Shown here: positions 1-64,000 of the stretch, piece by piece
Numbering within the stretch: the stretch's first letter is position 1
Layout: each line of letters starts with the position of its first letter
Virus record (IMG/VR): IMGVR_UViG_3300025030_000088
Span: 1-64,000 of that record
Direction: 5' to 3' (one strand)
Length of the DNA: 64,000 nucleotides
Origin: a virus
Translations under genes and position numbers: made by a program
The notes under the pieces: generated by a model
Databases searched by the model: none
Told to the model about the DNA's origin: nothing
Seen by the model: the letters and a program-made list of their open reading frames with translations, nothing else

Positions 1-79
1 TTATCATTAAAATCACAACTCTTAACTATCCCTGTTTATTTATTAATTGTTTTTATACTGTATTTAATTTAACTATTGC

Positions 80-1191
80 TTACTCAATCACATCAATAAT
101 TACCATTTGATTGGAAGCATCTGGGAAACATTCTGCTACGAAGTCAAAAACAGAAGGGTCCAAAAATTTGTTATCCTAGAAGCTTTTTATCCTCTAGTTC
201 TTATAGTTCATATTCCTATAAGTTCAGCATATATTTTCAACTCTTAGAGTTGTCGAGCACTCGTGGTACTTAATAAATTAAGTAGTGTCTTAGACACGAG
301 AATTATATTCTTTATTAAATATTTAATAAAGTTTCATCTCCTATGCGTTACGGTAAGCCACATATTTTAAAATGTGCTTTACCTCGGTATTGGGAGAACT
401 TAAAAACATATGTATTAAGTCCATATCTCACCTTTCACCGATTTTGCTCGATGTTTACTTGTAACTCACGCTACAAGGGGGCAATCCTTCTTACCCTCAC
501 TAGCCATCGTAATAGTAAAGTTTGAAGCCATCTTCGATCTGGGCATGATAAATTTAGCTGGTAAGTCTACACCATCGGATTCTCTTCTCCAGAGACAATC
601 GGCCTCAATTCTAAAGTAACCGCTAAATTTACCGCTATCAATTACAAATTCTTTTGCTGTAGTAGCAGAATTATAATAATAATCTACAATTACTACATCC
701 CCTACTGCCATAAGATGACCGCCTACAGTTCCAGCAAATGTAATTGTAGGAGTTGCTAATTGATAACCATTTGTAGCATTACTAGGTACTGTGGTTCCAA
801 TAGCAGATGTGTCACCACTTTCAGTTATAAATACAAACATTGGATTAGTTGCATCAATAACTGGTGTTTGAGTCAAAGTAACTTGTAAAGAAGAATTTAA
901 AGTCAAAACTTCCTTTTTATGTACTTTTACTTGTTTTGTAACTACTGCTGTTCCTGACAAAATTGCAAAACTTTGAGCAGAAATAAGAGCATCGGACATA
1001 TTAAATTTTACTTCTTTGTTAGATTCCCACATGAGGCGTTTGGGATTTCCAGCTCCTCCACGAGCATATACCGCATCTGCTGTTACTTCTGTCGAACTAG
1101 TTTTTAATGTCTCCAAATAAAGCACAGGTTTTAAAGTAGTAATATCTCTAAATACTACATTTGCAATTTCCCGAATACCGTATCTTGACAA
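80..1191 (-). CDS. Phage virion protein, tail-tube candidate, split by a group I intron
   Basis: The gene is in two exons, 1191-493 and 175-80, giving 264 aa after removal of the 176-492 intron. I chose the TTG at 1191 because it lies 8 nt after AAGGAG. The first exon alone runs on to a stop at 466, but its last residues would be intron sequence. The second exon continues in frame (begins DNKFLDPSVFDF, ends VIIDVIE, stop at 80-82). The motifs RYGIREIANVVF and ARGGAGNPKRL and the beta-rich, low-complexity middle resemble phage tail-tube or other repeated virion subunits. The position, last of the head and neck genes, fits a tail protein. Family assignment is from memory; the split structure is read from sequence. 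Confidence 0.75.
176..492 (-). ncRNA. ORF-less group I intron (317 nt) in the tail gene
   Basis: Exon 1 ends GAGGGU and the intron contains GCCC, giving a P1 helix with the usual U-G pair at the splice site. P3 is TCGAGCA with TGCTCGA, P4 is CGGT with ACCG, and P7 is GCATA with TATGC, in the expected order. A P9-like hairpin (CTAGA/TCTAG) ends in the terminal G. Cutting at 492/493 and 175/176 joins two codon-aligned exons. There is no endonuclease gene inside. Confidence 0.85.
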
Positions 1192-1306
1192 AATAATCAC
1201 TCCTTTTTATTTTTTCTTTGTTTTATATAATTAAAAAATCACTACCTAAAAAGATAGCTACTATTAATATTAATGAAAATATTAACTTAAACCAACCAAA
1301 ATTATC

Positions 1307-2107
1307 TCAATCATTCCCCAACCTACAAACAAAATTCTTAATCTCAACTTTTTTAGGATCTGCTCCATGTAATAAACTTTGAATACTAATGTCATATTCA
1401 TTAATTTTTTGCATTCGCTTAAACTGATCATAAAATCTAAATATTGTCATTTCATAAACCCTATCTAAATCTATTTTCTGATAAGTAGAAAAAGCAGAAA
1501 TTATATCAAATAAATCAAGTGATTCATTATTTTTTGCTTTTAATTTATTAACTTTCTCTCTTGATTTTCTTATTTTATCAGCAATTTCTTTTGCCTTGTC
1601 ATTTGCTGGATTATAATCATCATCTTCATTGTTTGTTTTTAAGCAATTTGATTTTTTTATTGTTTCAATTATTAAATCAAAATTATTATCAGAAATAATT
1701 TTATCTTTGTCAATCGTATCAATGTGTAAAAATCCATTCTCATAAAAATAAACTTTCTCTTTAAAGAAAAAAGACAAAGCATCCAAATAACTTTGTCTCA
1801 AATGAATATTTTGATATAAACTAATATAAATAAACTGAAAAATACTTAGTTTATTTATTTCTTTTTCAAATTCTTCTCTTTCTTCAAAAGATAACTCATT
1901 ATTTAAATTGTTATTTTTTTTAAAATAATCTTTATCTAAACTTATTAGACCAAGATAATTATTATATTCTAATTCACCAATTTCAGCAATTTCAATTAAC
2001 TTTGGAGAATATATTTTACCAACATCTTTAATTTCTATTGGTAAATTTCCTAGTAAACGTAAGTTTAAGTCTTTGTCGTTAATTTTGTTGTTAGTATTGT
2101 TTGCAAT
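1307..2107 (-). CDS. Putative phage structural or assembly protein, AUU start
   Basis: About 266 aa, charged and alpha-helical, with no clear enzyme motif. The C-terminal third (residues near QFKRMQKINEYDISIQSL and HGADPKK) looks like a conserved phage assembly-protein tail. I place the start at the ATT at 2107-2105, 8 nt after GAGGTG; the longer reading frame to 2251 would overlap the preceding gene and has no ribosome-binding site. It lies between a neck-type gene and the tail-tube candidate, so a tail-assembly role is likely but not shown. Confidence 0.65.
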   Translation of the reverse strand: MANNTNNKINDKDLNLRLLGNLPIEIKDVGKIYSPKLIEIAEIGELEYNNYLGLISLDKDYFKKNNNLNNELSFEEREEFEKEINKLSIFQFIYISLYQNIHLRQSYLDALSFFFKEKVYFYENGFLHIDTIDKDKIISDNNFDLIIETIKKSNCLKTNNEDDDYNPANDKAKEIADKIRKSREKVNKLKAKNNESLDLFDIISAFSTYQKIDLDRVYEMTIFRFYDQFKRMQKINEYDISIQSLLHGADPKKVEIKNFVCRLGND

Positions 2108-2165
2108 TTTGTTTTCACCTCGATTAATTGATTTTAATTTTGTTAAGATTAATTGAATTAATTGG

Positions 2166-2654
2166 CTAATTGAACTCGTAAGTTTTAAATTCAATGCAAC
2201 TCCCCAAAAAAGTTGATGAATTATCTGTAGTAAATTCATACATGCCCTCAAACTGAACTCGTCCTATACCCACCAAACGGGTTTGGTTAAAAATCTTATC
2301 CATTTCCGATATGATGAAGTCATTTACAAGTCCTTGATCACAACTCATTAGCGATTTGTGAGAAATAACATATAAATAAAAGTTTGAAACTTTATACATA
2401 TTATCATGAGGTTTGAAAACAAAATTACTGGTGATATGTATATTTGCTTCATCGGTTATCTGAGGAATATATTTCCAAGGCCATATCTGAGAATAAAGGA
2501 GTGATGTACGATCAAATTCTGGTGGTATAACTCTATCAAGAAAACTAGACGTATCTTTTCGATATAATAAAGCTTTAGTTATATTATCATTGTTATAAAT
2601 TGCTTCCATTAATTTTATTTTGTTGATGCTAAGGTCTTCAAATCTATTGGCAAT
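2166..2654 (-). CDS. Putative neck or tail-completion protein, AUU start
   Basis: About 162 aa. AAAGGAGG is followed after 8 nt by ATT (2654-2652), which opens in frame as IANRFEDLSINKIKL and runs into the ATG at 2609. That ATG has no Shine-Dalgarno of its own, so AUU initiation is the better model. The protein has alternating beta and alpha character and no catalytic motif. It sits in the head-to-tail part of the late operon, between a homing-endonuclease gene and a structural gene. Function inferred from position only. Confidence 0.65.
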   Translation of the reverse strand: MANRFEDLSINKIKLMEAIYNNDNITKALLYRKDTSSFLDRVIPPEFDRTSLLYSQIWPWKYIPQITDEANIHITSNFVFKPHDNMYKVSNFYLYVISHKSLMSCDQGLVNDFIISEMDKIFNQTRLVGIGRVQFEGMYEFTTDNSSTFLGSCIEFKTYEFN

Positions 2655-2669
2655 ATTAATCGCCTCCTT

Positions 2670-3992
2670 TTATTGTAAATTTAATTCTCTTTGAAGAATA
2701 GATTCGATGTTGTCAAAGTCATAATACCAAATTTCTAATAATTTTATATTGTTATCAACACAATATTGTCTTTTTCTTCTATCATGCTCTAATTGTTTTT
2801 CAAAATCCTTTTTTGACTTATGGAAACCTTTTATATATCTCTCATGTTGTTCGCCTTGATATTCTATAAGACCATATTCTGGTAAATAAAAATCATAAGA
2901 TAATAAACCATTGTTTAATCCAACTAAACCATCAAATTCTTTTTGTGGAATATAGTTTATATTTTTATTTATAAAATAATTACTAATTCTTTCTTCACCT
3001 TTGGAATATGCACACTCTGGGCATCTAAAATCACATTTATTAGAATTACAAATATCTCTAATATAATCATCATGTTTTCCATTAGGACATTTCCAATATA
3101 CTTCTTTATCACTTTTAGGTGCATACTCATATGGCGATTTTTTATTTTTATCAGACCATAATTCTAAAGATTTTGGAAATAATGTACCTAAGCTATCTAA
3201 TGAATGTACCTTGCCTCCACGTTTACTACAATAAGAACATCTGTCACCCATAATAAATCGATAACAACTTATATCATAATTATTATGATATTTTTTTTCT
3301 TGACATCTTATCCAAACTTTTCTTGTATTATTACATTTACTTATATCCCAAGGATTAATTGTATTTTTCTCACAATCCCAATACTTCTCGAAGAAATCAA
3401 CGCCTAAATTATCAATTCCCCATTGAGCAAAGGAATTACATAGTTTACAATCCATACTTCCTTCTTGTCCACTTGTTAAACAATTAATTTGTTTTAATTC
3501 GCTTTTATGTATTCCCATTGGGCATTTAAAATAATATTTTTTATCCACCCCATATGTAATTTCACTGTGCTTGCAATCATTTAATTCATAATCCCAACGT
3601 AAAAGAATATCCTGTTTATTATTTTCAATACACCATTGCTCAAAAGATTTGCTGTTTTTTAATTTAGTTTTTTTATATGTTGGTCTTCTAAATAATTTAT
3701 TGGCACATTTTTGACAATAATATACACCATTTTCTCCAACATATCTTTTATATGCTTGCCATATAACATTTTCTATTTTTCTCCCACAATCATCACATTC
3801 AATATTTACTAAAGCATGACTATTATCTAATAAATCTTCAATTTTTACCAATATGGGGTTTGTAGTATCATATACTAAAATATTTTTTCGTTGAGAATGT
3901 TTTTTCTTCGGAATTATATATCCTAAATTTTCATAATGTTTTGTATTTACCCCATTCATCTTAACTAACACTGTTTCATTTATCAATCCCAT
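2670..3992 (-). CDS. Zinc-ribbon homing-endonuclease-like protein (Vsr/PD-(D/E)XK type)
   Basis: 440 aa, ATG start after AAAGGAGG. An N-terminal module of about 100 aa (GYIIPKKK, ILVKIEDLLD, CDDCGRK, CQKCANK) is shared with the endonuclease-like gene at 10990-12648. Repeated CxxC-type zinc ribbons follow, with YFKCPMG and YWKCPNG repeats. The C-terminus carries a nuclease-like fold: FDGLVGLNNGLLSYDFYLPE, then IEYQGEQHER and HDRRKRQYCVDNNIKLLEIWY, as in DUF723/Vsr-like endonucleases. It is inserted among structural genes without disrupting one, so it is probably a free-standing homing endonuclease. Confidence 0.7.
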   Translation of the reverse strand: MGLINETVLVKMNGVNTKHYENLGYIIPKKKHSQRKNILVYDTTNPILVKIEDLLDNSHALVNIECDDCGRKIENVIWQAYKRYVGENGVYYCQKCANKLFRRPTYKKTKLKNSKSFEQWCIENNKQDILLRWDYELNDCKHSEITYGVDKKYYFKCPMGIHKSELKQINCLTSGQEGSMDCKLCNSFAQWGIDNLGVDFFEKYWDCEKNTINPWDISKCNNTRKVWIRCQEKKYHNNYDISCYRFIMGDRCSYCSKRGGKVHSLDSLGTLFPKSLELWSDKNKKSPYEYAPKSDKEVYWKCPNGKHDDYIRDICNSNKCDFRCPECAYSKGEERISNYFINKNINYIPQKEFDGLVGLNNGLLSYDFYLPEYGLIEYQGEQHERYIKGFHKSKKDFEKQLEHDRRKRQYCVDNNIKLLEIWYYDFDNIESILQRELNLQ

Positions 3993-4036
3993 AAATATTA
4001 ATCCTCCTTTAATCTTTGAAATATAAAAATAAGTAA

Positions 4037-4195
4037 TTAAATTTCTCTATTTAACCACTTTTTTAATAATTCTTTAAATATTTGATTTTCTTCAAACTCA
4101 ATATAAGTTTTGCATTTATTTCCTAAACCACAACTTATAGGAATTGCACCATGTTTAATAAAAACGTCTGCCTGTTCAATATTAAATATTTTCAT
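4037..4195 (-). CDS. Small hypothetical protein (52 aa)
   Basis: ATG at 4195-4193 after AAGGAG; 52 aa beginning MKIFNIEQADVFI and ending LLKKWLNREI. Charged, single compact domain, with two Cys at CGLGNKC. Its layout (an amino-terminal helix, a short beta pair, then an ELxxxLxxW helix) is like the small protein at 10699-10893, and both recall the small DUF5659 family. That resemblance is weak. It lies directly downstream of the 4205-5440 structural gene. Confidence 0.55.
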   Translation of the reverse strand: MKIFNIEQADVFIKHGAIPISCGLGNKCKTYIEFEENQIFKELLKKWLNREI

Positions 4196-4204
4196 ACATT
4201 CTCC

Positions 4205-5440
4205 TTACAATACTGACCTCAACTTAACATTAACCTGCACACTATTCGTTGGAAATTCCACATCAGTAGCTTTTAAATCCACGAAATAGCTATATCCAAG
4301 TGCTTTCAAAGATGTTGTATTCCCTGTGAGTGTTAGAAATTCATATTTATTTGTTGGTGTCGTATCTGGAATGACCTCAAATGTAAAGTTAACTCTTGTT
4401 TCTAAAACTCCATTTTTGTAACGAGATGCTGTAAATACCTTAGTCTGATTGTACTTAACCTCATTGCTCGGAAGCATATTTGCCACAAGTTCATAAGTAT
4501 AATTTGTTTGTGTACTTTCTATTATTTCAACATTTATAGTATCCTTTATACTATTATCAGAAGTTAAAGCGACAGTAAATATAACACTATCAGCAGTTAA
4601 AATTGTTACAACTCCAGTAGTGCTGTTGATTGTAGCCACACTTGTATTTGAACTGGAATATGTAAGTTGTGGACTAGACACAACTATATCATTATCTTTT
4701 AATTCTGCATTAATAGTTAATGGTTGCGTTCTGCCAATTTGTAGCGAATTTCCATTGGTGATTGTCAATACATAGTTAGCACTTTCAGCACTCTCAGCAA
4801 CCCACTTGAGTTTAAGTACTAATATACCATTATCAATTACATCAGATATATTTTCTACTCTCCAATTCCATTTGTTCCCAAGTTTAAATATATCATTAAT
4901 TGAAATTAATTGAGAATCCACATTGTTAACAACTCTTACTATAATAAAATCATCAATATCGGAAACATATTTCATTTCATCAATACCTAGCCCCATACTG
5001 TTTCCAACTGTTGAAATTACACATGGAATTGTATATGAAATATGATTTTTAACAAACTTTAAATTATTATTACATTGTTGCACTACACAACTTTTTATAT
5101 GATCTATATTATTTGTTGACGTTACTAACCACGTATTACTATCAAATTGTAATAAATCACCAGATTCACACACAAAATCTAAATCCTTAAAAACTACTCG
5201 TTTCACATCATCAAGCGCAATTTTCTCAGTATCTTTCTTAGCCTGAAATACATGTATCTTTACACCAGTAGTATAATTTAATTCATTCCTTTTTTTATAA
5301 GAAACTTCTTTATAACTTACATTGTAATCAAAACTATCAGTAAAACTATCTGTAATAGAATTAATATATTCATCCCTAATAGTTAATCCATCAATAGATA
5401 ATCTTGACTTATAACTATTTACAATATCAGAAAAACTCAA
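4205..5440 (-). CDS. Head-tail joining/neck protein with Ig-like (BIG2) domain
   Basis: 411 aa, TTG start after AAGGAG. The first 200 residues (SFSDIVNSYKSRL, VFQAKKDTEKI, LLQFDSNTWLVTS) look like phage neck or head-closure proteins. Residues of about 225-315 form a bacterial Ig-like domain of BIG2 type, with SSNTSVATINSTTGVVT and a following DTINVEI strand. A second Ig-like beta domain may follow to the end. Such domains decorate many phage structural proteins and help bind cell-surface sugars. Placement after the 159-aa connector gene supports a neck role. Confidence 0.65.
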   Translation of the reverse strand: MSFSDIVNSYKSRLSIDGLTIRDEYINSITDSFTDSFDYNVSYKEVSYKKRNELNYTTGVKIHVFQAKKDTEKIALDDVKRVVFKDLDFVCESGDLLQFDSNTWLVTSTNNIDHIKSCVVQQCNNNLKFVKNHISYTIPCVISTVGNSMGLGIDEMKYVSDIDDFIIVRVVNNVDSQLISINDIFKLGNKWNWRVENISDVIDNGILVLKLKWVAESAESANYVLTITNGNSLQIGRTQPLTINAELKDNDIVVSSPQLTYSSSNTSVATINSTTGVVTILTADSVIFTVALTSDNSIKDTINVEIIESTQTNYTYELVANMLPSNEVKYNQTKVFTASRYKNGVLETRVNFTFEVIPDTTPTNKYEFLTLTGNTTSLKALGYSYFVDLKATDVEFPTNSVQVNVKLRSVL

Positions 5441-5530
5441 AACTATCCACTCCTTCTTAACTATTATATAATGTCAAAACTACAATAATCATAATAATCA
5501 TGTTTATAATTAATTAAATCATAAACATTA

Positions 5531-6010
5531 TCACAACGAATTTGCACCACTAGAACCCTTTAATTCATCACTATCTTGTTGATATGAATTCATAACCATA
5601 TCTTGAATTAATTCTTCTCTAACATTTTTTATAGTTTCTCTAACCTCTTTCATATGATTTGCTTGACTATGTACTTGATAATCCCTACCATATACTAACT
5701 GATTTAAATGTTTTTGCTTTTGTAACTGAAATTCAAGATATGGCACAGTCATTCCTCTTGCAATATAAGTAATTTCTTGATCATTTAAATCATCAGTAAA
5801 ATTACCTATTGTTATTCCATCAGAACTTGTTTTTGTATAATTATTTATATCAACTCTTGGAATTAAATAATTTCTACATATACCTATTGACCTATATATA
5901 TACTTAGACAATTCAATTGCTAAATTATCTTCTGTATAATTATTGATAAATTTAGGATCATCTATAATCAACAGAAATTGTTCAAATGGTAATTCAAAGG
6001 AGGTAGCCAA
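5531..6010 (-). CDS. Putative head-tail connector protein
   Basis: 159 aa, TTG start after AAAGGAG. Mostly helical, with LPFEQFLLIIDDPKF at the start and a charged C-terminal helix (MKEVRETIKNVREEL). Size, helicity and position after the capsid genes fit phage head-tail connector (gp15/gp6-like) proteins. No motif proves it. Confidence 0.55.
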   Translation of the reverse strand: MATSFELPFEQFLLIIDDPKFINNYTEDNLAIELSKYIYRSIGICRNYLIPRVDINNYTKTSSDGITIGNFTDDLNDQEITYIARGMTVPYLEFQLQKQKHLNQLVYGRDYQVHSQANHMKEVRETIKNVREELIQDMVMNSYQQDSDELKGSSGANSL

Positions 6011-6026
6011 ATATATTTCTCCTTTC

Positions 6027-6776
6027 TTAATTAATCACATATTTATTTGAAAATTCTTGAATATTAATATTAAAAACATTATTTAAAACTTCCCATTTAT
6101 TTTTATCTAAATATTTTGGATTGTTTTTAGCTACATTTGAAATGATTAATGCTAACACTGATTCTTGCAGTGGTTTTGACAATGACTTTATTTTTTCTAT
6201 TAATTTATTTGTATCTAATTCTATAATATTATCAATTTCTTCTTTTGAAATATCATATTTTTTATAATTTTCTCTAAGATATAAAGTATCAATTACATCA
6301 TCATCGTTTAATATTCTAATTTCAAGATTTTCAAAATGATCGCGATATCTAGATACTAAACTTTCAACATCTTCAAAACGCACAGGATTTATATGTCCAT
6401 AGTTATTAAATCTAATAAGTTTATTGTTATGAGTAAAAAAACTACCTCCTGCATGTTCCATTTGCATTAACAATACTCTCTTTGTAGGATCTATCGTCAC
6501 ATAAGATTTAAATCCTTTATTTGTTTCAGATTTTATTGTTTCTATATCAGATTTATTTTCATTTATTTTATTTTGTGATTCTAATAGTTTTTCCATCATA
6601 ATAGTAATATTATTAATTTTATCTTCAAGATCTTTATTTTTTTGATTTGTTAATTCTAATTCTTTCTTTAATTCTTCTGAAATATCAATTGAATTAGAAT
6701 TAATTTGATTAGTTTCTTCATTAATTATATTATCTAAATTAGAATCTAATTTATTTTCACTTTTTGATTTTGCCAT
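6027..6776 (-). CDS. Putative structural protein with N-terminal coiled coil
   Basis: 249 aa, ATG start; the nearest Shine-Dalgarno (GGAGG) is 15 nt away, longer than usual here. Residues 1-85 are acidic and coiled-coil-like (EELKKELELTNQKNKDLED). The rest includes LMQMEHAGGSFFTHNNKLIRF and a helical C-terminus. The gene follows the major capsid candidate, suggesting a head-associated or neck role. Family not recognised. Confidence 0.5.
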   Translation of the reverse strand: MAKSKSENKLDSNLDNIINEETNQINSNSIDISEELKKELELTNQKNKDLEDKINNITIMMEKLLESQNKINENKSDIETIKSETNKGFKSYVTIDPTKRVLLMQMEHAGGSFFTHNNKLIRFNNYGHINPVRFEDVESLVSRYRDHFENLEIRILNDDDVIDTLYLRENYKKYDISKEEIDNIIELDTNKLIEKIKSLSKPLQESVLALIISNVAKNNPKYLDKNKWEVLNNVFNINIQEFSNKYVIN

Positions 6777-6855
6777 AAATTGTTTTTAATGCCTCCGATA
6801 TATTGATTTATTAATGATTAGTTAATTATATATATTATTTTCTTAAATAATAAAT

Positions 6856-6883
6856 AAAAGAGATATATAAATATATCTCTTTT
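6856..6883 (-). terminator. Hairpin after the major capsid gene
   Basis: A perfect 13-bp inverted repeat (AAAAGAGATATAT / ATATATCTCTTTT) lies between the capsid gene stop and the next gene. Its palindromic arms place a T-rich stretch on either side, so it could terminate in either direction or stabilise the capsid mRNA 3' end. Confidence 0.6.
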
Positions 6884-6952
6884 ATTATATTTATTAAATT
6901 TTCAATACCTATAAAGAATTATATTATTATTCTAAAATAAAATTATAAATTA

Positions 6953-8062
6953 CTAGCTCACTTTTACTATCCCAAAATATGCCATCGAAATAATCTTGAG
7001 ATCCCAACTATCTGTAATAGTATAAGAATTCGTGCCGTCACTAGTTTCGTATTCTTTTGATGCCCTTATAGTAGAACGTCCCTCAGTACCAATTTTTACC
7101 AATTTATCAGTAGCAATAGACATAAGTATCACATAATTATTATCTAAAGCAAAATCATAAGCACTGTTTGGGTTAATGGATTGCTCTAATTTCAAAGTAG
7201 GAATTCCGAATGGAGCTTGAATATAACCAACGTCTACATATTCTCTGCCTATAGGCATTTTCATATAGTCATTAGTAGGTAAAATCTTATTTAGAGCAGT
7301 TTTTGTACCTACAGAAGTTGCAGTTATACCACCATTAGCAGCAGCAACTCTTTCTGCTAAACGAATATATGAATCTTGAGCATAAGTAGTTTCTTTAAAA
7401 TTAGTTGCAAGAGTGGAATATGCACCATAAATAATATTAATTACTTCTTGTTGCAACTTAGTTCTAAAAGATTTAACTACCTGATTCAACAACCAACCCC
7501 AATCATACATTCCTGTTGCAAGACGATATGTATCAATCTTTACGCCAATTTTCTTTCTTTTAGGATTTAAAGTAATATCTTCTTCCCAGAGGTTTTGGAA
7601 ATGTACACTTCTCACACCATTAGCAACAGTAGATACAGACAATAAATGGTTTGACGGAATGTGGAAAGTTAAACTATCTCCATCCGCAATAGATTTTACC
7701 TCTGCAAAATTTAAAGCTGATTCAATTTCTGTTTTTGCGTTAATTTTATTAATAACTGCTTCTACTACAGAAAAATATGCTCTTTCAAAAGTTTGAAAAG
7801 CAAAAGCATCTCTAATTCCAAAACGTTCTTTATCCAAACCAGAAATCTCATAAGCCTCATCAGCAAGCATATTACTAAAAATATTATTTTTATCTTTAAA
7901 AGAAATTACATGACCACTATTATCAGTAGTATTAGCAAAAGTAGCAAATCTACTATATTGTCCTAAATTATTTTCTCTTTCATAAAGATAATGTTTGTAT
8001 AATTCTACACCTAAATCAACCGTAGCAATTTGTTTCTTAGAAAACTTAGTAAGTATATTCAT
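6953..8062 (-). CDS. Major capsid protein candidate
   Basis: 369 aa, ATG start after AAAGGA. It has the features expected of an HK97-type capsid subunit: an N-terminal helical arm, a long central helix-strand region (KNLWEEDITLNPKRKKIGVKID is split here as NLWEEDITLNPK and KRKKIGVKID), an ATGMYDWGWLLN segment, and a C-terminal beta region with PFGIPTLKLEQ and DSWDLKIISMAYFGIV. It lies directly after the decoration-like and protease/scaffold genes, the usual position of the capsid gene. Fold assignment is inferred. Confidence 0.7.
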   Translation of the reverse strand: MNILTKFSKKQIATVDLGVELYKHYLYERENNLGQYSRFATFANTTDNSGHVISFKDKNNIFSNMLADEAYEISGLDKERFGIRDAFAFQTFERAYFSVVEAVINKINAKTEIESALNFAEVKSIADGDSLTFHIPSNHLLSVSTVANGVRSVHFQNLWEEDITLNPKRKKIGVKIDTYRLATGMYDWGWLLNQVVKSFRTKLQQEVINIIYGAYSTLATNFKETTYAQDSYIRLAERVAAANGGITATSVGTKTALNKILPTNDYMKMPIGREYVDVGYIQAPFGIPTLKLEQSINPNSAYDFALDNNYVILMSIATDKLVKIGTEGRSTIRASKEYETSDGTNSYTITDSWDLKIISMAYFGIVKVS

Positions 8063-8097
8063 TATTATTTTTCATCCTTTCCTTTTTATATTTTTAT

Positions 8098-8613
8098 TTA
8101 GTCTTTAATTACGCGAATAATTGTAGCTGGAATAGCAGTCTTTCCAGTAAAAATATTACAAGTAGAACCAGTTTCTTCAACTACAAATGCCAATCTTGTT
8201 CCGCCAGCTAAAGTAGCAGCAGAAGCAAGTGTAAAAGTTCCATTAGCAGGAATTACATACTGTCCAACAACAGGAGTGCCACTAATAGCAGAAGTATTAA
8301 TTTTAAATCTCATACCAACTCTCATTCTATAAGCACGGACTGGCATCCCTGCGATATAAGTAAAAGTTGCCTTATTATGTACCGGAGTTCTAAACCCAAA
8401 TGCATCAATATGGACTTCTGCACCAACAACCATTACTACTTCATTAGTAGTTACAGCAGTAGCAGTAGCAATTGCATATAAATCTCTTTCTCCAGATACT
8501 AAACCAGTTAATTCACCTACATAACCATCATCGAGTGCTGTTGAAGCATGTTGTACACTTAATACATCAGCATCAAAAATTGCCTCATTCATAAATTCAC
8601 ATATATTGCTCAC
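8098..8613 (-). CDS. Capsid decoration-like protein
   Basis: 171 aa, GTG start 8 nt after AAAGGAGG. Rich in Ala, Val, Gly and Thr with almost no charged clusters, unlike its neighbours. The pattern VSGERDLYAIATATAV, then ATFTYIAGMPVRAYRMR and VIPANGTFTLASAATL, suggests a small beta-barrel or trimeric decoration protein. Position between the protease/scaffold and capsid genes agrees, since decoration genes usually sit there. Confidence 0.6.
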   Translation of the reverse strand: MSNICEFMNEAIFDADVLSVQHASTALDDGYVGELTGLVSGERDLYAIATATAVTTNEVVMVVGAEVHIDAFGFRTPVHNKATFTYIAGMPVRAYRMRVGMRFKINTSAISGTPVVGQYVIPANGTFTLASAATLAGGTRLAFVVEETGSTCNIFTGKTAIPATIIRVIKD

Positions 8614-8639
8614 TAAAAATTCCTCCTTTAAATATTAAT

Positions 8640-10601
8640 TTAATTTTTTTCTTGATAATCTTTTACATAATCAGTCCAATGTTCACCTTCAGGCTTAGTT
8701 TCATTTGTTACAACAATTCCCATACGAGAATAACTTGCAAAATCTTTCTTTCCTTTAGTTTCAGCTTCATATTTATCACAAACAAAAGCTTTAACTTCTT
8801 TCTCAAATTCTTCAACAGTATTAAATTTTTCAAGTTTACCAAATAAATCTTTTCTTTCATCTTCATTAATTTTCTTTGCGAATTTAGAAAGAATAATTTC
8901 TGCTTGAGTTTCTTTCTTTTCTTTAGCAAAATTAACAATATCAGTTTTAAGAATCTCATTCTCTGTTTTATAAGTCTCAACTTCAGATTTAAAAGTTTCA
9001 ATTTCTGTTTCTTTGGCAGAATATTGTTCTTTTAAACCATCTAGTTCTTGACCTAAAGAAACAATAGAATTTTGTTTTTCTTCTAATTGAGTGGTGAATT
9101 CCGCTAATTGTGTAGTAAATTCTTCTGATTTAGTAATAAATTCTGCTTTAATAGTTTCTTTTTCAGATTCAAAAGTAGATTGTAAAGTTTCTTTTTCTTG
9201 AATAAATTCCACATTTTTTTCATCTACTTTTATTTTAGCAAAACTATTAAATTCTTCAGTAAGAATTTCTTTTGCAAATGCCTTTAAATCTTCTGCTTTT
9301 ATTTCACTAGCATTGACTATATTACCCCACATTTCATTTGCTACTGCATTAAAATTTTTTGCAAACTCTTCCTTATTAAATACCACCTTATCTACCTCAC
9401 TTTCTTTAAAATTATTTATATCTTCAAATAGATAACTATAATCTTCTTTAGTTAAATTAAATTTTTCAAAGTTATCCATATTAAGACCCAATTGTTTATA
9501 ATGTTTTTTTAAATGTGATATAGGACTACCAGTTATACCTTGTGCTCTTGCTCTGCTTAATGCAGATTGAATTCCCCTATAATGTACCACTAAATTACCA
9601 TCATTTATAATATGATGTGGATAATGGACATTATTAACAGATAAATCATTATCTACATTTTCATCAATAATTAAATATGCTTCTTTTATAAGCGAAGCAT
9701 GATTGCTTGCTTTAAGTAGACTATTTAACATCTTCGCTCCAGGATCTTCCCAATCACCAACAACAGAATTATCTTTATCATTTTTTATTTCAATTGAATT
9801 AGATTTACCTAATTCAATTCCAACTGAAAATTCTTCATTCTTAAAAATTTTTAATTCATCTTCTGCATACCACTCATGCTGTTCTTCATCGCCAATAAAT
9901 TTAATTGCATAATAATAGCCATTTTTTACTTCTGAAATTATTCCTGTTTTACCTTCGTGTTCTGGCATGTGTAATTCTGTTGGTATTACGGAATCACCTA
10001 ACTGAAATTTATTGTCTGTGTCTTGTTTTGCAAAAGTTTCTATTGTACTTTTACAAAAACTTGCATATGCTTCTCTTGGTTTATTTAAAACTTCAAGATG
10101 TGCGTTTTTCATACCAGTTGCTATTTCTAGTTTATCTCCTAGAATAGTTATACACTGATAAATCCACTCCTTAAACCTAAACTTACCACTAGATAGTTTT
10201 TCTTTTTTAAGAACTTCAATTTCTATACTTATTTTTTTTGTGCCACTTTTGAGAATATTCTCGGATTCCTTTGTGAGGTATTCTTTTTGGATCACGCCTA
10301 ATGCTGTGGCATACTCAAGATTTTCATATATTTCATACCCATATTCACAATCTTCTAAACTTAATATACTACCTAACGGATATTCATCAATTTCATGTTC
10401 TTTAAAATCTCCATTTTTAAATTTACCACAAATCGGCGTGTATCCTATAAAATTTTTATTATTTTCATAATCTTCCTTTTCGATTACACTACCATTATAG
10501 TTAGAACCGATAAGTCCAAAGAAAAATTTACAAACCAAAAATCTAGGATCATCTCTTATTATAGTAAATTTATCACAATTAAATTTTACTATTTCACTCA
10601 C
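8640..10601 (-). CDS. Prohead protease and scaffold fusion
   Basis: 653 aa, GTG start after AAAGGAGGTGAG. Residues 1-160 look like a prohead-protease domain (NFIGYTPICGKF, EIDEYPLGSIL, KISIEIEVLKKE). Around 290-380 is a segment of the DUF6582 kind, with VHYPHHIINDG and ALSRARAQGITGSPISHLKKH. From about 430 to 600 a long coiled coil (repeated EEFTTQLAEFTTQL-like heptads) is typical of a scaffold. The C-terminal stretch may bind capsid. Protease-scaffold fusions are usual where one gene precedes the capsid genes. Catalytic residues were not assigned. Confidence 0.65.
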   Translation of the reverse strand: MSEIVKFNCDKFTIIRDDPRFLVCKFFFGLIGSNYNGSVIEKEDYENNKNFIGYTPICGKFKNGDFKEHEIDEYPLGSILSLEDCEYGYEIYENLEYATALGVIQKEYLTKESENILKSGTKKISIEIEVLKKEKLSSGKFRFKEWIYQCITILGDKLEIATGMKNAHLEVLNKPREAYASFCKSTIETFAKQDTDNKFQLGDSVIPTELHMPEHEGKTGIISEVKNGYYYAIKFIGDEEQHEWYAEDELKIFKNEEFSVGIELGKSNSIEIKNDKDNSVVGDWEDPGAKMLNSLLKASNHASLIKEAYLIIDENVDNDLSVNNVHYPHHIINDGNLVVHYRGIQSALSRARAQGITGSPISHLKKHYKQLGLNMDNFEKFNLTKEDYSYLFEDINNFKESEVDKVVFNKEEFAKNFNAVANEMWGNIVNASEIKAEDLKAFAKEILTEEFNSFAKIKVDEKNVEFIQEKETLQSTFESEKETIKAEFITKSEEFTTQLAEFTTQLEEKQNSIVSLGQELDGLKEQYSAKETEIETFKSEVETYKTENEILKTDIVNFAKEKKETQAEIILSKFAKKINEDERKDLFGKLEKFNTVEEFEKEVKAFVCDKYEAETKGKKDFASYSRMGIVVTNETKPEGEHWTDYVKDYQEKN

Positions 10602-10656
10602 AAATTAACTCACCTCCTTTAAATTGGTTAAATCGAAATTAAAATTATCAATAAAA

Positions 10657-10685
10657 AAAGAAGTTAATTTAGTTTTAACTTCTTT
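10657..10685 (-). terminator. Hairpin upstream of the protease/scaffold gene
   Basis: An 11-bp inverted repeat (AAAGAAGTTAA / TTAACTTCTTT) between two minus-strand genes. It probably ends or attenuates the transcript of the small 10699 gene. Confidence 0.5.
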
Positions 10686-10698
10686 AAAATTATTTTTT

Positions 10699-10893
10699 CT
10701 AACTATTCCATTCCTTTAAATAAATTTCTAATTCATCACTCATCAAAAATATCCAATAAAATTTACCTTCTCCTTTACTTTTTTTTATATATTGAATATT
10801 TTTTACATTACATAAGAAATTTTTAATTTTAATATCATAACAATAATAAAGTTCATCTTTAGAAAATATTTGTTCTGCATTTTTTATGTACAT
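10699..10893 (-). CDS. Small hypothetical protein (64 aa)
   Basis: 64 aa, beginning MYIKNAEQIFSKDELYYC and ending YLKEWNS. No strong Shine-Dalgarno is visible. It resembles in layout the 52-aa protein at 4037-4195 and the DUF5659 family (a beta pair followed by an amphipathic helix). It is flanked by hairpins on both sides and lies downstream of a homing-endonuclease gene, so it may be a co-mobile passenger. Function unknown. Confidence 0.45.
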   Translation of the reverse strand: MYIKNAEQIFSKDELYYCYDIKIKNFLCNVKNIQYIKKSKGEGKFYWIFLMSDELEIYLKEWNS

Positions 10894-10935
10894 ATATTAT
10901 CAACTCACTTTTTGTTGTTATTTATTACAAATAAA

Positions 10936-10959
10936 AAAGACTATAAACATATAGTCTTT
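10936..10959 (-). terminator. Hairpin after the 10990-12648 endonuclease gene
   Basis: Perfect inverted repeat AAAGACTAT / ATAGTCTTT just downstream of the stop codon at 10990, with a T-rich flank on the minus strand. Confidence 0.6.
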
Positions 10960-10989
10960 AACTTACTTTTATATTATTGTATTTTTATT

Positions 10990-12648
10990 CTATCCAACTA
11001 ATTTTTCATAATCTGATTTGTACATCCATTTAAAACCACCTGCATGATTATATTTACCAAGACAACAAGAAGAAATATTTGAATGATTTATTTTTAATTG
11101 TCTTTCTGCTTCAATAATACTATCAAACTCCGAAATATATTCTTTATTTAGTGATAGTTGAACAACTTTTTTAACATATGGAGATTTTTTATATTGTTTT
11201 ATTTCGCTTTTATTATAATCTGAAAGAAACATCCATTGATATCCACCAGCAGATTTTAATTTACCTCTGCAACAAGATGAAATACTCATAATAATAATTC
11301 CTGTTTGTTTTTCAGCTTCAACCATGCTACTATATTCTTGAACATATTCACCACTTAACGACAATTGAACAACTGGTTTCGCCCCTGATTTTCCTAATCT
11401 TACCCCACTTGCTTTTTGTATTTCATTGGCATCATAATCACACCACCCCAATTTACTACATTCATTAAGATATCTTATAACTGTTCTCTTTCCTAAGTTC
11501 AGAATAACACTAATTTCTGATGAATTTTTAATTCCAGCATTCCATAATTTAGATGTTTCTTTTACTAAATTGTTACAAGCAAACTCATGACATTTTAACC
11601 AATCAATATTAGATAAATCAAATATCTGTGCTAATCCACTAACTAAAATATTATCTCTAATATATTTCATATCTGATTTTACACAATCAATTCTAATCAT
11701 CTTAATATTATGTTCTTTTGCTTTTTTATCTTTATAATCATCTATAGCTTGAGATTCTTCAGGGGTGGTTCCATCTAATGTTTTTTTATTACCATGTCCC
11801 AATGCTCTATCCATTTCAATTATATATTTTTTATTATTAAATTCAAAATAACTATCATATCTCTTAGGTTTAATCCAATCCGGTGAATATTCGAATTTTA
11901 TATATTTTAATTTGTATGTATTATTTAATTGGTTTAATAAATTACGTCCAAACTTATTGGGGTATGAAATATTATCTCCACAAATAGAACATCCCACTTG
12001 CCCACGTGTAATAGCATTCATACTTCTTTCAAATATATGATTACAGTCTAAACATTCCCATTTAAGTTTTACATCATAGCCAATGTACTCATCACTCAAT
12101 CTAATATTATAATTATTTATTTTACACCAATTATTAATATTTTGATATATGTATATATTAGATTTATAAAACCCTTGTGGTATATAACCTTTTTTTATGC
12201 TGGAAATTTTAATTTTACTATACATATATCCATCCGAATTAATTAAATCTACATTAATTTGAGTATTTATTATTTTAACATTAAGTAATTTCCAAGTATC
12301 TCCTAAGTTATTATTAATTATTTGCTTAACTTCTTGTGCTTTAATTCCATTAATATATAATGAATTAAAACAATTTATACAATAATGTTGTTCATCGTCT
12401 TTAATATATTTTCGATAATCATTCAATGCTATTGTTTTTAAATATTCTCCACACTCATCACATCCAATATCAACTTGCACCTTATAACTATCTAATAAAT
12501 CCTCTACTTTAACTAATATTTTTGTATTCTGTGGAACTGACAACCTTCCTTGATTATCTTTTTCCCTTGGTATTATATATCCTTTATTTTTATACCATTT
12601 AATATGTCTTCCACTTAAGCCAATTTCTACTTCTTTTGTTAGCAACAT
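10990..12648 (-). CDS. Homing endonuclease (PD-(D/E)XK-type) with two NUMOD1 repeats
   Basis: 552 aa, ATG start. The N-terminal 100-aa zinc module (GYIIPREK, ILVKVEDLLD, CDECGEYL, CINCFNS) matches the 2670-3992 protein. A CxxC ribbon (CLDCNHIF/CSICG) precedes a Vsr-like nuclease core with KRYDSYFEFNNKKYIIEMD and ALGHGNKKTL (a D...E...H pattern) and IKMIRIDC. A helix-turn-helix follows (AGIKNSSEISVILNLGKRT). Two NUMOD1 repeats end the protein (VVQLSLSGEYVQEY...GGYQWMF and VVQLSLNKEYISEF...GGFKWMY). It is free-standing between portal and protease genes and has its own promoter. Confidence 0.85.
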   Translation of the reverse strand: MLLTKEVEIGLSGRHIKWYKNKGYIIPREKDNQGRLSVPQNTKILVKVEDLLDSYKVQVDIGCDECGEYLKTIALNDYRKYIKDDEQHYCINCFNSLYINGIKAQEVKQIINNNLGDTWKLLNVKIINTQINVDLINSDGYMYSKIKISSIKKGYIPQGFYKSNIYIYQNINNWCKINNYNIRLSDEYIGYDVKLKWECLDCNHIFERSMNAITRGQVGCSICGDNISYPNKFGRNLLNQLNNTYKLKYIKFEYSPDWIKPKRYDSYFEFNNKKYIIEMDRALGHGNKKTLDGTTPEESQAIDDYKDKKAKEHNIKMIRIDCVKSDMKYIRDNILVSGLAQIFDLSNIDWLKCHEFACNNLVKETSKLWNAGIKNSSEISVILNLGKRTVIRYLNECSKLGWCDYDANEIQKASGVRLGKSGAKPVVQLSLSGEYVQEYSSMVEAEKQTGIIIMSISSCCRGKLKSAGGYQWMFLSDYNKSEIKQYKKSPYVKKVVQLSLNKEYISEFDSIIEAERQLKINHSNISSCCLGKYNHAGGFKWMYKSDYEKLVG

Positions 12649-12764
12649 TAATTATTACCTCCGACAGCAATTATTTTTATTTTCCGAGAATTTTAAATAA
12701 GGGAAAAGAACTCGGATATTCTCTTATCAATAAGGCTCATGACTTCCTTATCTATCCCAATATT

Positions 12765-12793
12765 ATTATACTATTATTTTATAACTTTGTCAA
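12765..12793 (-). promoter_or_regulatory. Perfect sigma-A promoter for the homing endonuclease
   Basis: On the minus strand TTGACA (12793-12788), a 17-nt spacer and TATAAT (12770-12765). About 115 nt of leader follows before the ATG at 12648; it contains a CCGAG/CTCGG inverted repeat. The promoter lies just downstream of the portal stop, inside the late operon. Confidence 0.85.
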
Positions 12794-12814
12794 TAATATT
12801 TATATTTAATTTAA

Positions 12815-14419
12815 TTAGCTTATAACTTTTCCATCGTTTGAGTCGTAGTCCCTAGTAGTGGCTCCTCCGTCATTTAGCTGGTCATCAGGTTTTTTCTCCC
12901 TACCACCTAAATTACTAGGATTGCTTCCGCTTTGAGTATAAGACGTACTAAAAGGAATGAATTGTTGCGTGTCCCAACTATATAGTGTCTCATCATCCAT
13001 CTGCATTTCATATTCTTCTGGTAATTTTCCCAAAGAAGCGAGATATTCTTTACGACACACGCCAAGGGTTGCAGCGTTCTTATACCTATTCGAAACTTCT
13101 TCACGACTAAATGAGTCCCCGAACATCTTAATCCCAAATTTATAAGAACCCGTTCTTTGTGCTAATTGATAATTTATATTTTTAGTATATTGTCTGTACA
13201 TATGATTTATAAATTGCATATCAGTAGTATTACTATTTTTAACAGCAGAACCAGATTTACCATCTGCTGAACCATATGTTAACGGTGATATACCAGAATT
13301 TTGCCACATACTATTTCCCACTATACTTGAAATTGCTGCTATACTTTGATTGTCAGAGGTCTTGATTTCTGTGGCACTCATTGGAGAGGAAAATACTGTA
13401 GTTCCGAAATTTAAGCCAGCTTGACAAGCCGCCACCCATTTGGCAGTAGTATTGAAATCTATGGAAGGTTTTCCATCTTTATCCAGTGGTGCTTGTAAAT
13501 ATATTAATTTAAATGTGTCTAACATCGTTTTGGTCTTCAAGAGTTGACGATATTCATCTATTCCTAACACATCTCTAAACAAACCCCTTAAAGGATTCAA
13601 TCTAGCAGCCTTGGTGTCATCAAAAAGAAACACTACCGATTTTTTAGGTGGCATTTGTATAAAATAATTTTGATTAGTCTTAATATCCTCATAAAAATCT
13701 TCAAACCAATCAGTAAATTCAGAAGCATAATCATTAAGTGATTGTGGTGTACGAAGGAAAAACGTCATGTCAAAGGCATATGTGTATCCTAAACTTGTTC
13801 TTCCATTTATAATACATCTATTATCTCCAGAAGGCATTTCTTGATAATCAATATAATTATCCGCTTCTCTTAAATAGTAAAATTTTCCACCCTCACGTAT
13901 GACACCTAAAGTTATATTAAAAAATTGTTCTTGAATTCTAAGTTTCGTTAAAAAATCTAATGCTTTCTTTTTAGAGTTTTTATATGTAGCAAACGCTTTT
14001 TTATCTTTTTTAGGATCGGGAACGGGAGTGATAGGATAAATGTAATAATAAAAATCAAGATTAGATGCAAAATGATAAACTACACGTTCAAATTGTAAAG
14101 ATACCCCCTCAAGATACTGTGACAAATTACTTAATTGTTGTTCATATCTATGAGGTTGTAATAACCATTTCTCAATCTCTTGAGAAGTAGGTTTATATGG
14201 AGATATATTTATATCTTTCATCAAAGAGTTACTATAATGTGGATAGTATCCTTGATTATTATTTATCTTTCTTAACAAACTATATAATGTATTAGAATAT
14301 GTTTCTAAAAATTTATCTGGTGACATATCTGTATTTGATATATCACTGTTTATATTACTATTTATATTATTATTACTATTTGTTGTAACAGAAAGTGATT
14401 TTTGCTTTTTTCTTGCCAA
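12815..14419 (-). CDS. Portal protein
   Basis: About 534 aa. I prefer the TTG at 14419, 6 nt after AGGTG, over the GTG at 14428 that overlaps the binding site. The protein has the order expected of a portal: a Ser/Asn-rich start, a helical wing (PTSQEIEKWLLQPHRYEQQ), PKKSVVFLFDDTKAARLNP in the clip/stem region, a long stem helix (YRQLLKTKTMLDTF) and a Gly/Asp-rich C-terminal tail (SNLGGREKKPDDQ). It follows the large terminase directly, the canonical order. It corresponds in position to yonE of SPbeta. Confidence 0.8.
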   Translation of the reverse strand: MARKKQKSLSVTTNSNNNINSNINSDISNTDMSPDKFLETYSNTLYSLLRKINNNQGYYPHYSNSLMKDINISPYKPTSQEIEKWLLQPHRYEQQLSNLSQYLEGVSLQFERVVYHFASNLDFYYYIYPITPVPDPKKDKKAFATYKNSKKKALDFLTKLRIQEQFFNITLGVIREGGKFYYLREADNYIDYQEMPSGDNRCIINGRTSLGYTYAFDMTFFLRTPQSLNDYASEFTDWFEDFYEDIKTNQNYFIQMPPKKSVVFLFDDTKAARLNPLRGLFRDVLGIDEYRQLLKTKTMLDTFKLIYLQAPLDKDGKPSIDFNTTAKWVAACQAGLNFGTTVFSSPMSATEIKTSDNQSIAAISSIVGNSMWQNSGISPLTYGSADGKSGSAVKNSNTTDMQFINHMYRQYTKNINYQLAQRTGSYKFGIKMFGDSFSREEVSNRYKNAATLGVCRKEYLASLGKLPEEYEMQMDDETLYSWDTQQFIPFSTSYTQSGSNPSNLGGREKKPDDQLNDGGATTRDYDSNDGKVIS

Positions 14420-14452
14420 ATATTTCACCTGCCTACTTTTTTAAGTGATTAA

Positions 14453-16291
14453 TTAGTAATTTGAAAATTTTTCCCAAGGTTTTGATGTTGGAGCAATAAA
14501 GAAATTTTCAAGATCATCTTCTTCTTTTTCTTTTAATAAATCTTGTTCTAATAAAGAAATAAAATACCCTCCATAACTGCAACTTGTATACCTATCTTTC
14601 CTTGCTGTACCAATTGTTTCTAATTTAATATTTCCATTAAGTATGGTATATTCTAAATTAATAGTCTCATTAACCATTTCTGAAAATTGTCTATATGGAT
14701 GAATATACCATACAGTTAAATTAATATCTTGATTGCGAGAAAAATCTTTATTTGTTTTATTTAGATATTCTTCACCATCATTTTCATCAATAAGGAAATT
14801 ACACATATTTCTTTGTAGTTTATCTTTAAAATCTACTGCAATATCACTATTTAATCTAGCATTAGCTAAAACAGGATATATAACAGGTTTTGCTTTTGCT
14901 GCTAAAGTTTTTTCTTTTAATTCATCAATCAATGATTTATCGAGAGATTTATGTTCATATACTGTAAAAGCATCATATTCAATTCCACGTTCATCATCTT
15001 TTGTTACTGTTGCAAGTCTCTCGAAAATTGTAATACCTACGTTATGTAAATCAAGTACAATATAATCTGCTTCAAAATCATGATAAATTTGTTTTATTCG
15101 TAATGCTTGTTTTTCGGTATGCTCACCTTGTTTTGATTCCATATAAACATATTCACGGTGATATCCTTTTAATGTAGGTAATGCTCTTATACAAGTAATA
15201 ATTGTATTGTCATTTTTCTGACCTTTTCTTGCAGCAATATCTACTGAAACAATTCTAATTTCTCCATCTACTCTTTTTATTTCATTTGGATTTTTCTTTT
15301 TATTTAATATATCATGTCTTAAAGGATAAAACGACTTCTTTAATTTTCTATTTTTTTGAAACATATCTAATTTAAAATAAGAATTACTGTTCTCTCCAAA
15401 TGGGATATTTTCATATTCTTCTAAAAAAGTTATTGCATCCATAGTCGATCTGTCTCTTGCTATTGCTTTTTTAGTTTTAATATTATGTTTAATAGCAATT
15501 AAATAATCAAAAGCAATAAAACCTGCATCTTTTCCTTCTAACATCATTTTTATAGTGTCTAAAGTTTCTTTATACCACCATAATCCTTTATGATAAGCAG
15601 AAGATATAAGAACTTGTCTTGGTTCTTCAATTAAAATTTTTTCATTTGCATATTCTGGTTTCATTAAATATGGTGTTTGTCTAGCATATGAAAATGGTTT
15701 TACTATCGCATCAAATTTTGTTTTGTCCATTATACGAAATTCTTCACCAATTGTGAAAGTAGATCTTTCTCCTCTCCCACTTTCCTGACAAGCTACAACC
15801 TTAATAGTTGTTCCATTTTGTAAAGTACAACTACAATTATTTTGAGTATCTGAAAAATCTTTTACTTCTCTAGAAATATTTGGATAGTCATCTTTTAATC
15901 TTGACATTTTACCAAATATAATACCTGCCTGTTTCATTGAGGCTGCTACAATTACAATTTCACTATTTGGATAAAGTACACCTCTAGCATAAGCCAATAA
16001 AGCAATTAACCATGACTTTGCTGCTGCTCTACTTGCAATTGTAACAAAACTTTCACATATACTCATAAAATATATCCAAATTATTTGATACCAATATAAT
16101 TGTACTCCAAAATAATGTTGAATAAATCTATGAATATTACGTCGATAAAAAGTAGTCCAATCAATTAAATTTTCTTGCCATTGTTCATTTCTATCTTTAT
16201 CTTTTATCATTGACTTAGGTGCTTTAAATTGATTACTATGTCCAGAATACTTACTATGATTATTTTGATAATTATTATAACTACGACCCAT
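14453..16291 (-). CDS. Large terminase subunit (TerL)
   Basis: About 612 aa from the ATG at 16291, which follows GGTGATTTTA and overlaps the end of the preceding gene. The ATPase domain has a Walker A variant near residue 90 (ASRAAAKSWLI) and a Walker B (FTIGEEFRIM). The coupling/nuclease half has VSVDIAARKGQKNDNT and DYIVLDLHNVG, the acidic motifs of the RNase H-like nuclease. The motor cuts and pumps concatemeric DNA into proheads with the portal next door. It corresponds to yonF of SPbeta by position and family. Confidence 0.9.
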   Translation of the reverse strand: MGRSYNNYQNNHSKYSGHSNQFKAPKSMIKDKDRNEQWQENLIDWTTFYRRNIHRFIQHYFGVQLYWYQIIWIYFMSICESFVTIASRAAAKSWLIALLAYARGVLYPNSEIVIVAASMKQAGIIFGKMSRLKDDYPNISREVKDFSDTQNNCSCTLQNGTTIKVVACQESGRGERSTFTIGEEFRIMDKTKFDAIVKPFSYARQTPYLMKPEYANEKILIEEPRQVLISSAYHKGLWWYKETLDTIKMMLEGKDAGFIAFDYLIAIKHNIKTKKAIARDRSTMDAITFLEEYENIPFGENSNSYFKLDMFQKNRKLKKSFYPLRHDILNKKKNPNEIKRVDGEIRIVSVDIAARKGQKNDNTIITCIRALPTLKGYHREYVYMESKQGEHTEKQALRIKQIYHDFEADYIVLDLHNVGITIFERLATVTKDDERGIEYDAFTVYEHKSLDKSLIDELKEKTLAAKAKPVIYPVLANARLNSDIAVDFKDKLQRNMCNFLIDENDGEEYLNKTNKDFSRNQDINLTVWYIHPYRQFSEMVNETINLEYTILNGNIKLETIGTARKDRYTSCSYGGYFISLLEQDLLKEKEEDDLENFFIAPTSKPWEKFSNY

Positions 16292-17243
16292 TAAAATCAC
16301 CATCAATTTTCCCAACATCAACACTATCTAAATCAGCATCAATATTATCATCAACAAAGAAATTTCTAACACCTGTAAGAAAATTTTCAATGGGACGAGA
16401 AATATAATTTTTCAGATATGGTTTAAATCCATCTATATCTTTATATTTATCTTGTTGTTCATACCATTCTGCTGGTCTAAATTGTTCAATATCTTTTACC
16501 CATAAACCAAATGCTTCATGTGATTTTCCAGCACTTGCTTGATTAGCTTTTGCAGGATCAACTGATGCTGTTTTAAAAAGTTCTTGTAATTCTTTTACAT
16601 CTTGTGATACGCCTTCTTTATCTGCACGTTTATTTCTTATTATTAATATTTTTACACAAATTTCTTTCAGTAATGTTATTTCAGCTTGATTATCACATTT
16701 ATGTGTTTGTTTCCAATTTGACAATTCTAATTCTAAAAATATATAATCATCTAATGAAAATCCTCTTCCCCAAAATAAAACTAAATCATCATCAATTTCT
16801 TCTTCAACTTGATCATTAATAATATTTTCAAATTCACTATCTTTAAATCTAAATGATTCTAATTTTTCATTATTCTTACTTGTGGACCCAAGTTTACTTT
16901 TATAATATCCAAATAATTTACTTGCTTTTTTACCTTTAGACATTAAATTTTCTACATGCGATTGTGCTTGTTTTAACGCTTCTTCGCTATACCTTACATC
17001 TAAATCTCTACATGTTAATTTTAAAGCAATATCTATATTATTATGTATTGAGAAATAATTATCGAAAATCTCATTACAATGATCTCGACAAATTGAAAGA
17101 TAACCATTTTTATCTATATTTGGATTTGTACATTCATAAAAATAAGATATAGGATGCATTTTCATACAAATTCTACAATAACCTTCTCCAGATACAGTTT
17201 TAACTTCTTTAATATTCTTAATAGTTTTAGTTAATCTTGGCAT
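16281..17243 (-). CDS. Putative small terminase subunit with N-terminal zinc finger
   Basis: 320 aa, ATG after AAAGGAG. It starts with a Cys4-type motif (CRICMKMH...CRDHC, residues 22-53). The middle is acidic and helical, and the C-terminus overlaps the terminase start by about 10 nt, showing translational coupling. Position immediately upstream of TerL and an N-terminal DNA-binding-like finger make a small terminase likely. It is longer than most small terminases; no motif proves the role. Confidence 0.6.
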   Translation of the reverse strand: MPRLTKTIKNIKEVKTVSGEGYCRICMKMHPISYFYECTNPNIDKNGYLSICRDHCNEIFDNYFSIHNNIDIALKLTCRDLDVRYSEEALKQAQSHVENLMSKGKKASKLFGYYKSKLGSTSKNNEKLESFRFKDSEFENIINDQVEEEIDDDLVLFWGRGFSLDDYIFLELELSNWKQTHKCDNQAEITLLKEICVKILIIRNKRADKEGVSQDVKELQELFKTASVDPAKANQASAGKSHEAFGLWVKDIEQFRPAEWYEQQDKYKDIDGFKPYLKNYISRPIENFLTGVRNFFVDDNIDADLDSVDVGKIDGDFNGS

Positions 17244-17362
17244 CTGGCATCATCTCCTTTTAAAGTAATATACTTGTATTCATTATCTAATAAATTATCA
17301 AATTTAAAATTATAATATTTATTAAAATTATCTTTATCAATTATTAAATTACCGTTACACAA
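17231..17362 (-). CDS. Possible small ORF (43 aa) upstream of the terminase operon
   Basis: TTG at 17362, 43 aa, beginning MCNGNLIIDKDNFN and ending GDDARCQD, with its stop overlapping the start of the next gene. A GGAGG lies 16 nt upstream, too far to be persuasive. It could be a leader peptide that couples translation into 16281-17243, or chance. Confidence 0.3.
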   Translation of the reverse strand: MCNGNLIIDKDNFNKYYNFKFDNLLDNEYKYITLKGDDARCQD

Positions 17363-17564
17363 ATATTTTTAAATTTATCCTCCATTTCTCCACGCATATA
17401 AAAATAAAATAGAAATTAGGATGTGTAGAGAGGGAATAGCTAATTCCCAATTACTTAACTTCTTAAAATAAACATATTTAAAATTATTATATTTATAATC
17501 TAATACTAACCTAAAAAATATTACAACCAAATCTCACTTCTATACTAAATAATAAACACACATT

Positions 17565-17596
17565 AAAACCCATTAAGATAATAATTAATGGGTTTT
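17565..17596 (-). terminator. Intrinsic terminator downstream of the 226-aa acidic gene
   Basis: Stem of AAAACCCATTAA with TTAATGGGTTTT. It lies between the stop at 17629 and the terminase operon, so the terminase genes need another promoter downstream of it. The 200 nt beyond also hold a small GGGAAT/ATTCCC hairpin near 17429-17452. Confidence 0.7.
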
Positions 17597-17628
17597 ATCT
17601 ATGATTATTTAATTGTCCTTCCGACTAT

Positions 17629-18309
17629 CTAACCCCATCTAGTAGAATTATTAATCATGTTAAGTATTTGTTCAGCAACTTTATTCATATCATCTTTTGT
17701 ATTATTAACAGTTAAATTACATGTAATATTAGTTTTAGATTCTTTTTCATTTTTATTTGTATCATTAACAAATTCCTTTTCACAATCGTTCCATCCAATT
17801 TCCTTACCCAACATAAACAATTCATATAAAACATTTTTTATACATGAACTACAATCACAATCTAAGTTTTCAATTCGATCATAAAATTCTTCAATAATAC
17901 TAATATCTAAGCATATATCTTTATTTTCACAATCATCACATTTATCAACTGATTCCTCATCATAATCTTCAATAAAATTATCCGCAAATTCGTCTAAAAT
18001 AGATTTAATAGAAATTTTATTTCCATTTGTCTCTTGAATTCTCTTAGCAAATAATTCTAACAATTCTCCGTAATCAAATTCATCTTCTTTACATCCTTCG
18101 CAATCTTCACAACAATCACAAACTTCATCGTCATCGTATGTATAAGGACTATCATTTATTTTTTTTACTTCTTCTTTATTATATTCACTTAAACCACCAA
18201 CAAAATCTTGATAAGATTCAAAATCAACTTCTTCACCATCAATATAAAACTTACTTTTTACGTGTTCAAAAGTTTCATCATCATAGTAATGTTTGGTTGT
18301 TAGTTGCAT
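17629..18309 (-). CDS. Acidic cysteine-rich hypothetical protein
   Basis: 226 aa, ATG after AAAGGAG. It contains three Cys clusters: CDCCEDCEGC near residue 63, CDDCENKDIC near 123 and CDCSSC near 150, so it probably binds zinc. Much of the rest is Asp/Glu-rich. No recognised family. It precedes the terminase block and follows a run of small genes; a regulatory or packaging-accessory role is possible. Confidence 0.6.
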   Translation of the reverse strand: MQLTTKHYYDDETFEHVKSKFYIDGEEVDFESYQDFVGGLSEYNKEEVKKINDSPYTYDDDEVCDCCEDCEGCKEDEFDYGELLELFAKRIQETNGNKISIKSILDEFADNFIEDYDEESVDKCDDCENKDICLDISIIEEFYDRIENLDCDCSSCIKNVLYELFMLGKEIGWNDCEKEFVNDTNKNEKESKTNITCNLTVNNTKDDMNKVAEQILNMINNSTRWG

Positions 18310-18373
18310 GTTTTAATATTCTCCTTTAAATTTATATTATTATTTTATAATTGTAATAAATATAATTTAATTA

Positions 18374-18748
18374 TTACAACATATCTTTTTCCTTTAATAT
18401 TGTCGCATTTTTAGAACTCTCAATAGTAGCATTAGCATTTATATTAGTTATTTGTACACTATGATCGACATTCATTTTATTCAGAATTAACGTAATAGAA
18501 TCATCCATTGAAATACCTGAATTAATTAAACCTGTGTAAAAACCAGAATAATATGAAGAATCTTTTAATCCTCTTTTAAATTCATCTAAATCTAATTGAA
18601 TATTAGTATCTTCTGCTAGATTATCAGTTGATATCTCTAATGGTTCAAAGAATAGAATCACTTCTGATGTAGAAGAGAGTAGGGGAGTGGTATTTAATTC
18701 TTGTTCTTGTATTTGTGTTTGAGATATTGTTTTTGTTTTATCGTTCAT
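18374..18748 (-). CDS. Hypothetical protein (124 aa)
   Basis: ATG after AAGGAG. Begins MNDKTKTISQTQIQEQELN and continues into a Ser/Thr-rich linker and a short helical region; no motif recognised. It lies 11 nt below the ClpP-like gene and is probably in its operon. Confidence 0.55.
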   Translation of the reverse strand: MNDKTKTISQTQIQEQELNTTPLLSSTSEVILFFEPLEISTDNLAEDTNIQLDLDEFKRGLKDSSYYSGFYTGLINSGISMDDSITLILNKMNVDHSVQITNINANATIESSKNATILKEKDML

Positions 18749-18759
18749 ATGTTTTCTCC

Positions 18760-19344
18760 TTAAATTAAATAATCAACTACTTTTAGATTGTCTTGACATG
18801 CTTCGCTTCCCCAAAAGTACCAATCATATTTTAATTTCTTAATTTCTTCTAATCTTTCTTCAGTTATATTAGTATTATTAATAACTATCTCTTTTAACTT
18901 TTTCCACATAGTATTAGTTTCTTCCATATCATCAATCATTTCTTGATGTTTACCAAATGAACCTGATATAATACTATGAACCATAATTCTAGAATCAGGT
19001 AATGCTCTACGTTCTGAACCACATATAAGCAACCAAAATCCACCAGAAAAAGCTGTAGTATGAACTGTTATGATAATATTATATCCTTCATTAATCATAC
19101 TTTTTATTTTGGAGCATAAAGCAATTGTTGAGTACGCATCACCACCATATGTGTCTAAAACTATTTCTATTGGTTCTTTAGTATTATTTTTCTTGTCAAG
19201 TAATTTAAGTCTATCTAGCCAATACATTACCTTAAAAATAGAATCTCGTTCTATTTCCTCAGAAAATAGAATACGTCTGTCTCTCATAGCAGAGTTAATA
19301 CGCATTTCATCCATTATTCTATCATTTGGTATTAAATATTCCAT
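18760..19344 (-). CDS. ClpP-like serine protease
   Basis: About 194 aa from the ATG at 19344, 9 nt after AAAGGT; an ATG at 19365 adds seven residues. ClpP-type landmarks are present: ILFSEEIERDSI at the start, DTYGGDAYSTIALC, the nucleophile region TTAFSGGFWLL (Ser), and SRIMVHSIISGS (His). The usual GxAxSMA around the serine is replaced by AFSGGF, so activity should be tested. ClpP-like proteins in phages often act as head-maturation proteases, but a separate protease/scaffold gene lies at 8640-10601, so a host-directed or regulatory role is also possible. Confidence 0.75.
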   Translation of the reverse strand: MEYLIPNDRIMDEMRINSAMRDRRILFSEEIERDSIFKVMYWLDRLKLLDKKNNTKEPIEIVLDTYGGDAYSTIALCSKIKSMINEGYNIIITVHTTAFSGGFWLLICGSERRALPDSRIMVHSIISGSFGKHQEMIDDMEETNTMWKKLKEIVINNTNITEERLEEIKKLKYDWYFWGSEACQDNLKVVDYLI

Positions 19345-19371
19345 GTATATATTACCTTTCGGCATTTTATT

Positions 19372-20574
19372 TTAATTCAAACTAATATTATATTCAATTG
19401 TTTTACCAACACATTCTTCAAAAACAACAAATGTAGAACTTGCTTCAGAAATCTTTTTAATTTTTAAACTAAAATCATCTAATCCACAGATTGAACCAAC
19501 ACCAATAGTACCTTTAGAAACACCTAAATTTATACTATTTGCATGATGTTTATGACCAGTTACAAGGTAAGAAATATCTTCATTATACATATATGAATAA
19601 TCTCTAATTGATTGTTGAACATCTTTTTCTTCACCATGAGTACCTAAAACATTAAATCCTGCAATTTGTGTATATATCATTTCCGTTTCATTTTCCATAC
19701 ATTCAATATTAGGATTATCTTTTAATATTTCTTTTGTTAAAACAAAAATTACTTTGCTAATATTTTCATGTGGCAATTCCCCTTTTTTAGTACCTAACAA
19801 TCTCAAGTCTGTATGGTTTCCACATGTAGAATAAAATTTTATTTTAACATTTTCACTTAATAAATTTAACCATGTTGCTATGAAATAAGAATATTTAATT
19901 GCTGATTCAATAACACCATATTTTAAATTTATAAGTTGTCCTAGATGAATTAATCCATCTAATTCATCACCAAGATTCATTATATGTATTTCTGTTAAAT
20001 TTTCTTTTTTACAAATTTCTATAGTTTTATCAAGTAGTTTATACATTCTTTGTTTAAATATATCTTCATTATATTCATTAATAATCTCACCTTTAAGTCC
20101 TTTAATTAAAATTTCTTTTCCAAAATGTGCATCAGAAATACACAACAATCCTTCTGTTTTATTTTTATTATTAATAATTTTAATAGGGGATGGAAGAGGT
20201 TGAATTTCTTTTATTGCTTGAATTGCTCTTTCAGTAAATAATTCAAATCTTGCATCCTCTCTTAATAATTGTGATAATACTGCTTTTTCTGTTTGAACTT
20301 TTATTTTTTCTTTTTGTAATTCTTGTAATTTTTGCTCATACTCATTCAATATCTTATCATCACTAATATTAATTATCTTTTCTTTATCAAGATAAGGAAG
20401 AAGCATTTTTAAACCATAATACCTTTTCCTACATTCATCAGAATTCAATGTTACCCCAAATGCTAATTTAAATAATTCAACATAATCAATATCATAAATT
20501 CCATTTGATTTACCTTCAATAAGTCTAATTATATAATCATAATCTGATTCGTTATCTTTTCTTAAATGTTCCAT
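19372..20574 (-). CDS. Calcineurin-like (metallo)phosphoesterase
   Basis: About 400 aa from the ATG at 20574, 6 nt after GAGG. A helical and coiled-coil N-terminus (about 1-145) precedes a metallophosphoesterase domain with all signature motifs: ISDAHFGKE (DxH), NLGDELDGL (GDxxD), TCGNHTD (GNH), LGTHGEE and VTGHKHH (GHxH). Such enzymes cut DNA or phosphoesters using two metal ions. It lies in the block between the phage polymerase and terminase, where SPbeta has yonJ-region genes, so a role in DNA processing is likely. Confidence 0.85.
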   Translation of the reverse strand: MEHLRKDNESDYDYIIRLIEGKSNGIYDIDYVELFKLAFGVTLNSDECRKRYYGLKMLLPYLDKEKIINISDDKILNEYEQKLQELQKEKIKVQTEKAVLSQLLREDARFELFTERAIQAIKEIQPLPSPIKIINNKNKTEGLLCISDAHFGKEILIKGLKGEIINEYNEDIFKQRMYKLLDKTIEICKKENLTEIHIMNLGDELDGLIHLGQLINLKYGVIESAIKYSYFIATWLNLLSENVKIKFYSTCGNHTDLRLLGTKKGELPHENISKVIFVLTKEILKDNPNIECMENETEMIYTQIAGFNVLGTHGEEKDVQQSIRDYSYMYNEDISYLVTGHKHHANSINLGVSKGTIGVGSICGLDDFSLKIKKISEASSTFVVFEECVGKTIEYNISLN

Positions 20575-20637
20575 ACAATTCCTCAATTCAATTTAAAATA
20601 GTGTAGAAGAGGTATAGAATATCGACCATTATTCTTT

Positions 20638-21858
20638 TTAATCCTTCCAATCCATTTCACTTACCATTTTACTAATTTCACTTCTATGATCTTCTATCAT
20701 ATTAACTTGCCCTGCAATATATTTATCTTTGAAATTATTGCTTGTAACAGTTAATCCATTTCTATTTAAACAGTATCTATTATCAATCTGCATAGTAGAA
20801 CCATCTAATAATACAAATGTTCCTTCACCAATTCTAGAAAGTAATCTTTCCATTTCAGAAGGTGTAAAATCTTGTGCCTCATTTATATACAATATAGAGT
20901 TACGAAGTGATCTACCTTTAGCAAATTGAATAGGTAAAATTTCTAATCTATTATTTCTAAGTAATATATCCATTATATTATCTTCCGAGGTGGTATCACA
21001 TAAAACACCAAGTAGAGGAGATGTCTTTTCTACTACATCTCCTGGGATTGCAGGAAATTCTCTTCTTCCTTTAGGTGGTGAATCACTTTTTACAAAATAT
21101 AACTTATCAACTTTTTCTTTGTCTAACATTTGCAATGCCCAATGTATCATCAAAAAACTTTTACCTACGCCATATTTTGAATCAGTTATTTTAATTTTTA
21201 TATTATCATTTTGAAGCATATGTATAAATGCTTTTTGATAAATATCTAATGGTACAATTTTATTTACATATTTATTTATTATTGGTTTAATTTTTACTTC
21301 TTCAAAATACTTATTCCATGTAAATAAATATTCATCATTAGATGTTGTATTATGAATTATTATATATTCATTAGGTTGAAAATTATATAAATTAGGATTT
21401 TCAAGTAAATTAACATATTCTTGCTCTGTCAAAGTTAGTTTTCTAATGCCATTATATTTATCATTACTCTTACCATCTTCAAACTCAAACATTTTACATG
21501 GTAATCCTAATGCTTGTGCTTTAACAATTAAATTGTAATCATCTGAAATAAAAATCATATCTTTATCATTATTTTCATAAGTAGTATATGCCATAGACAG
21601 TATCATATTATCATTACTTTGATTAGAAAACATTACACCACAAATATTAACACCATTCATTATAATATCTACATTATCAGCAGAATTAATATTTTTAATT
21701 GCTTGTCTTGCTTGATATGATATTCGTTCATCTCTTTTAAGTTTGTCTAATTCTTCAATTGAGACAATACTTATATATATACGAGAATAATTATCAAAAT
21801 TAAATTTTGGACTTAAGAGTACATTTGTATCTACAAAAATCTTTTTTAATTCTTTCAT
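20638..21858 (-). CDS. PIN-PhoH fusion (PhoH2-like ATPase/ribonuclease)
   Basis: 406 aa. The first 140 residues form a PIN ribonuclease domain (FVDTNVLLSP, SIEELDKLKRD, MIFISDDYNL, acidic residues conserved). From about 200 on is a PhoH ATPase: Walker A DSKYGVGKSFL, Walker B LYINEAQDF, and GTFVLLDGSTMQIDNRY. PhoH2 proteins unwind and cleave RNA; phage copies probably reshape mRNA turnover. It sits in an operon with the phosphoesterase and follows the RNA polymerase gene. Confidence 0.85.
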   Translation of the reverse strand: MKELKKIFVDTNVLLSPKFNFDNYSRIYISIVSIEELDKLKRDERISYQARQAIKNINSADNVDIIMNGVNICGVMFSNQSNDNMILSMAYTTYENNDKDMIFISDDYNLIVKAQALGLPCKMFEFEDGKSNDKYNGIRKLTLTEQEYVNLLENPNLYNFQPNEYIIIHNTTSNDEYLFTWNKYFEEVKIKPIINKYVNKIVPLDIYQKAFIHMLQNDNIKIKITDSKYGVGKSFLMIHWALQMLDKEKVDKLYFVKSDSPPKGRREFPAIPGDVVEKTSPLLGVLCDTTSEDNIMDILLRNNRLEILPIQFAKGRSLRNSILYINEAQDFTPSEMERLLSRIGEGTFVLLDGSTMQIDNRYCLNRNGLTVTSNNFKDKYIAGQVNMIEDHRSEISKMVSEMDWKD

Positions 21859-21895
21859 AAGATATCAATTCCTCTCGGAAAATTTTTGTTGCTTA

Positions 21896-22087
21896 CTATT
21901 CTATAACATCTTTCTTATACATATCCTTAAAAACTCTATCTGCCATCCAATCAGGTACTAAAATCTTTTTCCTTTTACTTTTCTTCTTTTTTGAAGTACC
22001 AGACAAATCAGGATACTTCCCACCTTCCATTTTTAAAATTTTTTTAGAGATTAACCATTCTTTTTCTTGTTGACTGATTTGTTTCAA
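21896..22087 (-). CDS. Small basic hypothetical protein (63 aa)
   Basis: I place the start at the TTG at 22087, 13 nt after AAAGGAG; longer in-frame starts lie beyond that binding site in a hairpin region. The protein is Lys-rich (SKKKKSKRKKILV) with a C-terminal VPDWMADRVFKDMYKK helix. The basic stretch suggests nucleic-acid binding. It is just upstream of the PIN-PhoH gene. Confidence 0.5.
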   Translation of the reverse strand: MKQISQQEKEWLISKKILKMEGGKYPDLSGTSKKKKSKRKKILVPDWMADRVFKDMYKKDVIE

Positions 22088-22182
22088 TGTTACGTTGATT
22101 CTCCTTTTGTAGTTTATTTTATTTAGTTTATTGTATTTCAAATTTTTTAATAGGAAACGAAAATAGAAAACGAATGAGGAAA

Positions 22183-22215
22183 TTAAAAAGAGAGCAGGAC
22201 GCATCCTAACTCTCT
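22183..22215 (-). terminator. Intrinsic terminator below the 22300 gene
   Basis: On the minus strand a hairpin with GAGAG/CTCTC and AGGA/TCCT arms around a four-base loop, followed by TTTTT. It divides the polymerase transcript from the PhoH-phosphoesterase genes. Confidence 0.8.
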
Positions 22216-22299
22216 AAAGTGTAGTCCGAAGACATCCACCGTGATTACTTATAGTTTCCATATAAGATTTTTCTTATATATAGTTATAAAACTCTTTAT

Positions 22300-23094
22300 T
22301 TATAATGGTTTATTACTATTTTCTATTTTCCTACTTTTATCATATTCTCTTTTCCACAACTTATTTTGTTCTAATTTATTTATTTTAGCACAATCACTAC
22401 AATATTTATTTTTATTATTTCTCATTATAATTAATCTACAACAATTATTTCCTTCACAAACATCAATTCTATAACCTTTCCAATCTAAATATTCATATAT
22501 AAAATCTATAAAATCAATAATTTCAATAGCAACTTTACCTTCATCTTTTGCAAATAAAACTTTCATATTAGTACATTCAACTTTTCTTGACACCTCTATT
22601 AATTCCATATCTTTTAATTTATTAATCATTAAACCTTGATCTTTTTTACTTATTGCCATTTTTGTATCACTAAAAATATCTTTTAAACTTGAATTAACCC
22701 AATTAGCTTTATTTTTATTCATTTGATTATATATTTTAGAATAAACAAGTAAGACAAAAGCTAATTTTTCTAATCTTAAATTATTAATACTATTTATAAT
22801 TTCTAGTTCATCTTCATATACTAATATATTTATAATATAAAAAAATTCATAATCAGATAAATTACTAACTTGTTTTACAATATTCTCAATGGTATTTTTC
22901 CAATTCATAAAATTATATTTCTTATAATTATTGCTCATAAAATTATCAATAGAATCAATAACTTGTTCCTTATCTTGACCAATCTTAAAAAAATGTTTTG
23001 CTAATAATTTTATTGTGATACTTGGTTTATCATCAACATATCCATCATTTAATGATTTATTTAATAATACTTTTTCATTCAATATTATTTTCAT
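22300..23094 (-). CDS. Zinc-ribbon hypothetical protein
   Basis: About 264 aa from the ATG at 23094, after GGAGG, overlapping the polymerase stop by 20 nt (coupled translation). Helical throughout (LEKLAFVLLVYSKIYNQM). The C-terminus has a zinc-binding pair, CEGNNCCRLI and NKYCSDCAKIN, followed by a Lys/Arg-rich helix, typical of small DNA- or RNA-binding ribbons. The coupling suggests it works with the polymerase, perhaps as a specificity or accessory factor. That is inference; the family is not recognised. Confidence 0.55.
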   Translation of the reverse strand: MKIILNEKVLLNKSLNDGYVDDKPSITIKLLAKHFFKIGQDKEQVIDSIDNFMSNNYKKYNFMNWKNTIENIVKQVSNLSDYEFFYIINILVYEDELEIINSINNLRLEKLAFVLLVYSKIYNQMNKNKANWVNSSLKDIFSDTKMAISKKDQGLMINKLKDMELIEVSRKVECTNMKVLFAKDEGKVAIEIIDFIDFIYEYLDWKGYRIDVCEGNNCCRLIIMRNNKNKYCSDCAKINKLEQNKLWKREYDKSRKIENSNKPL

Positions 23095-26000
23095 TAATAT
23101 CCTCCGTAAACATCGAAAATTTATTACCACCAAACTCAATATCACCAAATTTATTTAAAATAGGGTATGATACAATATAATTATTATTTTTTAATAAATT
23201 GTTAATAATTATATCTCCACAAATATCCCATGCAAATTGTTTAGAATTATTATTCTTGTAGCAAATACTAATTACAATATTACATAATTCTTCAGCATTA
23301 CTACATAATTCATATGCTTTTTTCTTAAAAGTATCTTTTAAAATTTGTCTATGTATTTTATTTTCTTCATTATCAATTCTTTTACTTTTTATATTTTGAG
23401 AATATTGTTGTGTTTTTTCAGTATAATCTTGATATAATTTATTAATAGCATTGTATCTACCTTTAGAATATTTACTATTTGTCATTAGTATTGAATAATC
23501 AAAATCATTATTATTAATTATATTATAATTATCAAACTCTTTTTCAATTCTCCAACAAATACGATTCATCACAGATTTACTTATAGATACAGGCATTTTA
23601 ATATAATACCATTTAAGATATTCAATTTGTTCCTCTGTTTTATTTTCTAAACTTATTAACTCATCTATGGTTATACCGAATCTCATAAGACAAGTATTTT
23701 TAGTTTGGTTTATATATCTATCATATACTTTCTTCCTATATGGATATATATAATTAAAAAAATAAGGTTTTTTATTTGCTACAATACTCTTATCAAAATC
23801 ACTAATAGCAGAACGATAATCATACCATTCTTTAGGTATTTTTTTACTAACTATACCTTTAATTTTATCTATCGCATTTTGTTGATAATTTTGCCCACAC
23901 ATAATTCTATTTAATACTTCTTTATATTCTTTACTATCTTCTTTAAATTTTACTAATACATCAAACATTGAAGTGATATGATTTGTTGTTACACCTATAT
24001 CATCTCCAAATCCATCTTTATTTGATTTTATAAAATCTTTTTTCTTAGGAATTATTTTATCTGCTGTTTTTTGCACACAAAATATTGCATCTGTTTCTTT
24101 AATGGAATTAAGTATCGTAGAATTATTAGTTGTAAATACACAATCACTCGATTGTACCCCTGCTTTCGCAGTATTTCAAAAGGGACTAGACTATATCATC
24201 ATCCTTAAAAAATTAAGGAGTCCGGCACTTCGATTTAAGGGAATTTCACCCACTGTATCGCTACAGTCCTACTCCTATTGTGGAATTTCACCACTATTTC
24301 AGGATAGTCGTTTAACGATTATCTTAATAATTATTAAGATTTCGCACAGGATTATCATATGTGTGTTTATTTATATTAATTTAACTAACAAATTTATAAT
24401 AATGTTTTAAATATGATTTATTATTATTAATACTTAGTATTATATTACCTCTTATAGAATCAACTTTTGCTTTTGTAAAATTATTATCCCTTAAATATTC
24501 TGCACAAGCACCTATATATTCAAAAGTATCTATATAATTATTATTAATATCATATAATTGTATTTTTCTTGCTCTGCCATTTTGCTCTTTTGGTCTAGAA
24601 TTATTTAGTTTTGCTAATTCTGGATTATTCATGTATTTTAATTTTAAACTATTATTGTTATAATTTGGATTATTTTCACCTTTCATTCTTCCATCTCTTG
24701 CAATATGTCTATTATGTAAAACTGTATATTTAATATTATATTCATGTGTTTCCCACTCTAAATTATCGACATGATTATTAGTTCTATCAAAATCTTTATG
24801 ATTAACTTCTGGATAATTATTAATATTATTAATAAATAATTTTGCAACCAATCTATGTAATCTTTCAGTTATTCTACAATCATTTTTCCCAACAGTTACA
24901 CAAACATATCCATCTTTATTTAATCTAGTTTTTAATAATTTTCCAGAACTAACTCCTATAATATTACCATAATTACTAACCTCATAATCCAGACCATTTA
25001 TATTAATATTTTTCCAAACTTCTATATTTTATTCCTCCTTGATTATAAACACACACTTAGACTTCCCCTGTTAGCCACATTGTTAAGTAGTCATTTCCTA
25101 CTACAAACAATTAAGTCAATGTGACACCTTGCTCTGCAAGTTCACCGGATTTTTCATATGTTATTACTAACATAAGGGACTGTAATCAATCCTTATCTAA
25201 ACCATTTAAAGCATGAGCAGTAGTATCCCATGAATTAAAAATTGTAATTGTATTCATATATTTATACCATTTTCGCATATCTTCTGTATTCTTCAAATTT
25301 AATATTCTAATATTATTGTGACAAGTCATAGGAGCACGAAAACAAGCAACTTTATCTACATCTAAATCATTCCAATATTTAGAATAAAATTCTCCTTCTT
25401 TTAACAAACCTGTTACTTCCATTCCAAATATATTTTGACATAAACTAAAAATATCACCTGAAACAATAGAGTAATTTGCCTTTGTCTTTAATACACCTAT
25501 CTTAGCATCTTTAATTCTTTTTTTAATCGTATTATGTATTTTATTTTTGACAAAAGAATCATCTATCATTCTTTTATCAATCATTAACGCTTTAATAAAA
25601 TCATTTTCTTCATTATTAAAATTAATTTTATCTAAATGTATACCTTTAAGAAATAATATACTTTTTCTATAATCCTTACTAATAATATCATGTATTTCTT
25701 CTGTCGTTGGTTTAATTAACTGTTCAATACCTTCAGTATTTAAGTATAAAGATTGCAAAAATTGGTAATTTGTATGTCGTTCATTTTCCAATACTTTAGG
25801 TGTATGTTTTGTAATACTAAATGAATATCCATTATTTTTACAACAAGATAGATAATGTTCAAGTGAATCATAAGAATCCCAAAGTTTAAGCATTGAGGTT
25901 GTTAAAATTAATTCTATATTTCTAATGTCTCTATCTTCATTCCAAACATCCTTAACTATATATTTTTTATTTGCTATATTTTTTGCAAAATCTTGGAAAT

Positions 26001-26862
26001 TAAACGAAAAAATCATGCCTTTACAGAAAGAATTACGCAGACAATATCCACTAGGTATAAAATATTCTTTATCTTCTTCATCAATACTTTTATCATTATT
26101 AATTTCTTTTATCCATCTTCTACTTAATTCAGGTGAGATAATACCATACCCATCACTATCATTTAATTCAATAGGATAATCTTTTTCATATACAATATCA
26201 GGATACTCTGATATAGTATCATCTATTTTAATTACATTTGCTTTAAAATTTGTTATACAGTCATTTACAACTAGTATTCCTTTTGGATCTGATACAGGAA
26301 TACTAGAAGAAGTAACTAAAGATTTATATGATTCTAGTTTTGCAGGTATAAAATTATTATTCATATTTCTACCATTATCTATTTTATTTTCTAAATCTTC
26401 ATAAACATTTTCACTAACATAAGTTATTGTATATTTTTTTACTCCTCCAGGAGTGCCTAGTAGATGTTTAAATTTAACACCGTTAATATAAAATCCTTTC
26501 TTACTATTCATTCTATCAAAATCTTTATTGTTATCTATTACTATACAAACATAATCCTTTATCAATAATAAATCATATATTTTATTATATAATGATTTAA
26601 TTTTTCTACGATTATCAATAGAAGTAGGTAGTTTTTTTATCTTGCTTATATCCCTATAAACATTATTAACTTTTTCATATATAGATTTAGTGTTAACTTT
26701 ATTTATAATATCTATAAATCTAATTAATGCACTTTCTGCCAAAGAAACTAATTCATTTTTATCAGATGCTTCATCAATACTAATATTTAAATTCCATTTT
26801 GATTTTCTTAATCTAGTAGAATTAATTTTATATATGTATCTTTGTGGTGGGTAATTTGACAA
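23075..26862 (-). CDS. YonO-like single-subunit RNA polymerase, split by a group I intron
   Basis: Exon 1 is 26862-25189 (558 codons) and exon 2 is 24148-23075 (357 aa), 915 aa spliced. TTG start after AAGGAGG. The region GDIFSLCQNIFGME, GLLKEGEFYSKYWND, VACFRAPMTCHN and TAHALNGLDKDSDCVF matches the double-psi barrel RdRP/QDE-1-like polymerases, of which YonO of SPbeta is the phage DNA-dependent example. The catalytic DxDxD is residues 556-560 (DKDSD) and exists only after splicing. YonO has 838 aa, so the length is compatible. It transcribes phage genes in SPbeta; a similar role is inferred. Exon 2 is coupled to the zinc-ribbon gene. Confidence 0.8.
24149..25188 (-). ncRNA. Group I intron with HNH gene, inserted in the polymerase active-site codons
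   Basis: 1040 nt. The 5' exon ends ATAAGGAT and the intron has CCTTAT, forming P1 with the exon. Near the 3' end are the conserved core elements: TTAAACGACTATCC (R, P7 5') and GATATAGTCTAGTCCC (S, P7 3'), with GACTA/TAGTC pairing. It ends in the expected G at 24149. Splicing joins GAT and AGT GAT on a codon boundary. Confidence 0.85.
24381..25025 (-). CDS. Intron-encoded HNH homing endonuclease, AUA start
   Basis: About 214 aa. AGGAGG is followed after 8 nt by ATA (25025-25023); no AUG, GUG or UUG fits that position. The N-terminus is a NUMOD4 motif (VWKNININGLDYEVSNYG). The HNH core reads RLHRLVAKLFIN, PEVNHKDFDRTNNHVDNLEW, and a C-terminal NUMOD1-like segment (KIQLYDINNNYIDTFEY) follows. 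It is inside the polymerase intron and would spread it to intronless alleles. Confidence 0.8.
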   Translation of the reverse strand: MEVWKNININGLDYEVSNYGNIIGVSSGKLLKTRLNKDGYVCVTVGKNDCRITERLHRLVAKLFINNINNYPEVNHKDFDRTNNHVDNLEWETHEYNIKYTVLHNRHIARDGRMKGENNPNYNNNSLKLKYMNNPELAKLNNSRPKEQNGRARKIQLYDINNNYIDTFEYIGACAEYLRDNNFTKAKVDSIRGNIILSINNNKSYLKHYYKFVS

Positions 26863-26896
26863 TAAATTAATCCTCCTTTAATAATTACATTATTAT

Positions 26897-27376
26897 TTAT
26901 TTTTCCATCATATGGTCATACCAAGCAGCTAAATGATCATCTACATCCCAATCATTAATATCTTTTGATTCATAATTGCTATGTCTCCAATTATTGTCAA
27001 TTATAAAATCATCATAACTATAATTAAATAAATCTTCACAAGTATCTTTTATAATATCTTCATCTTCAGAATTAATTATTTTAGATATTAAATCATTTTT
27101 TGATAAATTATCAGAAGTGTCATGTTCAATATCTAATTTATTTACTAATTCGATTAAATCATCTTCGTTAAAATTATATAAATAATCTTCTATTTGATCT
27201 TCTTCGTATTCATTATCGTCATCTTCATAATTTTCATCTTCATCAATTAATATAATATTTACTTCTTTTAGTTCATCATTAGTTTCTAATTCAAAATCAT
27301 CATAAAGATTATAATTAATATTAATATCATAATCTTCTTTACCTTTAAGTGTTTCAAATAATTCTTTTACTTTCAT
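26897..27376 (-). CDS. Acidic hypothetical protein
   Basis: 159 aa from the ATG at 27376; the ATG nine bases earlier is too close to GGAG. Strongly acidic (EDDDNEYEEDQIEDY) with a C-terminal SKDINDWDVDDHLAAWYDHMM. There is an SAP-like helical pair (NLSKNDLISKI). Possibly a DNA mimic or a mediator of protein contacts; no family recognised. First gene before the polymerase. Confidence 0.5.
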   Translation of the reverse strand: MKVKELFETLKGKEDYDININYNLYDDFELETNDELKEVNIILIDEDENYEDDDNEYEEDQIEDYLYNFNEDDLIELVNKLDIEHDTSDNLSKNDLISKIINSEDEDIIKDTCEDLFNYSYDDFIIDNNWRHSNYESKDINDWDVDDHLAAWYDHMMEK

Positions 27377-27479
27377 AATTATCATTCTCCTTTTATAAAT
27401 ATTATTTTATTTTGATTAGTATAAGAATTAAATATTCTTATACTAATCCCTAATTATCAGTAATAACTTACCTAATTAA

Positions 27480-27920
27480 CTAACAATCCATCATATAATC
27501 ATTAAACTTCTCATAAATATCTTCCTTATCTATCCCATATATACTTTCACACTTCTGTATAATTCCACCTTGTATCCATTCAAAAACATTTCTACTCTCA
27601 AACTTGCCGTCAATATAAAATGGTTTGCTACCATTATATTCCAACATCATACTAATACTCTCATTTCTAACTCCATGACCTTTAATTAAATAATTATATT
27701 GCGAGAAAATAACTTCTAACCATAATTCACATCTAAATTCATCTTTAAAACATCTCATATTATCATCCATGTATTCTATGTATTCTGCTTTAACTTTTAT
27801 ATTTTTATAATTTTCTTCACCAAAAGTTTCTACTACAAATTTATGTAATTTTTCTTCCATAATTGCTTCAATTTCATCTAAATCATATTCAGATACAATG
27901 AAATTTTTACTAATTTTCAT
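27480..27920 (-). CDS. Hypothetical protein (146 aa)
   Basis: ATG after AAAGGAG. Begins MKISKNFIVSEYDLDEIEA; alternating charged helices and strands, no Cys cluster, no known motif. Part of the run of small proteins between the methyltransferase and the polymerase. Confidence 0.5.
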   Translation of the reverse strand: MKISKNFIVSEYDLDEIEAIMEEKLHKFVVETFGEENYKNIKVKAEYIEYMDDNMRCFKDEFRCELWLEVIFSQYNYLIKGHGVRNESISMMLEYNGSKPFYIDGKFESRNVFEWIQGGIIQKCESIYGIDKEDIYEKFNDYMMDC

Positions 27921-27955
27921 AATATCATTTCTCCTTTATTATTTATATTATATTT

Positions 27956-28390
27956 TTATAGTGTTTTATCTGTCGTTAAACTAATCAAATCCATCATTAA
28001 CTTTTTATCTTTCTCACTCATATTATTAACTTTATACACAACATCAATCAATCTCTCAATAGAATATGTCGATATACCACTTAAAGCATTACTAACTTCT
28101 TTAACCTGACTTGTAGCTTTCTCTAATTCAGGTTTTAATTGTGTAATCTTATTTTTCAATTCATAAATCTTCTCATCATAAACTTTTTTAAGTTCAGTTT
28201 TATAAGTTAAACCAAATGATTTCAATCTTAATAAATCATCATCTAAATTTTCAATACTATTTTGAATATCTAATTTTCTTTCCTTAATTAACTTATCAAC
28301 AAAATTATTCTGACTGACTTCTGAATTTAATTCTTTAAACATTTCTGCTTGACCTTTAGTTACCCAAATTAACTCTCTGTTATCACTCAT
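27956..28390 (-). CDS. Coiled-coil hypothetical protein (144 aa)
   Basis: ATG after AAAGGAG. Residues about 25-110 are a long coiled coil (ELKKVYDEKIYELKNKI, QLKPELEKATSQVKEV). No known domain. Probably an oligomeric scaffold or regulator in the replication-transcription module. Confidence 0.5.
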   Translation of the reverse strand: MSDNRELIWVTKGQAEMFKELNSEVSQNNFVDKLIKERKLDIQNSIENLDDDLLRLKSFGLTYKTELKKVYDEKIYELKNKITQLKPELEKATSQVKEVSNALSGISTYSIERLIDVVYKVNNMSEKDKKLMMDLISLTTDKTL

Positions 28391-28444
28391 AATATAATCT
28401 CCTTTATTTATATTTATTAATTTAAATTTATATGTAAATACTAC

Positions 28445-28645
28445 TTAATATCCTATAATTTCTAGAATCAACTTATAATTCTCTCTTAAAAATTCCCCTT
28501 TGCACCATTTATCACAGAAAATATTATTATCTACATCTTTCACAACGTCTTTATCCTTACTATCCAATTCCCTCAAACAATTAGAACAATATATAATATT
28601 ATTCTTGTTATCCATACTCCTTTCATTTATATTATTTTGTCCCAT
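28445..28645 (-). CDS. Small zinc-finger hypothetical protein
   Basis: About 56-66 aa with a single CSNCLREL...CDKWC finger, so probably zinc-binding. The first ATG (28645) overlaps the preceding gene; a second (28615) lies right after AAAGGAG. Neither spacing is ideal, so the start is uncertain. Confidence 0.5.
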   Translation of the reverse strand: MGQNNINERSMDNKNNIIYCSNCLRELDSKDKDVVKDVDNNIFCDKWCKGEFLRENYKLILEIIGY

Positions 28646-29015
28646 CTATAATATCTACCCCTAACCCTGCAATTTCCTCTAATGCACTACTACTGATTTC
28701 TATATCAATATCTAATCCTACCGAATTAAAAAGCACTTCTTCTAAATCTAATCCATTTACATGATAACTATCTAAACCATACTTATCTAATTTTTTAAGC
28801 AATCTTCCATCCTGCTCATCATATAGTATCTTACAACCTTTTAAAATCTTAATATCTATATGATTGCTATACCAACAATCTATTTTCTTTAGAATTGTAG
28901 ATATATTTGTTGTTTGGGTAGGGGAAGAGAGGATGTAGTCACCACGATCTGAATATGTAAGTTTTCCTGAATATGTAAAAGTTTTATTTAATTTATTATT
29001 ATTTATTTTATTCAT
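28632..29015 (-). CDS. Hypothetical protein (127 aa)
   Basis: ATG; begins MNKINNNKLNKTFTYSGK, then KILKGCKILYDEQDGRL and an acidic C-terminal stretch (DIDIEISSSALEEIAG). No family recognised. The end overlaps the next gene, so the two are translated together. Confidence 0.5.
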   Translation of the reverse strand: MNKINNNKLNKTFTYSGKLTYSDRGDYILSSPTQTTNISTILKKIDCWYSNHIDIKILKGCKILYDEQDGRLLKKLDKYGLDSYHVNGLDLEEVLFNSVGLDIDIEISSSALEEIAGLGVDIIDGTK

Positions 29016-29480
29016 ATATATTTACCTTCCTTTTTATTATTTATTAATTTATTTTATTAATATATTATATTTTATTGTTCAATTAACTATCTAATACTAT
29101 TTATATTATTCACTAACCTAAATAAATTCCAATATAATCTTGTTGGTCTACTTTGCATTACTATATAATTTCTATTTCTTGTAATTAAATTTCTCATATA
29201 AAATTTAATTAAAACGCAAAATTATCACTCAAATTTGCTCTTTAAAAATCTATGCCCATAACTATATAAAAATTTACACAACTCTTGAATATGACCTCTG
29301 AAATTCAATTTTAAATCACAATTATTCCTAAAAGTGCTACAAAACATTAATATTATTGACTTTATAGCATATTACCACAAACTACTGATTTATAAGGGTT
29401 TATCGCAGTTTTAAAATTAATTGAATTTAGATCAATATGAAAATTTCTAACAAAAATTAAAAAATAATAATACTAATTTA
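29016..29480. other. Non-coding interval, 465 nt
   Basis: Very AT-rich. I see no ORF above noise, no clear hairpin terminator and no clean TTGACA/TATAAT pair. It may hold a weak promoter for the leftward gene block, or a phage-polymerase promoter that I cannot recognise. Confidence 0.5.
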
Positions 29481-29867
29481 TTATACTATTTTCTTACTTT
29501 CCTTTTCTAACTTTTTCTCTAATTTTTGTTGACGTTTAAATTCTTTTAATTGTTCTAAACGTCCTTTTACTTTAAATTTAAGTGCTAAATCCAATTTATC
29601 TATGTATTTTTCATTTACTAATAAAATAGATTCTGTATCGCCTTGTGCTAAGATAGTATATTCAATATTTTGTTCATCTAATTTATTGATGGTTTGATTA
29701 CTAGGAAAATATATTGCCAGTGTGTCTTTAGAGTATCTGTATATATATGTACCTGAATTTCCTTGAAGATATTGATTCTTTTCATTTGTCATTTTGTCTA
29801 TTATTGTTTCATTTGTATTATAGTAATTTTCTGTAAAGATGTTGTAAATTCCTAAGTATTTCTGGAT
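29481..29867 (-). CDS. Hypothetical protein (128 aa), AUC start
   Basis: GGAGG is followed after 8 nt by ATC (29867-29865). The frame then reads (M)QKYLGIYNIFTENYYN and joins the ATG at 29792. That ATG has no Shine-Dalgarno, so AUC is the better start. The rest is YSKDTLAIYFPSNQTI and a Lys/Glu-rich C-terminal coiled coil (QKLEKKLEKESKK). Function unknown. Confidence 0.55.
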   Translation of the reverse strand: MQKYLGIYNIFTENYYNTNETIIDKMTNEKNQYLQGNSGTYIYRYSKDTLAIYFPSNQTINKLDEQNIEYTILAQGDTESILLVNEKYIDKLDLALKFKVKGRLEQLKEFKRQQKLEKKLEKESKKIV

Positions 29868-29921
29868 AGGGTAGACCTCCTTTCTTATAGATTTTATATA
29901 AGTTTAAATTAAATTAAACTT

Positions 29922-30098
29922 TTATTCTTCATCATTTTCTAATATTGTAAAAGTAACCATAGGATTATTTACATATTGTAATAATTCTGATCTTATTATA
30001 TCTGTTATTTTATTAAGAATAATAGGAATTATTTCATTTGAATTATTTAGATTTGAATTATTAGTTTCAAACTCAACTTTATATTCATATTTACCCAT
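29922..30098 (-). CDS. Small hypothetical protein (about 58 aa)
   Basis: ATG at 30098, 14 nt after AAAGGAGG; a GTG at 30113 overlaps the binding site. MGKYEYKVEFETNNSN then ILNKITDIIRSELLQY and an acidic end. No family recognised. First gene after the promoter at 30182-30211. Confidence 0.4.
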   Translation of the reverse strand: MGKYEYKVEFETNNSNLNNSNEIIPIILNKITDIIRSELLQYVNNPMVTFTILENDEE

Positions 30099-30181
30099 AT
30101 GGGGATTTTTCACCTCCTTTCTTATAAGATTTGTATTACTTTTAAGATTTTTGTTTATGTATTTGTTTATTGATTAATTGT

Positions 30182-30211
30182 ATTATAGCATGAGAGTAGG
30201 GTAGAAGTCAA
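30182..30211 (-). promoter_or_regulatory. Sigma-A promoter for the 29922 and 29481 genes
   Basis: On the minus strand TTGACT (30211-30206), 18-nt spacer, TATAAT (30187-30182). Confidence 0.75.
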
Positions 30212-30248
30212 TAATTATTTTTATATTATGTTAAATATTTTTAAATTA

Positions 30249-32231
30249 TTATGTATTTTTATTATTCAATCTTTTCTCTGCAATATCACAATAATCCTTA
30301 TTCATTTCAAATCCTATATGATCAAAACCCGATTCTCGACAAGCAAGAAATGTTGTACCTGAACCTTCAAATGGGTCTAAGCATATACCATTAGGTGGAG
30401 TAACTAATGTGACTAAATATTTAATTAATGATAATGGTTTGACGCATGGATGATTATTTCCTTCACCACGTTCCTTTTTACTTGCTTTAGCACAATACAT
30501 AAAATTAATATAATTTCCTTTTTTCTCTTTGATATTCTCTGTGATATTTATTATTAGATTCTTTGTTGATATATCTCCATTCTCGTAATTTTTCTCTTGA
30601 ACAATTTTTACAATATCCTTGATAACATTCATTTCTTTTATAAAATTCATTAATATTTTTATATTCTCCACAGTGTTGACATTTTCTATATTCAATTCCA
30701 TCAATAATTTTATGATCTTTTCTTGCATCTCCATGTAATTTATTATGTTTATATTTTGATAATAATTCCAAATTTTCAATTCTATCGTCAGATTTGTCAC
30801 TATTAATATGATGCACTTCAAATCCAACAGGAATTTCTCCATAGTTTTGTTCCCATATATATCTTGCTCTACGTTTTGAATAAATTTTTCTATCTCCTGG
30901 ATTACGCCATTTAATGTACCAACGACCTTCAGATTTTCTATAATATTCCCACATATATAATCATCCTCACAATATAATATATTTAAAAAATATCTACTTG
31001 CTCCACCTGTATCACCATGTTGATTTTGTAATGTTGATTTACCTCTTAAAAATCCCGTATTAGATTCTCCTTTATAAGCATCTTTATTTTCTTTTACTTT
31101 TCCACTTTTAGTAATACCACTTTGCAAATCTAATATTTTCCCTGCTTCTTCGTCCATAATTATATTTGCAGGGAATCTACCTTCATTATTAACACATTCT
31201 CTTGCTTGGTTTAATGGTGTACTACCTGTACCATATAAAGTATCTGATGTACCAAATCCTATTGATTTAGAATTCTCAGTAAAGTTACATTTTGCTTTAA
31301 CAATTTTTAAATCTTCTTCTGATTGATATTCAACCCTACAATCATCAATATTAATTCCACCAGTGTTCCATTTTAGAACATTATCTACTATAGTTTTTTC
31401 ACTTAGAGGTTTTCTTGCTACTATAATTGGTTCGTGTGCTGGTTTAAGGGATGTACCGTATCCAGACCATTGCTTTGCTTCTTCTGTTGCTAAATCAAAT
31501 AATTCTTCTGTTTTTGAATTTGATTGTGAACCAACAATTTTAGCAAAATCATTTCCACCACTTCTTTGATGCACAATTTCACCAATCTTTTTACCTTTTT
31601 TGCTAATAAATTGTTCTCTAAAATATGGTTTGTCCTGCAATATTTCTTCTAACAATAAATATCTTTTTTCATTGGGATTTTGAGGACAAGGAGTATTAAT
31701 ACCAATCCAATGATCTATTTGTCTAGGTGTTACATTACAATGTTTTGCAACATCTTTTTTATCTAAATTTAATAATTCCATTCTTTTTAAAATCCATTCA
31801 CCTATATTAACTTTACATCTTCTTTTTTCCATTTCTTTTGAGATATTCATTGATTTGGGAAAACCAGTCGAATAGATCCAGTCAATTTGATCTCTAATTT
31901 CAAATACTGCTAATCTTAAACTTATACACATTAAATCATATGTACGTGTTCCAGCAAAGCATAATAAGTATCCTCCTGGTTTTAATACTCTATATGCTTC
32001 TTTCCATATAGAAGGATTGGGAACAAATGAATCCCATGCGACATTCATAAATCCTTTTGAATTATGTATGTATTCTTCATTGTTTAACCAGTTAGTTAAA
32101 ACCTCTACTATATTTGGCTCTTTAGATAATCCGTAAGGTGGGTCGGTGACAATTGATGATATAGAATTATCTGGTAGTAACTTCATACCTTCTTTACAGT
32201 CTTGATTATAGATTTTATTTAGTTGTAGCAA
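30249..32231 (-). CDS. Beta-type DNA methyltransferase with an internal HTH and an HNH insertion
   Basis: 660 aa, TTG start after AAGGAGG. DPPYG (residues 30-34) comes first and FEGSGTT (about 620) last, the beta-class order of N4/N6 amino-methyltransferases. Around 140-210 is an unusual insert with a helix-turn-helix (LDKKDVAKHCNVTPRQIDHW). Normal flanking sequence ASRYFLN then FYCAKASKKERGEGNNHPC is separated by about 155 residues (about 421-578) that are encoded by the same DNA as the HNH gene 30505-30954, read in another frame. With the insert removed the length would be about 505 aa. The enzyme may protect phage DNA; it lies alone, without a cognate restriction gene. Confidence 0.85.
   Translation of the reverse strand: MLQLNKIYNQDCKEGMKLLPDNSISSIVTDPPYGLSKEPNIVEVLTNWLNNEEYIHNSKGFMNVAWDSFVPNPSIWKEAYRVLKPGGYLLCFAGTRTYDLMCISLRLAVFEIRDQIDWIYSTGFPKSMNISKEMEKRRCKVNIGEWILKRMELLNLDKKDVAKHCNVTPRQIDHWIGINTPCPQNPNEKRYLLLEEILQDKPYFREQFISKKGKKIGEIVHQRSGGNDFAKIVGSQSNSKTEELFDLATEEAKQWSGYGTSLKPAHEPIIVARKPLSEKTIVDNVLKWNTGGINIDDCRVEYQSEEDLKIVKAKCNFTENSKSIGFGTSDTLYGTGSTPLNQARECVNNEGRFPANIIMDEEAGKILDLQSGITKSGKVKENKDAYKGESNTGFLRGKSTLQNQHGDTGGASRYFLNILYCEDDYICGNIIENLKVVGTLNGVIQEIEKFIQNVEQDIYGNKTMEKFLLDLKCIILIVTNLTIELKIWNYYQNINIINYMEMQEKIIKLLMELNIENVNTVENIKILMNFIKEMNVIKDIVKIVQEKNYENGDISTKNLIINITENIKEKKGNYINFMYCAKASKKERGEGNNHPCVKPLSLIKYLVTLVTPPNGICLDPFEGSGTTFLACRESGFDHIGFEMNKDYCDIAEKRLNNKNT
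30505..30954 (-). CDS. HNH endonuclease nested in the methyltransferase gene
   Basis: 149 aa, ATG about 10 nt after GAGG. Core is ARYIWEQNYGEIP, EVHHINSDKSDDRIENLELLSKYKHNKLHG, a full HNH motif, followed by a CxxC ribbon (CQHCGEYKN...CKNCSREK). Its stop overlaps methyltransferase codons. The methyltransferase frame stays open through the whole gene, so the DNA would be translated in two frames if both proteins are made. Confidence 0.8.
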   Translation of the reverse strand: MWEYYRKSEGRWYIKWRNPGDRKIYSKRRARYIWEQNYGEIPVGFEVHHINSDKSDDRIENLELLSKYKHNKLHGDARKDHKIIDGIEYRKCQHCGEYKNINEFYKRNECYQGYCKNCSREKLREWRYINKESNNKYHREYQREKRKLY

Positions 32232-32318
32232 TAGGGGAGTCCTCCTTTTTATATTTTGGTTTATTTATTATATGAATTAACAAAAAATATGTATATGTAA
32301 AAAATTTATATTTATATT

Positions 32319-33710
32319 TTATCGTATTTGTTCTAATTCTAATAACATTTCTTCGTAATCTTCTTTATACATCCATTTGAATTTACCTGCTGTTTTAGCT
32401 TTGCCACTACAACATAATGATATACCTCTTATATTTAACTCTTTTTCTGCCTTTGTAATACTTTCCCATTCTTTTATAAATTTATTTTCAAGTAATAATT
32501 GAATAACTTTTCTTTTACCTTTATTATAATCACAGAATCCTGATTTAACACCTTTGTTTAAATATGAAACAATAGTAGCATGACATAATTTCATTAATTT
32601 TGCTATTCCTTTTGTACTTTTGATACCATTATTCCAATAATCACATGCGATTTTTACTAAACTCTTATTAGTAAATTCTTCACATTTATTCCAGTCTATT
32701 ATGGATAAATCAAACAAATTATTTAATTGACTATTTAATATATTGGTTTTTATATATTCTAATTCACTTTTTAAACAATCAATTCTTATTACTTCTATAT
32801 TATGCTGATTTATAAATATATCTCTTTGTTTATCATCTTCTTTAGATTCTTCTGCTGTTTTATTAATTAGTGTATTTTTATTCCCGTGACCTATACCGCC
32901 ATCCATTTCAAAATTATACTTTTTATTATTTAATTCAAAATAAAAATCTAATCTATAATTATAAAAATTATGTTCAGGTATAAAGTCAATTCCTAATTGC
33001 TCTAATAAATTAAATCCTACTTTATTAGCAAAAGAAATTCCATCTCCGCATTTTGGACAACTAAAGCCAAATCTAATTATGTTATAAGGAAGATATAATT
33101 TTTCATATCTACAATTAGGACAAACAAATAATTCATAATTATGCTTTCCTTGACTTATTTTATATCCTAATTCTTTATCCTTTAATAATTTTGCAATATG
33201 TGGATGAGTAGTCCAAAGATCGTTATAACCTTTTAAAACTTTCTTTGAGGGAAAACAACAAACATTACAACCTCGTTTACCATCTAATTTACTTTCACTT
33301 ATTTGATCTTCGTTTCCGCATTTTAAACACTTATATTTATAACCTTTTTGCATATCTATTTTACGAGGAATTCTAATTTGTTCTATTATTTCTATTTTAC
33401 TAAATTTGTTTTCTATAATATCGCCAATATTATATTTATAATCTTGAATATGTTTATTTAATAAATTACCCAATCCACAATTAATAAAAACATTAGTAGT
33501 TATACTTACTGTTCTATCATTATATTTAATATCTAAATAATTTTGATATTTTATTTTATAATAATTAACAATTTCTAATTCGTCTTCAATATTATCATAA
33601 ATAAATTTTAATTTGTACCCTACACTATTCTTCCAATCATAACATAATTTATTAATATACATACCTTTACCATATTTCTTAGGTAAATCATCTAAGAAAA
33701 CTTTTCTCAT
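32319..33710 (-). CDS. Homing endonuclease (PD-(D/E)XK-type) with NUMOD1
   Basis: 463 aa, ATG. CxxC ribbons (CLKCGNED, CPNCRYEKL, CPKCGDG) precede a Vsr-like nuclease core: NYRLDFYFELNNKKYNFEMD, GGIGHGNKNT, IEVIRIDC. This is the same core as the gene at 10990-12648. A helix-turn-helix (GIKSTKGIAKLMKLCHAT) and one NUMOD1 repeat (VIQLLLENKFIKEW...GKFKWMY) end the protein. It lies between the methyltransferase and helicase genes and is probably free-standing. The N-terminal module differs from that of the other two endonucleases. Confidence 0.8.
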   Translation of the reverse strand: MRKVFLDDLPKKYGKGMYINKLCYDWKNSVGYKLKFIYDNIEDELEIVNYYKIKYQNYLDIKYNDRTVSITTNVFINCGLGNLLNKHIQDYKYNIGDIIENKFSKIEIIEQIRIPRKIDMQKGYKYKCLKCGNEDQISESKLDGKRGCNVCCFPSKKVLKGYNDLWTTHPHIAKLLKDKELGYKISQGKHNYELFVCPNCRYEKLYLPYNIIRFGFSCPKCGDGISFANKVGFNLLEQLGIDFIPEHNFYNYRLDFYFELNNKKYNFEMDGGIGHGNKNTLINKTAEESKEDDKQRDIFINQHNIEVIRIDCLKSELEYIKTNILNSQLNNLFDLSIIDWNKCEEFTNKSLVKIACDYWNNGIKSTKGIAKLMKLCHATIVSYLNKGVKSGFCDYNKGKRKVIQLLLENKFIKEWESITKAEKELNIRGISLCCSGKAKTAGKFKWMYKEDYEEMLLELEQIR

Positions 33711-33730
33711 ATAATTCCTCCTTCTTATTA

Positions 33731-35512
33731 TTATATTTTATTGTTCTTAAAAAATTTATATCTCATAATTAAATATTCTTTAAGTTTCTCGCTAAAACAA
33801 ATTCTAAAATTTGACCTTGTAATTCCAACATATATAATATTTGCCTCTTCGTAAAAATCTTCTATTTTAAAATCAATGTCATCACCTTTATTTATATATT
33901 CCTTTCTAAAAACAGTAGGAAGATCAAATATATCATCAGAAATATAAATTGGTAGTGTTATTGATTTTCCTTTAGATTTATGTATGGTACTAAATAAAAC
34001 ATTTGCTTTATTTGTATCATTAGTTGTATTATTTTTTATTCTATCTATAATATCAGGAATTAAACTACCATACTTTTCAATCATTCTATTAATAGCAATA
34101 ATCTCTATATCTCCTACACGATCAGCATATTTTATCATCTTATTATAATCTTCAAATTTATTAAATAAAGGATTATTAACTTTGTGACCTTTATAGAACC
34201 AGTAGGCATCTTTCAAAACTGAAAAATTATAACTAGAAAAACCAGATTCAAAATAGAGTTTAGCATTTTTATTAGCACTAATAACTTCAATTGCTTCACC
34301 TAATATAAATGCATTAGTTCTACATAAACAAACATAAGGTTTAGATTTATCAATATTATCCACAATTTTTTGTTTGTCATTAAATCCCTTCATATTAATA
34401 TCAATTTTATAAATATCTTTAATTATAAGATTAGCAATATTAGCAATATTCTGACTTACTCTAAAAGAAGTGGTTAATTTGTATTCTTTACCTTCAAATA
34501 AAGGTAGTATATTAGTTGAATCTCTCCACTTGTATAAACTTTGGTAAACATCACCACAAATTACTATACCTTTAACATTAGATGATTTAAGTATATCAAG
34601 TAATAATTTCGACAAATCTTGACATTCATCTACCATAATTATGTCAAATTTGTTAGATAAATCCATTTTGCTAAGATGGAAGAGTTTTAAATAAAAATCA
34701 TGTTCCACCTTGACTGAATTTTTATAATCCTTTTTTAATTCCCATAATTTTTTACATTTATGTATAATCAAATCTCTTTGTTTTGTTGTATTGCCATCTT
34801 CATCTTTAAATAATTCAATCTCTTCAAATTCAATTTTATCAGATAACATATATTTTTTCATCATTGCATCTATTTTAACTGCTAATTCCATATCTTTATT
34901 CCAATCAAGTTTTAAATCCTTAATAATATCTACAACTCCATAATTGAATGTTAATTTATTTTTGTAAAATTTTCCTACTATGCCATAGGCAAATCCATGT
35001 TGAGTTTTCACAGTAACATTATTTAGTTTAGAATATAATCTATCGGCTTCCTCACGCATACTTTTATTATATACTACGTAGAGAATTTTTTTAAAGGGGC
35101 GTGTTTTAGCGTAATAATAAAGAGTCGTACTTTTCGACGAACCACTTAAAGCTGCAATCTTTATCCTATCCTCTTTTGCAAATATAATATCTTTCTGTTC
35201 CTGAGTTAAATAATAACCTTCCTCAGACATGTAATCTGATAATTCAATATGTACATCATCAAATGTTTTATTATAATATTCTCTATTTAGAATATCTATT
35301 TCATTAGATGATAATATTTTTTCATTATTCTTTAACATTAAATTAAATTTTAATTCACAATCTTCACTCCCATTAGGATGAGAAAAATATTGTCTACTAA
35401 TACCAAAGTTTCTTATTAATTCTTCTTTACATACTGGACATATGTATGTTTCTTCTTTAGTAGATTCTATAATATCTACTAATTTTCCATATTTACTTAA
35501 TGCTTTCTTCAA
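33731..35512 (-). CDS. UvrD-like superfamily 1 DNA helicase
   Basis: 593 aa, TTG after AAGGAG. The N-terminus has a CoiA-like zinc motif (CPVCKEELIRNFGISRQYFSHP region). The helicase has Walker A ALSGSSKSTTL (the usual GSGKT reads GSSKST), Walker B DIIMVDECQDL, motif III GDVYQSLYKWR, motif IV LTTSFRVSQNIA and motif V STIHKSKGKS, then YVGITRS. Motif I deviates at the glycine before lysine, so ATPase activity should be checked. Probably acts in phage replication or recombination. Confidence 0.85.
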   Translation of the reverse strand: MKKALSKYGKLVDIIESTKEETYICPVCKEELIRNFGISRQYFSHPNGSEDCELKFNLMLKNNEKILSSNEIDILNREYYNKTFDDVHIELSDYMSEEGYYLTQEQKDIIFAKEDRIKIAALSGSSKSTTLYYYAKTRPFKKILYVVYNKSMREEADRLYSKLNNVTVKTQHGFAYGIVGKFYKNKLTFNYGVVDIIKDLKLDWNKDMELAVKIDAMMKKYMLSDKIEFEEIELFKDEDGNTTKQRDLIIHKCKKLWELKKDYKNSVKVEHDFYLKLFHLSKMDLSNKFDIIMVDECQDLSKLLLDILKSSNVKGIVICGDVYQSLYKWRDSTNILPLFEGKEYKLTTSFRVSQNIANIANLIIKDIYKIDINMKGFNDKQKIVDNIDKSKPYVCLCRTNAFILGEAIEVISANKNAKLYFESGFSSYNFSVLKDAYWFYKGHKVNNPLFNKFEDYNKMIKYADRVGDIEIIAINRMIEKYGSLIPDIIDRIKNNTTNDTNKANVLFSTIHKSKGKSITLPIYISDDIFDLPTVFRKEYINKGDDIDFKIEDFYEEANIIYVGITRSNFRICFSEKLKEYLIMRYKFFKNNKI

Positions 35513-35548
35513 ATTATTAATCTCCTTTTTAATTATATTGTATTTTTA

Positions 35549-36691
35549 CTATTCTTCAAAATCAACATGATATTTTTCTGCTAAAGTAATTTTTATTTCA
35601 TTACTTAAATCTTTAGCATTTGCAGGTACAGTTAATTCTGATAACATCTTAAAATCTTTTACATATGCTTCAACTAATCTAAATTGTTTATTATACTTTA
35701 TTTCACTTGGATTTTCACAATCTGCTAATAATTTATTTAATTTATCCTGTTCTCTTTTACTTACTTTAATTGCTTTATTTTCAATATAATCCATAAAAAT
35801 ATTATTAAATTCTTCAATAAAATTTTCACTTCTATAATCTAATATAGATTCAAATTTAGATAATACATTTTCAACTTCTTTTTTATTTTTACAAAAAATA
35901 TTATACGCTTGATATGTAAATAAAATATCTTTTTCAATAAGCAATTCACTTAATTTATCTTTATATAATTTTGCCTTAATGCCATAAAATTTTTCTTTAT
36001 TATTAATTATACCTGCTTCTTCTTTTGCTTTATTTTCACAATCAATTACAAATTTTCTATCTTCATCTGAAATTTCTTCATCTATGAAATTACATTTAAA
36101 TTTTATTTTAATACCTTTAATACTTTGATCGCGAATAATTTTTCTAACCTTGGTAACTGAATCAAATTCTATTAAATCTAATCCACTCTTATTACTCAGG
36201 ATCTTTAAAATTTTTTCCAAATAATACCGAATACAGTCGTCCATTTTATTAAAATAGTCAAACATTGTATTTTCATCTATTTTTAAATATTTACTACTTT
36301 TCTCTTGATGGTATCTCATTAAATTATAATTACCATTAATCATTTGAAATTTTTGTGCCCAACTTATAAAAGATAATGTTATTTTATAATTATCATCTTG
36401 TTCATTTAATAATTTAGTTAGTATTAATGGAGTTATATATTGAGATAAACCTTTTAATAATGGAAATATTAATTCATCATTATCCATATCTAAATTAAAA
36501 ACTTTATGTATTTTAAATATTCCTTGACCAGAATCTTCTATCTCACAAAATTTACTTGCCTTTTTTATTATACCTTCCTTTATTCTATTATTTAATTTTT
36601 TATCTTTTTTATAACCTTCTTTTTGTTTATCTGTGCCAAATATATTTACTAATTTCTTAATATCTATTTCTCCAACTTTTAACTTTGCCAA
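35549..36691 (-). CDS. Hypothetical protein (380 aa), first gene of the left operon
   Basis: TTG start after AAGGAG. Helical and Lys/Glu-rich; segments include EIDIKKLVNIFGTDKQK, LKGLSQYITPLIL and RDQSIKGIKIKFKC. No family recognised. As first gene of the leftward replication-type operon and directly upstream of the helicase gene it could be a replication-associated protein; this is only positional. Confidence 0.55.
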   Translation of the reverse strand: MAKLKVGEIDIKKLVNIFGTDKQKEGYKKDKKLNNRIKEGIIKKASKFCEIEDSGQGIFKIHKVFNLDMDNDELIFPLLKGLSQYITPLILTKLLNEQDDNYKITLSFISWAQKFQMINGNYNLMRYHQEKSSKYLKIDENTMFDYFNKMDDCIRYYLEKILKILSNKSGLDLIEFDSVTKVRKIIRDQSIKGIKIKFKCNFIDEEISDEDRKFVIDCENKAKEEAGIINNKEKFYGIKAKLYKDKLSELLIEKDILFTYQAYNIFCKNKKEVENVLSKFESILDYRSENFIEEFNNIFMDYIENKAIKVSKREQDKLNKLLADCENPSEIKYNKQFRLVEAYVKDFKMLSELTVPANAKDLSNEIKITLAEKYHVDFEE

Positions 36692-36738
36692 ATAACCATC
36701 TACTCCTTATTATTATTGATTTTATTACACTTTTTATG

Positions 36739-36792
36739 AAAGAGTTTTTTTCTATATAAGGAAGTATATTATATAGAAACTTTCTCTTTTTT
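36739..36792. terminator. Leader hairpin between the operon promoter and its first gene
   Basis: An 11-bp inner stem (TTTCTATATAA / TTATATAGAAA) and an outer AAAGAG/CTCTTT arm. It lies in the 270-nt leader of the minus-strand operon and could attenuate it. A T-run also follows on the plus strand. Confidence 0.5.
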
Positions 36793-36963
36793 ACAACACA
36801 CTACAAACACAATTATATTAATACTTTGTTAACTATTTAATCAATAAATAATATTATCTTTTAAATACTAAAAAATAAAATCCAATTAATACAGAAATTA
36901 AATACACCTTGTTCACCCCTTTTTTATTATTTATTATTTATTATTGAATTTTACCTTGTCCTT

Positions 36964-36992
36964 ATTATACACAATAATAAAATAAATGTCAA
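36964..36992 (-). promoter_or_regulatory. Perfect sigma-A promoter of the leftward operon
   Basis: On the minus strand TTGACA (36992-36987), 17-nt spacer, TATAAT (36969-36964). Drives 35549-36691 and probably the helicase and downstream genes. Confidence 0.85.
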
Positions 36993-37044
36993 CACTTATT
37001 TATATTAATATTCTATAAAATTTATAAAAAATACAAAAATACCA

Positions 37045-37154
37045 TTGTCGCTTTCTTTTGCTTCTTTTCTTTGGCGACAAAAATTTTCTTTCGGCGTGCG
37101 GAGTGACGTAAGGAACGACAGCAGGGCGTTAGAAAATTATGCAAAGAAAAGAAG
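37045..37154. repeat. GC-rich structured element with two alternative pairings
   Basis: About 110 nt, strikingly GC-rich for this window. TTGTCGC (37045-37051) pairs with GCGACAA (37074-37080). CTTCTTTTCTTT (37061-37072), which lies in that hairpin loop, is fully complementary to AAAGAAAAGAAG (37143-37154). AATTTTCT (37082-37089) pairs with AGAAAATT (37131-37138) around a GC-rich core. It sits just past the stop of the GIY-YIG gene (37179) and upstream of the operon promoter. It could be a terminator, a noncoding RNA or a mobile palindromic repeat. Confidence 0.6.
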
Positions 37155-37178
37155 AGATATAATCATAAAGCGTAAATA

Positions 37179-38051
37179 TTAGTCCATAATTAAATTTTCT
37201 TGTATAAATTTCCAAGTAAATATATTTATATTATTAATTTTAGCATGTTCTAATATTTTATTTAATAAAAATTCAAAACCTTCTTTTGATATAGAAGTAA
37301 TAAAATTTGTTATTGGAAATTTATTTTTATTATTATTTAAAATTTTCTTTTCAAATTTAAACATTCTACTATCATTTATTAAACATTTATTTTTATTATT
37401 TAATATGCCCATATGTCTTAAAAGTAAAAATGTATCTGTTGTATTAAATCCAATATCTTTTAGTACATTAGACAATCTTATAAATTCTTCATTAAATATA
37501 TAATTATTACATATATTTTTAACAATATTTTTATTTTCTTCATTATACAATAAATTTATATAATTTTCATTACTTAATTGAGATATATCTAATTTAGGTT
37601 TTACATTTTCTTTTAATGAATTTCTAGTTGGAATATAAATACCTTTATTTTTTTTAATATTTTTTATTACACTTTCTAATATACTAACAAAATTCTTATT
37701 AGGATCAAGAGTATTAAAAATTTGTTTTTCACCTTTTAATACTAATTCCAAAGTATTTTCAACATTATAACCATCATCAATACTATTATATTGTTTTATA
37801 TATTTATCTTCTAATATGTATAATAAGCATTTTTGTATTATTGGTTTTAAATCTTTGTCTATTTCCTCCAATACTTCAAATTTAAAATTATCTTTACCAT
37901 ATGTATTATAATCTTTTTGTAATTTATAACTATGATGATTGCCACATTTTAATTCTTTCTCATGTTCATTCCATCTTTCTTCAATATTCATAGATTCACC
38001 TATATACACCTTACCATTTATTATATTAGTAATTTTATATACTCCTATCAA
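37179..38051 (-). CDS. GIY-YIG endonuclease
   Basis: 290 aa, TTG after AAGGAGG. The first 90 residues are a GIY-YIG nuclease: GVYKITNIINGKVYIGES, ERWNEHEKEL, LQKDYNTYGKDNFKFEVLE. The C-terminal 190 residues are Asn/Lys-rich with no recognised DNA-binding motif. Probably a free-standing homing-type nuclease, or a phage nuclease in an isolated unit with its own promoter at 38166-38194. Confidence 0.75.
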   Translation of the reverse strand: MIGVYKITNIINGKVYIGESMNIEERWNEHEKELKCGNHHSYKLQKDYNTYGKDNFKFEVLEEIDKDLKPIIQKCLLYILEDKYIKQYNSIDDGYNVENTLELVLKGEKQIFNTLDPNKNFVSILESVIKNIKKNKGIYIPTRNSLKENVKPKLDISQLSNENYINLLYNEENKNIVKNICNNYIFNEEFIRLSNVLKDIGFNTTDTFLLLRHMGILNNKNKCLINDSRMFKFEKKILNNNKNKFPITNFITSISKEGFEFLLNKILEHAKINNINIFTWKFIQENLIMD

Positions 38052-38165
38052 AAATATAATCCTCCTTTTATTTTATCATTATTTAATTAGTTTATTGATA
38101 AATAACTATATTTATTTCTACACTATAATTACCTCCTTTCAACAAAATATATTTATCCTGTCCAC

Positions 38166-38194
38166 ATTATACTAAATATTCATACAGAAGTCAA
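38166..38194 (-). promoter_or_regulatory. Sigma-A promoter for the GIY-YIG gene
   Basis: On the minus strand TTGACT (38194-38189), 17-nt spacer, TATAAT (38171-38166). An extra AAAGGAGG then a GTG-TAG start-stop lies in the leader. Confidence 0.8.
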
Positions 38195-38263
38195 TAGAAC
38201 AATAAAATAAATATTAATAAATAATATACTAATAAATCAACAACCTATATAATATATTTCACA

Positions 38264-39109
38264 CTACAATCCAATCCTCAAATTATTAATTTTCTTCTTA
38301 ATATTTTCTTTTCTTGCTTGTGCATAAATGCCTACGGTATTTAGTTTGCTATGACCGAGTTGATTCTGTAATTCTGGTAATGTAAAAACTCCTTGTTCTA
38401 TTGCACTCGTAGCCATATGATGTCTTAATTGGTGAATTCCAACCTTACAATCATCACCATAACTATTAAATATATAATTAATTGTACTTTTATCTAATTT
38501 CTCACTTCTTTCAGATAAAAATATATATTGACTACTAGCAAATTTATGTTTCTCTCTAACCTCCAAATAATCTTTAATAACTTTTATTGCAACATCATTT
38601 AACAATACAGTTCTTTCCTTATCACCTTTACCAATTAATTTCAATTCTCCTTTTTCTATATCTAAATTTCTTAATTTCAAATTTGTAATTTCTTCTCTCC
38701 TAATTCCTGTATGAGCAATAAGAAAAACAATAGCAATATTTCTATCTCTATGCAAATTATATTTATTACTAACTTTATCTAAAAATTCAGACACTTGTGA
38801 TTCTGTTATATTTGTTGGATTGCCTTTACCTTGTATCTTAATAAAATCCCTTTTAATAACTTTTATACTATCAATTAACCCTAACATTAATAAAAATTCA
38901 TTAAATGATTTAATTGCAGATAATTTTCTATTAATAGAGGAAGATGATAAATTATTAATCTCTTCCTTATATTTAATAATAGAATCCCTACTAATATCAT
39001 CATGTAAAGTAAAGAAGTGATTTAAGTCTGACACATATGATGATATTGTATTATTTGATTTTGCTTGATTAATTAGATAATTTTTGTATTGTTCAATTTT
39101 ATTTTTCAT
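38264..39109 (-). CDS. Tyrosine recombinase (XerC/integrase family)
   Basis: 281 aa, ATG after AAAGGAG. N-terminal SAM-like domain (about 1-95). Catalytic residues are visible: Arg in HTGIRREEI (about 134), Lys in GKGDKERTVL, HQLRH (226-230), LGHSKL (His 253) and nucleophile Tyr 262 in VGIYAQ. It is shorter than typical phage integrases. It could integrate the element or resolve plasmid dimers. It diverges from the ribbon-helix-helix gene and shares its control region. Confidence 0.9.
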   Translation of the reverse strand: MKNKIEQYKNYLINQAKSNNTISSYVSDLNHFFTLHDDISRDSIIKYKEEINNLSSSSINRKLSAIKSFNEFLLMLGLIDSIKVIKRDFIKIQGKGNPTNITESQVSEFLDKVSNKYNLHRDRNIAIVFLIAHTGIRREEITNLKLRNLDIEKGELKLIGKGDKERTVLLNDVAIKVIKDYLEVREKHKFASSQYIFLSERSEKLDKSTINYIFNSYGDDCKVGIHQLRHHMATSAIEQGVFTLPELQNQLGHSKLNTVGIYAQARKENIKKKINNLRIGL

Positions 39110-39136
39110 ATTATATACTCCTTTTGTAATTTATTT

Positions 39137-39174
39137 GTAGAATTATTCTACCATAATAATATTATTGTTGTCAA
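39137..39174 (-). promoter_or_regulatory. Integrase promoter with palindromic operator
   Basis: On the minus strand TTGACA (39174-39169), 18-nt spacer, TAGAAT (39150-39145). A 15-bp perfect palindrome, GTAGAATTATTCTAC (39137-39151), overlaps the -10 box, as expected for a repressor operator. Confidence 0.75.
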
Positions 39175-39210
39175 TAGGATTATAAAAATAATTTATAATA
39201 TTTTATTATT

Positions 39211-39261
39211 TGTCATACACCTGTCATACACTAAATATTTCCATGTATAATATGTCATACA
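39211..39261 (+). promoter_or_regulatory. Promoter region with three TGTCATACA repeats
   Basis: TGTCATACA occurs at 39211-39219, 39222-39230 and 39253-39261. The copies flank TATAAT (39246-39251) of the plus-strand promoter. Probably the operator of the ribbon-helix-helix protein 40 nt downstream (autoregulation). Confidence 0.7.
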
Positions 39262-39301
39262 GTCAAATATAATTAAAAACAAATAAAAAGGAGTGATTAA
39301 A

Positions 39302-39562
39302 ATGATGATTAGTTTTAGATTAAACAGAAAAAGTGACAATGAATTAATTTTATTACTAAGTAAATATGAAAATAATAATATGTCTGAATTTATTAGATGT
39401 GCATTGAGGAATAATTTATTAACTAGTAAAGATACTACTGAAGATCCATTTACTAATAGTAATGCATCCAATACGGATAAAGTTGAAGTTAGGAATATTA
39501 ATAAGAAAACAGAAATTAATAAATATAAATCTATTAAATGGGATAATCAAAAATTAAAATAA
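39302..39562 (+). CDS. Ribbon-helix-helix DNA-binding protein
   Basis: 86 aa from the ATG at 39302, 8 nt after GGAG. Begins MMISFRLNRKSDNELIL, then NMSEFIRCALRNNL, the RHH (CopG/MetJ-type) fold. The remainder is a Lys/Asn-rich tail. It heads the plus-strand operon and its own promoter contains repeats suited to it, so it probably represses the operon and possibly the divergent integrase. Confidence 0.7.
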   Translation: MMISFRLNRKSDNELILLLSKYENNNMSEFIRCALRNNLLTSKDTTEDPFTNSNASNTDKVEVRNINKKTEINKYKSIKWDNQKLK

Positions 39563-39583
39563 TCAAATTGAGGAGGTTATAAT

Positions 39584-39880
39584 ATGTATAAATATATTAT
39601 ATTATTAATTTGTTTACTATACCCCCTACCTTGCTATGCTTCACCTTTAGGAGATATTGCAAAAGATTTCTTTTCTCTTCATGGTGAAGGTTCATTTCTA
39701 ATAAAATTAATGTTACTTGCAGTAGTAGGATGGATATTAGAGAATTTAGCATCAATGTTTAATAATAATAGATTGGCAGGATATATTAAATTAGGCACAA
39801 TAATGATAGCAATAGTTATGATGACATTTCAAGCCATTAAAGTATTGAAAAATGTTACAGCATTAATTTATATTGATTAA
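39584..39880 (+). CDS. Small membrane protein with signal sequence
   Basis: 98 aa, ATG after GAGG. Starts with a signal-like stretch (MYKYIILLICLLYPLPCYA). Two hydrophobic helices follow around KLMLLAVVGWILENLA and IMIAIVMMTFQAI. Layout is like SpoIIIAC/AD-like or VirB2-type small membrane proteins of plasmid conjugation modules. The role is inferred from the neighbouring FtsK-type ATPase. Confidence 0.65.
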   Translation: MYKYIILLICLLYPLPCYASPLGDIAKDFFSLHGEGSFLIKLMLLAVVGWILENLASMFNNNRLAGYIKLGTIMIAIVMMTFQAIKVLKNVTALIYID

Positions 39881-39893
39881 GAGGTGATATTAA

Positions 39894-40217
39894 ATGTGGT
39901 TAGTAAATATTATGTTTATAATTTTAGTAGGATTTATTGTAATTATTATATGTAGAGCAGTAAATAATAGAAATTTAGCAATTATGGCATGGATTATGAT
40001 GATATTTAGTATAATTAATATTTTTTTAGGTACATTTTCACCTGTTTTAAAATATGCAGAAGTTAAAAATAAAGAATTACAAGAGTATGTAGAGAAATAT
40101 AATAAAATAGATAATGTTAAGGATAATGTAAAAGATACTATTGTTAAAGAATTAAAGAGTAAAGAGAAATCATTTTGGCAAACACTAACTGAATTTCCTT
40201 TGGATAATAATAAATAA
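39894..40217 (+). CDS. Membrane protein with C-terminal coiled coil
   Basis: 107 aa, ATG after GAGGTG. Two transmembrane helices at the start (NIMFIILVGFIVIIICRAV and MAWIMMIFSIINIFLG), then a charged coil (KNKELQEYVEKYNK). Part of the membrane block preceding the FtsK-type ATPase. Function not recognised. Confidence 0.6.
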   Translation: MWLVNIMFIILVGFIVIIICRAVNNRNLAIMAWIMMIFSIINIFLGTFSPVLKYAEVKNKELQEYVEKYNKIDNVKDNVKDTIVKELKSKEKSFWQTLTEFPLDNNK

Positions 40218-40233
40218 AAATGGAGGTAATATT

Positions 40234-40761
40234 ATGCCAACAGTTATTATGAATAGTAAGATTATTATATCTGGTGTAATGACAATACTATTATTAGTTA
40301 GTGGTATTAATAGTAGTTTAAGTATGATGTTTAGTGGTAGCAAGAATTATGCAGAAATAATTAATTATAATAATGAAATATTTTATGGAAATTATATTAT
40401 TGATGATAATAAGATACCTATTATTGTTAGAGTAGATGAAGGAAATGAGAAAATTTACAATGAAAATAAAACTTATGATGAAAACAAGAAAAATGAGAGA
40501 ATTAATCAAAATGAAAAAATTATAGATGATAAAACTCCTGGTAAAATTAATATTAGCTTTAAAGATGGTAGTGGATTAGAGATAAATTATAATAGAGATA
40601 TAGGAAGTAAAGAAATGTCTGAGACAGATAAAGAATGTTTATACAAAATTGTAGATGCGATAATTAAATATATTGATAATAGTGTTGGTAAGCAAATAAC
40701 TAAAGGCACTAAAAAATTTTTAAATTTTATTAAGAAAGATGTAAATTATAAAGGGAAGTGA
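40234..40761 (+). CDS. Secreted or membrane-anchored protein
   Basis: 175 aa, ATG after GGAGG. One hydrophobic segment near the start (IIISGVMTILLLVSGINSS). The rest is extracellular-like, Asn/Asp-rich, with a C-terminal Lys-rich helix. Unknown function; its gene ends 4 nt into the ORF of the ATPase (40758), suggesting coupled translation. Confidence 0.6.
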   Translation: MPTVIMNSKIIISGVMTILLLVSGINSSLSMMFSGSKNYAEIINYNNEIFYGNYIIDDNKIPIIVRVDEGNEKIYNENKTYDENKKNERINQNEKIIDDKTPGKINISFKDGSGLEINYNRDIGSKEMSETDKECLYKIVDAIIKYIDNSVGKQITKGTKKFLNFIKKDVNYKGK

Positions 40762-40766
40762 TAATA

Positions 40767-42074
40767 TTGAAATTAGATAAAGATAAAATTATTAAGAATA
40801 TTAAAAAGAAAATTAAAGAAGTAAGTGATAATTATATGAGGAATTTATCTTATGAACCATTAAAACCTCCTACTAAAGAAAATATTAGACAAATGATTAA
40901 GAAAGAAATTAGAATGAGGAAGAGTAGAGAAATAGAAGCAGAAATAGAGAATATAATGTTTGAATGTAAATTATATAATACTAAAGGTGAATATCCTCTC
41001 CATATAAATACTAATAAAAAAGGAGATAATCATTATCAAACATTTTGGAAATTATCGTATGGATTAAATTATGAAGATATTATTGATAAGAGTAAATATT
41101 TTGCAGATGCTTTAACTGCACAGATTAATATTGAACCAAGAAAAGGATTATTAATGATTGAAGTTATTAAAGGAATTATACCTGAGAAAATACAATATGA
41201 ATTTAATTATATTGAACATATGGATAAGAATGTAGTTGTACCACTTGGTTATGATCAATCTGGTTTAGTTGTTTGGAATCTTGAAGATATACCTCATTGT
41301 TTAATTGCAGGTGTAACTCATAGTGGAAAATCAATTTTATTAACTGGTTGGGTAGATGCATTATTGCAAAATCCAAATGTTATATTATTTGTAATTGATT
41401 TAGCAATGGCAGATTTTTATCATGTAAAAAATTATTGTATATTTGGTAGTACATTAGATGATGCAGAAAATATATTAGAATATCTTATAAATGAATGTAA
41501 TAGAAGAATACAATTAATGACACTTAAAGCAGGAGTAGTTAAAATACAGAAATATAATAATAAGTATCCTAATGATAAATTGCCATATCTTGTATTAATG
41601 ATAGATGAATTTGCTTTCACTTCTCCTAGAAAATATGATGATAAAGACACAAAGAAATTAAGACAAAGATTACAAGGTATGACTGATCAACTTGCTCAAA
41701 TGGCAAGGAAAGCTGGCATACATTTAGTTGTTGCTATGCAAAGACCATCAAAAGAGTTAATACCAATGGAGATAAAAAGTAATTTTCCTGGTGCTATAAG
41801 TTTTAAAACTGTTAATTTAGGTACTAGTAAAACTATATTGGAAAATACAAGTGCATTTTATTTGCCTAGAATAAAAGGTAGATTTATGGCACAATGGGAA
41901 AGTAAACAGATAGAAGTTCAAGCAATGTTATTAGAACAAGAGGATTCTATTAGAAGATTAAAAATGTATGATAAAATCACAGATAAGATGAATGTTAAAG
42001 GAGATGATATTTATAATAGATTATGGCAATATCAAATATATGAACACACGACAAAAAGGTTATTACCGAGATAG
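40767..42074 (+). CDS. FtsK/SpoIIIE-type DNA translocase (TcpA/Orf21-like)
   Basis: About 435 aa from the TTG at 40767. Walker A near residue 182 (GVTHSGKSILL), Walker B near 277 (LPYLVLMIDEF), plus LAQMARKAGIHLVVAMQRPS and FPGAISFKT. This is the FtsK-type motor, but with a short N-terminus lacking the four-helix membrane domain, as in plasmid and ICE transfer ATPases. Together with the membrane proteins and the replication-relaxation-like gene it suggests a conjugation-like transfer or maintenance module. Confidence 0.85.
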   Translation: MKLDKDKIIKNIKKKIKEVSDNYMRNLSYEPLKPPTKENIRQMIKKEIRMRKSREIEAEIENIMFECKLYNTKGEYPLHINTNKKGDNHYQTFWKLSYGLNYEDIIDKSKYFADALTAQINIEPRKGLLMIEVIKGIIPEKIQYEFNYIEHMDKNVVVPLGYDQSGLVVWNLEDIPHCLIAGVTHSGKSILLTGWVDALLQNPNVILFVIDLAMADFYHVKNYCIFGSTLDDAENILEYLINECNRRIQLMTLKAGVVKIQKYNNKYPNDKLPYLVLMIDEFAFTSPRKYDDKDTKKLRQRLQGMTDQLAQMARKAGIHLVVAMQRPSKELIPMEIKSNFPGAISFKTVNLGTSKTILENTSAFYLPRIKGRFMAQWESKQIEVQAMLLEQEDSIRRLKMYDKITDKMNVKGDDIYNRLWQYQIYEHTTKRLLPR

Positions 42075-42711
42075 ATTAATAGTTTCAACAATTGAAGATT
42101 TTGAAGTGTTGAGTACAGAACAAATATATTATTTATTCTTCTCTGATATTAAACATGGTATTATTAAATGCAGGGAGAGATTAAGACAATTAAGAAAAAG
42201 AGGGAAAATATTATCATATAGATTAGATATAAATGAATGTAGTTATCATTTTATAGATAAAAAACCATATTATTTACAACATAACGTGAATAGAAATTGG
42301 GGATTTATGTATATAATGAATATGGTTAAATGTGAATATAAATATTTAAAGTTTGATGAAATAAGATTAGAATATTATATGAAGTGTGGTATTAGGACAG
42401 ATGGAATAATAGGATTTAAGAATTATGTGACAGGTGAATATAGATATTGGATATTAGAAAGTGATAGAAATGATAGTAGGAATAAGTTTACTAAGATTAA
42501 AAACTACAATGATAAATATGGGAATAATGGTGAGGAATATAGGAATGAGTATTGGTTTGATAGAGTAGAAAGGTTTCCACATGTATTGATTGTATGTGAT
42601 AATAATAAAAAAAGAGATAAGATATTGAATATGATTGTTGATGATAATATGAATGGTTTAAAGTTTATTGTTGTTACTGTAGATAAAATAAAAAAGATGT
42701 TGAGATTATAG
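42040..42711 (+). CDS. Replication-relaxation-like protein
   Basis: About 223 aa from the ATG at 42040, overlapping the ATPase stop. N-terminal winged-helix-like domain (YRDRLIVSTIEDFEVLSTEQIYYLFF is seen in two parts, STIEDFEVLSTEQI and KCRERLRQLRKRGK). The middle has HNVNRNWGFMY and YWILESDRN, as in the Replic_Relax family of plasmids and Firmicute ICEs. No Shine-Dalgarno is obvious, so translation is probably coupled. Confidence 0.7.
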   Translation: MNTRQKGYYRDRLIVSTIEDFEVLSTEQIYYLFFSDIKHGIIKCRERLRQLRKRGKILSYRLDINECSYHFIDKKPYYLQHNVNRNWGFMYIMNMVKCEYKYLKFDEIRLEYYMKCGIRTDGIIGFKNYVTGEYRYWILESDRNDSRNKFTKIKNYNDKYGNNGEEYRNEYWFDRVERFPHVLIVCDNNKKRDKILNMIVDDNMNGLKFIVVTVDKIKKMLRL

Positions 42712-42758
42712 AATATGTTTAGATATTTAAAATTTATAAATTTAATAGTATATTATAT

Positions 42759-42785
42759 AGAAGTTGAATTTATAACTTCTATTTT
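42759..42785 (+). terminator. Hairpin at the end of the FtsK operon
   Basis: AGAAGTT (42759-42765) with AACTTCT (42774-42780), followed by ATTTTATTT. Confidence 0.6.
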
Positions 42786-42816
42786 ATTTGTATAATTTTA
42801 GGACAAGTTGAACAAT

Positions 42817-42942
42817 ATGAGTAAAGATACAAGTTACAATACATATAGGAATACATATTGTAGAAGATATGAATTTACTTATCCAATACTATATAATTAC
42901 TATAAAATTAAAACGAGTAAGAAATTAAAGAAGAAAAAATAG
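42817..42942 (+). CDS. Possible small basic ORF (41 aa)
   Basis: ATG, begins MSKDTSYNTYRNTYC and ends KTSKKLKKKK. The upstream GGACAAG is a poor ribosome-binding site. Listed because it is the longest basic ORF in a 430-nt interval; it may be chance. Confidence 0.25.
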   Translation: MSKDTSYNTYRNTYCRRYEFTYPILYNYYKIKTSKKLKKKK

Positions 42943-43138
42943 AAGATGGTACTAGGAAGAGATATTGTGAAGATTGAAATATGTTAAGGTACGCCCCTCT
43001 ATATAATTAACTAACAGTATAGTAATTTAGATATATTATTATTTAATTAGTATGAATATTTAATTGTTAATATTTACAAGTATAAAATTTAATTTTAAGG
43101 TTATTATAATTACAAATACGAAAGGATGGTATATTAAT

Positions 43139-43333
43139 ATGGAAGGATTATTAAAATTTAGTTCAATAGTATGTATGTGTATATTTACCTATATAGGAAA
43201 GATAATTATGGGTATTGATGTAAATGAAAATGATAAAATGATTTATAATTATATAGGTATTATTAGTATTGTAATAGGAATGTTCAGCAGTGGAATATTA
43301 GGTTATTTAGGACATAGGATGAGTGAAGATTGA
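43139..43333 (+). CDS. Small membrane protein (64 aa)
   Basis: ATG at 43139, 9 nt after AAAGGATGG. Two hydrophobic stretches (KFSSIVCMCIFTYIGKI and IGIISIVIGMFSSGILGYLG). No family recognised; last gene before the non-coding region. Confidence 0.5.
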   Translation: MEGLLKFSSIVCMCIFTYIGKIIMGIDVNENDKMIYNYIGIISIVIGMFSSGILGYLGHRMSED

Positions 43334-43964
43334 GTATAAATTTAGATCTCCTCAAAATTATAAGTAGACAATGTAAATAGGGTTAATATAGTTAAATTTA
43401 ATTCTTTGAAATGGGGATTAATTTTTTGTAAAAAGTAGTTGTATATATAAAGTAAGAGTATAGATAATAGAAATGAAATAATAATAAAAAAAATTTACCA
43501 AAGGTGAAAAAATAATAAATCACTGTAAATCATTGTTACATAAGCGTTTAAAGCATATAGCATGGACAAGTTGTATTATATTATATACACTTTATCTGAG
43601 GGATGTTGCCTAAAATATTGTATGGTAAGGAATTGATGGTTATTTGGTTTAAGTTAAGTTTGGTAAATTTTTAGGTTGTTATTTTAAAAACATAATTAAT
43701 AATTAAATATAATAAATTATAAACAAAAATCAAAATTGTTTATATAGTTAAAAACTAACCAACGTATCCAAATTAGGTTTAGTTATATTGGTTTGGTTTT
43801 GTAAAAGTGATATAAATGTAGATAGTATAATGGATGTAGGGATGTTTAGGTAAAATATATTAACACTATTTTATATAAATTTAATGGTAAAAATATTATT
43901 CGATGTTTATGAATTTAATTTTATTTATTTGGTATATTATGAGTATATTTTAAAGTGTAATTAG

Positions 43965-43997
43965 AGTATGATTAAAGTATGATTAAAGTATGATTAG
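43965..43997 (+). repeat. Three tandem 11-bp repeats
   Basis: AGTATGATTAA, AGTATGATTAA and AGTATGATTAG directly in tandem. Iteron-like spacing of one helical turn. Confidence 0.75.
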
Positions 43998-44276
43998 GAT
44001 AAATTTAATGTGTGAGAGATTGTTGGTATTATTTGATTTGTGATATAATAAAGGAGAGTGAAATTAGTGAGTAGAGTGAGGATAAAGTAGTATTTGTTGA
44101 TAAAATTTGAACGATTTTATTGATTAGAATTAAAAATATGTGGTGTAGGAGTGATTTAAAAGTGTTTTGATTATTATGTGTAAATAGTTGTTATTTATGA
44201 TGTTGTACGATTGATTAGCGATAATCGCAAGTTAAAAATAAAATGGACGTGAAGATGCATCTGATTAGGTGGCATA

Positions 44277-44291
44277 TGATAATGATTATCA
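44277..44291. promoter_or_regulatory. Perfect Fur-type 7-1-7 palindrome
   Basis: TGATAATGATTATCA, a perfect match to the Bacillus Fur box TGATAATNATTATCA. No iron gene is adjacent in the window. Confidence 0.65.
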
Positions 44292-44338
44292 CTCTCAATT
44301 TGTAAACTACGCCCCGGTACTGCTCCCGACTTTGAATA

Positions 44339-44366
44339 TCTCTACATAATAAACCTTATGTAGAGA
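44339..44366 (+). terminator. Perfect 11-bp hairpin
   Basis: TCTCTACATAA pairs with TTATGTAGAGA around a 6-nt loop. No long T-run follows. Could be a terminator for an untranslated transcript, or a protein site. Confidence 0.5.
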
Positions 44367-44675
44367 ATTGTTGGTTGAATATGGTAGTATTGGGAATTGT
44401 TAGAATATTTGTTTGTCGGCTGAGTGGCTGCTTGTTGTAGCTATGAGTGGTAAATGTATAATTGTATATGTGTGAGTGGCATAAATACCCTAGAATAATA
44501 TTTACATTTGATGTGGTCGTCGTGAAGCTACATAAAATAGAATTGATGATTATTCCGGTTAATATTCTCCTGCCAGCTTCGCCGGGAATAATTTTGTCGT
44601 GAATATAAATTATAGAACATTGAGTGTGAAGAATTAAGTGGTAAACTGTGAAACACAATCAAAAAATAATTATAA

Positions 44676-44691
44676 TGTTCCACGTGGAACA
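44676..44691. promoter_or_regulatory. parS-type site (perfect palindrome)
   Basis: TGTTCCACGTGGAACA, a member of the parS consensus TGTTNCACGTGNAACA. Other copies are at 48883-48898 and 56803-56818. The upstream 18-nt string ACACAATCAAAAAATAAT (44654-44671) recurs beside the third copy. Confidence 0.8.
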
Positions 44692-44700
44692 TTTTTAACT

Positions 44701-44736
44701 GCTGTCTTGTCAGGTGTATATACAGCTGTCTTGTCA
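44701..44736 (+). repeat. Two 12-bp direct repeats
   Basis: GCTGTCTTGTCA at 44701-44712 and 44725-44736, 24 bp apart, next to the parS-type site and DnaA boxes. Confidence 0.7.
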
Positions 44737-44807
44737 CATCGTTTTAGATAACAAACAGCGTTTTGTTTAACACGTTACTACTTTAACACTTTACCATACT
44801 AAAGGAT

Positions 44808-44840
44808 TTATCCACAACCTTGTTAACAAATTGTGTATAA
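44808..44840. other. Pair of DnaA boxes
   Basis: TTATCCACA (44808-44816) and, on the other strand, TTATACACA (44832-44840), both fitting TTATNCACA. Facing orientation beside an AT-rich stretch suggests an origin-like site. Confidence 0.7.
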
Positions 44841-45424
44841 CTTTTTACATCTAATACTAATTAATACTACATAATTATCACACAATTACAAAGCAATAAA
44901 CACTACAACATATAGTTATACAATCAATATCACATAGTAATATAAACTATCTAATATAGAAATGATTTCTATATAATAATCTGACAATTTAACTATTGTA
45001 TAAGTGTACTAGTAACCTCATACACTGTATCATAATGTAACATTATTGCACACTGTGTAACTTTATACAATGTATATAAGTAAACAACGTATAATAATAT
45101 ACATAATACAAAATATCTAACAATTTTAACAACTCCGACTACTAAGTCAGAACAACATAAAACATAATATACATATATCTACATATTCATATAATACAAT
45201 ATAGTATACCAGTGTATTATCTCACTCATACACTAAAATCAATCTCCCACTAAACATACATATAATACTCTACTATATACCATACTATAGTATATATAAA
45301 ACCAACAACTAATAAAACCATATACAACAGCTATTCCACAACCATGATAATAAAATGTTGATAACTTTGTTACCAAAAAACATAAACACATAAATATAAA
45401 ACAAGTCATCAATATTAATATCAT

Positions 45425-45880
45425 GCTATCAAAGTGCTACCAAAAATCAATATATACCACATCATACGTTACCAATAATATAATCAACTAACATACACTA
45501 TATTACAAATCATGTTACTAATCATATTACTACTAATACTTAAATTATAAATTATCTATTATAAATCATCTATTACCATTTAATAAAGTATCACGCATTG
45601 TATATTATTACTCTATGCTACCATACATATTATCAACTATGTTACTAAAATAATATATCATGCTACCACGAATAAATATAAATTATTGCCTAATCTATTA
45701 CCTAACATGCTACCAATATAAAAGTATTATATGATACCAAATATTTAGTATCGTTACCAATATTACTATGGATATGATACCTATACATATATACCATATT
45801 ACCGCATTATGATACTATATAATACTTTACTGCTACCACATAAAACAAATATCATACTATCACATACTACCATCAATAGT
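45425..45880. repeat. TACCA-type iteron zone
   Basis: About 11 copies of TGCTACCA, GTTACCA, GATACC or close variants within 456 nt, in AT-rich DNA beyond the DnaA boxes. Not strictly periodic, so iteron identity is tentative. Confidence 0.55.
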
Positions 45881-46521
45881 GGTATCATCTAAGTATCACT
45901 CTAATATCACCTAATATTTACCAAATCCAAATATCCACACATTAAAATCATAATACACCTACACGCATAAATAATTATACCTGTCTTAAACCCTCTCACA
46001 ACGCCAATAAACCCTATTGTAGTATACCTTAAATTTTAACGTAAAATAAAATCACATACACTAGCACCTACAGAATATAAATATAAATAAAACCAACCAC
46101 GAATCAAACAATATATTATATAAACTATTCCAAAATATCATATATAAACAAATATAAATTTTCCTCATATCTAACCAAATAAGCCTTAATTTATACTAAA
46201 AATATGTTCCATTCTAACACAATAAATCACCTTATTGTTCTATTTTAATACACTATTGTTCCATTATAGAACATGTAATTGTATCATTACAATACACTAA
46301 TAAATTCCAACACAATCCACACAACACATATCAAATATACCCTATATAGTATCATATATAAACAACCTAAAAACCCTATATATAATCACAGATACAAATT
46401 AATTAAATCACTATACCCTATAAGGGTATCTAACAGAATATAAATATAATAAATGGTATAAATATTGCATATAATATAGGTAGGTACATATATTTTTAAA
46501 ACGAATAAGGAGGCCGACATA

Positions 46522-46953
46522 ATGACTATTACTAGAGAGGACGCAAAAAATTATTTTATCAAATTGTCCGAAAACGAACCAGAAGATTATTATTTCCAGT
46601 TTATTGCAAAATGTGACATTGTACCTGATGAAATATTTGCTAAAATGGAAAATAGGTCAGACATACGACCGACAGTCATTGAGTATAAAATCCCTAAAGT
46701 TAAAAAACCGAGAAAACCAAGCAAAAAAGCCTATTATGCATTAATTTATAGTGGAGATAGATTTACGGAAAAAGCAACGGGATTTATTACTGGAAGTAAT
46801 AATATGCATGGTGCTAGACATATGGTATATTTAGAATTTGTTGCCAATAGCTTAATAATTGAGCAGGACGACAAGAAGTATATACCAGCTTGGATTGTAG
46901 TGGAAAAAGGACTTTGGGACTTTGTTAATAAAGATGATAAAATCACTGTATAA
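46522..46953 (+). CDS. Hypothetical protein (143 aa)
   Basis: ATG after AAGGAGG. An acidic N-terminal half (ENEPEDYYFQFIAKC, VPDEIFAKM) then a basic linker (PKVKKPRKPSKK) and a mixed C-terminus (GFITGSNNMHGARHM, PAWIVVEKGLWDF). Family not recognised. First gene of the right arm and followed by a terminator. Confidence 0.6.
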   Translation: MTITREDAKNYFIKLSENEPEDYYFQFIAKCDIVPDEIFAKMENRSDIRPTVIEYKIPKVKKPRKPSKKAYYALIYSGDRFTEKATGFITGSNNMHGARHMVYLEFVANSLIIEQDDKKYIPAWIVVEKGLWDFVNKDDKITV

Positions 46954-46977
46954 CCTCTTAGGAGGTTTATTTTTTTG
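46952..46977 (+). terminator. Terminator after 46522-46953
   Basis: AACCTC / GAGGTT stem with a 4-nt loop, then a T-rich tract. It overlaps the stop codon. Confidence 0.8.
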
Positions 46978-47350
46978 CCTATCTATACATAATAAAATCC
47001 TTCATATAAGGCCGAATAAGACGGGTTAAATCGAATACACCTACACTAGATAGTAAGATTTCTTAAATCAACTCTCACAACAATAATTAAACATAATTAA
47101 ATAAATCTATATAATTATAATGACCTAAAATTCATATCAATTTACAATCAATAAATAAATATAAACCATAAACAACCACCAACAATATCTACAATAAACA
47201 TAAACAATTCTATCTATTATCTATATTATCTACAACACTATACAAACAATCTAACACAATATAAAAATAATACTATACAAATACACCTTGTTTTGATATA
47301 ATATTAATTGAAGTATATATAATTTTAAATTTTTGAAGGAGGATGAACAA
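46954..47350. other. Non-coding interval, about 400 nt
   Basis: Apart from the terminator, I see AT-rich sequence with a GATATAAT -10-like box near 47294 but no good -35. A short segment near 47061 (TTCTTAAATCAACTCT) has a relative near 50849, about 290 nt ahead of the genes at 47351 and 51136. Confidence 0.5.
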
Positions 47351-47620
47351 ATGAAACTATCCGCATACGTCCGTGACAGATAAACTAAGCAATATAGTTA
47401 CATAACTAGAAAATACCCAACTAAATCAGAATTTAAATCCGTTCTAATCTCTAATGGATACATAGTGGTAAGAATAGACAACAATAGAGATAAAGAAGCA
47501 CAGGAACATGGCTTTAAGTCTTTTTCAGGAATGAAAAAAGGTATGTGTGAAGGGTTTGAAATAAGGGATAAAGACAGTTGGAAGAATGAAATTGAACGTA
47601 TTAATAAAATTGATTTATAA
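47351..47620 (+). pseudogene. Small gene interrupted by an in-frame TAA
   Basis: ATG 9 nt after GGAGG; codon 11 is TAA (47381-47383), after which the frame stays open for 78 more codons (TKQYSYITRKYPTK to IERINKIDL) to the TAA at 47618. With the stop bypassed it would give 89 aa. Could be a pseudogene, a sequencing error or a recoded stop. Confidence 0.6.
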
Positions 47621-47639
47621 GAGGGTTTAAACCTCTTAT
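47617..47639 (+). terminator. Hairpin after the interrupted gene
   Basis: ATAAGAGG with CCTCTTAT, overlapping the stop codon at 47618. It is followed by a further CCCTTA/TAAGGG inverted repeat. Confidence 0.6.
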
Positions 47640-47715
47640 AAAGTCCCTTAACACTATAATATTTTATAACACTAAGGGATTTTATAAAGGGTTTAACTAA
47701 AAGGAGTTGATGTCA

Positions 47716-48069
47716 ATGGAATACAAAGGTTTTAAAATTATTTGTAACGTGCATGAAGTTAACCCAGTTTATAAAACTAAACTATCCGACCAAATTGTAA
47801 GCGCTCAGTGGGGAACTAAAGCTAAAATTGTATACCAAGATGATAATTTTAAAATTTGGCATAAAATAACCAACGCATATAAAAGAATAGGTGGATTAAC
47901 TTCACATAGATTAATTTTCCTGGCTGAATATAAATATAACAATTCTGGAATAAGTGTCTATGTTAAATATAAATCTAACCAGACAGTCCCAAAAGATGTG
48001 GAAACAATGCTTAAAAAAGTATTATGTAAAAAAATCCTAGAAGTGTATAATGTTAAAATAAGTAAATAA
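47716..48069 (+). CDS. Hypothetical protein (117 aa)
   Basis: ATG at 47716, 9 nt after AAAGGAG; ATG at 47710 is too close. Alternating beta strands and Lys-rich loops (YKGFKIICNV, RLIFLAEYKYNN, GISVYVKYKS). No family recognised. Followed by a leader hairpin of the next gene. Confidence 0.55.
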   Translation: MEYKGFKIICNVHEVNPVYKTKLSDQIVSAQWGTKAKIVYQDDNFKIWHKITNAYKRIGGLTSHRLIFLAEYKYNNSGISVYVKYKSNQTVPKDVETMLKKVLCKKILEVYNVKISK

Positions 48070-48083
48070 TAAACTACATACAA

Positions 48084-48121
48084 TATCCCTACATTGCCAA
48101 ATGTAACATGATGTAGGGATA
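48084..48121 (+). terminator. Long hairpin between 47716 and 48141 genes
   Basis: TATCCCTACAT with ATGTAGGGATA, 11 bp, 16-nt loop. Could be the terminator of the upstream gene or an attenuator of the next. Confidence 0.6.
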
Positions 48122-48140
48122 CATAAAAGGAGGAACCAAC

Positions 48141-48806
48141 ATGATGCACCACGAATTCTGTATTTTAACAGCTATACAAATACCATATGAGCAGTATGCC
48201 AACGAAATTGAACCATTATACATGAATTCACCTTTGCAGAAGCAAGAATTTTGCGCTAAATGGTTAAAGAAGTATAACAGAGTAAATACACCTGTTAAAC
48301 CAGCTTGCATTCTAAAGGACATTAAAAAAGACATTATATCCAGTATCAAAAATGAAATTGATAACAGGAAATATTATAACATTGAACGCAAAAAGCTAAT
48401 TGCAGAACAATACAAAGTTTTCAAATCCTATTATGATTTTTATGAAGATTTAAATGGTGACTGGTGGAAATACTTACCAGAAAATTATAGACGTACATTT
48501 ATGACTGAAAGGTTTAATTTAATCGAAAGACATAGTTGTGAATGCTCTTATCAAATTATTTATCGAGATGGTACTGAAAGAAATTTTAGTTCTGATGATA
48601 TTATAACATGGCATGAAGATGCAAAAAATATAAACTATAACAATATTGTATATATGTGGATGTCTACTGATAGTTGCGAAATAGACACTGAAAGAGGAGA
48701 ATTTTTATACGATGTATCCGAAGACAACCAATTAGAAGCCAGGGCAAAATATTTTGCTAATATTGAGATTAAATATAAAACGGCTTGGGGTTTAAAACAC
48801 TCTTAA
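48141..48806 (+). CDS. Hypothetical protein (221 aa)
   Basis: ATG 7 nt after GGAGG. Contains PYEQYANEIEPLYMN, a helical, Lys-rich middle (SIKNEIDNRKYYNIERKKLI) and a beta C-terminus (CSYQIIYRDGTERNF). No family recognised. Single-gene unit with its own terminator. Confidence 0.55.
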   Translation: MMHHEFCILTAIQIPYEQYANEIEPLYMNSPLQKQEFCAKWLKKYNRVNTPVKPACILKDIKKDIISSIKNEIDNRKYYNIERKKLIAEQYKVFKSYYDFYEDLNGDWWKYLPENYRRTFMTERFNLIERHSCECSYQIIYRDGTERNFSSDDIITWHEDAKNINYNNIVYMWMSTDSCEIDTERGEFLYDVSEDNQLEARAKYFANIEIKYKTAWGLKHS

Positions 48807-48825
48807 CATAGAGTGTTTATTTTTT
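48796..48825 (+). terminator. Terminator after 48141-48806
   Basis: AACACTC with GAGTGTT, then TATTTTTT. The stem overlaps the stop codon. Confidence 0.8.
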
Positions 48826-48882
48826 GCTTAATTTTACTATCTACCACATCCAACACAACCACAAAATAAATAATCCCACAAT

Positions 48883-48898
48883 TGTTCCACGGGGAACA
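48883..48898. promoter_or_regulatory. parS-like site with one mismatch
   Basis: TGTTCCACGGGGAACA: the same as the other two sites except CACGTG is CACGGG. Confidence 0.55.
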
Positions 48899-49162
48899 CA
48901 TAGTATTAAATACTACATATAATCCATAATAACCATAATAACCAAATACAAATTATACCAAAAAACAACCACAAACAAAAAATTAAAACCTCACACAATC
49001 ACCATATACCCACCTAAAACAACACAAACTACCCTTAAATCCAATCCTAGCAACATATAAGCCTATTCACCCAATTAATTATAAAATCTAACATAAAAAA
49101 TATAAAAACCACGCATAAATTTTAATAAAAAATCATAAAATATTAAAAAAATATAAAAATAA

Positions 49163-49211
49163 AAGAAGGAATTCAGCTACCCGTTGGCGAATACTATATA
49201 TAGTAGTACAA
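49163..49211 (+). promoter_or_regulatory. Conserved 5' leader motif, copy 1
   Basis: AAGAAGGA, 15 nt, then TGGCGAATACT followed by the palindrome TACTATATATAGTA. It lies 36 nt before the start of 49247-49621. A TTG-initiated mini-ORF (ANTIYSSTN) overlaps it. Confidence 0.65.
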
Positions 49212-49246
49212 ATTAAAAAACAAATAAAAAAAGGAGTTGCTGAACA

Positions 49247-49621
49247 ATGGCATTAAACAAAGCTATAAAAATTAATCAGGAATTAACAAACTTATACACC
49301 GCAGGAAACAGAGACAAAAACCAATATTTTAACGTAACTAAACAATACGCCAATTTACAATTTTTATCCTTAAATAAAAACAATTCAACTTGGGAACTAA
49401 ACGGCAAAACATATACAATGTATCATAGTTTTAGCAATCTTGACATTAATTGTAATATGTTTGTGGAAGATGCTACCATGATGATTTATAGGCTAAATAA
49501 TGGCGAAGGTCACAATACTATGTCTTTGTGTGATATGATTAGAGAGGAATTATTAAAACAATTTGAAGACCAACTGCAATATGATGCAGAAAATAGAAGG
49601 AACGAAGTATACTGGATTTAA
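49247..49621 (+). CDS. Hypothetical protein (124 aa)
   Basis: ATG after AAAGGAG. MALNKAIKINQELTN at the start; middle KQYANLQFLSLN, YTMYHSFSNLD; C-terminal DMIREELLKQFEDQL. Family not recognised. One of three genes behind the conserved leader motif. Confidence 0.55.
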   Translation: MALNKAIKINQELTNLYTAGNRDKNQYFNVTKQYANLQFLSLNKNNSTWELNGKTYTMYHSFSNLDINCNMFVEDATMMIYRLNNGEGHNTMSLCDMIREELLKQFEDQLQYDAENRRNEVYWI

Positions 49622-49635
49622 TCTTTTTACATAGA

Positions 49636-49681
49636 GCAGGTTAATGTTATTTCCAAAAAAATTGATTTAACCTGCTTTTTA
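49636..49681 (+). terminator. Terminator after 49247-49621
   Basis: GCAGGTTAA with TTAACCTGC, then TTTTT. Confidence 0.8.
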
Positions 49682-49720
49682 TAAAGAGATTAACCAAACC
49701 AACCAAAGGAGGTGAAACAA

Positions 49721-50062
49721 TTGCAAAACATACAATTTATTACAAAATATACATTAACTATCAACAAAGGCACCATCACAGAAGACATCCAAAAATTAGA
49801 AATATATAAAGAAACACCTAAAATTTATTATGTAAGAAATAACCATCCTTATAAAATCCATAAATTAGAAGATATTAACATAATAGCTTATAGTGCCTGG
49901 AATCGATATGATGGTAGTCTATCATCTTGGATTTATTTACTAGATGAAACATTAATTCCAGGATATAGGGATAAAATCCTAGATGGCTATAAAAATGGAT
50001 TAATAAACCATAAAGTAGCTATTATGCTAAATTTAGAAGTAATTATTAATTATATTAAATAA
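49721..50062 (+). CDS. Hypothetical protein (113 aa)
   Basis: TTG at 49721, 9 nt after AAAGGAGG; the GTG at 49712 overlaps the binding site. Beta-rich, with IYYVRNNHPYKIHK and WNRYDGSLSSWIY. Lies 14 nt upstream of the zinc-ribbon gene 50077, probably co-transcribed. Confidence 0.55.
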   Translation: MQNIQFITKYTLTINKGTITEDIQKLEIYKETPKIYYVRNNHPYKIHKLEDINIIAYSAWNRYDGSLSSWIYLLDETLIPGYRDKILDGYKNGLINHKVAIMLNLEVIINYIK

Positions 50063-50076
50063 TAGGAGGTTTTACC

Positions 50077-50313
50077 ATGATTTGTATCCTATGCGACAAA
50101 GAGTATAACACAGAAAATATCCTATACTGTCCTGAGTGCGAACAAAAAATTATATCAAAATGCGGAATTCAGGACGATATAACCGAGGAAGAATTCATAG
50201 AAGAATTTCACAAACCAAGTAAATATAGCCATTATCCCGAACCAAACGAACACTACACCTGCAATTGTCGCGGGGCAGGTTGTGTCCAATGCCAACCAAA
50301 AAACTATTTATAA
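50077..50313 (+). CDS. Small zinc-ribbon protein (78 aa)
   Basis: ATG after AGGAGG. Two Cys pairs in the first 25 residues (CILCDKEY, CPECEQK) and a second pair in the tail (CNCRGAGCVQC). Probably binds zinc and nucleic acid or protein. Followed by a terminator. Confidence 0.65.
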   Translation: MICILCDKEYNTENILYCPECEQKIISKCGIQDDITEEEFIEEFHKPSKYSHYPEPNEHYTCNCRGAGCVQCQPKNYL

Positions 50314-50316
50314 ACT

Positions 50317-50338
50317 AGAGCTGAAAAGCTCTTTTTTA
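50317..50338 (+). terminator. Terminator after 50077-50313
   Basis: AGAGCT, GAAA loop, AGCTCT, then T-run. Confidence 0.85.
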
Positions 50339-50487
50339 TTTTCTTTTTTCTACCCAACCAAAAATTATTTTTCAAATATAATTTAAACAATTATAAAAAT
50401 AATTGTATAAACTTATACATAATTTAATATAATATAGGTTATTTTTACTTAAAATAATTTAAGAAATAATAAAATAAATATCTTAAA

Positions 50488-50531
50488 AAGAAGGTATTAA
50501 AAATCTTTTGGCGAATACTATAGTAGCAACA
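50488..50531 (+). promoter_or_regulatory. Conserved 5' leader motif, copy 2
   Basis: AAGAAGGT, then GGCGAATACT with the shorter palindrome TACTATAGTA. About 30 nt before the ATG at 50562. Same spacing as the other copies. Confidence 0.65.
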
Positions 50532-50561
50532 AAATAATAAATACATAGGAGGAATACAACA

Positions 50562-50726
50562 ATGATTAACACCAACACAACCAACTTTTGGGTATGGATA
50601 ACCGCATTGAACGAAAATAATTCCCCATTTGAATTTTTAGAACGAATAGTAGCAAAAAATCGTTACCAGGCCGAAGCTAAAGCCCTAGATCAATACCGTT
50701 GGGCACAATCAGCCAAAGCAGTATAA
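50562..50726 (+). CDS. Small hypothetical protein (54 aa)
   Basis: ATG 9 nt after AGGAGG; begins MINTNTTNFWVWITALN, then LERIVAKNRYQAEAKALD and ends QSAKAV. A compact helical protein; not recognised. Followed by a terminator and preceded by leader copy 2. Confidence 0.7.
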   Translation: MINTNTTNFWVWITALNENNSPFEFLERIVAKNRYQAEAKALDQYRWAQSAKAV

Positions 50727-50741
50727 AATATAAATATAAAT

Positions 50742-50767
50742 AAACCCCTCACTGGGTTTATTTTTTT
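50742..50767 (+). terminator. Terminator after 50562-50726
   Basis: AAACCC, short loop, GGGTTT, then ATTTTTTT. Confidence 0.8.
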
Positions 50768-51041
50768 GCTCATCCCTAACAATTCCATGCCTCACACAAT
50801 CAATTTTAAGACCACTATAATATAATTTACATACTCCAACACCTATAATTCCTTAAATCGACTCTACAACGATAATTATATAAACATAGATATAATAATT
50901 ATTCAATCAATTATCTATCAACTATCTAACAACCTTCTAACCATATTAAATAGTTATACAAATATATATAAACATATACATAATATCTATGTCCGAACCA
51001 ACAAAAAATAAAAATAAAAATCTAAAAAATATCTAATAAAA

Positions 51042-51090
51042 AAGAAGGATAAAACAAGGCCGATGGCGAATACTATATATAGTAGTACAA
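51042..51090 (+). promoter_or_regulatory. Conserved 5' leader motif, copy 3
   Basis: AAGAAGGA then GGCGAATACT and TACTATATATAGTA. The ATG in CGATGGCGAAT opens a 22-codon reading frame (ANTIYSSTIYFYI...) that ends at the Shine-Dalgarno of 51136. Confidence 0.65.
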
Positions 51091-51135
51091 TTTATTTTTA
51101 CATTCTTAAAATTATATCAATAGGAGGTTGAAAAA

Positions 51136-52281
51136 ATGCCAGAATTAGTAAGTTGTTTTCATTGTGGTTTTACTGATATATCTGACAATATGTATCAACG
51201 AGATGGAAATTTTACAGAGTATGAATTTTATTGTGACGAGTGCGCTCAAGAAATTAAAACTTGTAGTTTTTGTAATACCGAATACCATAAAAGTAATATA
51301 ACAGAAGGTCATAATAATTATGCTTGTCATAACTGCATAGAGGAATTAGATTTAATAATTTGTTCCGAATGTGAAAATATTGTTGAACGTGATAGCACTG
51401 AATTATGGCAGAATGAACCAGTTTGCGCTGATTGTCAGAATGACATTAAGAAAAATTTAACTTTTATTCATGACTATAAATATACACCGGAAACTTTAAA
51501 TTTTCATTTTATGACTGGCGAGGTAACAAATACATATTATGGAATAGAATTGGAAATTGACAGAACAGAAGAGCAGGAATATAATTGTTACGAATCTAAG
51601 GAAGACCATGCTTTAGAGATTCATGATCAAGCCAATGGAACAGATTTAACTGAGTATGAAAAATATCTTTATATTAAAAAAGATGGTTCGATTAAACGTG
51701 GTATGGAACTTGTTTCACATCCTTGTACATATAACTACCATATGAAAAATATGGGATGGCGATATATACTAGATGAATGCGATACAAAAGGATATTCTAG
51801 TCATGACTCGGGCACCTGTGGGATGCATATACACATTAGCAAGTTAGCTTTTGGCGAATCAGAACACGAACAGGATTTAAATATTGCTAAACTATTATTA
51901 TTTTTTGAGACTAATTGGGATAACATTAAGAAATTTTCCAGAAGGAAGAATAGTCAAATTGTAGAATACTGTAACCGTTATAATAATCTATCAACAGAAG
52001 AAGAACCTGCTGAAATTTGCAAAAAAGCTAAAGCTGAAGGTAGATATTTTGCGGTTAATTTAAAAAATGATAATACTGTAGAAATTAGAATTTTCAGAGG
52101 TACGTTAAAAATTGAAACTTTTAAAGCTAGTCTACAGTTTACACATTTATTAACTGAGTTAATGCCTACCATTAGTTTACAGGATACATTAAAATTAACC
52201 TGGACAGATTTGATCCAAGTAGCAACAGAAAAAGGCTATAATGAATTTGTTACTTACTCCAAATCTAAAAACTTGGAATAA
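51136..52281 (+). CDS. Amidoligase with N-terminal zinc ribbons
   Basis: 381 aa, ATG after GGAGG. The first 115 residues have four Cys pairs (CFHCG, CDECAQE/CSFCNTE, CHNCIEEL/CSECENI, CADCQND), like serial treble-clef or LIM-type ribbons. From about 135 comes an ATP-grasp-related amidoligase-2 domain: YYGIELEID, KKDGSIKRGMELVSHPC, CGMHIHISK, NLKNDNTVEIRIFRGTLK. Amidoligases ligate amino acids or small peptides to targets. The ribbon-plus-ligase fusion suggests modification of a zinc-binding or nucleic-acid-associated partner. The substrate is unknown. Confidence 0.8.
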   Translation: MPELVSCFHCGFTDISDNMYQRDGNFTEYEFYCDECAQEIKTCSFCNTEYHKSNITEGHNNYACHNCIEELDLIICSECENIVERDSTELWQNEPVCADCQNDIKKNLTFIHDYKYTPETLNFHFMTGEVTNTYYGIELEIDRTEEQEYNCYESKEDHALEIHDQANGTDLTEYEKYLYIKKDGSIKRGMELVSHPCTYNYHMKNMGWRYILDECDTKGYSSHDSGTCGMHIHISKLAFGESEHEQDLNIAKLLLFFETNWDNIKKFSRRKNSQIVEYCNRYNNLSTEEEPAEICKKAKAEGRYFAVNLKNDNTVEIRIFRGTLKIETFKASLQFTHLLTELMPTISLQDTLKLTWTDLIQVATEKGYNEFVTYSKSKNLE

Positions 52282-52436
52282 TAATATAAAAATAAATATC
52301 CAGCAAAATACTTTTTCTTTGCCCATTGTCAATTTAATAAAATATCCATATATTGCCATAACAGCAGACAGTGGGTAACATAAAGATATTTAACAATTAT
52401 AACCATTAAAACTATAATAAATTAGGAGGAATTATA

Positions 52437-53510
52437 ATGACAGAAGAAAGAAATTTTCCCTATCTATGCCAGTGGAACGAATCAATCAACGATGATCAAC
52501 CAGTCTGTTCAATTGATCCAAACTACGCCAATGCCATAGCTGAAATCTTATCACTTCCGGAAAAAATCTCCTTGTCGATTCTCCAAAATATGTATGTAGT
52601 ATTTTACCCGACAGAACAAACCTGCTCAAATCCTAGTAAATGGAATAAATTGAAATATACCCTAGATTGTTTAATTCCTATTGAATTGCAGGAAATTGAC
52701 GATCAAGATAACACTAAGTATATCTTTGTAGGGTTTTTACAATTAAACCACAAAGTTATAGATACAGAGGGTAACATAATTCCATATTTAGACAGATATA
52801 ATATATTAGAAATGTCAGAATTTACAGAAGATAGCACCTTTAATTTTCGCTGTCACATAACAAAAAATAGATATTCCTACCAGGAAATCTATAACAATAC
52901 ATATAATTTCTTCAATAACAAAATACGTTCATATAACCAATATTATGCATTTATTGGTCATATGAATAAACTGAATAACAGACTAGATAATAGCACCCGC
53001 GACGACTATGCGGAACAGAACAGACAAGCAGCCATAACTTCACCTCATTTAAATCTGTCAAAATATTCATATTCACATGGTCTGACAGCATTTAACAATG
53101 GTTCACCTTGGAATAACCTACATTATATCCAAGATACAATTAAATACAATAACAAAATAGAAATATGTTGTAGCACTCCCAACAAACCAATTGGACTTAT
53201 GGGAATATATGTAAAAGGAGAAGTAATATTAGCATCTTGTACAGATATATACACTTATATACAGGATGATGTTCACATATTTGACGATATAAACCGTTTT
53301 ACTCCTGCATTCTCTTATACCCAACTTTACAAAAAACACCAGGGATATTATGGAGAAAATGCTCATAACGAAATTATCCTAATTCCTGGTGAAATAACTA
53401 GAATATGGGTGAAGGAATATGCATCTACTGAAGCTAAGGAAGATGCACAAAATATGGCAAAACAGTTAAATGTTAGTTTGTCAGTCGTGAGTGCATGGCG
53501 AGAAGAGTAA
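52437..53510 (+). CDS. Hypothetical protein (357 aa)
   Basis: ATG after AGGAGG. Recognisable only as a two-domain globular protein: N-terminal LCQWNESIND and IPIELQEIDDQD, then many aromatic residues (SYQEIYNNTYNFFNN) and a C-terminal KEYASTEAKEDAQNMAKQ helix. It lies alone between the amidoligase and DUF932 genes with its own terminator. Not recognised. Confidence 0.55.
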   Translation: MTEERNFPYLCQWNESINDDQPVCSIDPNYANAIAEILSLPEKISLSILQNMYVVFYPTEQTCSNPSKWNKLKYTLDCLIPIELQEIDDQDNTKYIFVGFLQLNHKVIDTEGNIIPYLDRYNILEMSEFTEDSTFNFRCHITKNRYSYQEIYNNTYNFFNNKIRSYNQYYAFIGHMNKLNNRLDNSTRDDYAEQNRQAAITSPHLNLSKYSYSHGLTAFNNGSPWNNLHYIQDTIKYNNKIEICCSTPNKPIGLMGIYVKGEVILASCTDIYTYIQDDVHIFDDINRFTPAFSYTQLYKKHQGYYGENAHNEIILIPGEITRIWVKEYASTEAKEDAQNMAKQLNVSLSVVSAWREE

Positions 53511-53977
53511 CAAAATAACCGGGAACTAACCAAAATAGTATAGTCAACAACGATATACTATTATTTTTTTGCTCAAATCTCTAATCCTCTATAACAGCAA
53601 CCGACATAACACTTACCTAAAATTCACCCTCACAGGACGGTCAACAAGCCACTTAAAATTTAATTAAGGTATATTATTTCTACAATTCCTTATATCTTAT
53701 CCTATAGTAATAATTAGATATAAATTCGATACAAATATAAAATACTTAGATATAATAACTATAAATATGTATTAAATATCCTGTAAATATACTGTAAATT
53801 CTATACATAATAAAAAAATAAATATTTACTTAAAATCTATTGCAATTATCTCAAAAATCTATATAATAGTATTTAGCACCAAACAACAACATAATATAAA
53901 TACATAAGTATTAAAACCCGTAACACCTCGTAACAATTCTTTGAAAACTAAATATAATTTATAGGAGGTCATTCAAA
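53511..53977. other. Non-coding interval, about 470 nt
   Basis: Terminator 53534-53570, then AT-rich DNA. A promoter-like TTGCAA (53840-53845), 16-nt spacer, TATAAT (53862-53867) is the best candidate for the DUF932 gene. Confidence 0.55.
53534..53570 (+). terminator. Terminator after 52437-53510
   Basis: AATAGTATA with TATACTATT, then ATTTTTTT. Confidence 0.75.
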
Positions 53978-54802
53978 ATGGCATTAGCAACAAGATTTGG
54001 CAAAAACAGCAACGCATTAAGGTCAAATATCCCTTTAGACAATTCACAATTATTCAGGATTGCACCCAGTATATTCGCTAATGAGGCTCATGAATCCAGG
54101 TCTGCCAGATACACCTATATTCCTACAATTGATGTTCTTGACGGTCTCAGAAAAGAAGGATTTCAGCCATTTTTTGTGGCACAATCCAGATCAAGAATAG
54201 AAGGTAAATCCGAATTTACTAAGCATATGCTTAGATTACGTCAAACAGGAGAAATCGAAAAAGCAGAAGCCAACGAGATTATTCTTATTAACTCACATGA
54301 CGGAACATCTAGTTACCAAATGATGGCAGGTTGTTTCCGGTTCATATGTCAGAATGGTATGGTTACAGGTGACATTGTAGAGGATATACGAGTTAGACAT
54401 AAAGGAAATATTGTCCACAATGTAATAGATGCAGCTTATACGATTGTAAATGATTTTGAAACAGTGACCGAAAGTATTGACGGTATGAAGTCAACATTAT
54501 TGTTACCAGCGGAGCAGGAAATATTTGCCGAAGCGGCTTTATCATTGAAATACGACGAAAACGAAGCACCGATAACACCTAACCAATTATTGTCAACCAG
54601 AAGAATAGCCGATAGGAATCCAGATTTATGGTCAAATTTTAACCGGGTACAAGAAAACATTATCAGAGGCGGTTTAAGAGGCAGAACGGCAAACGGAAAC
54701 CGTACAACAACCAGGGAAGTAAAATCAATCGACAATAATGTTAAACTCAATAAGGCACTCTGGATATTGGCAGACGGTATGAGACAATTAAAACAAGCAT
54801 AA
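53978..54802 (+). CDS. DUF932 (phage/plasmid-like TIGR03299) protein
   Basis: 274 aa, ATG after AGGAGG. DUF932 landmarks: YTYIPTIDVLDGLRKEGF, AQSRSRIEGKSEFTKHM, EIILINSHDGTSSYQMMAG, FRFICQNGMVTGDI and a C-terminal RVQENIIRGGLRGR. The family is found in phages and plasmids; biochemical role unclear, possibly DNA-linked. GC content is a little higher than in the left arm. Own terminator. Confidence 0.85.
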   Translation: MALATRFGKNSNALRSNIPLDNSQLFRIAPSIFANEAHESRSARYTYIPTIDVLDGLRKEGFQPFFVAQSRSRIEGKSEFTKHMLRLRQTGEIEKAEANEIILINSHDGTSSYQMMAGCFRFICQNGMVTGDIVEDIRVRHKGNIVHNVIDAAYTIVNDFETVTESIDGMKSTLLLPAEQEIFAEAALSLKYDENEAPITPNQLLSTRRIADRNPDLWSNFNRVQENIIRGGLRGRTANGNRTTTREVKSIDNNVKLNKALWILADGMRQLKQA

Positions 54803-54811
54803 TTAAACTTT

Positions 54812-54864
54812 AAACCCTGTTTAGTAGCTGATTAAATTCAGTAAAATTGAATAGGGTTTTTATT
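54812..54864 (+). terminator. Terminator after the DUF932 gene
   Basis: AAACCCT with AGGGTTT, long loop, followed by TTATT. Confidence 0.65.
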
Positions 54865-55000
54865 ATGTCCTTTTCCTTTTCTAACCGGAAACAACAATAA
54901 AATAACAAAAACAACCTTAAACTTATCACTTACAATAATTATTTACCTTCCTACAATCCCCATACAACCACTTAAAACCCTTAACACAAATTAATTATAA

Positions 55001-55027
55001 TTTATTGCTTTTATTGCTTTTATTGCT
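55001..55027 (+). repeat. Three tandem 9-bp repeats
   Basis: Three perfect tandem copies of TTTATTGCT (55001-55009, 55010-55018, 55019-55027). Confidence 0.8.
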
Positions 55028-55162
55028 TGTTAATCATATAATACTTAGATAAAACTAAATAAATATATACTATATTGTATGTTAAATATCAATATGAAAT
55101 ATTAAATCTAAAAATTATATTTAATATTAACAGCTAAATACAGAGTAATAAAATAATATTCC

Positions 55163-55191
55163 TTGCAATATCTCATTGTATTCTTTATAAT
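55163..55191 (+). promoter_or_regulatory. Promoter for 55237-55872
   Basis: TTGCAA (55163-55168), 17-nt spacer, TATAAT (55186-55191). Confidence 0.7.
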
Positions 55192-55236
55192 ATTATCAAC
55201 TACATATTTTCAGATTTTTTAAGGAGGTTGAACCAA

Positions 55237-55872
55237 TTGACCAAAAAAGAATTTAAAGAATTCTGGGAAGCTAAAACCTTGGGAGAAATCAGGGGTGTAT
55301 ACATAGAACGATCCAGAATATGCGACAATATGAAAAATTTAATTAAAGAAGATGCTGAGAAAATAGTTAATTTAAACGTAACATCTAAAACTTATTTGTC
55401 AAGGTTAAAGGATTGCTCAGACAGTATAAAGTATTATACTAAGTCACTTATAGAAGATTTAAAAATGCTTGAGCAGCTAAAGCCGATTCTTGATAAGAAA
55501 GAGGCTGAAGGATTGAATCAAACTGATTATGAAAAGTATATGGCAGATAATAAATGTAATATTGAATTGCTGATACTTAAAGTTAAGGAAATGGAATTAA
55601 ATGCCTTAACAACATGGAAGGATAAGGACGGAAATAAAATAAGTGAGAAGGATATTATCTATACTCACGATATTATGTTAAAAGAATTAATTTTCATGCT
55701 AAAGGATAAAATAGGGAATGTATTAGAAATAATAAGTCTAAACTATAATCCCAATAAAGGTATGGACGGAACCATAAAAGGAGAAAAGGGAAGTGTAAAC
55801 ATAGATACAATACTTGCAGGAGGATATAACATTCAAAAACTACACTATAGAACATTAATTTATAAATATTAA
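55237..55872 (+). CDS. Coiled-coil hypothetical protein (211 aa)
   Basis: TTG at 55237, 9 nt after GGAGG. Helical; segments TKKEFKEFWEAKTLGEI, LKVKEMELNALTTW, KDKIGNVLEIISL. Coiled coil probable in the middle. Not recognised. Confidence 0.55.
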   Translation: MTKKEFKEFWEAKTLGEIRGVYIERSRICDNMKNLIKEDAEKIVNLNVTSKTYLSRLKDCSDSIKYYTKSLIEDLKMLEQLKPILDKKEAEGLNQTDYEKYMADNKCNIELLILKVKEMELNALTTWKDKDGNKISEKDIIYTHDIMLKELIFMLKDKIGNVLEIISLNYNPNKGMDGTIKGEKGSVNIDTILAGGYNIQKLHYRTLIYKY

Positions 55873-55894
55873 CCCTGTAAAGGGTTTTATTTTT
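55871..55894 (+). terminator. Terminator after 55237-55872
   Basis: AACCCT, GTAA loop, AGGGTT, then TTATTTTT. Confidence 0.8.
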
Positions 55895-56025
55895 GTCTGA
55901 ATTGCCATAAACAATATAAAAATAATATTCCCTATAAATTATCTAAAATCTATATACAGCTAACCATAATTATGTTATACTTATCTCACGGCAAACTATA
56001 TTATAAATTTTAGGAGGTTTTATTG

Positions 56026-56265
56026 ATGGAAAATGTTACTTTAAATATAAACAACTTAGAGGAATTAGAAACAATATATAATGCTTTAGGAGCTAGAAAA
56101 TGTTCCTTTGAGGAAGATATAATAAAATATAAAAAACAGGGATATGATAATCAGTATCACAAGGAAGAAGCAGGAAGATGTAAGAAAATTATGAAATATC
56201 TAGAACCATTTATAAATAATGCTTATGAAGAAGAATTTAAGAAAAATAATTGCTCAGAAGGTTGA
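56026..56265 (+). CDS. Small hypothetical protein (79 aa)
   Basis: ATG at 56026 after AGGAGG. NLEELETIYNALGAR then a Glu/Lys-rich helix. Not recognised. Confidence 0.55.
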   Translation: MENVTLNINNLEELETIYNALGARKCSFEEDIIKYKKQGYDNQYHKEEAGRCKKIMKYLEPFINNAYEEEFKKNNCSEG

Positions 56266-56284
56266 AAAATACCTTCTTTTTCTT
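56256..56284 (+). terminator. Terminator after 56026-56265
   Basis: AGAAGGT with ACCTTCT, then T-rich. Confidence 0.75.
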
Positions 56285-56408
56285 TGTCATTTTACACTAA
56301 AAATAATTAGATAAACCTACACATAACAACACAATATTATACACAATCCTACCTCAAATAACACCATAAAAGTATTGTTTTATATTAAGTGAATTTTATG
56401 TTTTTGTG

Positions 56409-56437
56409 TTGACATATTGAAAGAATAAGAATATAAT
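56409..56437 (+). promoter_or_regulatory. Perfect sigma-A promoter for 56480
   Basis: TTGACA (56409-56414), 17-nt spacer, TATAAT (56432-56437). Confidence 0.85.
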
Positions 56438-56479
56438 TAATTATGTTTTAAATTAAATTTACTCAGGAGGTTAAACAAT

Positions 56480-56767
56480 ATGCAAATAAACGATTTAAAG
56501 CAAATCAAAAAGGAACTAAAAACTCTAATATATAAAAACGCAGGAGAAGACCAATCTTTACATATCATGATCTATCAAGATGAATATTTATTATTCAATG
56601 TGCAAATAGATTACCGTTTAAATAGAGAATCAATTGAAAATTGGTATCCATACGAAAATATAATAACTTTTGAAGAGGCAAATAAAAAAGCTAAACAAGT
56701 GTTAAACACCGTTAAAAAATGGTTTAATATAGAGATATGTAATAATATAGAATCATACCATATTTAA
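56480..56767 (+). CDS. Small hypothetical protein (95 aa)
   Basis: ATG after AGGAGG. MQINDLKQIKKELKTL, then HIMIYQDEYLLFNVQI and a helical C-terminus. Not recognised. Monocistronic, with its own promoter and terminator. Confidence 0.55.
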   Translation: MQINDLKQIKKELKTLIYKNAGEDQSLHIMIYQDEYLLFNVQIDYRLNRESIENWYPYENIITFEEANKKAKQVLNTVKKWFNIEICNNIESYHI

Positions 56768-56793
56768 CTAGCATTATAATGCTAGTTTTTCTT
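56767..56793 (+). terminator. Terminator after 56480-56767
   Basis: ACTAGCAT, TATA, ATGCTAGT, then TTTT. Confidence 0.85.
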
Positions 56794-56802
56794 TTCTCTC
56801 AT

Positions 56803-56818
56803 TGTTCCACGTGGAACA
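56803..56818. promoter_or_regulatory. parS-type site, copy 3
   Basis: TGTTCCACGTGGAACA, identical to 44676-44691 and followed by the same ACACAATCAAAAAATAAT string (56816-56833). Confidence 0.75.
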
Positions 56819-56950
56819 CAATCAAAAAATAATATCCCCAACAAATTCACTCCAAACTATAGACATTTAACGGCCAATTTGATATAATGTATTTGTTAGT
56901 ACAATTCTATTTAATCTTATCTCAGTTATAATTAAAAAGGAAGTGAAATA

Positions 56951-57301
56951 ATGAATATATTAAAACTATGCTACAATCTATCAACAAAATATTTAACTGA
57001 ATATCTCCCCAATATTCCAGAACTAAAAATAACAAATGCAATAACCTACAACGGTAGAGCCTACAAAAACATTAAAACTAACATAGTACATACAGTTGCA
57101 CTGTCAAAGCATAATCTATATATTTCTCCTAGTTTTATCGAGGAAGAAGATGTAAATAATATTATAGAAACAATTTGTCATGAATTGGCACACGTATTAT
57201 ATTTTGATCATAGTGAAAAACATAAAGAATTAACAGAATCATTTTATAAGATAGTTAACCTTTGTTTAAAAATAGATAATATTGATTTATTAGCTTGTTA
57301 G
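56951..57301 (+). CDS. SprT-like metallopeptidase (116 aa)
   Basis: ATG after GGAAGTG. The catalytic motif HELAHVLYFDH (HExxH and a downstream His) is in the C-terminal half, with SPSFIEEED before it. SprT-like domains (Spartan family) cut DNA-bound proteins. The N-terminus is short and lacks a zinc-ribbon. A phage copy could process DNA-protein crosslinks or a host factor. Confidence 0.75.
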   Translation: MNILKLCYNLSTKYLTEYLPNIPELKITNAITYNGRAYKNIKTNIVHTVALSKHNLYISPSFIEEEDVNNIIETICHELAHVLYFDHSEKHKELTESFYKIVNLCLKIDNIDLLAC

Positions 57302-57362
57302 TAATACATATAACCCCCTTTTTCCGGTATAAGAAAGGTAAAATAAAAGGAGGCTCCACAAA

Positions 57363-57563
57363 ATGACAAATACAGAGTTAACACAAAAAGCCAAACAATT
57401 AAAACAAAAAATGCTTACCCTCAGAACCACTTCACGCGCAACAATAAAAGAAATCATCCTCTTACATCAATGTAAAGAAAAGGGGAATTATGAACAAATG
57501 TATAATACAAAATTATACAATAAACATTCTAGAGAATATTGCCAATACTTAGAATTAATTTAA
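57363..57563 (+). CDS. Small helical hypothetical protein (66 aa)
   Basis: ATG after AGGAGG. MTNTELTQKAKQLKQKM, then TRTTSRATIKEIILLHQC; helical and basic. Not recognised. Confidence 0.55.
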   Translation: MTNTELTQKAKQLKQKMLTLRTTSRATIKEIILLHQCKEKGNYEQMYNTKLYNKHSREYCQYLELI

Positions 57564-57589
57564 CCTACATTTAGTAGGTTAAATTTTTG
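57560..57589 (+). terminator. Terminator after 57363-57563
   Basis: TAACCTAC with GTAGGTTA, then ATTTTT. Confidence 0.8.
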
Positions 57590-57890
57590 CAAATTTATCT
57601 ATAACAACATAACAGTAGCCATTAAATCAATATATTTTAACCCTATCACCTTAAAAACAACCTTCTACAATTCTCATTAACCCTTATAAAATTATTCTAA
57701 CCTGTATTATACCTATATATCCTAGAATCGGCTCATATATAGATTATTGGATAAAGTTATATATATTATTAATTATATTAATATAAATAAATTATCACAG
57801 AATAATAAAATATTTATTGCATTATACGGTTATATCCTTTATAATATTAATATCAACTTAATACATAAACTTAACAGGGAGGTCACACAA

Positions 57891-58241
57891 ATGAAACAAA
57901 TTAACCAAACTGAATTATATAAACTAACCTACATACAATTTTGTAACCATTTCCTCAATACTAACAAATATAGTAAAGCATACAAAGCTAATCCTGAGAA
58001 ATGGGAAAGTAAGAAAAAAGATTTATTGCAAGATTGGGAAAATATACTTCTACAACGTGCAGAAATTGGCAGTATACCTGAGAAAGTTATCCGGTCATAT
58101 GTCAACCTATTCGGAGAAAAAACTACCAGGAGAATGTTCAGGGGTACGACAGAAAAAGGTCTGCAAGAGTGGGAACAGACACAGATCAAGAAAATATACA
58201 GAGATTCAGAATTAACAAATATAAAGCAAATAATTTATTAA
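57891..58241 (+). CDS. Hypothetical protein (116 aa)
   Basis: ATG at 57891, after GGAGG. MKQINQTELYKLTYIQF, EIGSIPEKVIRSYVNLFG, MFRGTTEKGLQEW. Helical; not recognised. Confidence 0.6.
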   Translation: MKQINQTELYKLTYIQFCNHFLNTNKYSKAYKANPEKWESKKKDLLQDWENILLQRAEIGSIPEKVIRSYVNLFGEKTTRRMFRGTTEKGLQEWEQTQIKKIYRDSELTNIKQIIY

Positions 58242-58270
58242 CCTACTTATTATAGCAGGTTTTTTATTTT
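58240..58270 (+). terminator. Terminator after 57891-58241
   Basis: AACCTaC with GcAGGTT (one mismatch), then TTTTATTTT. Confidence 0.7.
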
Positions 58271-58353
58271 ACATCCTATTGTAATATTAATATAAATATG
58301 TTACAATATCCTCAGTACATTAAATAGTATCAAAAAAAGGAAGTGACCACATA

Positions 58354-58638
58354 ATGACACTAACCCACCACGCAAAATTAAGAATGTCCCAGCGCATAAT
58401 AACCCTCCAGGACATCTACACAACCGTTAAATGTGGCACTCCTTCCGAAGCAAAAAATAACTTAACCTGCTACACTTACGACAACATCTATGTTATACTA
58501 GATTCAACAACTCAAACAGTTATTACAGCTTGCTTTACAAAGTCCTATACCCGACAATTAGAGCAATACGCAAAACAACAAAATATAGGATTTTATACAG
58601 CAATCAAACAATTAAGGAGGTCACAAATTGTTAGCTAA
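58354..58638 (+). CDS. DUF4258 protein (94 aa)
   Basis: ATG after AAGGAAG. Begins LTHHAKLRMSQRIITLQDIY, then CYTYDNIYVILDSTTQ and CFTK, as in DUF4258 domains (small, RelE-like-fold candidates). Coupled to the next small gene by overlap. Confidence 0.7.
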   Translation: MTLTHHAKLRMSQRIITLQDIYTTVKCGTPSEAKNNLTCYTYDNIYVILDSTTQTVITACFTKSYTRQLEQYAKQQNIGFYTAIKQLRRSQIVS

Positions 58639-58804
58639 ATATAAAAATATTATTATTCTTACTATGTCATTTAATCCTGATCAAGTTATCGGAACTATTG
58701 CCGGAATAGAATTCAAGGCCGATATTCAGACAGATTCAAAAGGTAATCAGTATATTATAGTCAATAGAATTAAATATTACCTTAGTCAATTTAAGGTAAT
58801 ATAG
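58628..58804 (+). CDS. Small hypothetical protein (58 aa), overlapping DUF4258
   Basis: TTG 7 nt after GGAGG; begins MLAKYKNIIILTMSFN, ends QFKVI. Overlaps the DUF4258 gene end by 11 nt. Together with it this might be a toxin-antitoxin-like pair, which is speculative. Confidence 0.65.
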   Translation: MLAKYKNIIILTMSFNPDQVIGTIAGIEFKADIQTDSKGNQYIIVNRIKYYLSQFKVI

Positions 58805-58831
58805 TAAAATTATAAGAAAGGAGCGATCATC

Positions 58832-58924
58832 TTGTCCCAAACTACATTAATTTCTCTATTCATTGCCGGGAAAATAACGGAGCCACAATTCAGAAAATTG
58901 TTAACAAAAGTAAAAAATAAATAA
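58832..58924 (+). CDS. Very small ORF (30 aa)
   Basis: TTG after AAGGAG; MSQTTLISLFIAGKIT then a Lys-rich end. Followed by a terminator. Could be a real micro-protein. Confidence 0.5.
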   Translation: MSQTTLISLFIAGKITEPQFRKLLTKVKNK

Positions 58925-58942
58925 TCATACATAGAATTATTT

Positions 58943-58970
58943 AATACCTTGTTGTGAGGTATTTTTTATT
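58943..58970 (+). terminator. Terminator after 58832-58924
   Basis: AATACCT with AGGTATT, then TTTTT. Confidence 0.8.
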
Positions 58971-59155
58971 TTCTCACTCTCCAACATCTTCCCACATTCC
59001 CTACAAGGCCGATAAAAAAATTATACCTGTATTCGCTCTATGGGGCTGTCAGAGAGGTTATAATTGATTTAGGTTTAATGTGACCGGATTTAAGCTGATT
59101 GGAATTAAAATTTTAAAGAATTTAAAGAATCAAAAAATAAATATTCAAAATGTTA

Positions 59156-59185
59156 TTGACATACCACTCCCACCTGTGGTAGAAT
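59156..59185 (+). promoter_or_regulatory. Promoter with dyad for the DUF262-type gene
   Basis: TTGACA (59156-59161), 18-nt spacer, TAGAAT (59180-59185). The spacer contains ACCAC and GTGGT arms. Confidence 0.75.
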
Positions 59186-59348
59186 AACTTAACTTCAAAA
59201 ACGGACATAAGCAACACACCAGCAAGCTACTAGGTGAGGCGTTCCCTAGAAATGTTTTAAATGTTACTTGTCACTTAACTATTAGTCACAATGTCCCTAA
59301 ACTATGTAAATAGATTTTAAATAATATGTTACATAGGAGGTATGTTTA

Positions 59349-59696
59349 ATGGCGTTTATAAAACAGAATATTAACATAACTGGCAAGGGTTTAGTCAAGA
59401 ATGAAACAAGAATTATGTATGATCCGATGCTTCAAAGGAATTTTGTCTGGAAAGATAATCAACAATCTAATTTAATTCGTGCAATCATTTTAGATTATCC
59501 AATACCTGCCATTTACGCAAGGGATACAGGAGATAACAATTACTGGATTTTAGATGGAAGACAACGTATTACTACAGTTCAAAAATTCATTAAAAATGAA
59601 TTTGCACTATCTAAAACACTTGAAAATATCAATGATGTGGAAGTTGCAGGGAAATACTTCAAAGAATTACCAGAAGATTTCCAAGATGAAATATAA
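59349..59696 (+). CDS. Short DUF262-type (ParB-like) protein
   Basis: 115 aa, ATG after AGGAGG. DUF262 landmarks: YDPMLQRNFVWKDNQQSNL, YPIPAIYARD, WILDGRQRITTVQKF (usual DGQQR reads DGRQR). Full-length DUF262 proteins are about 300 aa or more; this one ends at LPEDFQDEI, so it is a truncated or stand-alone N-domain. DUF262 proteins resemble ParB nucleases and occur in defence and phage loci. Confidence 0.75.
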   Translation: MAFIKQNINITGKGLVKNETRIMYDPMLQRNFVWKDNQQSNLIRAIILDYPIPAIYARDTGDNNYWILDGRQRITTVQKFIKNEFALSKTLENINDVEVAGKYFKELPEDFQDEI

Positions 59697-59809
59697 GAAG
59701 GATTATAATTGACAACATATTTATAATAACTTATTATCTTAATTGTGCTTGTATATTGCTTATAACAGCAGTAACAGGTAGAATTAAGATAATAAAGGGA
59801 GGCAACACA

Positions 59810-60046
59810 ATGAAAAATTTAACAATCCAAGATTTAATTGATATGTACGAGATCGAAGAAGGTTTACAAGTAGAATCAGAAGAATTAATAATGGAAGTTC
59901 ATCCTTCAGAATATTATCTAGGAGGTGAAAAAGGAGGGTATACAACAGACGATAATAGATATTTTAGCAGTTTAGAATCAGCTATTCAGTATATTGTCAA
60001 TAGTATGGGAGGTTTGGAAAAAATTATTAGGTATGAAGAAGCATAA
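59810..60046 (+). CDS. Small hypothetical protein (78 aa)
   Basis: ATG at 59810, after GGAGG. MKNLTIQDLIDMYEIEEGL, then EVHPSEYYLGGEKGGY. Not recognised. Confidence 0.55.
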   Translation: MKNLTIQDLIDMYEIEEGLQVESEELIMEVHPSEYYLGGEKGGYTTDDNRYFSSLESAIQYIVNSMGGLEKIIRYEEA

Positions 60047-60128
60047 CAGATCATTTACAACGGTTTATGGAGGTATACCCGTTAAAAACCTCCTACCAGA
60101 AAATTAGATTTATGAGGAGGAATTTTTA

Positions 60129-60479
60129 ATGTTATATTACCATCACGAAAACAGGGAGGGTGATTTTACCCTCAGATGGATAGCCGAAATAGTCGGCCAT
60201 GTTGACGGAATAGAAAGATGCTTTGAAGGGCCGTTTACTATCAGTATAACACCGACACTGTTAGTTTTTCGTGGTTATTCAAAATTCAACAAGAAGCATG
60301 TCGCTTATTGTGTTGAATTTAAAAAATGGAATAAACCTGAGAACTGGAAAGAAATTTCAAAAGACCATTTGTTAGTAGGAGAAATGCAGTTCGGGTGGAT
60401 TCAAGGAGGCAATCCAGGTTCTAGTTCGTATATGGGCTTGTGGCAGAAACCAGGACAGTTTCCTCTTATGCACGTTTAG
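60129..60479 (+). CDS. Hypothetical protein (116 aa)
   Basis: ATG after GAGGAGG. REGDFTLRWIAEIVG, FRGYSKFNKKHVAYCVEF, FGWIQGGNPGSSSYMG. Beta-rich; not recognised. Higher GC than the left arm. Confidence 0.55.
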   Translation: MLYYHHENREGDFTLRWIAEIVGHVDGIERCFEGPFTISITPTLLVFRGYSKFNKKHVAYCVEFKKWNKPENWKEISKDHLLVGEMQFGWIQGGNPGSSSYMGLWQKPGQFPLMHV

Positions 60480-60558
60480 TTAGAGTTTTTAACCATATTC
60501 CTGCTTTGTCAGGGTGTTGGTGGGTATTAAAATATTATATAATAGGAGGAATTTATTA

Positions 60559-60981
60559 ATGAAAATGCACGATGTACATATTAATAATTTTTACCCATAC
60601 AAAGTTAATTGCCTGAGTTTTAACGGTTGTAATATTCATAATTGTAATATATTAAACATATCATCGTTACACGTTATTGGATTCGATAATAGTTATGTTT
60701 CTGGTTTCTTTTTCGTAAACCCAACAAAATCAGACTTAGAAGCAATTGAGAAACACTTACATGATCAGATTAAAAGAATCTTTCCTAAGTTTATTTATAG
60801 AGATTCTTTTAATTATCGTATTGATGAACCATCTATATATAATATTAAAGTGAATGGTAAGTTAAGGAAATTTAAAGCACCTTATTGTGAAAATGGTTGC
60901 AGACCATTTACTGCTGAAAAGATTAGTTTTTTTGCTAAAATATTAGATTTTATTCACGTCTATGATTGCGAACTATTATAA
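60559..60981 (+). CDS. Hypothetical protein (140 aa)
   Basis: ATG at 60559, after GGAGG. Contains Cys/Asn-rich NGCNIHNCNILN and LDFIHVYDCELL. Not recognised. Confidence 0.55.
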   Translation: MKMHDVHINNFYPYKVNCLSFNGCNIHNCNILNISSLHVIGFDNSYVSGFFFVNPTKSDLEAIEKHLHDQIKRIFPKFIYRDSFNYRIDEPSIYNIKVNGKLRKFKAPYCENGCRPFTAEKISFFAKILDFIHVYDCELL

Positions 60982-61009
60982 ACCCTTGATAATCAAGGGT
61001 TTAATTTTG
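60980..61009 (+). terminator. Terminator after 60559-60981
   Basis: AAACCCTTGA with TCAAGGGTTT, then TTTT-rich. Confidence 0.85.
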
Positions 61010-61076
61010 TCTATAACAGAACTATAATTTCCAAATTATTACCAAAATATAACATTGGAATCGATTAAGATATAGC

Positions 61077-61105
61077 TTGACATTTATATTAATAATCTAT
61101 ATACT
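61077..61105 (+). promoter_or_regulatory. Promoter for 61148
   Basis: TTGACA (61077-61082), 17-nt spacer, TATACT (61100-61105). Confidence 0.8.
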
Positions 61106-61147
61106 TGTATTTAATCAATCAAATACATATTAAAAGGGGTTAACCAA

Positions 61148-61351
61148 ATGGCAAATGAACATTGCAAGGAATATCTAAAAGCATTCAGAAAAGCAGTAGG
61201 AGCGAAAAAGGACGAAAAAATTAACAAAAGATATAAAAGTATGTTCGGATGGTTAGCACCTGATGACAGGTATTATACAGGACATTGTGGCCATTGTGCA
61301 GAAGTTAAATATCTCAGTAGAATTTACGGAAATCAAGAAATTGATATTTAA
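61148..61351 (+). CDS. Small Cys/His-containing protein (67 aa)
   Basis: ATG after AAAGGGG. Basic start (CKEYLKAFRKAVGAKK), then TGHCGHCAEVKYLSR, a CGHC motif. May bind metal. Not recognised. Confidence 0.55.
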   Translation: MANEHCKEYLKAFRKAVGAKKDEKINKRYKSMFGWLAPDDRYYTGHCGHCAEVKYLSRIYGNQEIDI

Positions 61352-61378
61352 CCTTCTATTGTAAAGGTTTTATTTTTA
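61350..61378 (+). terminator. Terminator after 61148-61351
   Basis: AACCTT with AAGGTT, then TATTTTT. Confidence 0.7.
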
Positions 61379-61406
61379 TCAATAAATAAAAAGGAGGAGT
61401 ATTATT

Positions 61407-61547
61407 ATGATTTGTATACATAGATATAAACCATTGGAAATTGTAGGAAATGAATTAATTTTAATTTGCATTAAGTGTAAAAATATAGTATATAAGAAAT
61501 TACCAGGATTTAATTATAGAATCTTAGATAATCAAATATATAATTAA
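61407..61547 (+). CDS. Small zinc-finger-like protein (46 aa)
   Basis: ATG after AGGAGG. MICIHRYKPLEIVGNE, then CIKCKNIVYKKLPGF: a single CxxC with an upstream Cys/His. Co-transcribed with the next gene (14-nt gap). Confidence 0.65.
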   Translation: MICIHRYKPLEIVGNELILICIKCKNIVYKKLPGFNYRILDNQIYN

Positions 61548-61561
61548 AAGGAGCGAATAAA

Positions 61562-61975
61562 ATGTCATATACTAAAATAGTTAAACAATGGGAAAGAGAA
61601 TCTAAAAGAAAGGATAAACAACAAGCAACCGAAAGAAAACGACAACAAGCAAGAACAGAACAATTTCAAGAAGCAATATACATAGCAAAGGGTAAACAGG
61701 AGAAACAAGAAAAGGCAGAGCAGGAGGAAAGGCAGCAAAGGATTAACAATATTAAGCAGGAAATATTTCTATCCTTGCAAAAGAATAACCCTTTTAATTA
61801 TCAGCAATTCCTAATAATTTATGATATTTTGTCCTATAACTTTAATCAGATTATATCAGACTTATATAAGAATAAAATAACCATAGCAGATATAAAGGCA
61901 GTTATTGAGTATATAGAAGAACACAGCAAAGAATTAATAAATGAATATTGGAAGGATAAACTGCAAGCAATATAA
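61562..61975 (+). CDS. Coiled-coil basic protein (137 aa)
   Basis: ATG after AAGGAG. The first 60 residues are Gln/Lys/Arg/Glu-rich coiled coil (KRKDKQQATERKRQQARTE). The C-terminus is helical (FLIIYDILSYNF). Probably nucleic-acid binding or an adaptor; not recognised. Confidence 0.55.
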   Translation: MSYTKIVKQWERESKRKDKQQATERKRQQARTEQFQEAIYIAKGKQEKQEKAEQEERQQRINNIKQEIFLSLQKNNPFNYQQFLIIYDILSYNFNQIISDLYKNKITIADIKAVIEYIEEHSKELINEYWKDKLQAI

Positions 61976-62000
61976 AGGCCACTGAGCCTTTTTATTTTTG
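61974..62000 (+). terminator. Terminator after 61562-61975
   Basis: AAAGGC with GCCTTT, then TTATTTTT. Confidence 0.75.
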
Positions 62001-62013
62001 CTTGAATTAACAC

Positions 62014-62043
62014 TTTACAAATATATTACTATTGTGTTATAAT
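62014..62043 (+). promoter_or_regulatory. Promoter for 62077
   Basis: TTTACA (62014-62019), 18-nt spacer, TATAAT (62038-62043). Confidence 0.7.
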
Positions 62044-62076
62044 AAATTAATAGATTATACAGGAGGTGCAGAGTAA

Positions 62077-62331
62077 ATGACCAAAAAGTTTTGGCAGGGT
62101 GGAGTCAATAAAATAATTGAAAAGATACTTAACGGCAAAAGAACTATTCAAGATGCTAAATTTTATATGGATCATAAATTTGTTGGAGATAGTAGGGAAG
62201 CATTTAACCATAAAGCATATATAGCAACATCAGCAGATCAAACTGCTGAAACGACTGTATATAACATGTTAAATGATGCTATTAAATTGGGATATGGGAA
62301 AGATACAAATTTTGAAAGAGTGTTCCGGTAA
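62077..62331 (+). CDS. Small hypothetical protein (84 aa)
   Basis: ATG after AGGAGG. MTKKFWQGGVNKIIEKIL, then AFNHKAYIATSADQTAE. Not recognised. Confidence 0.55.
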   Translation: MTKKFWQGGVNKIIEKILNGKRTIQDAKFYMDHKFVGDSREAFNHKAYIATSADQTAETTVYNMLNDAIKLGYGKDTNFERVFR

Positions 62332-62380
62332 CATTAGCAAACTGGTATATTGTCACGATATTTGAAGGAGGTTTTTATAA

Positions 62381-62568
62381 ATGTTTAAAACTGAAAAAGG
62401 TATTAATGTTTTTGGTAAAGAATTGACAATATTAAGAAAAACAAAAAAGCAGGAGAAAAAATTCTACTAAAAGAGGGATTTATTAACAAATATCATAATG
62501 ATGCACTTGTAAAAGATGGTATTGTTGCATCCTATAGTAAATTGTGCGGATATTGGGTATTAGATTAA
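62381..62568 (+). pseudogene. Small gene with an apparent -1 frameshift at AAAAAAG
   Basis: ATG after AAGGAGG. The zero frame stops at 62468-62470 after 29 aa. Shifting -1 at AAAAAAG (62443-62449), a heptamer of the dnaX type A AAA AAG, restores a 62-aa protein (GEKILLKEGFINKYHND to YWVLD) ending at 62566. Either a pseudogene, a homopolymer error or programmed frameshifting. Confidence 0.55.
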
Positions 62569-62610
62569 CATGAGTCGAAAGGCTTTTCTTTTTATCTATG
62601 AAAATAACAC

Positions 62611-62639
62611 TTGACATTATTATATTTATAGTTTATTAT
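62611..62639 (+). promoter_or_regulatory. Promoter for 62685
   Basis: TTGACA (62611-62616), 17-nt spacer, TATTAT (62634-62639). Confidence 0.75.
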
Positions 62640-62684
62640 AGTAAGTGTAGATAGTAAATACATATTTTTGAGGAGGGTTATAAA

Positions 62685-62941
62685 TTGAATAATAATATTT
62701 ATTGGGGTTTAAGACCACAAGCAAAAGGCGAATATATAAATATTAATATTACTACAGGGATAATTAATTATTGTATTGCTTCAGGTAAAAATATGTGTGG
62801 AGTGGTTTATAATATACCATCTAGTATTAAATTATCTGAGTATATAAAATCATATGGTAAATTGGAAAAAAGGATAAAAATACAATAGATAAATTTGCAA
62901 AGGAGTATCCAATAGAATTTAATAAATATATCAATATGTAA
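62685..62941 (+). pseudogene. Small gene with an apparent -1 shift at an A-run
   Basis: TTG after AGGAGGG. The zero frame stops at 62886-62888 (67 aa). If one more A is present in the run 62866-62871, the frame continues (KDKNTIDKFAKEYPI to YINM) to the TAA at 62939, giving about 85 aa. The open continuation suggests the break is real or a sequencing slip. Confidence 0.5.
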
Positions 62942-62989
62942 AATAATTGAATAGATTAACGAATTTATAATGATATAGGAGGCTACAAC

Positions 62990-63225
62990 ATGAATAATAA
63001 TAAACTATTAAAGCTAAAAAATGATTTAGAACGTAAGAAAGATGATTTACAGGAATCACTCAGTAAATACAAAAGGACGTTCTACAACTAATCGAAACAG
63101 CAGACGCAGAAAAAATAACAGATATTAACAGTTATACAAGTTATGGTAAGATGTTTGATACAGCTAAACAGATTGAAGAAATTAACGCAAAATTGAGAGT
63201 ATGTAATTATTTGCTAGAAGATTAA
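62990..63225 (+). pseudogene. Small coiled-coil gene with an apparent -1 shift at an A-run
   Basis: ATG after GGAGG. The zero frame stops at 63089 after 33 aa. One more A in the run at 63071-63074 would continue the frame (DVLQLIETADAEK to CNYLLED) to the TAA at 63223, about 78 aa. Both parts are helical and Lys/Glu-rich, consistent with one original protein. Confidence 0.5.
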
Positions 63226-63250
63226 CAGGGGTTTTAATCCCTGTTTTTTC
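63225..63250 (+). terminator. Terminator after 62990-63225
   Basis: ACAGGG with CCCTGT, then TTTTTT. The stem overlaps the stop codon at 63223-63225. Confidence 0.75.
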
Positions 63251-63262
63251 TTTGTCTCCCTC

Positions 63263-63291
63263 TTGACAACCTAAAAGAATAGTATTATAAT
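63263..63291 (+). promoter_or_regulatory. Perfect sigma-A promoter for 63328
   Basis: TTGACA (63263-63268), 17-nt spacer, TATAAT (63286-63291). Confidence 0.85.
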
Positions 63292-63327
63292 TATATTTAG
63301 CACCACACATTAAAGGAGGTCATATTA

Positions 63328-63666
63328 ATGCTTAACAACCGTGATTTTATAAGGGTATTAAATAAAGTTAAGGAACTGGAGCAGAAAAAGAAATTAATGT
63401 TTACTGATTACACTATAGCCGAATTAAAGGATTATGTCGAGAATACAAATTTATTGCTTGATTATATAGTAGTATTAGAGGAAGGATTAAAGCAGGATAC
63501 AGTACAAAAGGGTTATTATTTTGCAGAGTATGACGAGAATTCATTATCTTATTGCGTATTCCATACAGATTTAAATTCAGGTCGTGCATATAGTAGTTTT
63601 TCAATTATGCAAGAGGCCACAAGAGATGCACAGAAAAGAAATTATGAAAGAACAACAGGAGCCTAA
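63328..63666 (+). CDS. Hypothetical protein (112 aa)
   Basis: ATG after AAAGGAGG. MLNNRDFIRVLNKVKELEQ at the start, then a coiled-coil helix and YYFAEYDENSLSYCVFH. Not recognised. Confidence 0.6.
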   Translation: MLNNRDFIRVLNKVKELEQKKKLMFTDYTIAELKDYVENTNLLLDYIVVLEEGLKQDTVQKGYYFAEYDENSLSYCVFHTDLNSGRAYSSFSIMQEATRDAQKRNYERTTGA

Positions 63667-63685
63667 AAATTCCTGTTTTATTTTT
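63655..63685 (+). terminator. Terminator after 63328-63666
   Basis: ACAGGA with TCCTGT, then TTTATTTTT. The stem overlaps the stop codon. Confidence 0.75.
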
Positions 63686-63695
63686 GTCTAAAGTA

Positions 63696-63724
63696 TTGCA
63701 ATATTATTATTTTTATATTATAAT
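63696..63724 (+). promoter_or_regulatory. Promoter for 63773
   Basis: TTGCAA (63696-63701), 17-nt spacer, TATAAT (63719-63724). Confidence 0.7.
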
Positions 63725-63772
63725 AGGTATTAAGCAGTACATAATAAATTAACTTAAAGGGAGTGCTGAACA

Positions 63773-64000
63773 ATGTTATTAAGAGCTAATTTAAAAAACC
63801 TTAAGCAGTACAACAGGGAACTTTTAGGCAATGAATACACTGAGGCCAAAGAAAAAGAACTTATTAACATTTGCACCAAGGATAATTATACAAACTACAA
63901 AGACGAACCAAGGGAGCATGAATCTTTTGCTATTCAACGATATATGGAAAAGATTGATAAAATTCTATGTACCTTTGGTGTTGAATCAGGTTATCCAGAG
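63773..64000 (+). CDS. Hypothetical protein, partial (runs off the window)
   Basis: ATG after AAGGGAG. The first 76 codons are present: MLLRANLKNLKQYNREL, EYTEAKEKELINIC, QRYMEKIDKILCTFG. Helical and charged. The end lies beyond the window. Confidence 0.6.
   Translation, partial: MLLRANLKNLKQYNRELLGNEYTEAKEKELINICTKDNYTNYKDEPREHESFAIQRYMEKIDKILCTFGVESGYPE

Follow-up and report, generated by a model that had tools for sequence, protein, structure and literature searches.

A probably mobile group I intron within the catalytic aspartate triad of a YonO-like phage RNA polymerase gene

Introduction

What is an intron doing inside the catalytic aspartate triad of a phage RNA polymerase gene: does it control the enzyme, or does it exploit a sequence that the enzyme is unable to change? 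This question is raised by a 64,000-nucleotide stretch of viral DNA (positions 1 to 64,000 of IMG/VR record IMGVR_UViG_3300025030_000088; hereafter, the window), in which two minus-strand exons, 26862-25189 and 24148-23075, yield one YonO-like RNA polymerase of 915 residues when joined. The original prediction, made from the letters of the window, held that a group I intron with R/S core elements and an HNH gene splits the DxDxD triad of this polymerase, and that polymerase activity, and with it late transcription, is gated by splicing.

Results

The interrupted polymerase gene

The locus contains the following features; in motifs, a slash marks the insertion point.

25189..26862, minus strand: exon 1 of the YonO-like RNA polymerase, residues 1-558, ending in LDKD
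24149..25188, minus strand: group I intron of 1040 nt at DxD/xD, between the second Asp codon and the next triad residue
24381..25028, minus strand: NUMOD4 + HNH homing-endonuclease-type frame of 215 codons
23075..24148, minus strand: exon 2 of the polymerase, starting with SDCVF, residues 559-915 plus the stop

Exon 1, for which we read by eye a TTG start preceded by AGGAGG, closes with ...LNGLDKD, its final GAT lying at 25191-25189 directly next to a TGA of the intron, and exon 2 resumes at 24148 with AGT GAT TGT GTA TTT (SDCVF). In the joined protein, DKDSD occupies residues 556-560. The intron boundaries were set exactly by comparison with L003, the closest IMG/VR relative without an insert, which reads LDKD-ADAVF across the junction with no gap. 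As the unspliced message stops right after the second Asp, no intact triad can arise without splicing. Neither exon is interrupted by a stop, and the triad is retained; the exon 1 protein is 77% identical to that of L003, and exon 2 DNA is 91.5% identical over 1044 columns starting 33 nt past the junction.

Exon 1 matched the Pfam RdRP family PF05183 (E=3.3e-9, 36.4 bits, cut-off 23.8) and, by tblastn, annotated yonO in H9 (7e-19), and PHROG profile 8308 ran across the insert, with positions to 552 on exon 1 and 553-824 on exon 2. When four uninterrupted proteins, one of them a real YonO, were aligned, the columns of D556, D558 and D560 were invariant and the triad aligned with the YonO sequence DNDGD, which places the protein among the YonO-like single-chain polymerases. 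A phmmer search against PDB sequences gave no meaningful match, and fold comparison was therefore used instead. The protein folded was that of the natural intronless homologue L003 and not the spliced product of the window; its model (pLDDT 90.9) has a QDE-1/RDR2 fold, with Z 26.9 against 7w82 (612 aligned, rmsd 8.6) and Z 22.9 against 7y7p_A (647 aligned, rmsd 4.8). The prediction of a YonO-like polymerase split as DKD/SD at a conserved active-site codon, with homologues aligning across the junction, was thus borne out. By likeness to YonO, the enzyme would carry out DNA-dependent RNA synthesis and act in late transcription (PMC5467207). When 19 kb of the window were compared by megablast with named phages, a set that may omit near records, there was no match; scanning viral sequences with the PMBT24 protein yielded no relative.

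The two halves of the polymerase stand as separate PHROGs families, 25339 and 35857, and exon 2 contains an in-frame GTG (ORF 24076-23075), both of which would suit a permanently split gene whose two products form the polymerase together, with no need for splicing. However, the break lies inside the triad, and a second chain begun at this GTG, which is downstream of the third Asp, would lack that residue; furthermore, the insert has a covarying group I core, and the triad is unbroken in 226 of 252 related loci among the matches listed. We consider such a two-chain enzyme scarcely credible.

Structure of the intron

Judged from its sequence, the insert is a group I intron, as predicted, and the R and S elements are accompanied by P1 and P3.

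25188..25194, minus strand: P1 exon strand AAGGAU/U; its partner is the guide AGUCCCUU at 25181-25174, and a U.G pair marks the splice site
25174..25181, minus strand: internal guide sequence (P1 intron strand), AGUCCCUU
25145..25149, minus strand: P3 5' strand TCCGG, partner 24225-24221
24302..24311, minus strand: R element (P7 5' strand), ACGACTATCC, from the covariance model made without the window
24221..24225, minus strand: P3 3' strand CCGGA, partner of TCCGG
24186..24197, minus strand: S element (P7 3' strand), GATATAGTCTAG, from the same model

A U precedes the intron and G is its last base. The fuller P1 pairing was drawn by eye and requires one bulged C. A P1 was found in 22 of 22 triad introns, which is a consistency check since the script looked for the U.G pair; the best P1 of L169, at intron position 27, is probably not its true guide, and the ends of the three site 1 introns were chosen by a T/G rule. 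All five P3 pairs form in the window intron and in 20 of the 22 triad introns as extracted, the exceptions (L006 and L192) being kept in the count; the total of 103/110 P3 pairs compares with a mean of 75.9 and a maximum of 90 in 10,000 shuffles.

Rfam RF00028 scored 23.1 bits on the window intron (E=0.0027 in a 1.5-kb stretch), against a gathering score of 50. At gathering scores in nine loci, Rfam missed the triad inserts of L005, L006, L011, L032 and L076 and the downstream inserts of L007 and L093, and it found another intron in L076 (92.9 bits). Because Rfam alone was too weak to decide, we used a covariance model of 18 related introns, from which the window was excluded and in which L192 (78% identity to the window in the intron core) was included. 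This model, whose E-values are rough, recovered the window intron at E=1.7e-8 and hit nothing else in the 64 kb at E-values of up to 10; it matched 11 of 20 other loci and had no match in the nine entered as intronless (L003, L009, L010, L012, L015, L016, L017, L023 and L153). Self-splicing of the intron RNA would restore the polymerase. An intein was also considered as a candidate and rejected, the insert having stops in all three frames.

The endonuclease frame

The frame within the intron matched NUMOD4 above the cut-off (1.2e-9), HNH_3 slightly below it (23.2 bits, cut-off 24.8), and the HNH families phrog_59 (7.2e-32) and phrog_959. It runs without a stop over 215 codons, but its first 40 codons contain no ATG, GTG or TTG; hence, the predicted HNH gene stands as a homing-endonuclease-type frame that lacks a standard start there and may be poorly made or decaying. 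Related frames were present in eight of the 22 triad introns, three at D/xDxD and five at DxD/xD, and all 28 of their 28 pairs were related (30-65% identity, worst E 6.5e-16). The frames of L116 and L166 do possess a standard start codon. From its class, the product is expected to cleave intron-free target DNA.

The lack of a standard start would also fit a polymerase that is a pseudogene and an intron that is a dead remnant. The open exons, the retained triad and the similarity of the exon 1 protein to L003 speak against this, as does the endonuclease frame itself, which has stayed open and, compared with its nearest relative L192, shows dN 0.27 and dS 0.73 (dN/dS approximately 0.37). We regard a dead locus as very improbable.

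Exon flanks and active-site residues

Downstream of the insert, the window and L003 match at 17, 26 and then 30, 30, 30 and 30 positions in successive 30-nt bins, and L005 and L009 match at 26, 21, 24 and then five times 30. Of six pairs compared, divergent exon patches at the insert were seen between the window and L003 and between L005 or L006 and L009; L192 and L016 showed no distinct tract, and L076 and L023 differed over a much longer stretch. These patterns suggest co-conversion of flanking exon in the pair formed by the window and L003 and in the Enterocloster pairs. Loci with and without the intron can also differ in active-site residues, namely Ala versus Ser in DKD-x-D and DFD versus DKD in L076; we infer that the changes ran from Ala to Ser and from DFD to DKD.

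Distribution among relatives

The relatives comprised the best 80 of at least 192, the best 80 of 151 and the best 80 of 98; in two of these sets the ranking followed similarity over the full length, which puts split genes at a disadvantage, and the third consists of the rows nearest the window, so that the occupancy is not a population estimate. Three copies of the window (L001, L002 and L004), two rows without a triad position and four exon-1 proteins shorter than 350 residues were dropped, and the remaining 245 rows formed 184 clusters; L116 is represented twice (again as L117), and L005 and L006 fall into one cluster. L216, which ends near residue 429, was excluded. An intron in or beside the triad was found in 21 of the 184 clusters among the matches listed, at one of three positions (before the first Asp, D/xDxD and DxD/xD), and the intron cores fall into three groups. 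The isolated phage CB473P3, which infects Enterocloster bolteae DA473, carries an intron at the window's site, with GAT/GGA as the expected ligated junction and no endonuclease frame inside the intron; CB473P1 carries none there. All 21 occupied clusters are within the 142 nearest the window, and in a tree of these 142 the presence of the intron changes state 21 times; the tree was made with FastTree only, 37 of its 139 inner branches have support below 80, and it does not distinguish gain from loss. Three positions imply at least three insertions, and repeated gain is likelier than loss for the remaining changes.

These counts bear on the proposal that splicing is a regulatory gate, by which the active site's need for intron removal would delay late transcription. 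In its favour, translation of an unspliced message would stop immediately behind the second Asp and, in the accessible parts of the YonO report, the Asp triad is essential and 37 SPbeta genes are silent without yonO (PMC5467207). However, if the intron were a conserved control, it should be inherited, and its patchy presence therefore counts against a gate: the closest relative, L003, has none, nor do 121 of the 142 nearest clusters among the matches listed, and only two of six Enterocloster phages carry an intron at the window's site. Thus, the part of the original prediction that an intact triad needs splicing stands, whereas gating of late transcription is unsupported (163 of the 184 clusters among the matches listed lack the intron), and we think it very unlikely.

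YonO of SPbeta belongs to the same polymerase family and has the same essential Asp triad, but the SPbeta-type rows among the matches listed contain no triad intron. In L093, a YonO-like row, an intron lies 90 codons further on; only downstream inserts between tblastn pieces were counted. In L220, the covariance model places an intron approximately two codons before the triad, with exon 2 one base out of frame, and this locus was left out of the 21.

Discussion

The scarcity of the intron, its 21 changes of state, the flanks that look co-converted and the homing-class frame with a dN/dS of approximately 0.37 together form the signature of a selfish mobile intron. We therefore favour, with a probability of roughly 0.9, a mobile group I intron with an HNH homing frame that recurrently homes into the polymerase triad. 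According to this reading, a single-chain polymerase gene of the QDE-1/YonO-like type would have been invaded at the codon that follows its second catalytic Asp, and the intron RNA would splice itself out, the Asp codon GAU supplying the U of the P1 U.G pair and the intron its terminal G. In co-infections, the endonuclease would cut or nick, close to the triad, the polymerase genes of relatives that lack the intron, and during repair the intron would be copied into them together with some flanking exon. Because the triad is unable to change, it would be a good target, with a recognition sequence that stays stable and several GAT/ positions at which P1 can form.

The DNA polymerase genes of SPO1, SP82 and Bastille contain group I introns with I-HmuI or I-BasI, which are HNH nicking endonucleases, and show co-conversion of exon flanks; these introns occupy insertion sites other than the YonO-like triad. 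A closer parallel is PhiPA3, in which, according to the accessible parts of the report, the endonuclease of the gp210 intron in the RNAP beta gene nicks the gene of a rival phage and confers an advantage (PMC11620839). There, too, a group I intron with an HNH endonuclease interrupts a gene for a phage RNA polymerase immediately behind conserved Asp codons; however, that gene encodes the beta subunit of the multi-subunit enzyme of a jumbo phage and the site is beside the residue matching E. coli RpoB D675, whereas the introns described here occupy the catalytic triad of a single-chain YonO-like enzyme at three positions and in many lineages. The beta' introns of AR9 and PBS1 are a near precedent but again concern a multi-subunit enzyme, and, as far as the accessible sources go, insertion at their triad is possible. 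A search of open-licence papers gave no report of introns at the YonO-like triad; the intron itself is of a known kind, and its triad address is apparently unreported in that literature.

With three adjoining insertion points among the codons that this ancient RNA polymerase family conserves most strongly, the triad is a hotspot, and the exon differences suggest that homing rewrites active-site residues. In zeta crAss-like phages, stops and frameshifts have been described inside the DxDxD of a QDE-1-like RNA polymerase, for which the authors propose that further expression mechanisms, as yet unknown, may be at work (PMC7886860); the breaks affect the same motif as in the window, but the accessible parts of that report name no intron. 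Our findings offer a testable cause for the gene breaks that this work left open. We tentatively speculate, without considering it the likelier case, that the YonO/QDE-1-like triad is a standing battleground, in which endonucleases serve as interference weapons against an unmutable stretch, the intron confers immunity, homing swaps active-site residues between phages, and the same process underlies the zeta crAss-like breaks. Annotation can also split these polymerases: in five Enterocloster CB records, the fragments are entered as hypothetical proteins.

The triad-splitting intron and its polymerase

A group I intron that carries an HNH frame splits the catalytic triad (the three Asp of DxDxD) of a YonO-like RNA polymerase in the window; among related loci three positions at the triad are repeatedly occupied, the intron frames are related, and the exon flanks are divergent in some pairs. 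The gene lies in two pieces:

26862-25189, minus strand, RNA polymerase exon 1, ending ...ALNGLDKD, with a TGA directly after it in the insert
24148-23075, minus strand, RNA polymerase exon 2, beginning SDCVF

These boundaries come from comparison with the insert-free gene of L003, an IMG/VR relative that reads ...ALNGLDKD-ADAVF and is 77% identical to the window in the exon-1 protein. The insert measures 1040 nt, and the joined exons encode 915 residues, DKDSD being residues 556-560. Since the L003 junction is exact and the match to the phrog_8308 profile leaves exon 1 at position 552 and picks up in exon 2 at 553, the original prediction of a triad split at DKD/SD (a slash marks the insertion point) is borne out. 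Positions before the first Asp, at D/xDxD and at DxD/xD are termed sites 1, 2 and 3, respectively.

The assignment to YonO-like polymerases also holds. Exon 1 matches Pfam RdRP PF05183 (3.3e-9, over its cut-off). In tblastn it also hits annotated yonO in phages of the SPbeta type (7e-19), as well as a gene of Enterocloster phage PMBT24 named RNA-dependent RNA polymerase. All three Asp are invariant, both in an alignment including YonO (DNDGD) and in 34 homologues aligned from the loci. A structure model of the natural intronless L003 protein (pLDDT 90.9, pTM 0.84) shares its fold with QDE-1 and with RDR2 of plants (7w82: Z 26.9, 612 aligned, rmsd 8.6; 7y7p_A: Z 22.9, 647 aligned, rmsd 4.8). 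PMC5467207 reports that replacement of the three Asp of YonO abolished RNA extension and that 37 genes are silent in SPbeta without yonO.

Model and pairing evidence for a group I intron

The Rfam group I model scored 23.1 bits on the window intron (E=0.0027 in a 1.5-kb stretch), below its gathering score of 50; we therefore built our own model, R1, on the P7-to-P7' segments of 18 related introns, leaving the window out. R1 gave one match in the 64-kb window (24312-24188, minus strand, E=1.7e-8), although it is not wholly independent of the window because it includes the related locus L192, with an intron core 78% identical to that of the window. Searching 20 other loci yielded 12 matches in 11 loci, two of them training rows (the triad cores of L005 and L011) and the weakest in L165 (E=0.0038), and none in the nine intronless polymerase loci included among those 20. 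P3 pairs 5/5 as extracted in 20 of 22 triad introns, and own strands formed 103 of 110 pairs, against a mean of 75.9 and a maximum of 90 for shuffled partners (10,000 trials). The R1 match and a P3 pairing above all shuffles uphold the predicted group I identity. As placed by homology, with the three site 1 introns fixed by the T/G rule, all 22 have T before the intron and G last. P1 with a U.G pair, which the script sought, can be drawn in all 22, and its guide covaries with the exon (GTGAT/GTCAC in L138 vs GGAT/GTCC in most). We infer that the intron is self-splicing; its RNA would splice itself out of the polymerase message.

Occupancy of the triad

Inserts at the same codon as in the window, here DFD/GD, occur in two of six Enterocloster phages (CB473P3 and CB457P1) and in the unannotated record MT835481; PMBT24, CB473P1, CB457P2 and CB473P2 have no insert at that codon. 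Scans of viral contigs and genomes, with the best 80 kept per scan, gave 240 further loci, some contigs appearing twice. Triad introns were present in 2/80 loci of the first scan (best 80 of at least 192 relatives), 14/80 of the second (best 80 of 151), whose ranking is independent of the intron because the query ends at the triad, and 3/80 of the third (best 80 of 98), in which Paenibacillus sp. SYP-B3998 and a Ruminococcus MAG are among the hosts named for the loci with a triad intron. The 245 exon-1 proteins of this sample, clustered at 95% separately for each intron state, fall into 184 clusters, of which 21 carry an intron in or beside the triad (ten at site 3, eight at site 2, three at site 1); all 21 lie within the 142 clusters whose score against the window is at least 200 bits.

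Locus L220 has an intron at 5628-6586, about two codons before the triad (R1, 2.5e-9), and the reading frame of its exon 2 is shifted by one base in DFD-GD, through error, decay or an unusual junction. In L216 (Erysipelotrichaceae OPF54) the polymerase match ends near residue 429 and the stretch searched contained no downstream polymerase part; the gene is either truncated or interrupted by another insert.

Signs of mobility

On the 142-cluster tree there were 21 changes of state for 21 occupied rows; this is a FastTree tree with 37 of 139 inner branches below 80, on which gain and loss are indistinguishable. That late transcription is gated by splicing, as originally proposed, is possible as a regulatory scheme; however, it fits poorly with so sporadic a distribution, and nothing here is in its favour. 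Intron cores fall into three groups: the site 1 introns (support 100); the window, L192, L011, L005 and L006, all at site 3 (support 83); and the remaining introns, mixing sites 2 and 3 (support 96).

Divergent exon patches at an insert are a mark of homing. In some pairs, exon DNA adjoining the insert starts out divergent and switches abruptly to near-identity; L192/L016 flanks show no such tract. Coconversion is named in PMC11620839.

Flank comparison in successive bins of 30
Window/L003 downstream: 17, 26, 30, 30, 30, 30, 29, 30, 30, 30
Window/L003 upstream: 27, 29, 30, 30, 30, 30, 28, 24, 24, 22
L005/L009 downstream: 26, 21, 24, 30 (five times), then 27, 18 at the start of the next intron
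L005/L009 upstream: 28, then 30 from there on
L006/L009: 26, 22, 24, 30, 27, 28, 30

The window and L192 read DKD-S-D, with exon 2 beginning AGTGAT; their sister branches on the tree, L003 and L016, have no intron and read DKD-A-D. L076 matches L023 at 98% identity as far as residue 502 and at 93% from 641 on, but at only 40-66% between, where L076 has three inserts (the first an intron by Rfam, the second the triad intron) and DKDGD replaces DFDGD. In these two observations, which make no trend, active-site residues travel with the intron, in a direction that we infer.

The intron frame

25028-24381, minus strand, NUMOD4 and HNH reading frame, from domain and profile matches

The predicted HNH gene stands as a NUMOD4/HNH frame; ATG, GTG and TTG are absent from its first 40 codons. 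AGGAGG can be read 8 nt upstream of an ATA codon in this frame, and the L192 counterpart has GTG and TTG codons close to its beginning. The two frames differ by dN 0.27 and dS 0.73. Long frames occur in eight triad introns (three at site 2, five at site 3), and every one of the 28 pairs among them is related, at 30-65% identity (worst E 6.5e-16); the domain scan covered the window's frame. The endonuclease would cleave intron-free alleles, and interference between co-infecting phages would be possible, as PMC11620839 shows for PhiPA3 gp210.

Other inserts and the literature

Across loci, inserts longer than 150 nt that separate tblastn pieces of the polymerase gene lie at the triad or in a second location, 88-101 codons past the first Asp (13 cluster representatives), the exceptions being an L076 insert at -43 and one in L233.

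L093 6762-8051, second intron hotspot, ID/KxKG region; also in L005, L007, L099, L129, L162, L165, L193 and L210

R1, built on triad introns only, detects introns at this hotspot, weakly in L165. The L233 insert (3551-3838, about 192 nt) lies early in a YonO-like gene, far upstream of the triad.

Among the open-licence papers searched on phage introns and phage RNA polymerases, we found none that describes introns in the triad of YonO-like enzymes. The nearest precedents are PhiPA3 (PMC11620839), AR9/PBS1 (PMC12350094), Bastillevirinae introns (PMC11878797) and zeta crAss-like phages, in which RNAP genes are broken within DxDxD, the cause being left open (PMC7886860), with further sources on zeta and Jug phages (PMC12386605, PMC12363816).

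Other features of the window

32231-30249, minus strand, DNA methylase frame, N6_N4_Mtase, best stretch residues 542-653
30954-30505, minus strand, HNH_3 frame inside the methylase frame, same strand, other phase
3992-2670, minus strand, homing-type gene, DUF4379 protein
12648-10990, minus strand, homing-type gene, DUF4379 protein with NUMOD1 and I-HmuI-like domain
38051-37179, minus strand, homing-type GIY-YIG endonuclease
39109-38264, minus strand, phage integrase, tyrosine recombinase family

R1 detected no triad-type intron in the methylase region (32231-30249), where the HNH domain lies upstream of the best N6_N4_Mtase stretch. The integrase gene suggests a temperate life style.

Follow-up and report, generated by a model that had tools for sequence, protein, structure and literature searches.

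How can a complete endonuclease gene lie inside the DNA methyltransferase (MTase) gene of a phage, with the host reading frame remaining open from one side of it to the other? This question is raised by a locus in the 64,000-nucleotide stretch of DNA analyzed here (the window), which comprises positions 1 to 64,000 of IMG/VR record IMGVR_UViG_3300025030_000088, an uncultivated virus record of 71,570 bases. A first-pass annotation of the window, made from the sequence alone, had described a complete HNH gene in another frame of a beta-type MTase and had proposed a dual-coding homing insertion that left its host gene translatable.

The nested HNH gene and its host methyltransferase

The arrangement comprises the following elements:

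30249..32231, minus strand: N6/N4-type DNA methyltransferase ORF of 660 codons, with a TTG start at 32231, open through the insert
30505..30954, minus strand: nested HNH_3 endonuclease ORF encoding 149 aa, in frame -1 relative to the MTase
30964..30968, minus strand: Shine-Dalgarno-like GAGGA, 9 nt before the HNH ATG and within the MTase frame

The host ORF matched N6_N4_Mtase (Pfam, E=1.3e-30) as well as phage DNA-methyltransferase families, and the positions of its motifs, DPPYG early and DPFEGSGTT late, correspond to the beta order. N6_N4_Mtase was the sole Pfam match in the 660-aa product, in which no intein or Hint domain was found, and the locus has no free-standing C-terminal fragment. 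A structure model of the full-length protein was confident over the first 120 and the last 60 residues, while the part encoded by the insert was modeled as low-confidence helices (pLDDT about 40-54), which counts against taking the tolerance of such a loop for granted. At approximately 31500-31840 the window MTase contains a longer HTH-like variable region (NIGEWILKRMELLNLDKKDVAKHCNVTPRQIDHWIG), which is much shorter in the relatives L004-L008 and is probably a different target-recognition segment. ORFs matching the homing-endonuclease-associated phage families phrog_4538 and phrog_9084 are located at 32319-33710 and 10990-12648, one of them adjoining the MTase.

The nested ORF matched HNH_3 (PF13392) with E=1.3e-15 and 57.2 bits, compared with a gathering threshold of 24.8. 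Its product carries the HH..N..H catalytic residues, with H48, H49, N61 and H70 invariant across the nested HNH relatives, together with a CxxC..CxxC zinc-binding pair. The structure model of this protein was confident (pLDDT 85), and its top fold match was I-HmuI (PDB 1u3e; Foldseek probability 1.00, but E value 0.08); searching PDB sequences with the HNH profile produced nothing beyond weak, spurious matches. The HNH ATG is located at position 3n+2 of the MTase coding sequence, the host frame reading the HNH DNA from HNH codon position 2. Three codons upstream of this ATG the HNH frame is closed by a TGA (TGA TTA TAT, then ATG). The complete HNH gene in another frame was thus confirmed as a 149-aa HNH_3 ORF inside an open frame of 660 codons.

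Insert boundaries and empty alleles

Uninterrupted MTases, with which a comparison had been proposed in the first-pass annotation, were found in the relatives L005-L008. These are empty at the insert site and define the insert and its surroundings:

30508..30954, minus strand: insert of 447 bp, starting with the ATG of the HNH gene and ending with its last sense codon
30955..30961, minus strand: ATTATAT, upstream copy of a 7-bp direct repeat, at the insert boundary
30508..30514, minus strand: ATTATAT, downstream copy of the repeat, the last 7 bases of the insert
30957..31001, minus strand: host linker ASRYFLNILYCEDDY, counterpart of SRFFKQCNYDDSDYE in the empty-site relatives
30464..30508, minus strand: host sequence resuming past the insert, INFMYCAKASKKERG (motif X region), from the comparison with L005-L008

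The insert corresponds exactly to the HNH coding sequence, and its length is therefore a multiple of three; the HNH stop codon TAA is supplied by retained host sequence (ATTAAT) outside the 447 bp. An insertion of extra in-frame residues was correctly recognized in the first-pass annotation, but its size is 149 codons rather than about 155. In empty copies the sequence is SRFFKQCNYDDSDYEVINFKYCAKAS or SRFFKQCNYDNNDYEANFMYCAKAS and in the window SRYFLNILYCEDDY-[HNH]-INFMYCAKAS; the insert sits in a linker of variable length that precedes motif X. The flanks ASRYFLN and FYCAKASKKERG had been expected to be adjacent in an uninterrupted gene. This applies only to more distant MTases, which read SRFFYCAKAS directly, and does not hold for the closest relatives, where L005-L008 have the linker SRFFKQCNYDDSDYEVINFKYCAKAS. 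Likewise, the TATTGTG repeats reported to flank the insert (30968-30974 and 30491-30497) are real, but they were rejected as its boundary because INFMYC and the preceding linker match the empty relatives; both copies lie outside the insert, which is bounded by ATTATAT.

The presence of the insert is sporadic, the window, L002-L004 and L047 being occupied and L005-L008 and others empty. L002 and L003 represent the same allele. L004 carries a divergent occupied allele (82% in the best segment) with the same HNH and both frames open, and in L047 an HNH that is 45% identical, with an ORF of 63% GC, is found at the window's site, again with both frames open. Occupied L004 and empty L005 share the metagenome number 3300024999, indicating that the alleles coexist. 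The same insert in an MTase lacking the HNH frame, which had been named beforehand as evidence against dual coding, was not seen among the relatives. The insert and the sequence directly flanking it were 93-98% identical, versus 43-60% for other segments of the MTase gene only a few hundred bases away, a mosaic profile that would fit co-conversion, that is, repair-mediated or mosaic exchange.

Inteins were observed at other positions in this allele group. The MTase of L004 (L004:2001-4709) also has a LAGLIDADG-containing intein-like insert at WIYG/C...TGN/SGFPKS, which the window MTase does not have, and the neighboring UvrD-like helicase of L004 (L004:15-1973) has an intein at DEC/.../QDL, the helicase of the window (33731-35512) being intein-free.

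Maintenance of the doubly open frame

Profile searches of IMG/VR and GTDB genome contigs yielded 197 loci with an HNH of this family, 58 of which are nested in a longer ORF on the same strand, nearly all of them (56/58) in the register of the window, -1 to the host. These loci are not independent and include near duplicates (e.g. L131/L136, L151/L152, L146/L150), and in GC-rich contigs long open frames partly favor nestedness. Sixteen host ORFs were identified as MTases by profile. Most MTase insertions are accounted for by two sites: site A, before motif X, with the window allele group and L047, and site B, between motif X and HPTVKP, with L048-L053, L059, L140, L190 and others. Where MTase sequence was recognized on both sides of the HNH, the insert was in phase and the host frame open in 14 out of 14 cases. 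The sole exception is a later find, L028/L029, where a single TGA right after the site-B HNH closes the host frame, so that an open host frame is not absolute. Nor is the register rule, strong as it is, since in L020 (L020:1986-5292) an HNH is concealed within an MTase intein in the opposite one of the two registers; further downstream a DUF559/Vsr-like ORF splits this gene, as is also found in L021. L022 was rejected as a further split MTase, as its pieces overlap and a frameshift is the simplest account. No comparable nested insert was identified in an MTase-centered survey of 80 further MTase loci (L243-L322), and occupancy is therefore low and sporadic. Among the matches listed when named phages were searched for nested HNHs related to those of L053 and L047, none is located inside an annotated methylase.

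Chance was ruled out as the source of the open host frame by codon simulations and by the non-nested relatives. When the HNH protein sequence was held constant and codons were sampled according to phage usage (26.6% GC over the 43 genes taken for codon statistics), the MTase frame contained a mean of 5.4 stops, and the probability of no stop was 0.00035; when the HNH gene's own synonymous codons were permuted, a stop-free host frame was obtained with P=0.010. Not a single one of 6,737 stretches of 150 codons from other phage genes was stop-free in this register, the minimum being 5 stops, and the same was true of the 49 full-length non-nested HNH relatives (mean 8.8 stops), a set from which the 29-codon fragment L075 was set aside. 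The favored register contains about half as many stops as the other (8.8 vs 17.7). Stop counts alone are, however, insufficient to account for the register bias, since the two registers are similar at high GC, and shared ancestry or another constraint probably contributes to it.

The inserts of the window and L004 differ at 18 of 450 nt, distributed 12:3:3 over HNH codon positions 3, 2 and 1, a pattern that indicates purifying selection on the HNH. Each of the 18 differences alters a residue in the MTase frame and none creates a stop. The MTase-frame sequence of the insert is not what is conserved; openness alone is kept.

We consider it likely that the locus carries an intron-less HNH homing gene, which persists because the host is still translated through the insert. 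A mobile HNH homing-endonuclease gene, without an intron or intein of its own, would have landed in the MTase linker before motif X, with DNA that happened to be, and would be kept, stop-free in the host register. With that register stop-free through the insert, one mRNA would give two products: full-length translation would produce an MTase with a 149-residue extra loop, probably helical, which may retain activity, and internal initiation at the ATG preceded by the Shine-Dalgarno-like element would produce the HNH endonuclease. Internal initiation would be the simplest route, as GAGGA lies 9 nt before the ATG and the TGA closes the HNH frame upstream. The endonuclease, in turn, is expected to cut empty alleles, followed by repair from an occupied copy. 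The dual-coding insertion put forward in the first-pass annotation is the best-supported account, in view of the empty sites, the open alleles in L004 and L047 and the almost always open host frame around family HNHs in MTases, with homing and MTase activity as its presumed components. It would mean that a selfish endonuclease gene can live in a host gene without splicing machinery, its own DNA being read as harmless filler. The window offers a clean case of this: the insert is exact, alleles without it exist, a distant copy occupies the same site, and a ribosome-binding site can be seen.

It is improbable that the HNH simply splits the gene, leaving an inactive or two-piece MTase for which readthrough would not matter. 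Nothing would require a split gene to remain open and in phase, yet the frame is open in the window, in L004 and in L047, beyond chance, even if splitting does occur among the relatives, as illustrated by the DUF559/Vsr-like ORF in L020/L021 and by the TGA after the second HNH in L028/L029. Synthesis of the HNH by -1 frameshifting from the MTase frame, as an MTase-HNH fusion and not by internal initiation, appears very unlikely. The -1 position of the HNH frame in the nested loci does coincide with the commonest direction of programmed frameshifting, but in the window this origin was rejected on account of the TGA just upstream of the ATG. The GAGGA at suitable spacing also argues against it, as does the enrichment of Shine-Dalgarno-like cores at nested HNH starts (14/54 versus 118/1,623 control codons, or 7.3%; 4.5-fold, P=4e-5). 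A self-splicing intron that carries the HNH ORF and renders the open host frame incidental is scarcely credible: although HNH endonucleases are the classic cargo of phage group I introns and I-HmuI is the top fold match, the insert is wholly HNH coding sequence, with no catalytic core of a group I or group II intron, and, as noted in the first-pass annotation, it lacks the room for an intron core; Rfam gave no relevant match at the gathering or a relaxed (E<=10) threshold; and an open host frame, which would be unnecessary for an intron, is present in all 14 family inserts flanked on both sides by MTase sequence.

Hidden HNH genes in other phages and in inteins

Hidden HNH genes have been described previously. 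The ShiLan domain, first described in 2023 (PMC9957025), is an HNH that lies out of frame in the methylase of a mycobacteriophage, leaves the host frame open and shows no sign of an intron or intein (Arsenault, Gosselin, Gogarten, Genes 2025, PMC11855218). Pacc40 is a second case (PMC11855218), and Applejack gp54/gp55 is another (PMC12613952).

ShiLan gp65 is homologous to the window MTase (blastp 7e-19), and both contain an out-of-frame HNH and zinc-binding pairs. The two loci also share the open host frame, the register, the lack of an intron or intein signal and the sporadic distribution, and gp65 has an intein at the same position as the MTase of L004. However, the ShiLan insert is located earlier in the gene, beside LKPxxEPxxVAxKP, whereas that of the window lies before motif X. 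In ShiLan the HNH start codon is a GTG located 18 bp inside the insert, and no ribosome-binding site is detectable, while the window insert is the exact ORF, with an ATG after GAGGA, and the window contig is low in GC (about 26%), unlike the mycobacteriophages. The window insert is thus not a ShiLan domain proper, as it occupies another site, but it is of the same kind, with a complete out-of-frame HNH, a stop-free host frame, sporadic presence and no intron or intein signature. Since this kind has already been published, the window element is a further example, independently placed. New with respect to the published cases are its site, the host lineage, the minimal exact-ORF insert, the visible ribosome-binding site and the wide survey, which includes terminase inteins. 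The survey loci L196 and L028 have an HNH at or near the ShiLan-type site, and the MTase of L028 (L028:2271-5420) contains two hidden HNHs, one at this site and one at site B before HPTVKP.

Pacc40 gp60 likewise has an out-of-frame HNH-like ORF in a phage methylase/helicase ORF, in the same register (PMC11855218); compared with the window, it represents another MTase subtype and another site, and its ORF is weakly HNH-like. Proteins related to the window HNH are also found among free-standing phage HNH_3 homing endonucleases, for example in Escherichia phage JacobBurckhardt and Pectobacterium phage Zenivior. Their genes stand between genes, and the full-length non-nested relatives have stops in the register. 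I-HmuI resides within a group I intron, which the window HNH does not have.

About 40 of the nested HNHs are located outside MTases. When 21 non-MTase host ORFs were scanned, 16 matched Intein_splicing and 13 matched Terminase_6N. In the intein hosts, the out-of-frame HNH is flanked on both sides by Hint motifs and ANGVLVHNC-type ends that are read in the host frame. In L056, L065, L071, L078, L094, L097 and about 30 other loci, the HNH lies out of frame in terminase-type inteins, in a register like that of the MTases. In the literature searched, the scope of which did not include Gorbalenya 1998 (Non-canonical inteins; cited in PMC11855218), we found no description of an out-of-frame HNH in inteins.

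The survey suggests that this arrangement occurs commonly in phages and that inteins are also among its hosts. Hiding one base out of step in host ORFs may be a general and recurrent lifestyle of this HNH group, an idea that we regard as evenly poised. It would involve several MTase sites as well as many terminase inteins, within their splicing domains, with one register used in almost all cases and the host frame kept open by selection against HNH codon pairs that make host-frame stops. If this is true, inteins with an out-of-frame endonuclease represent a little-recognized intein architecture.
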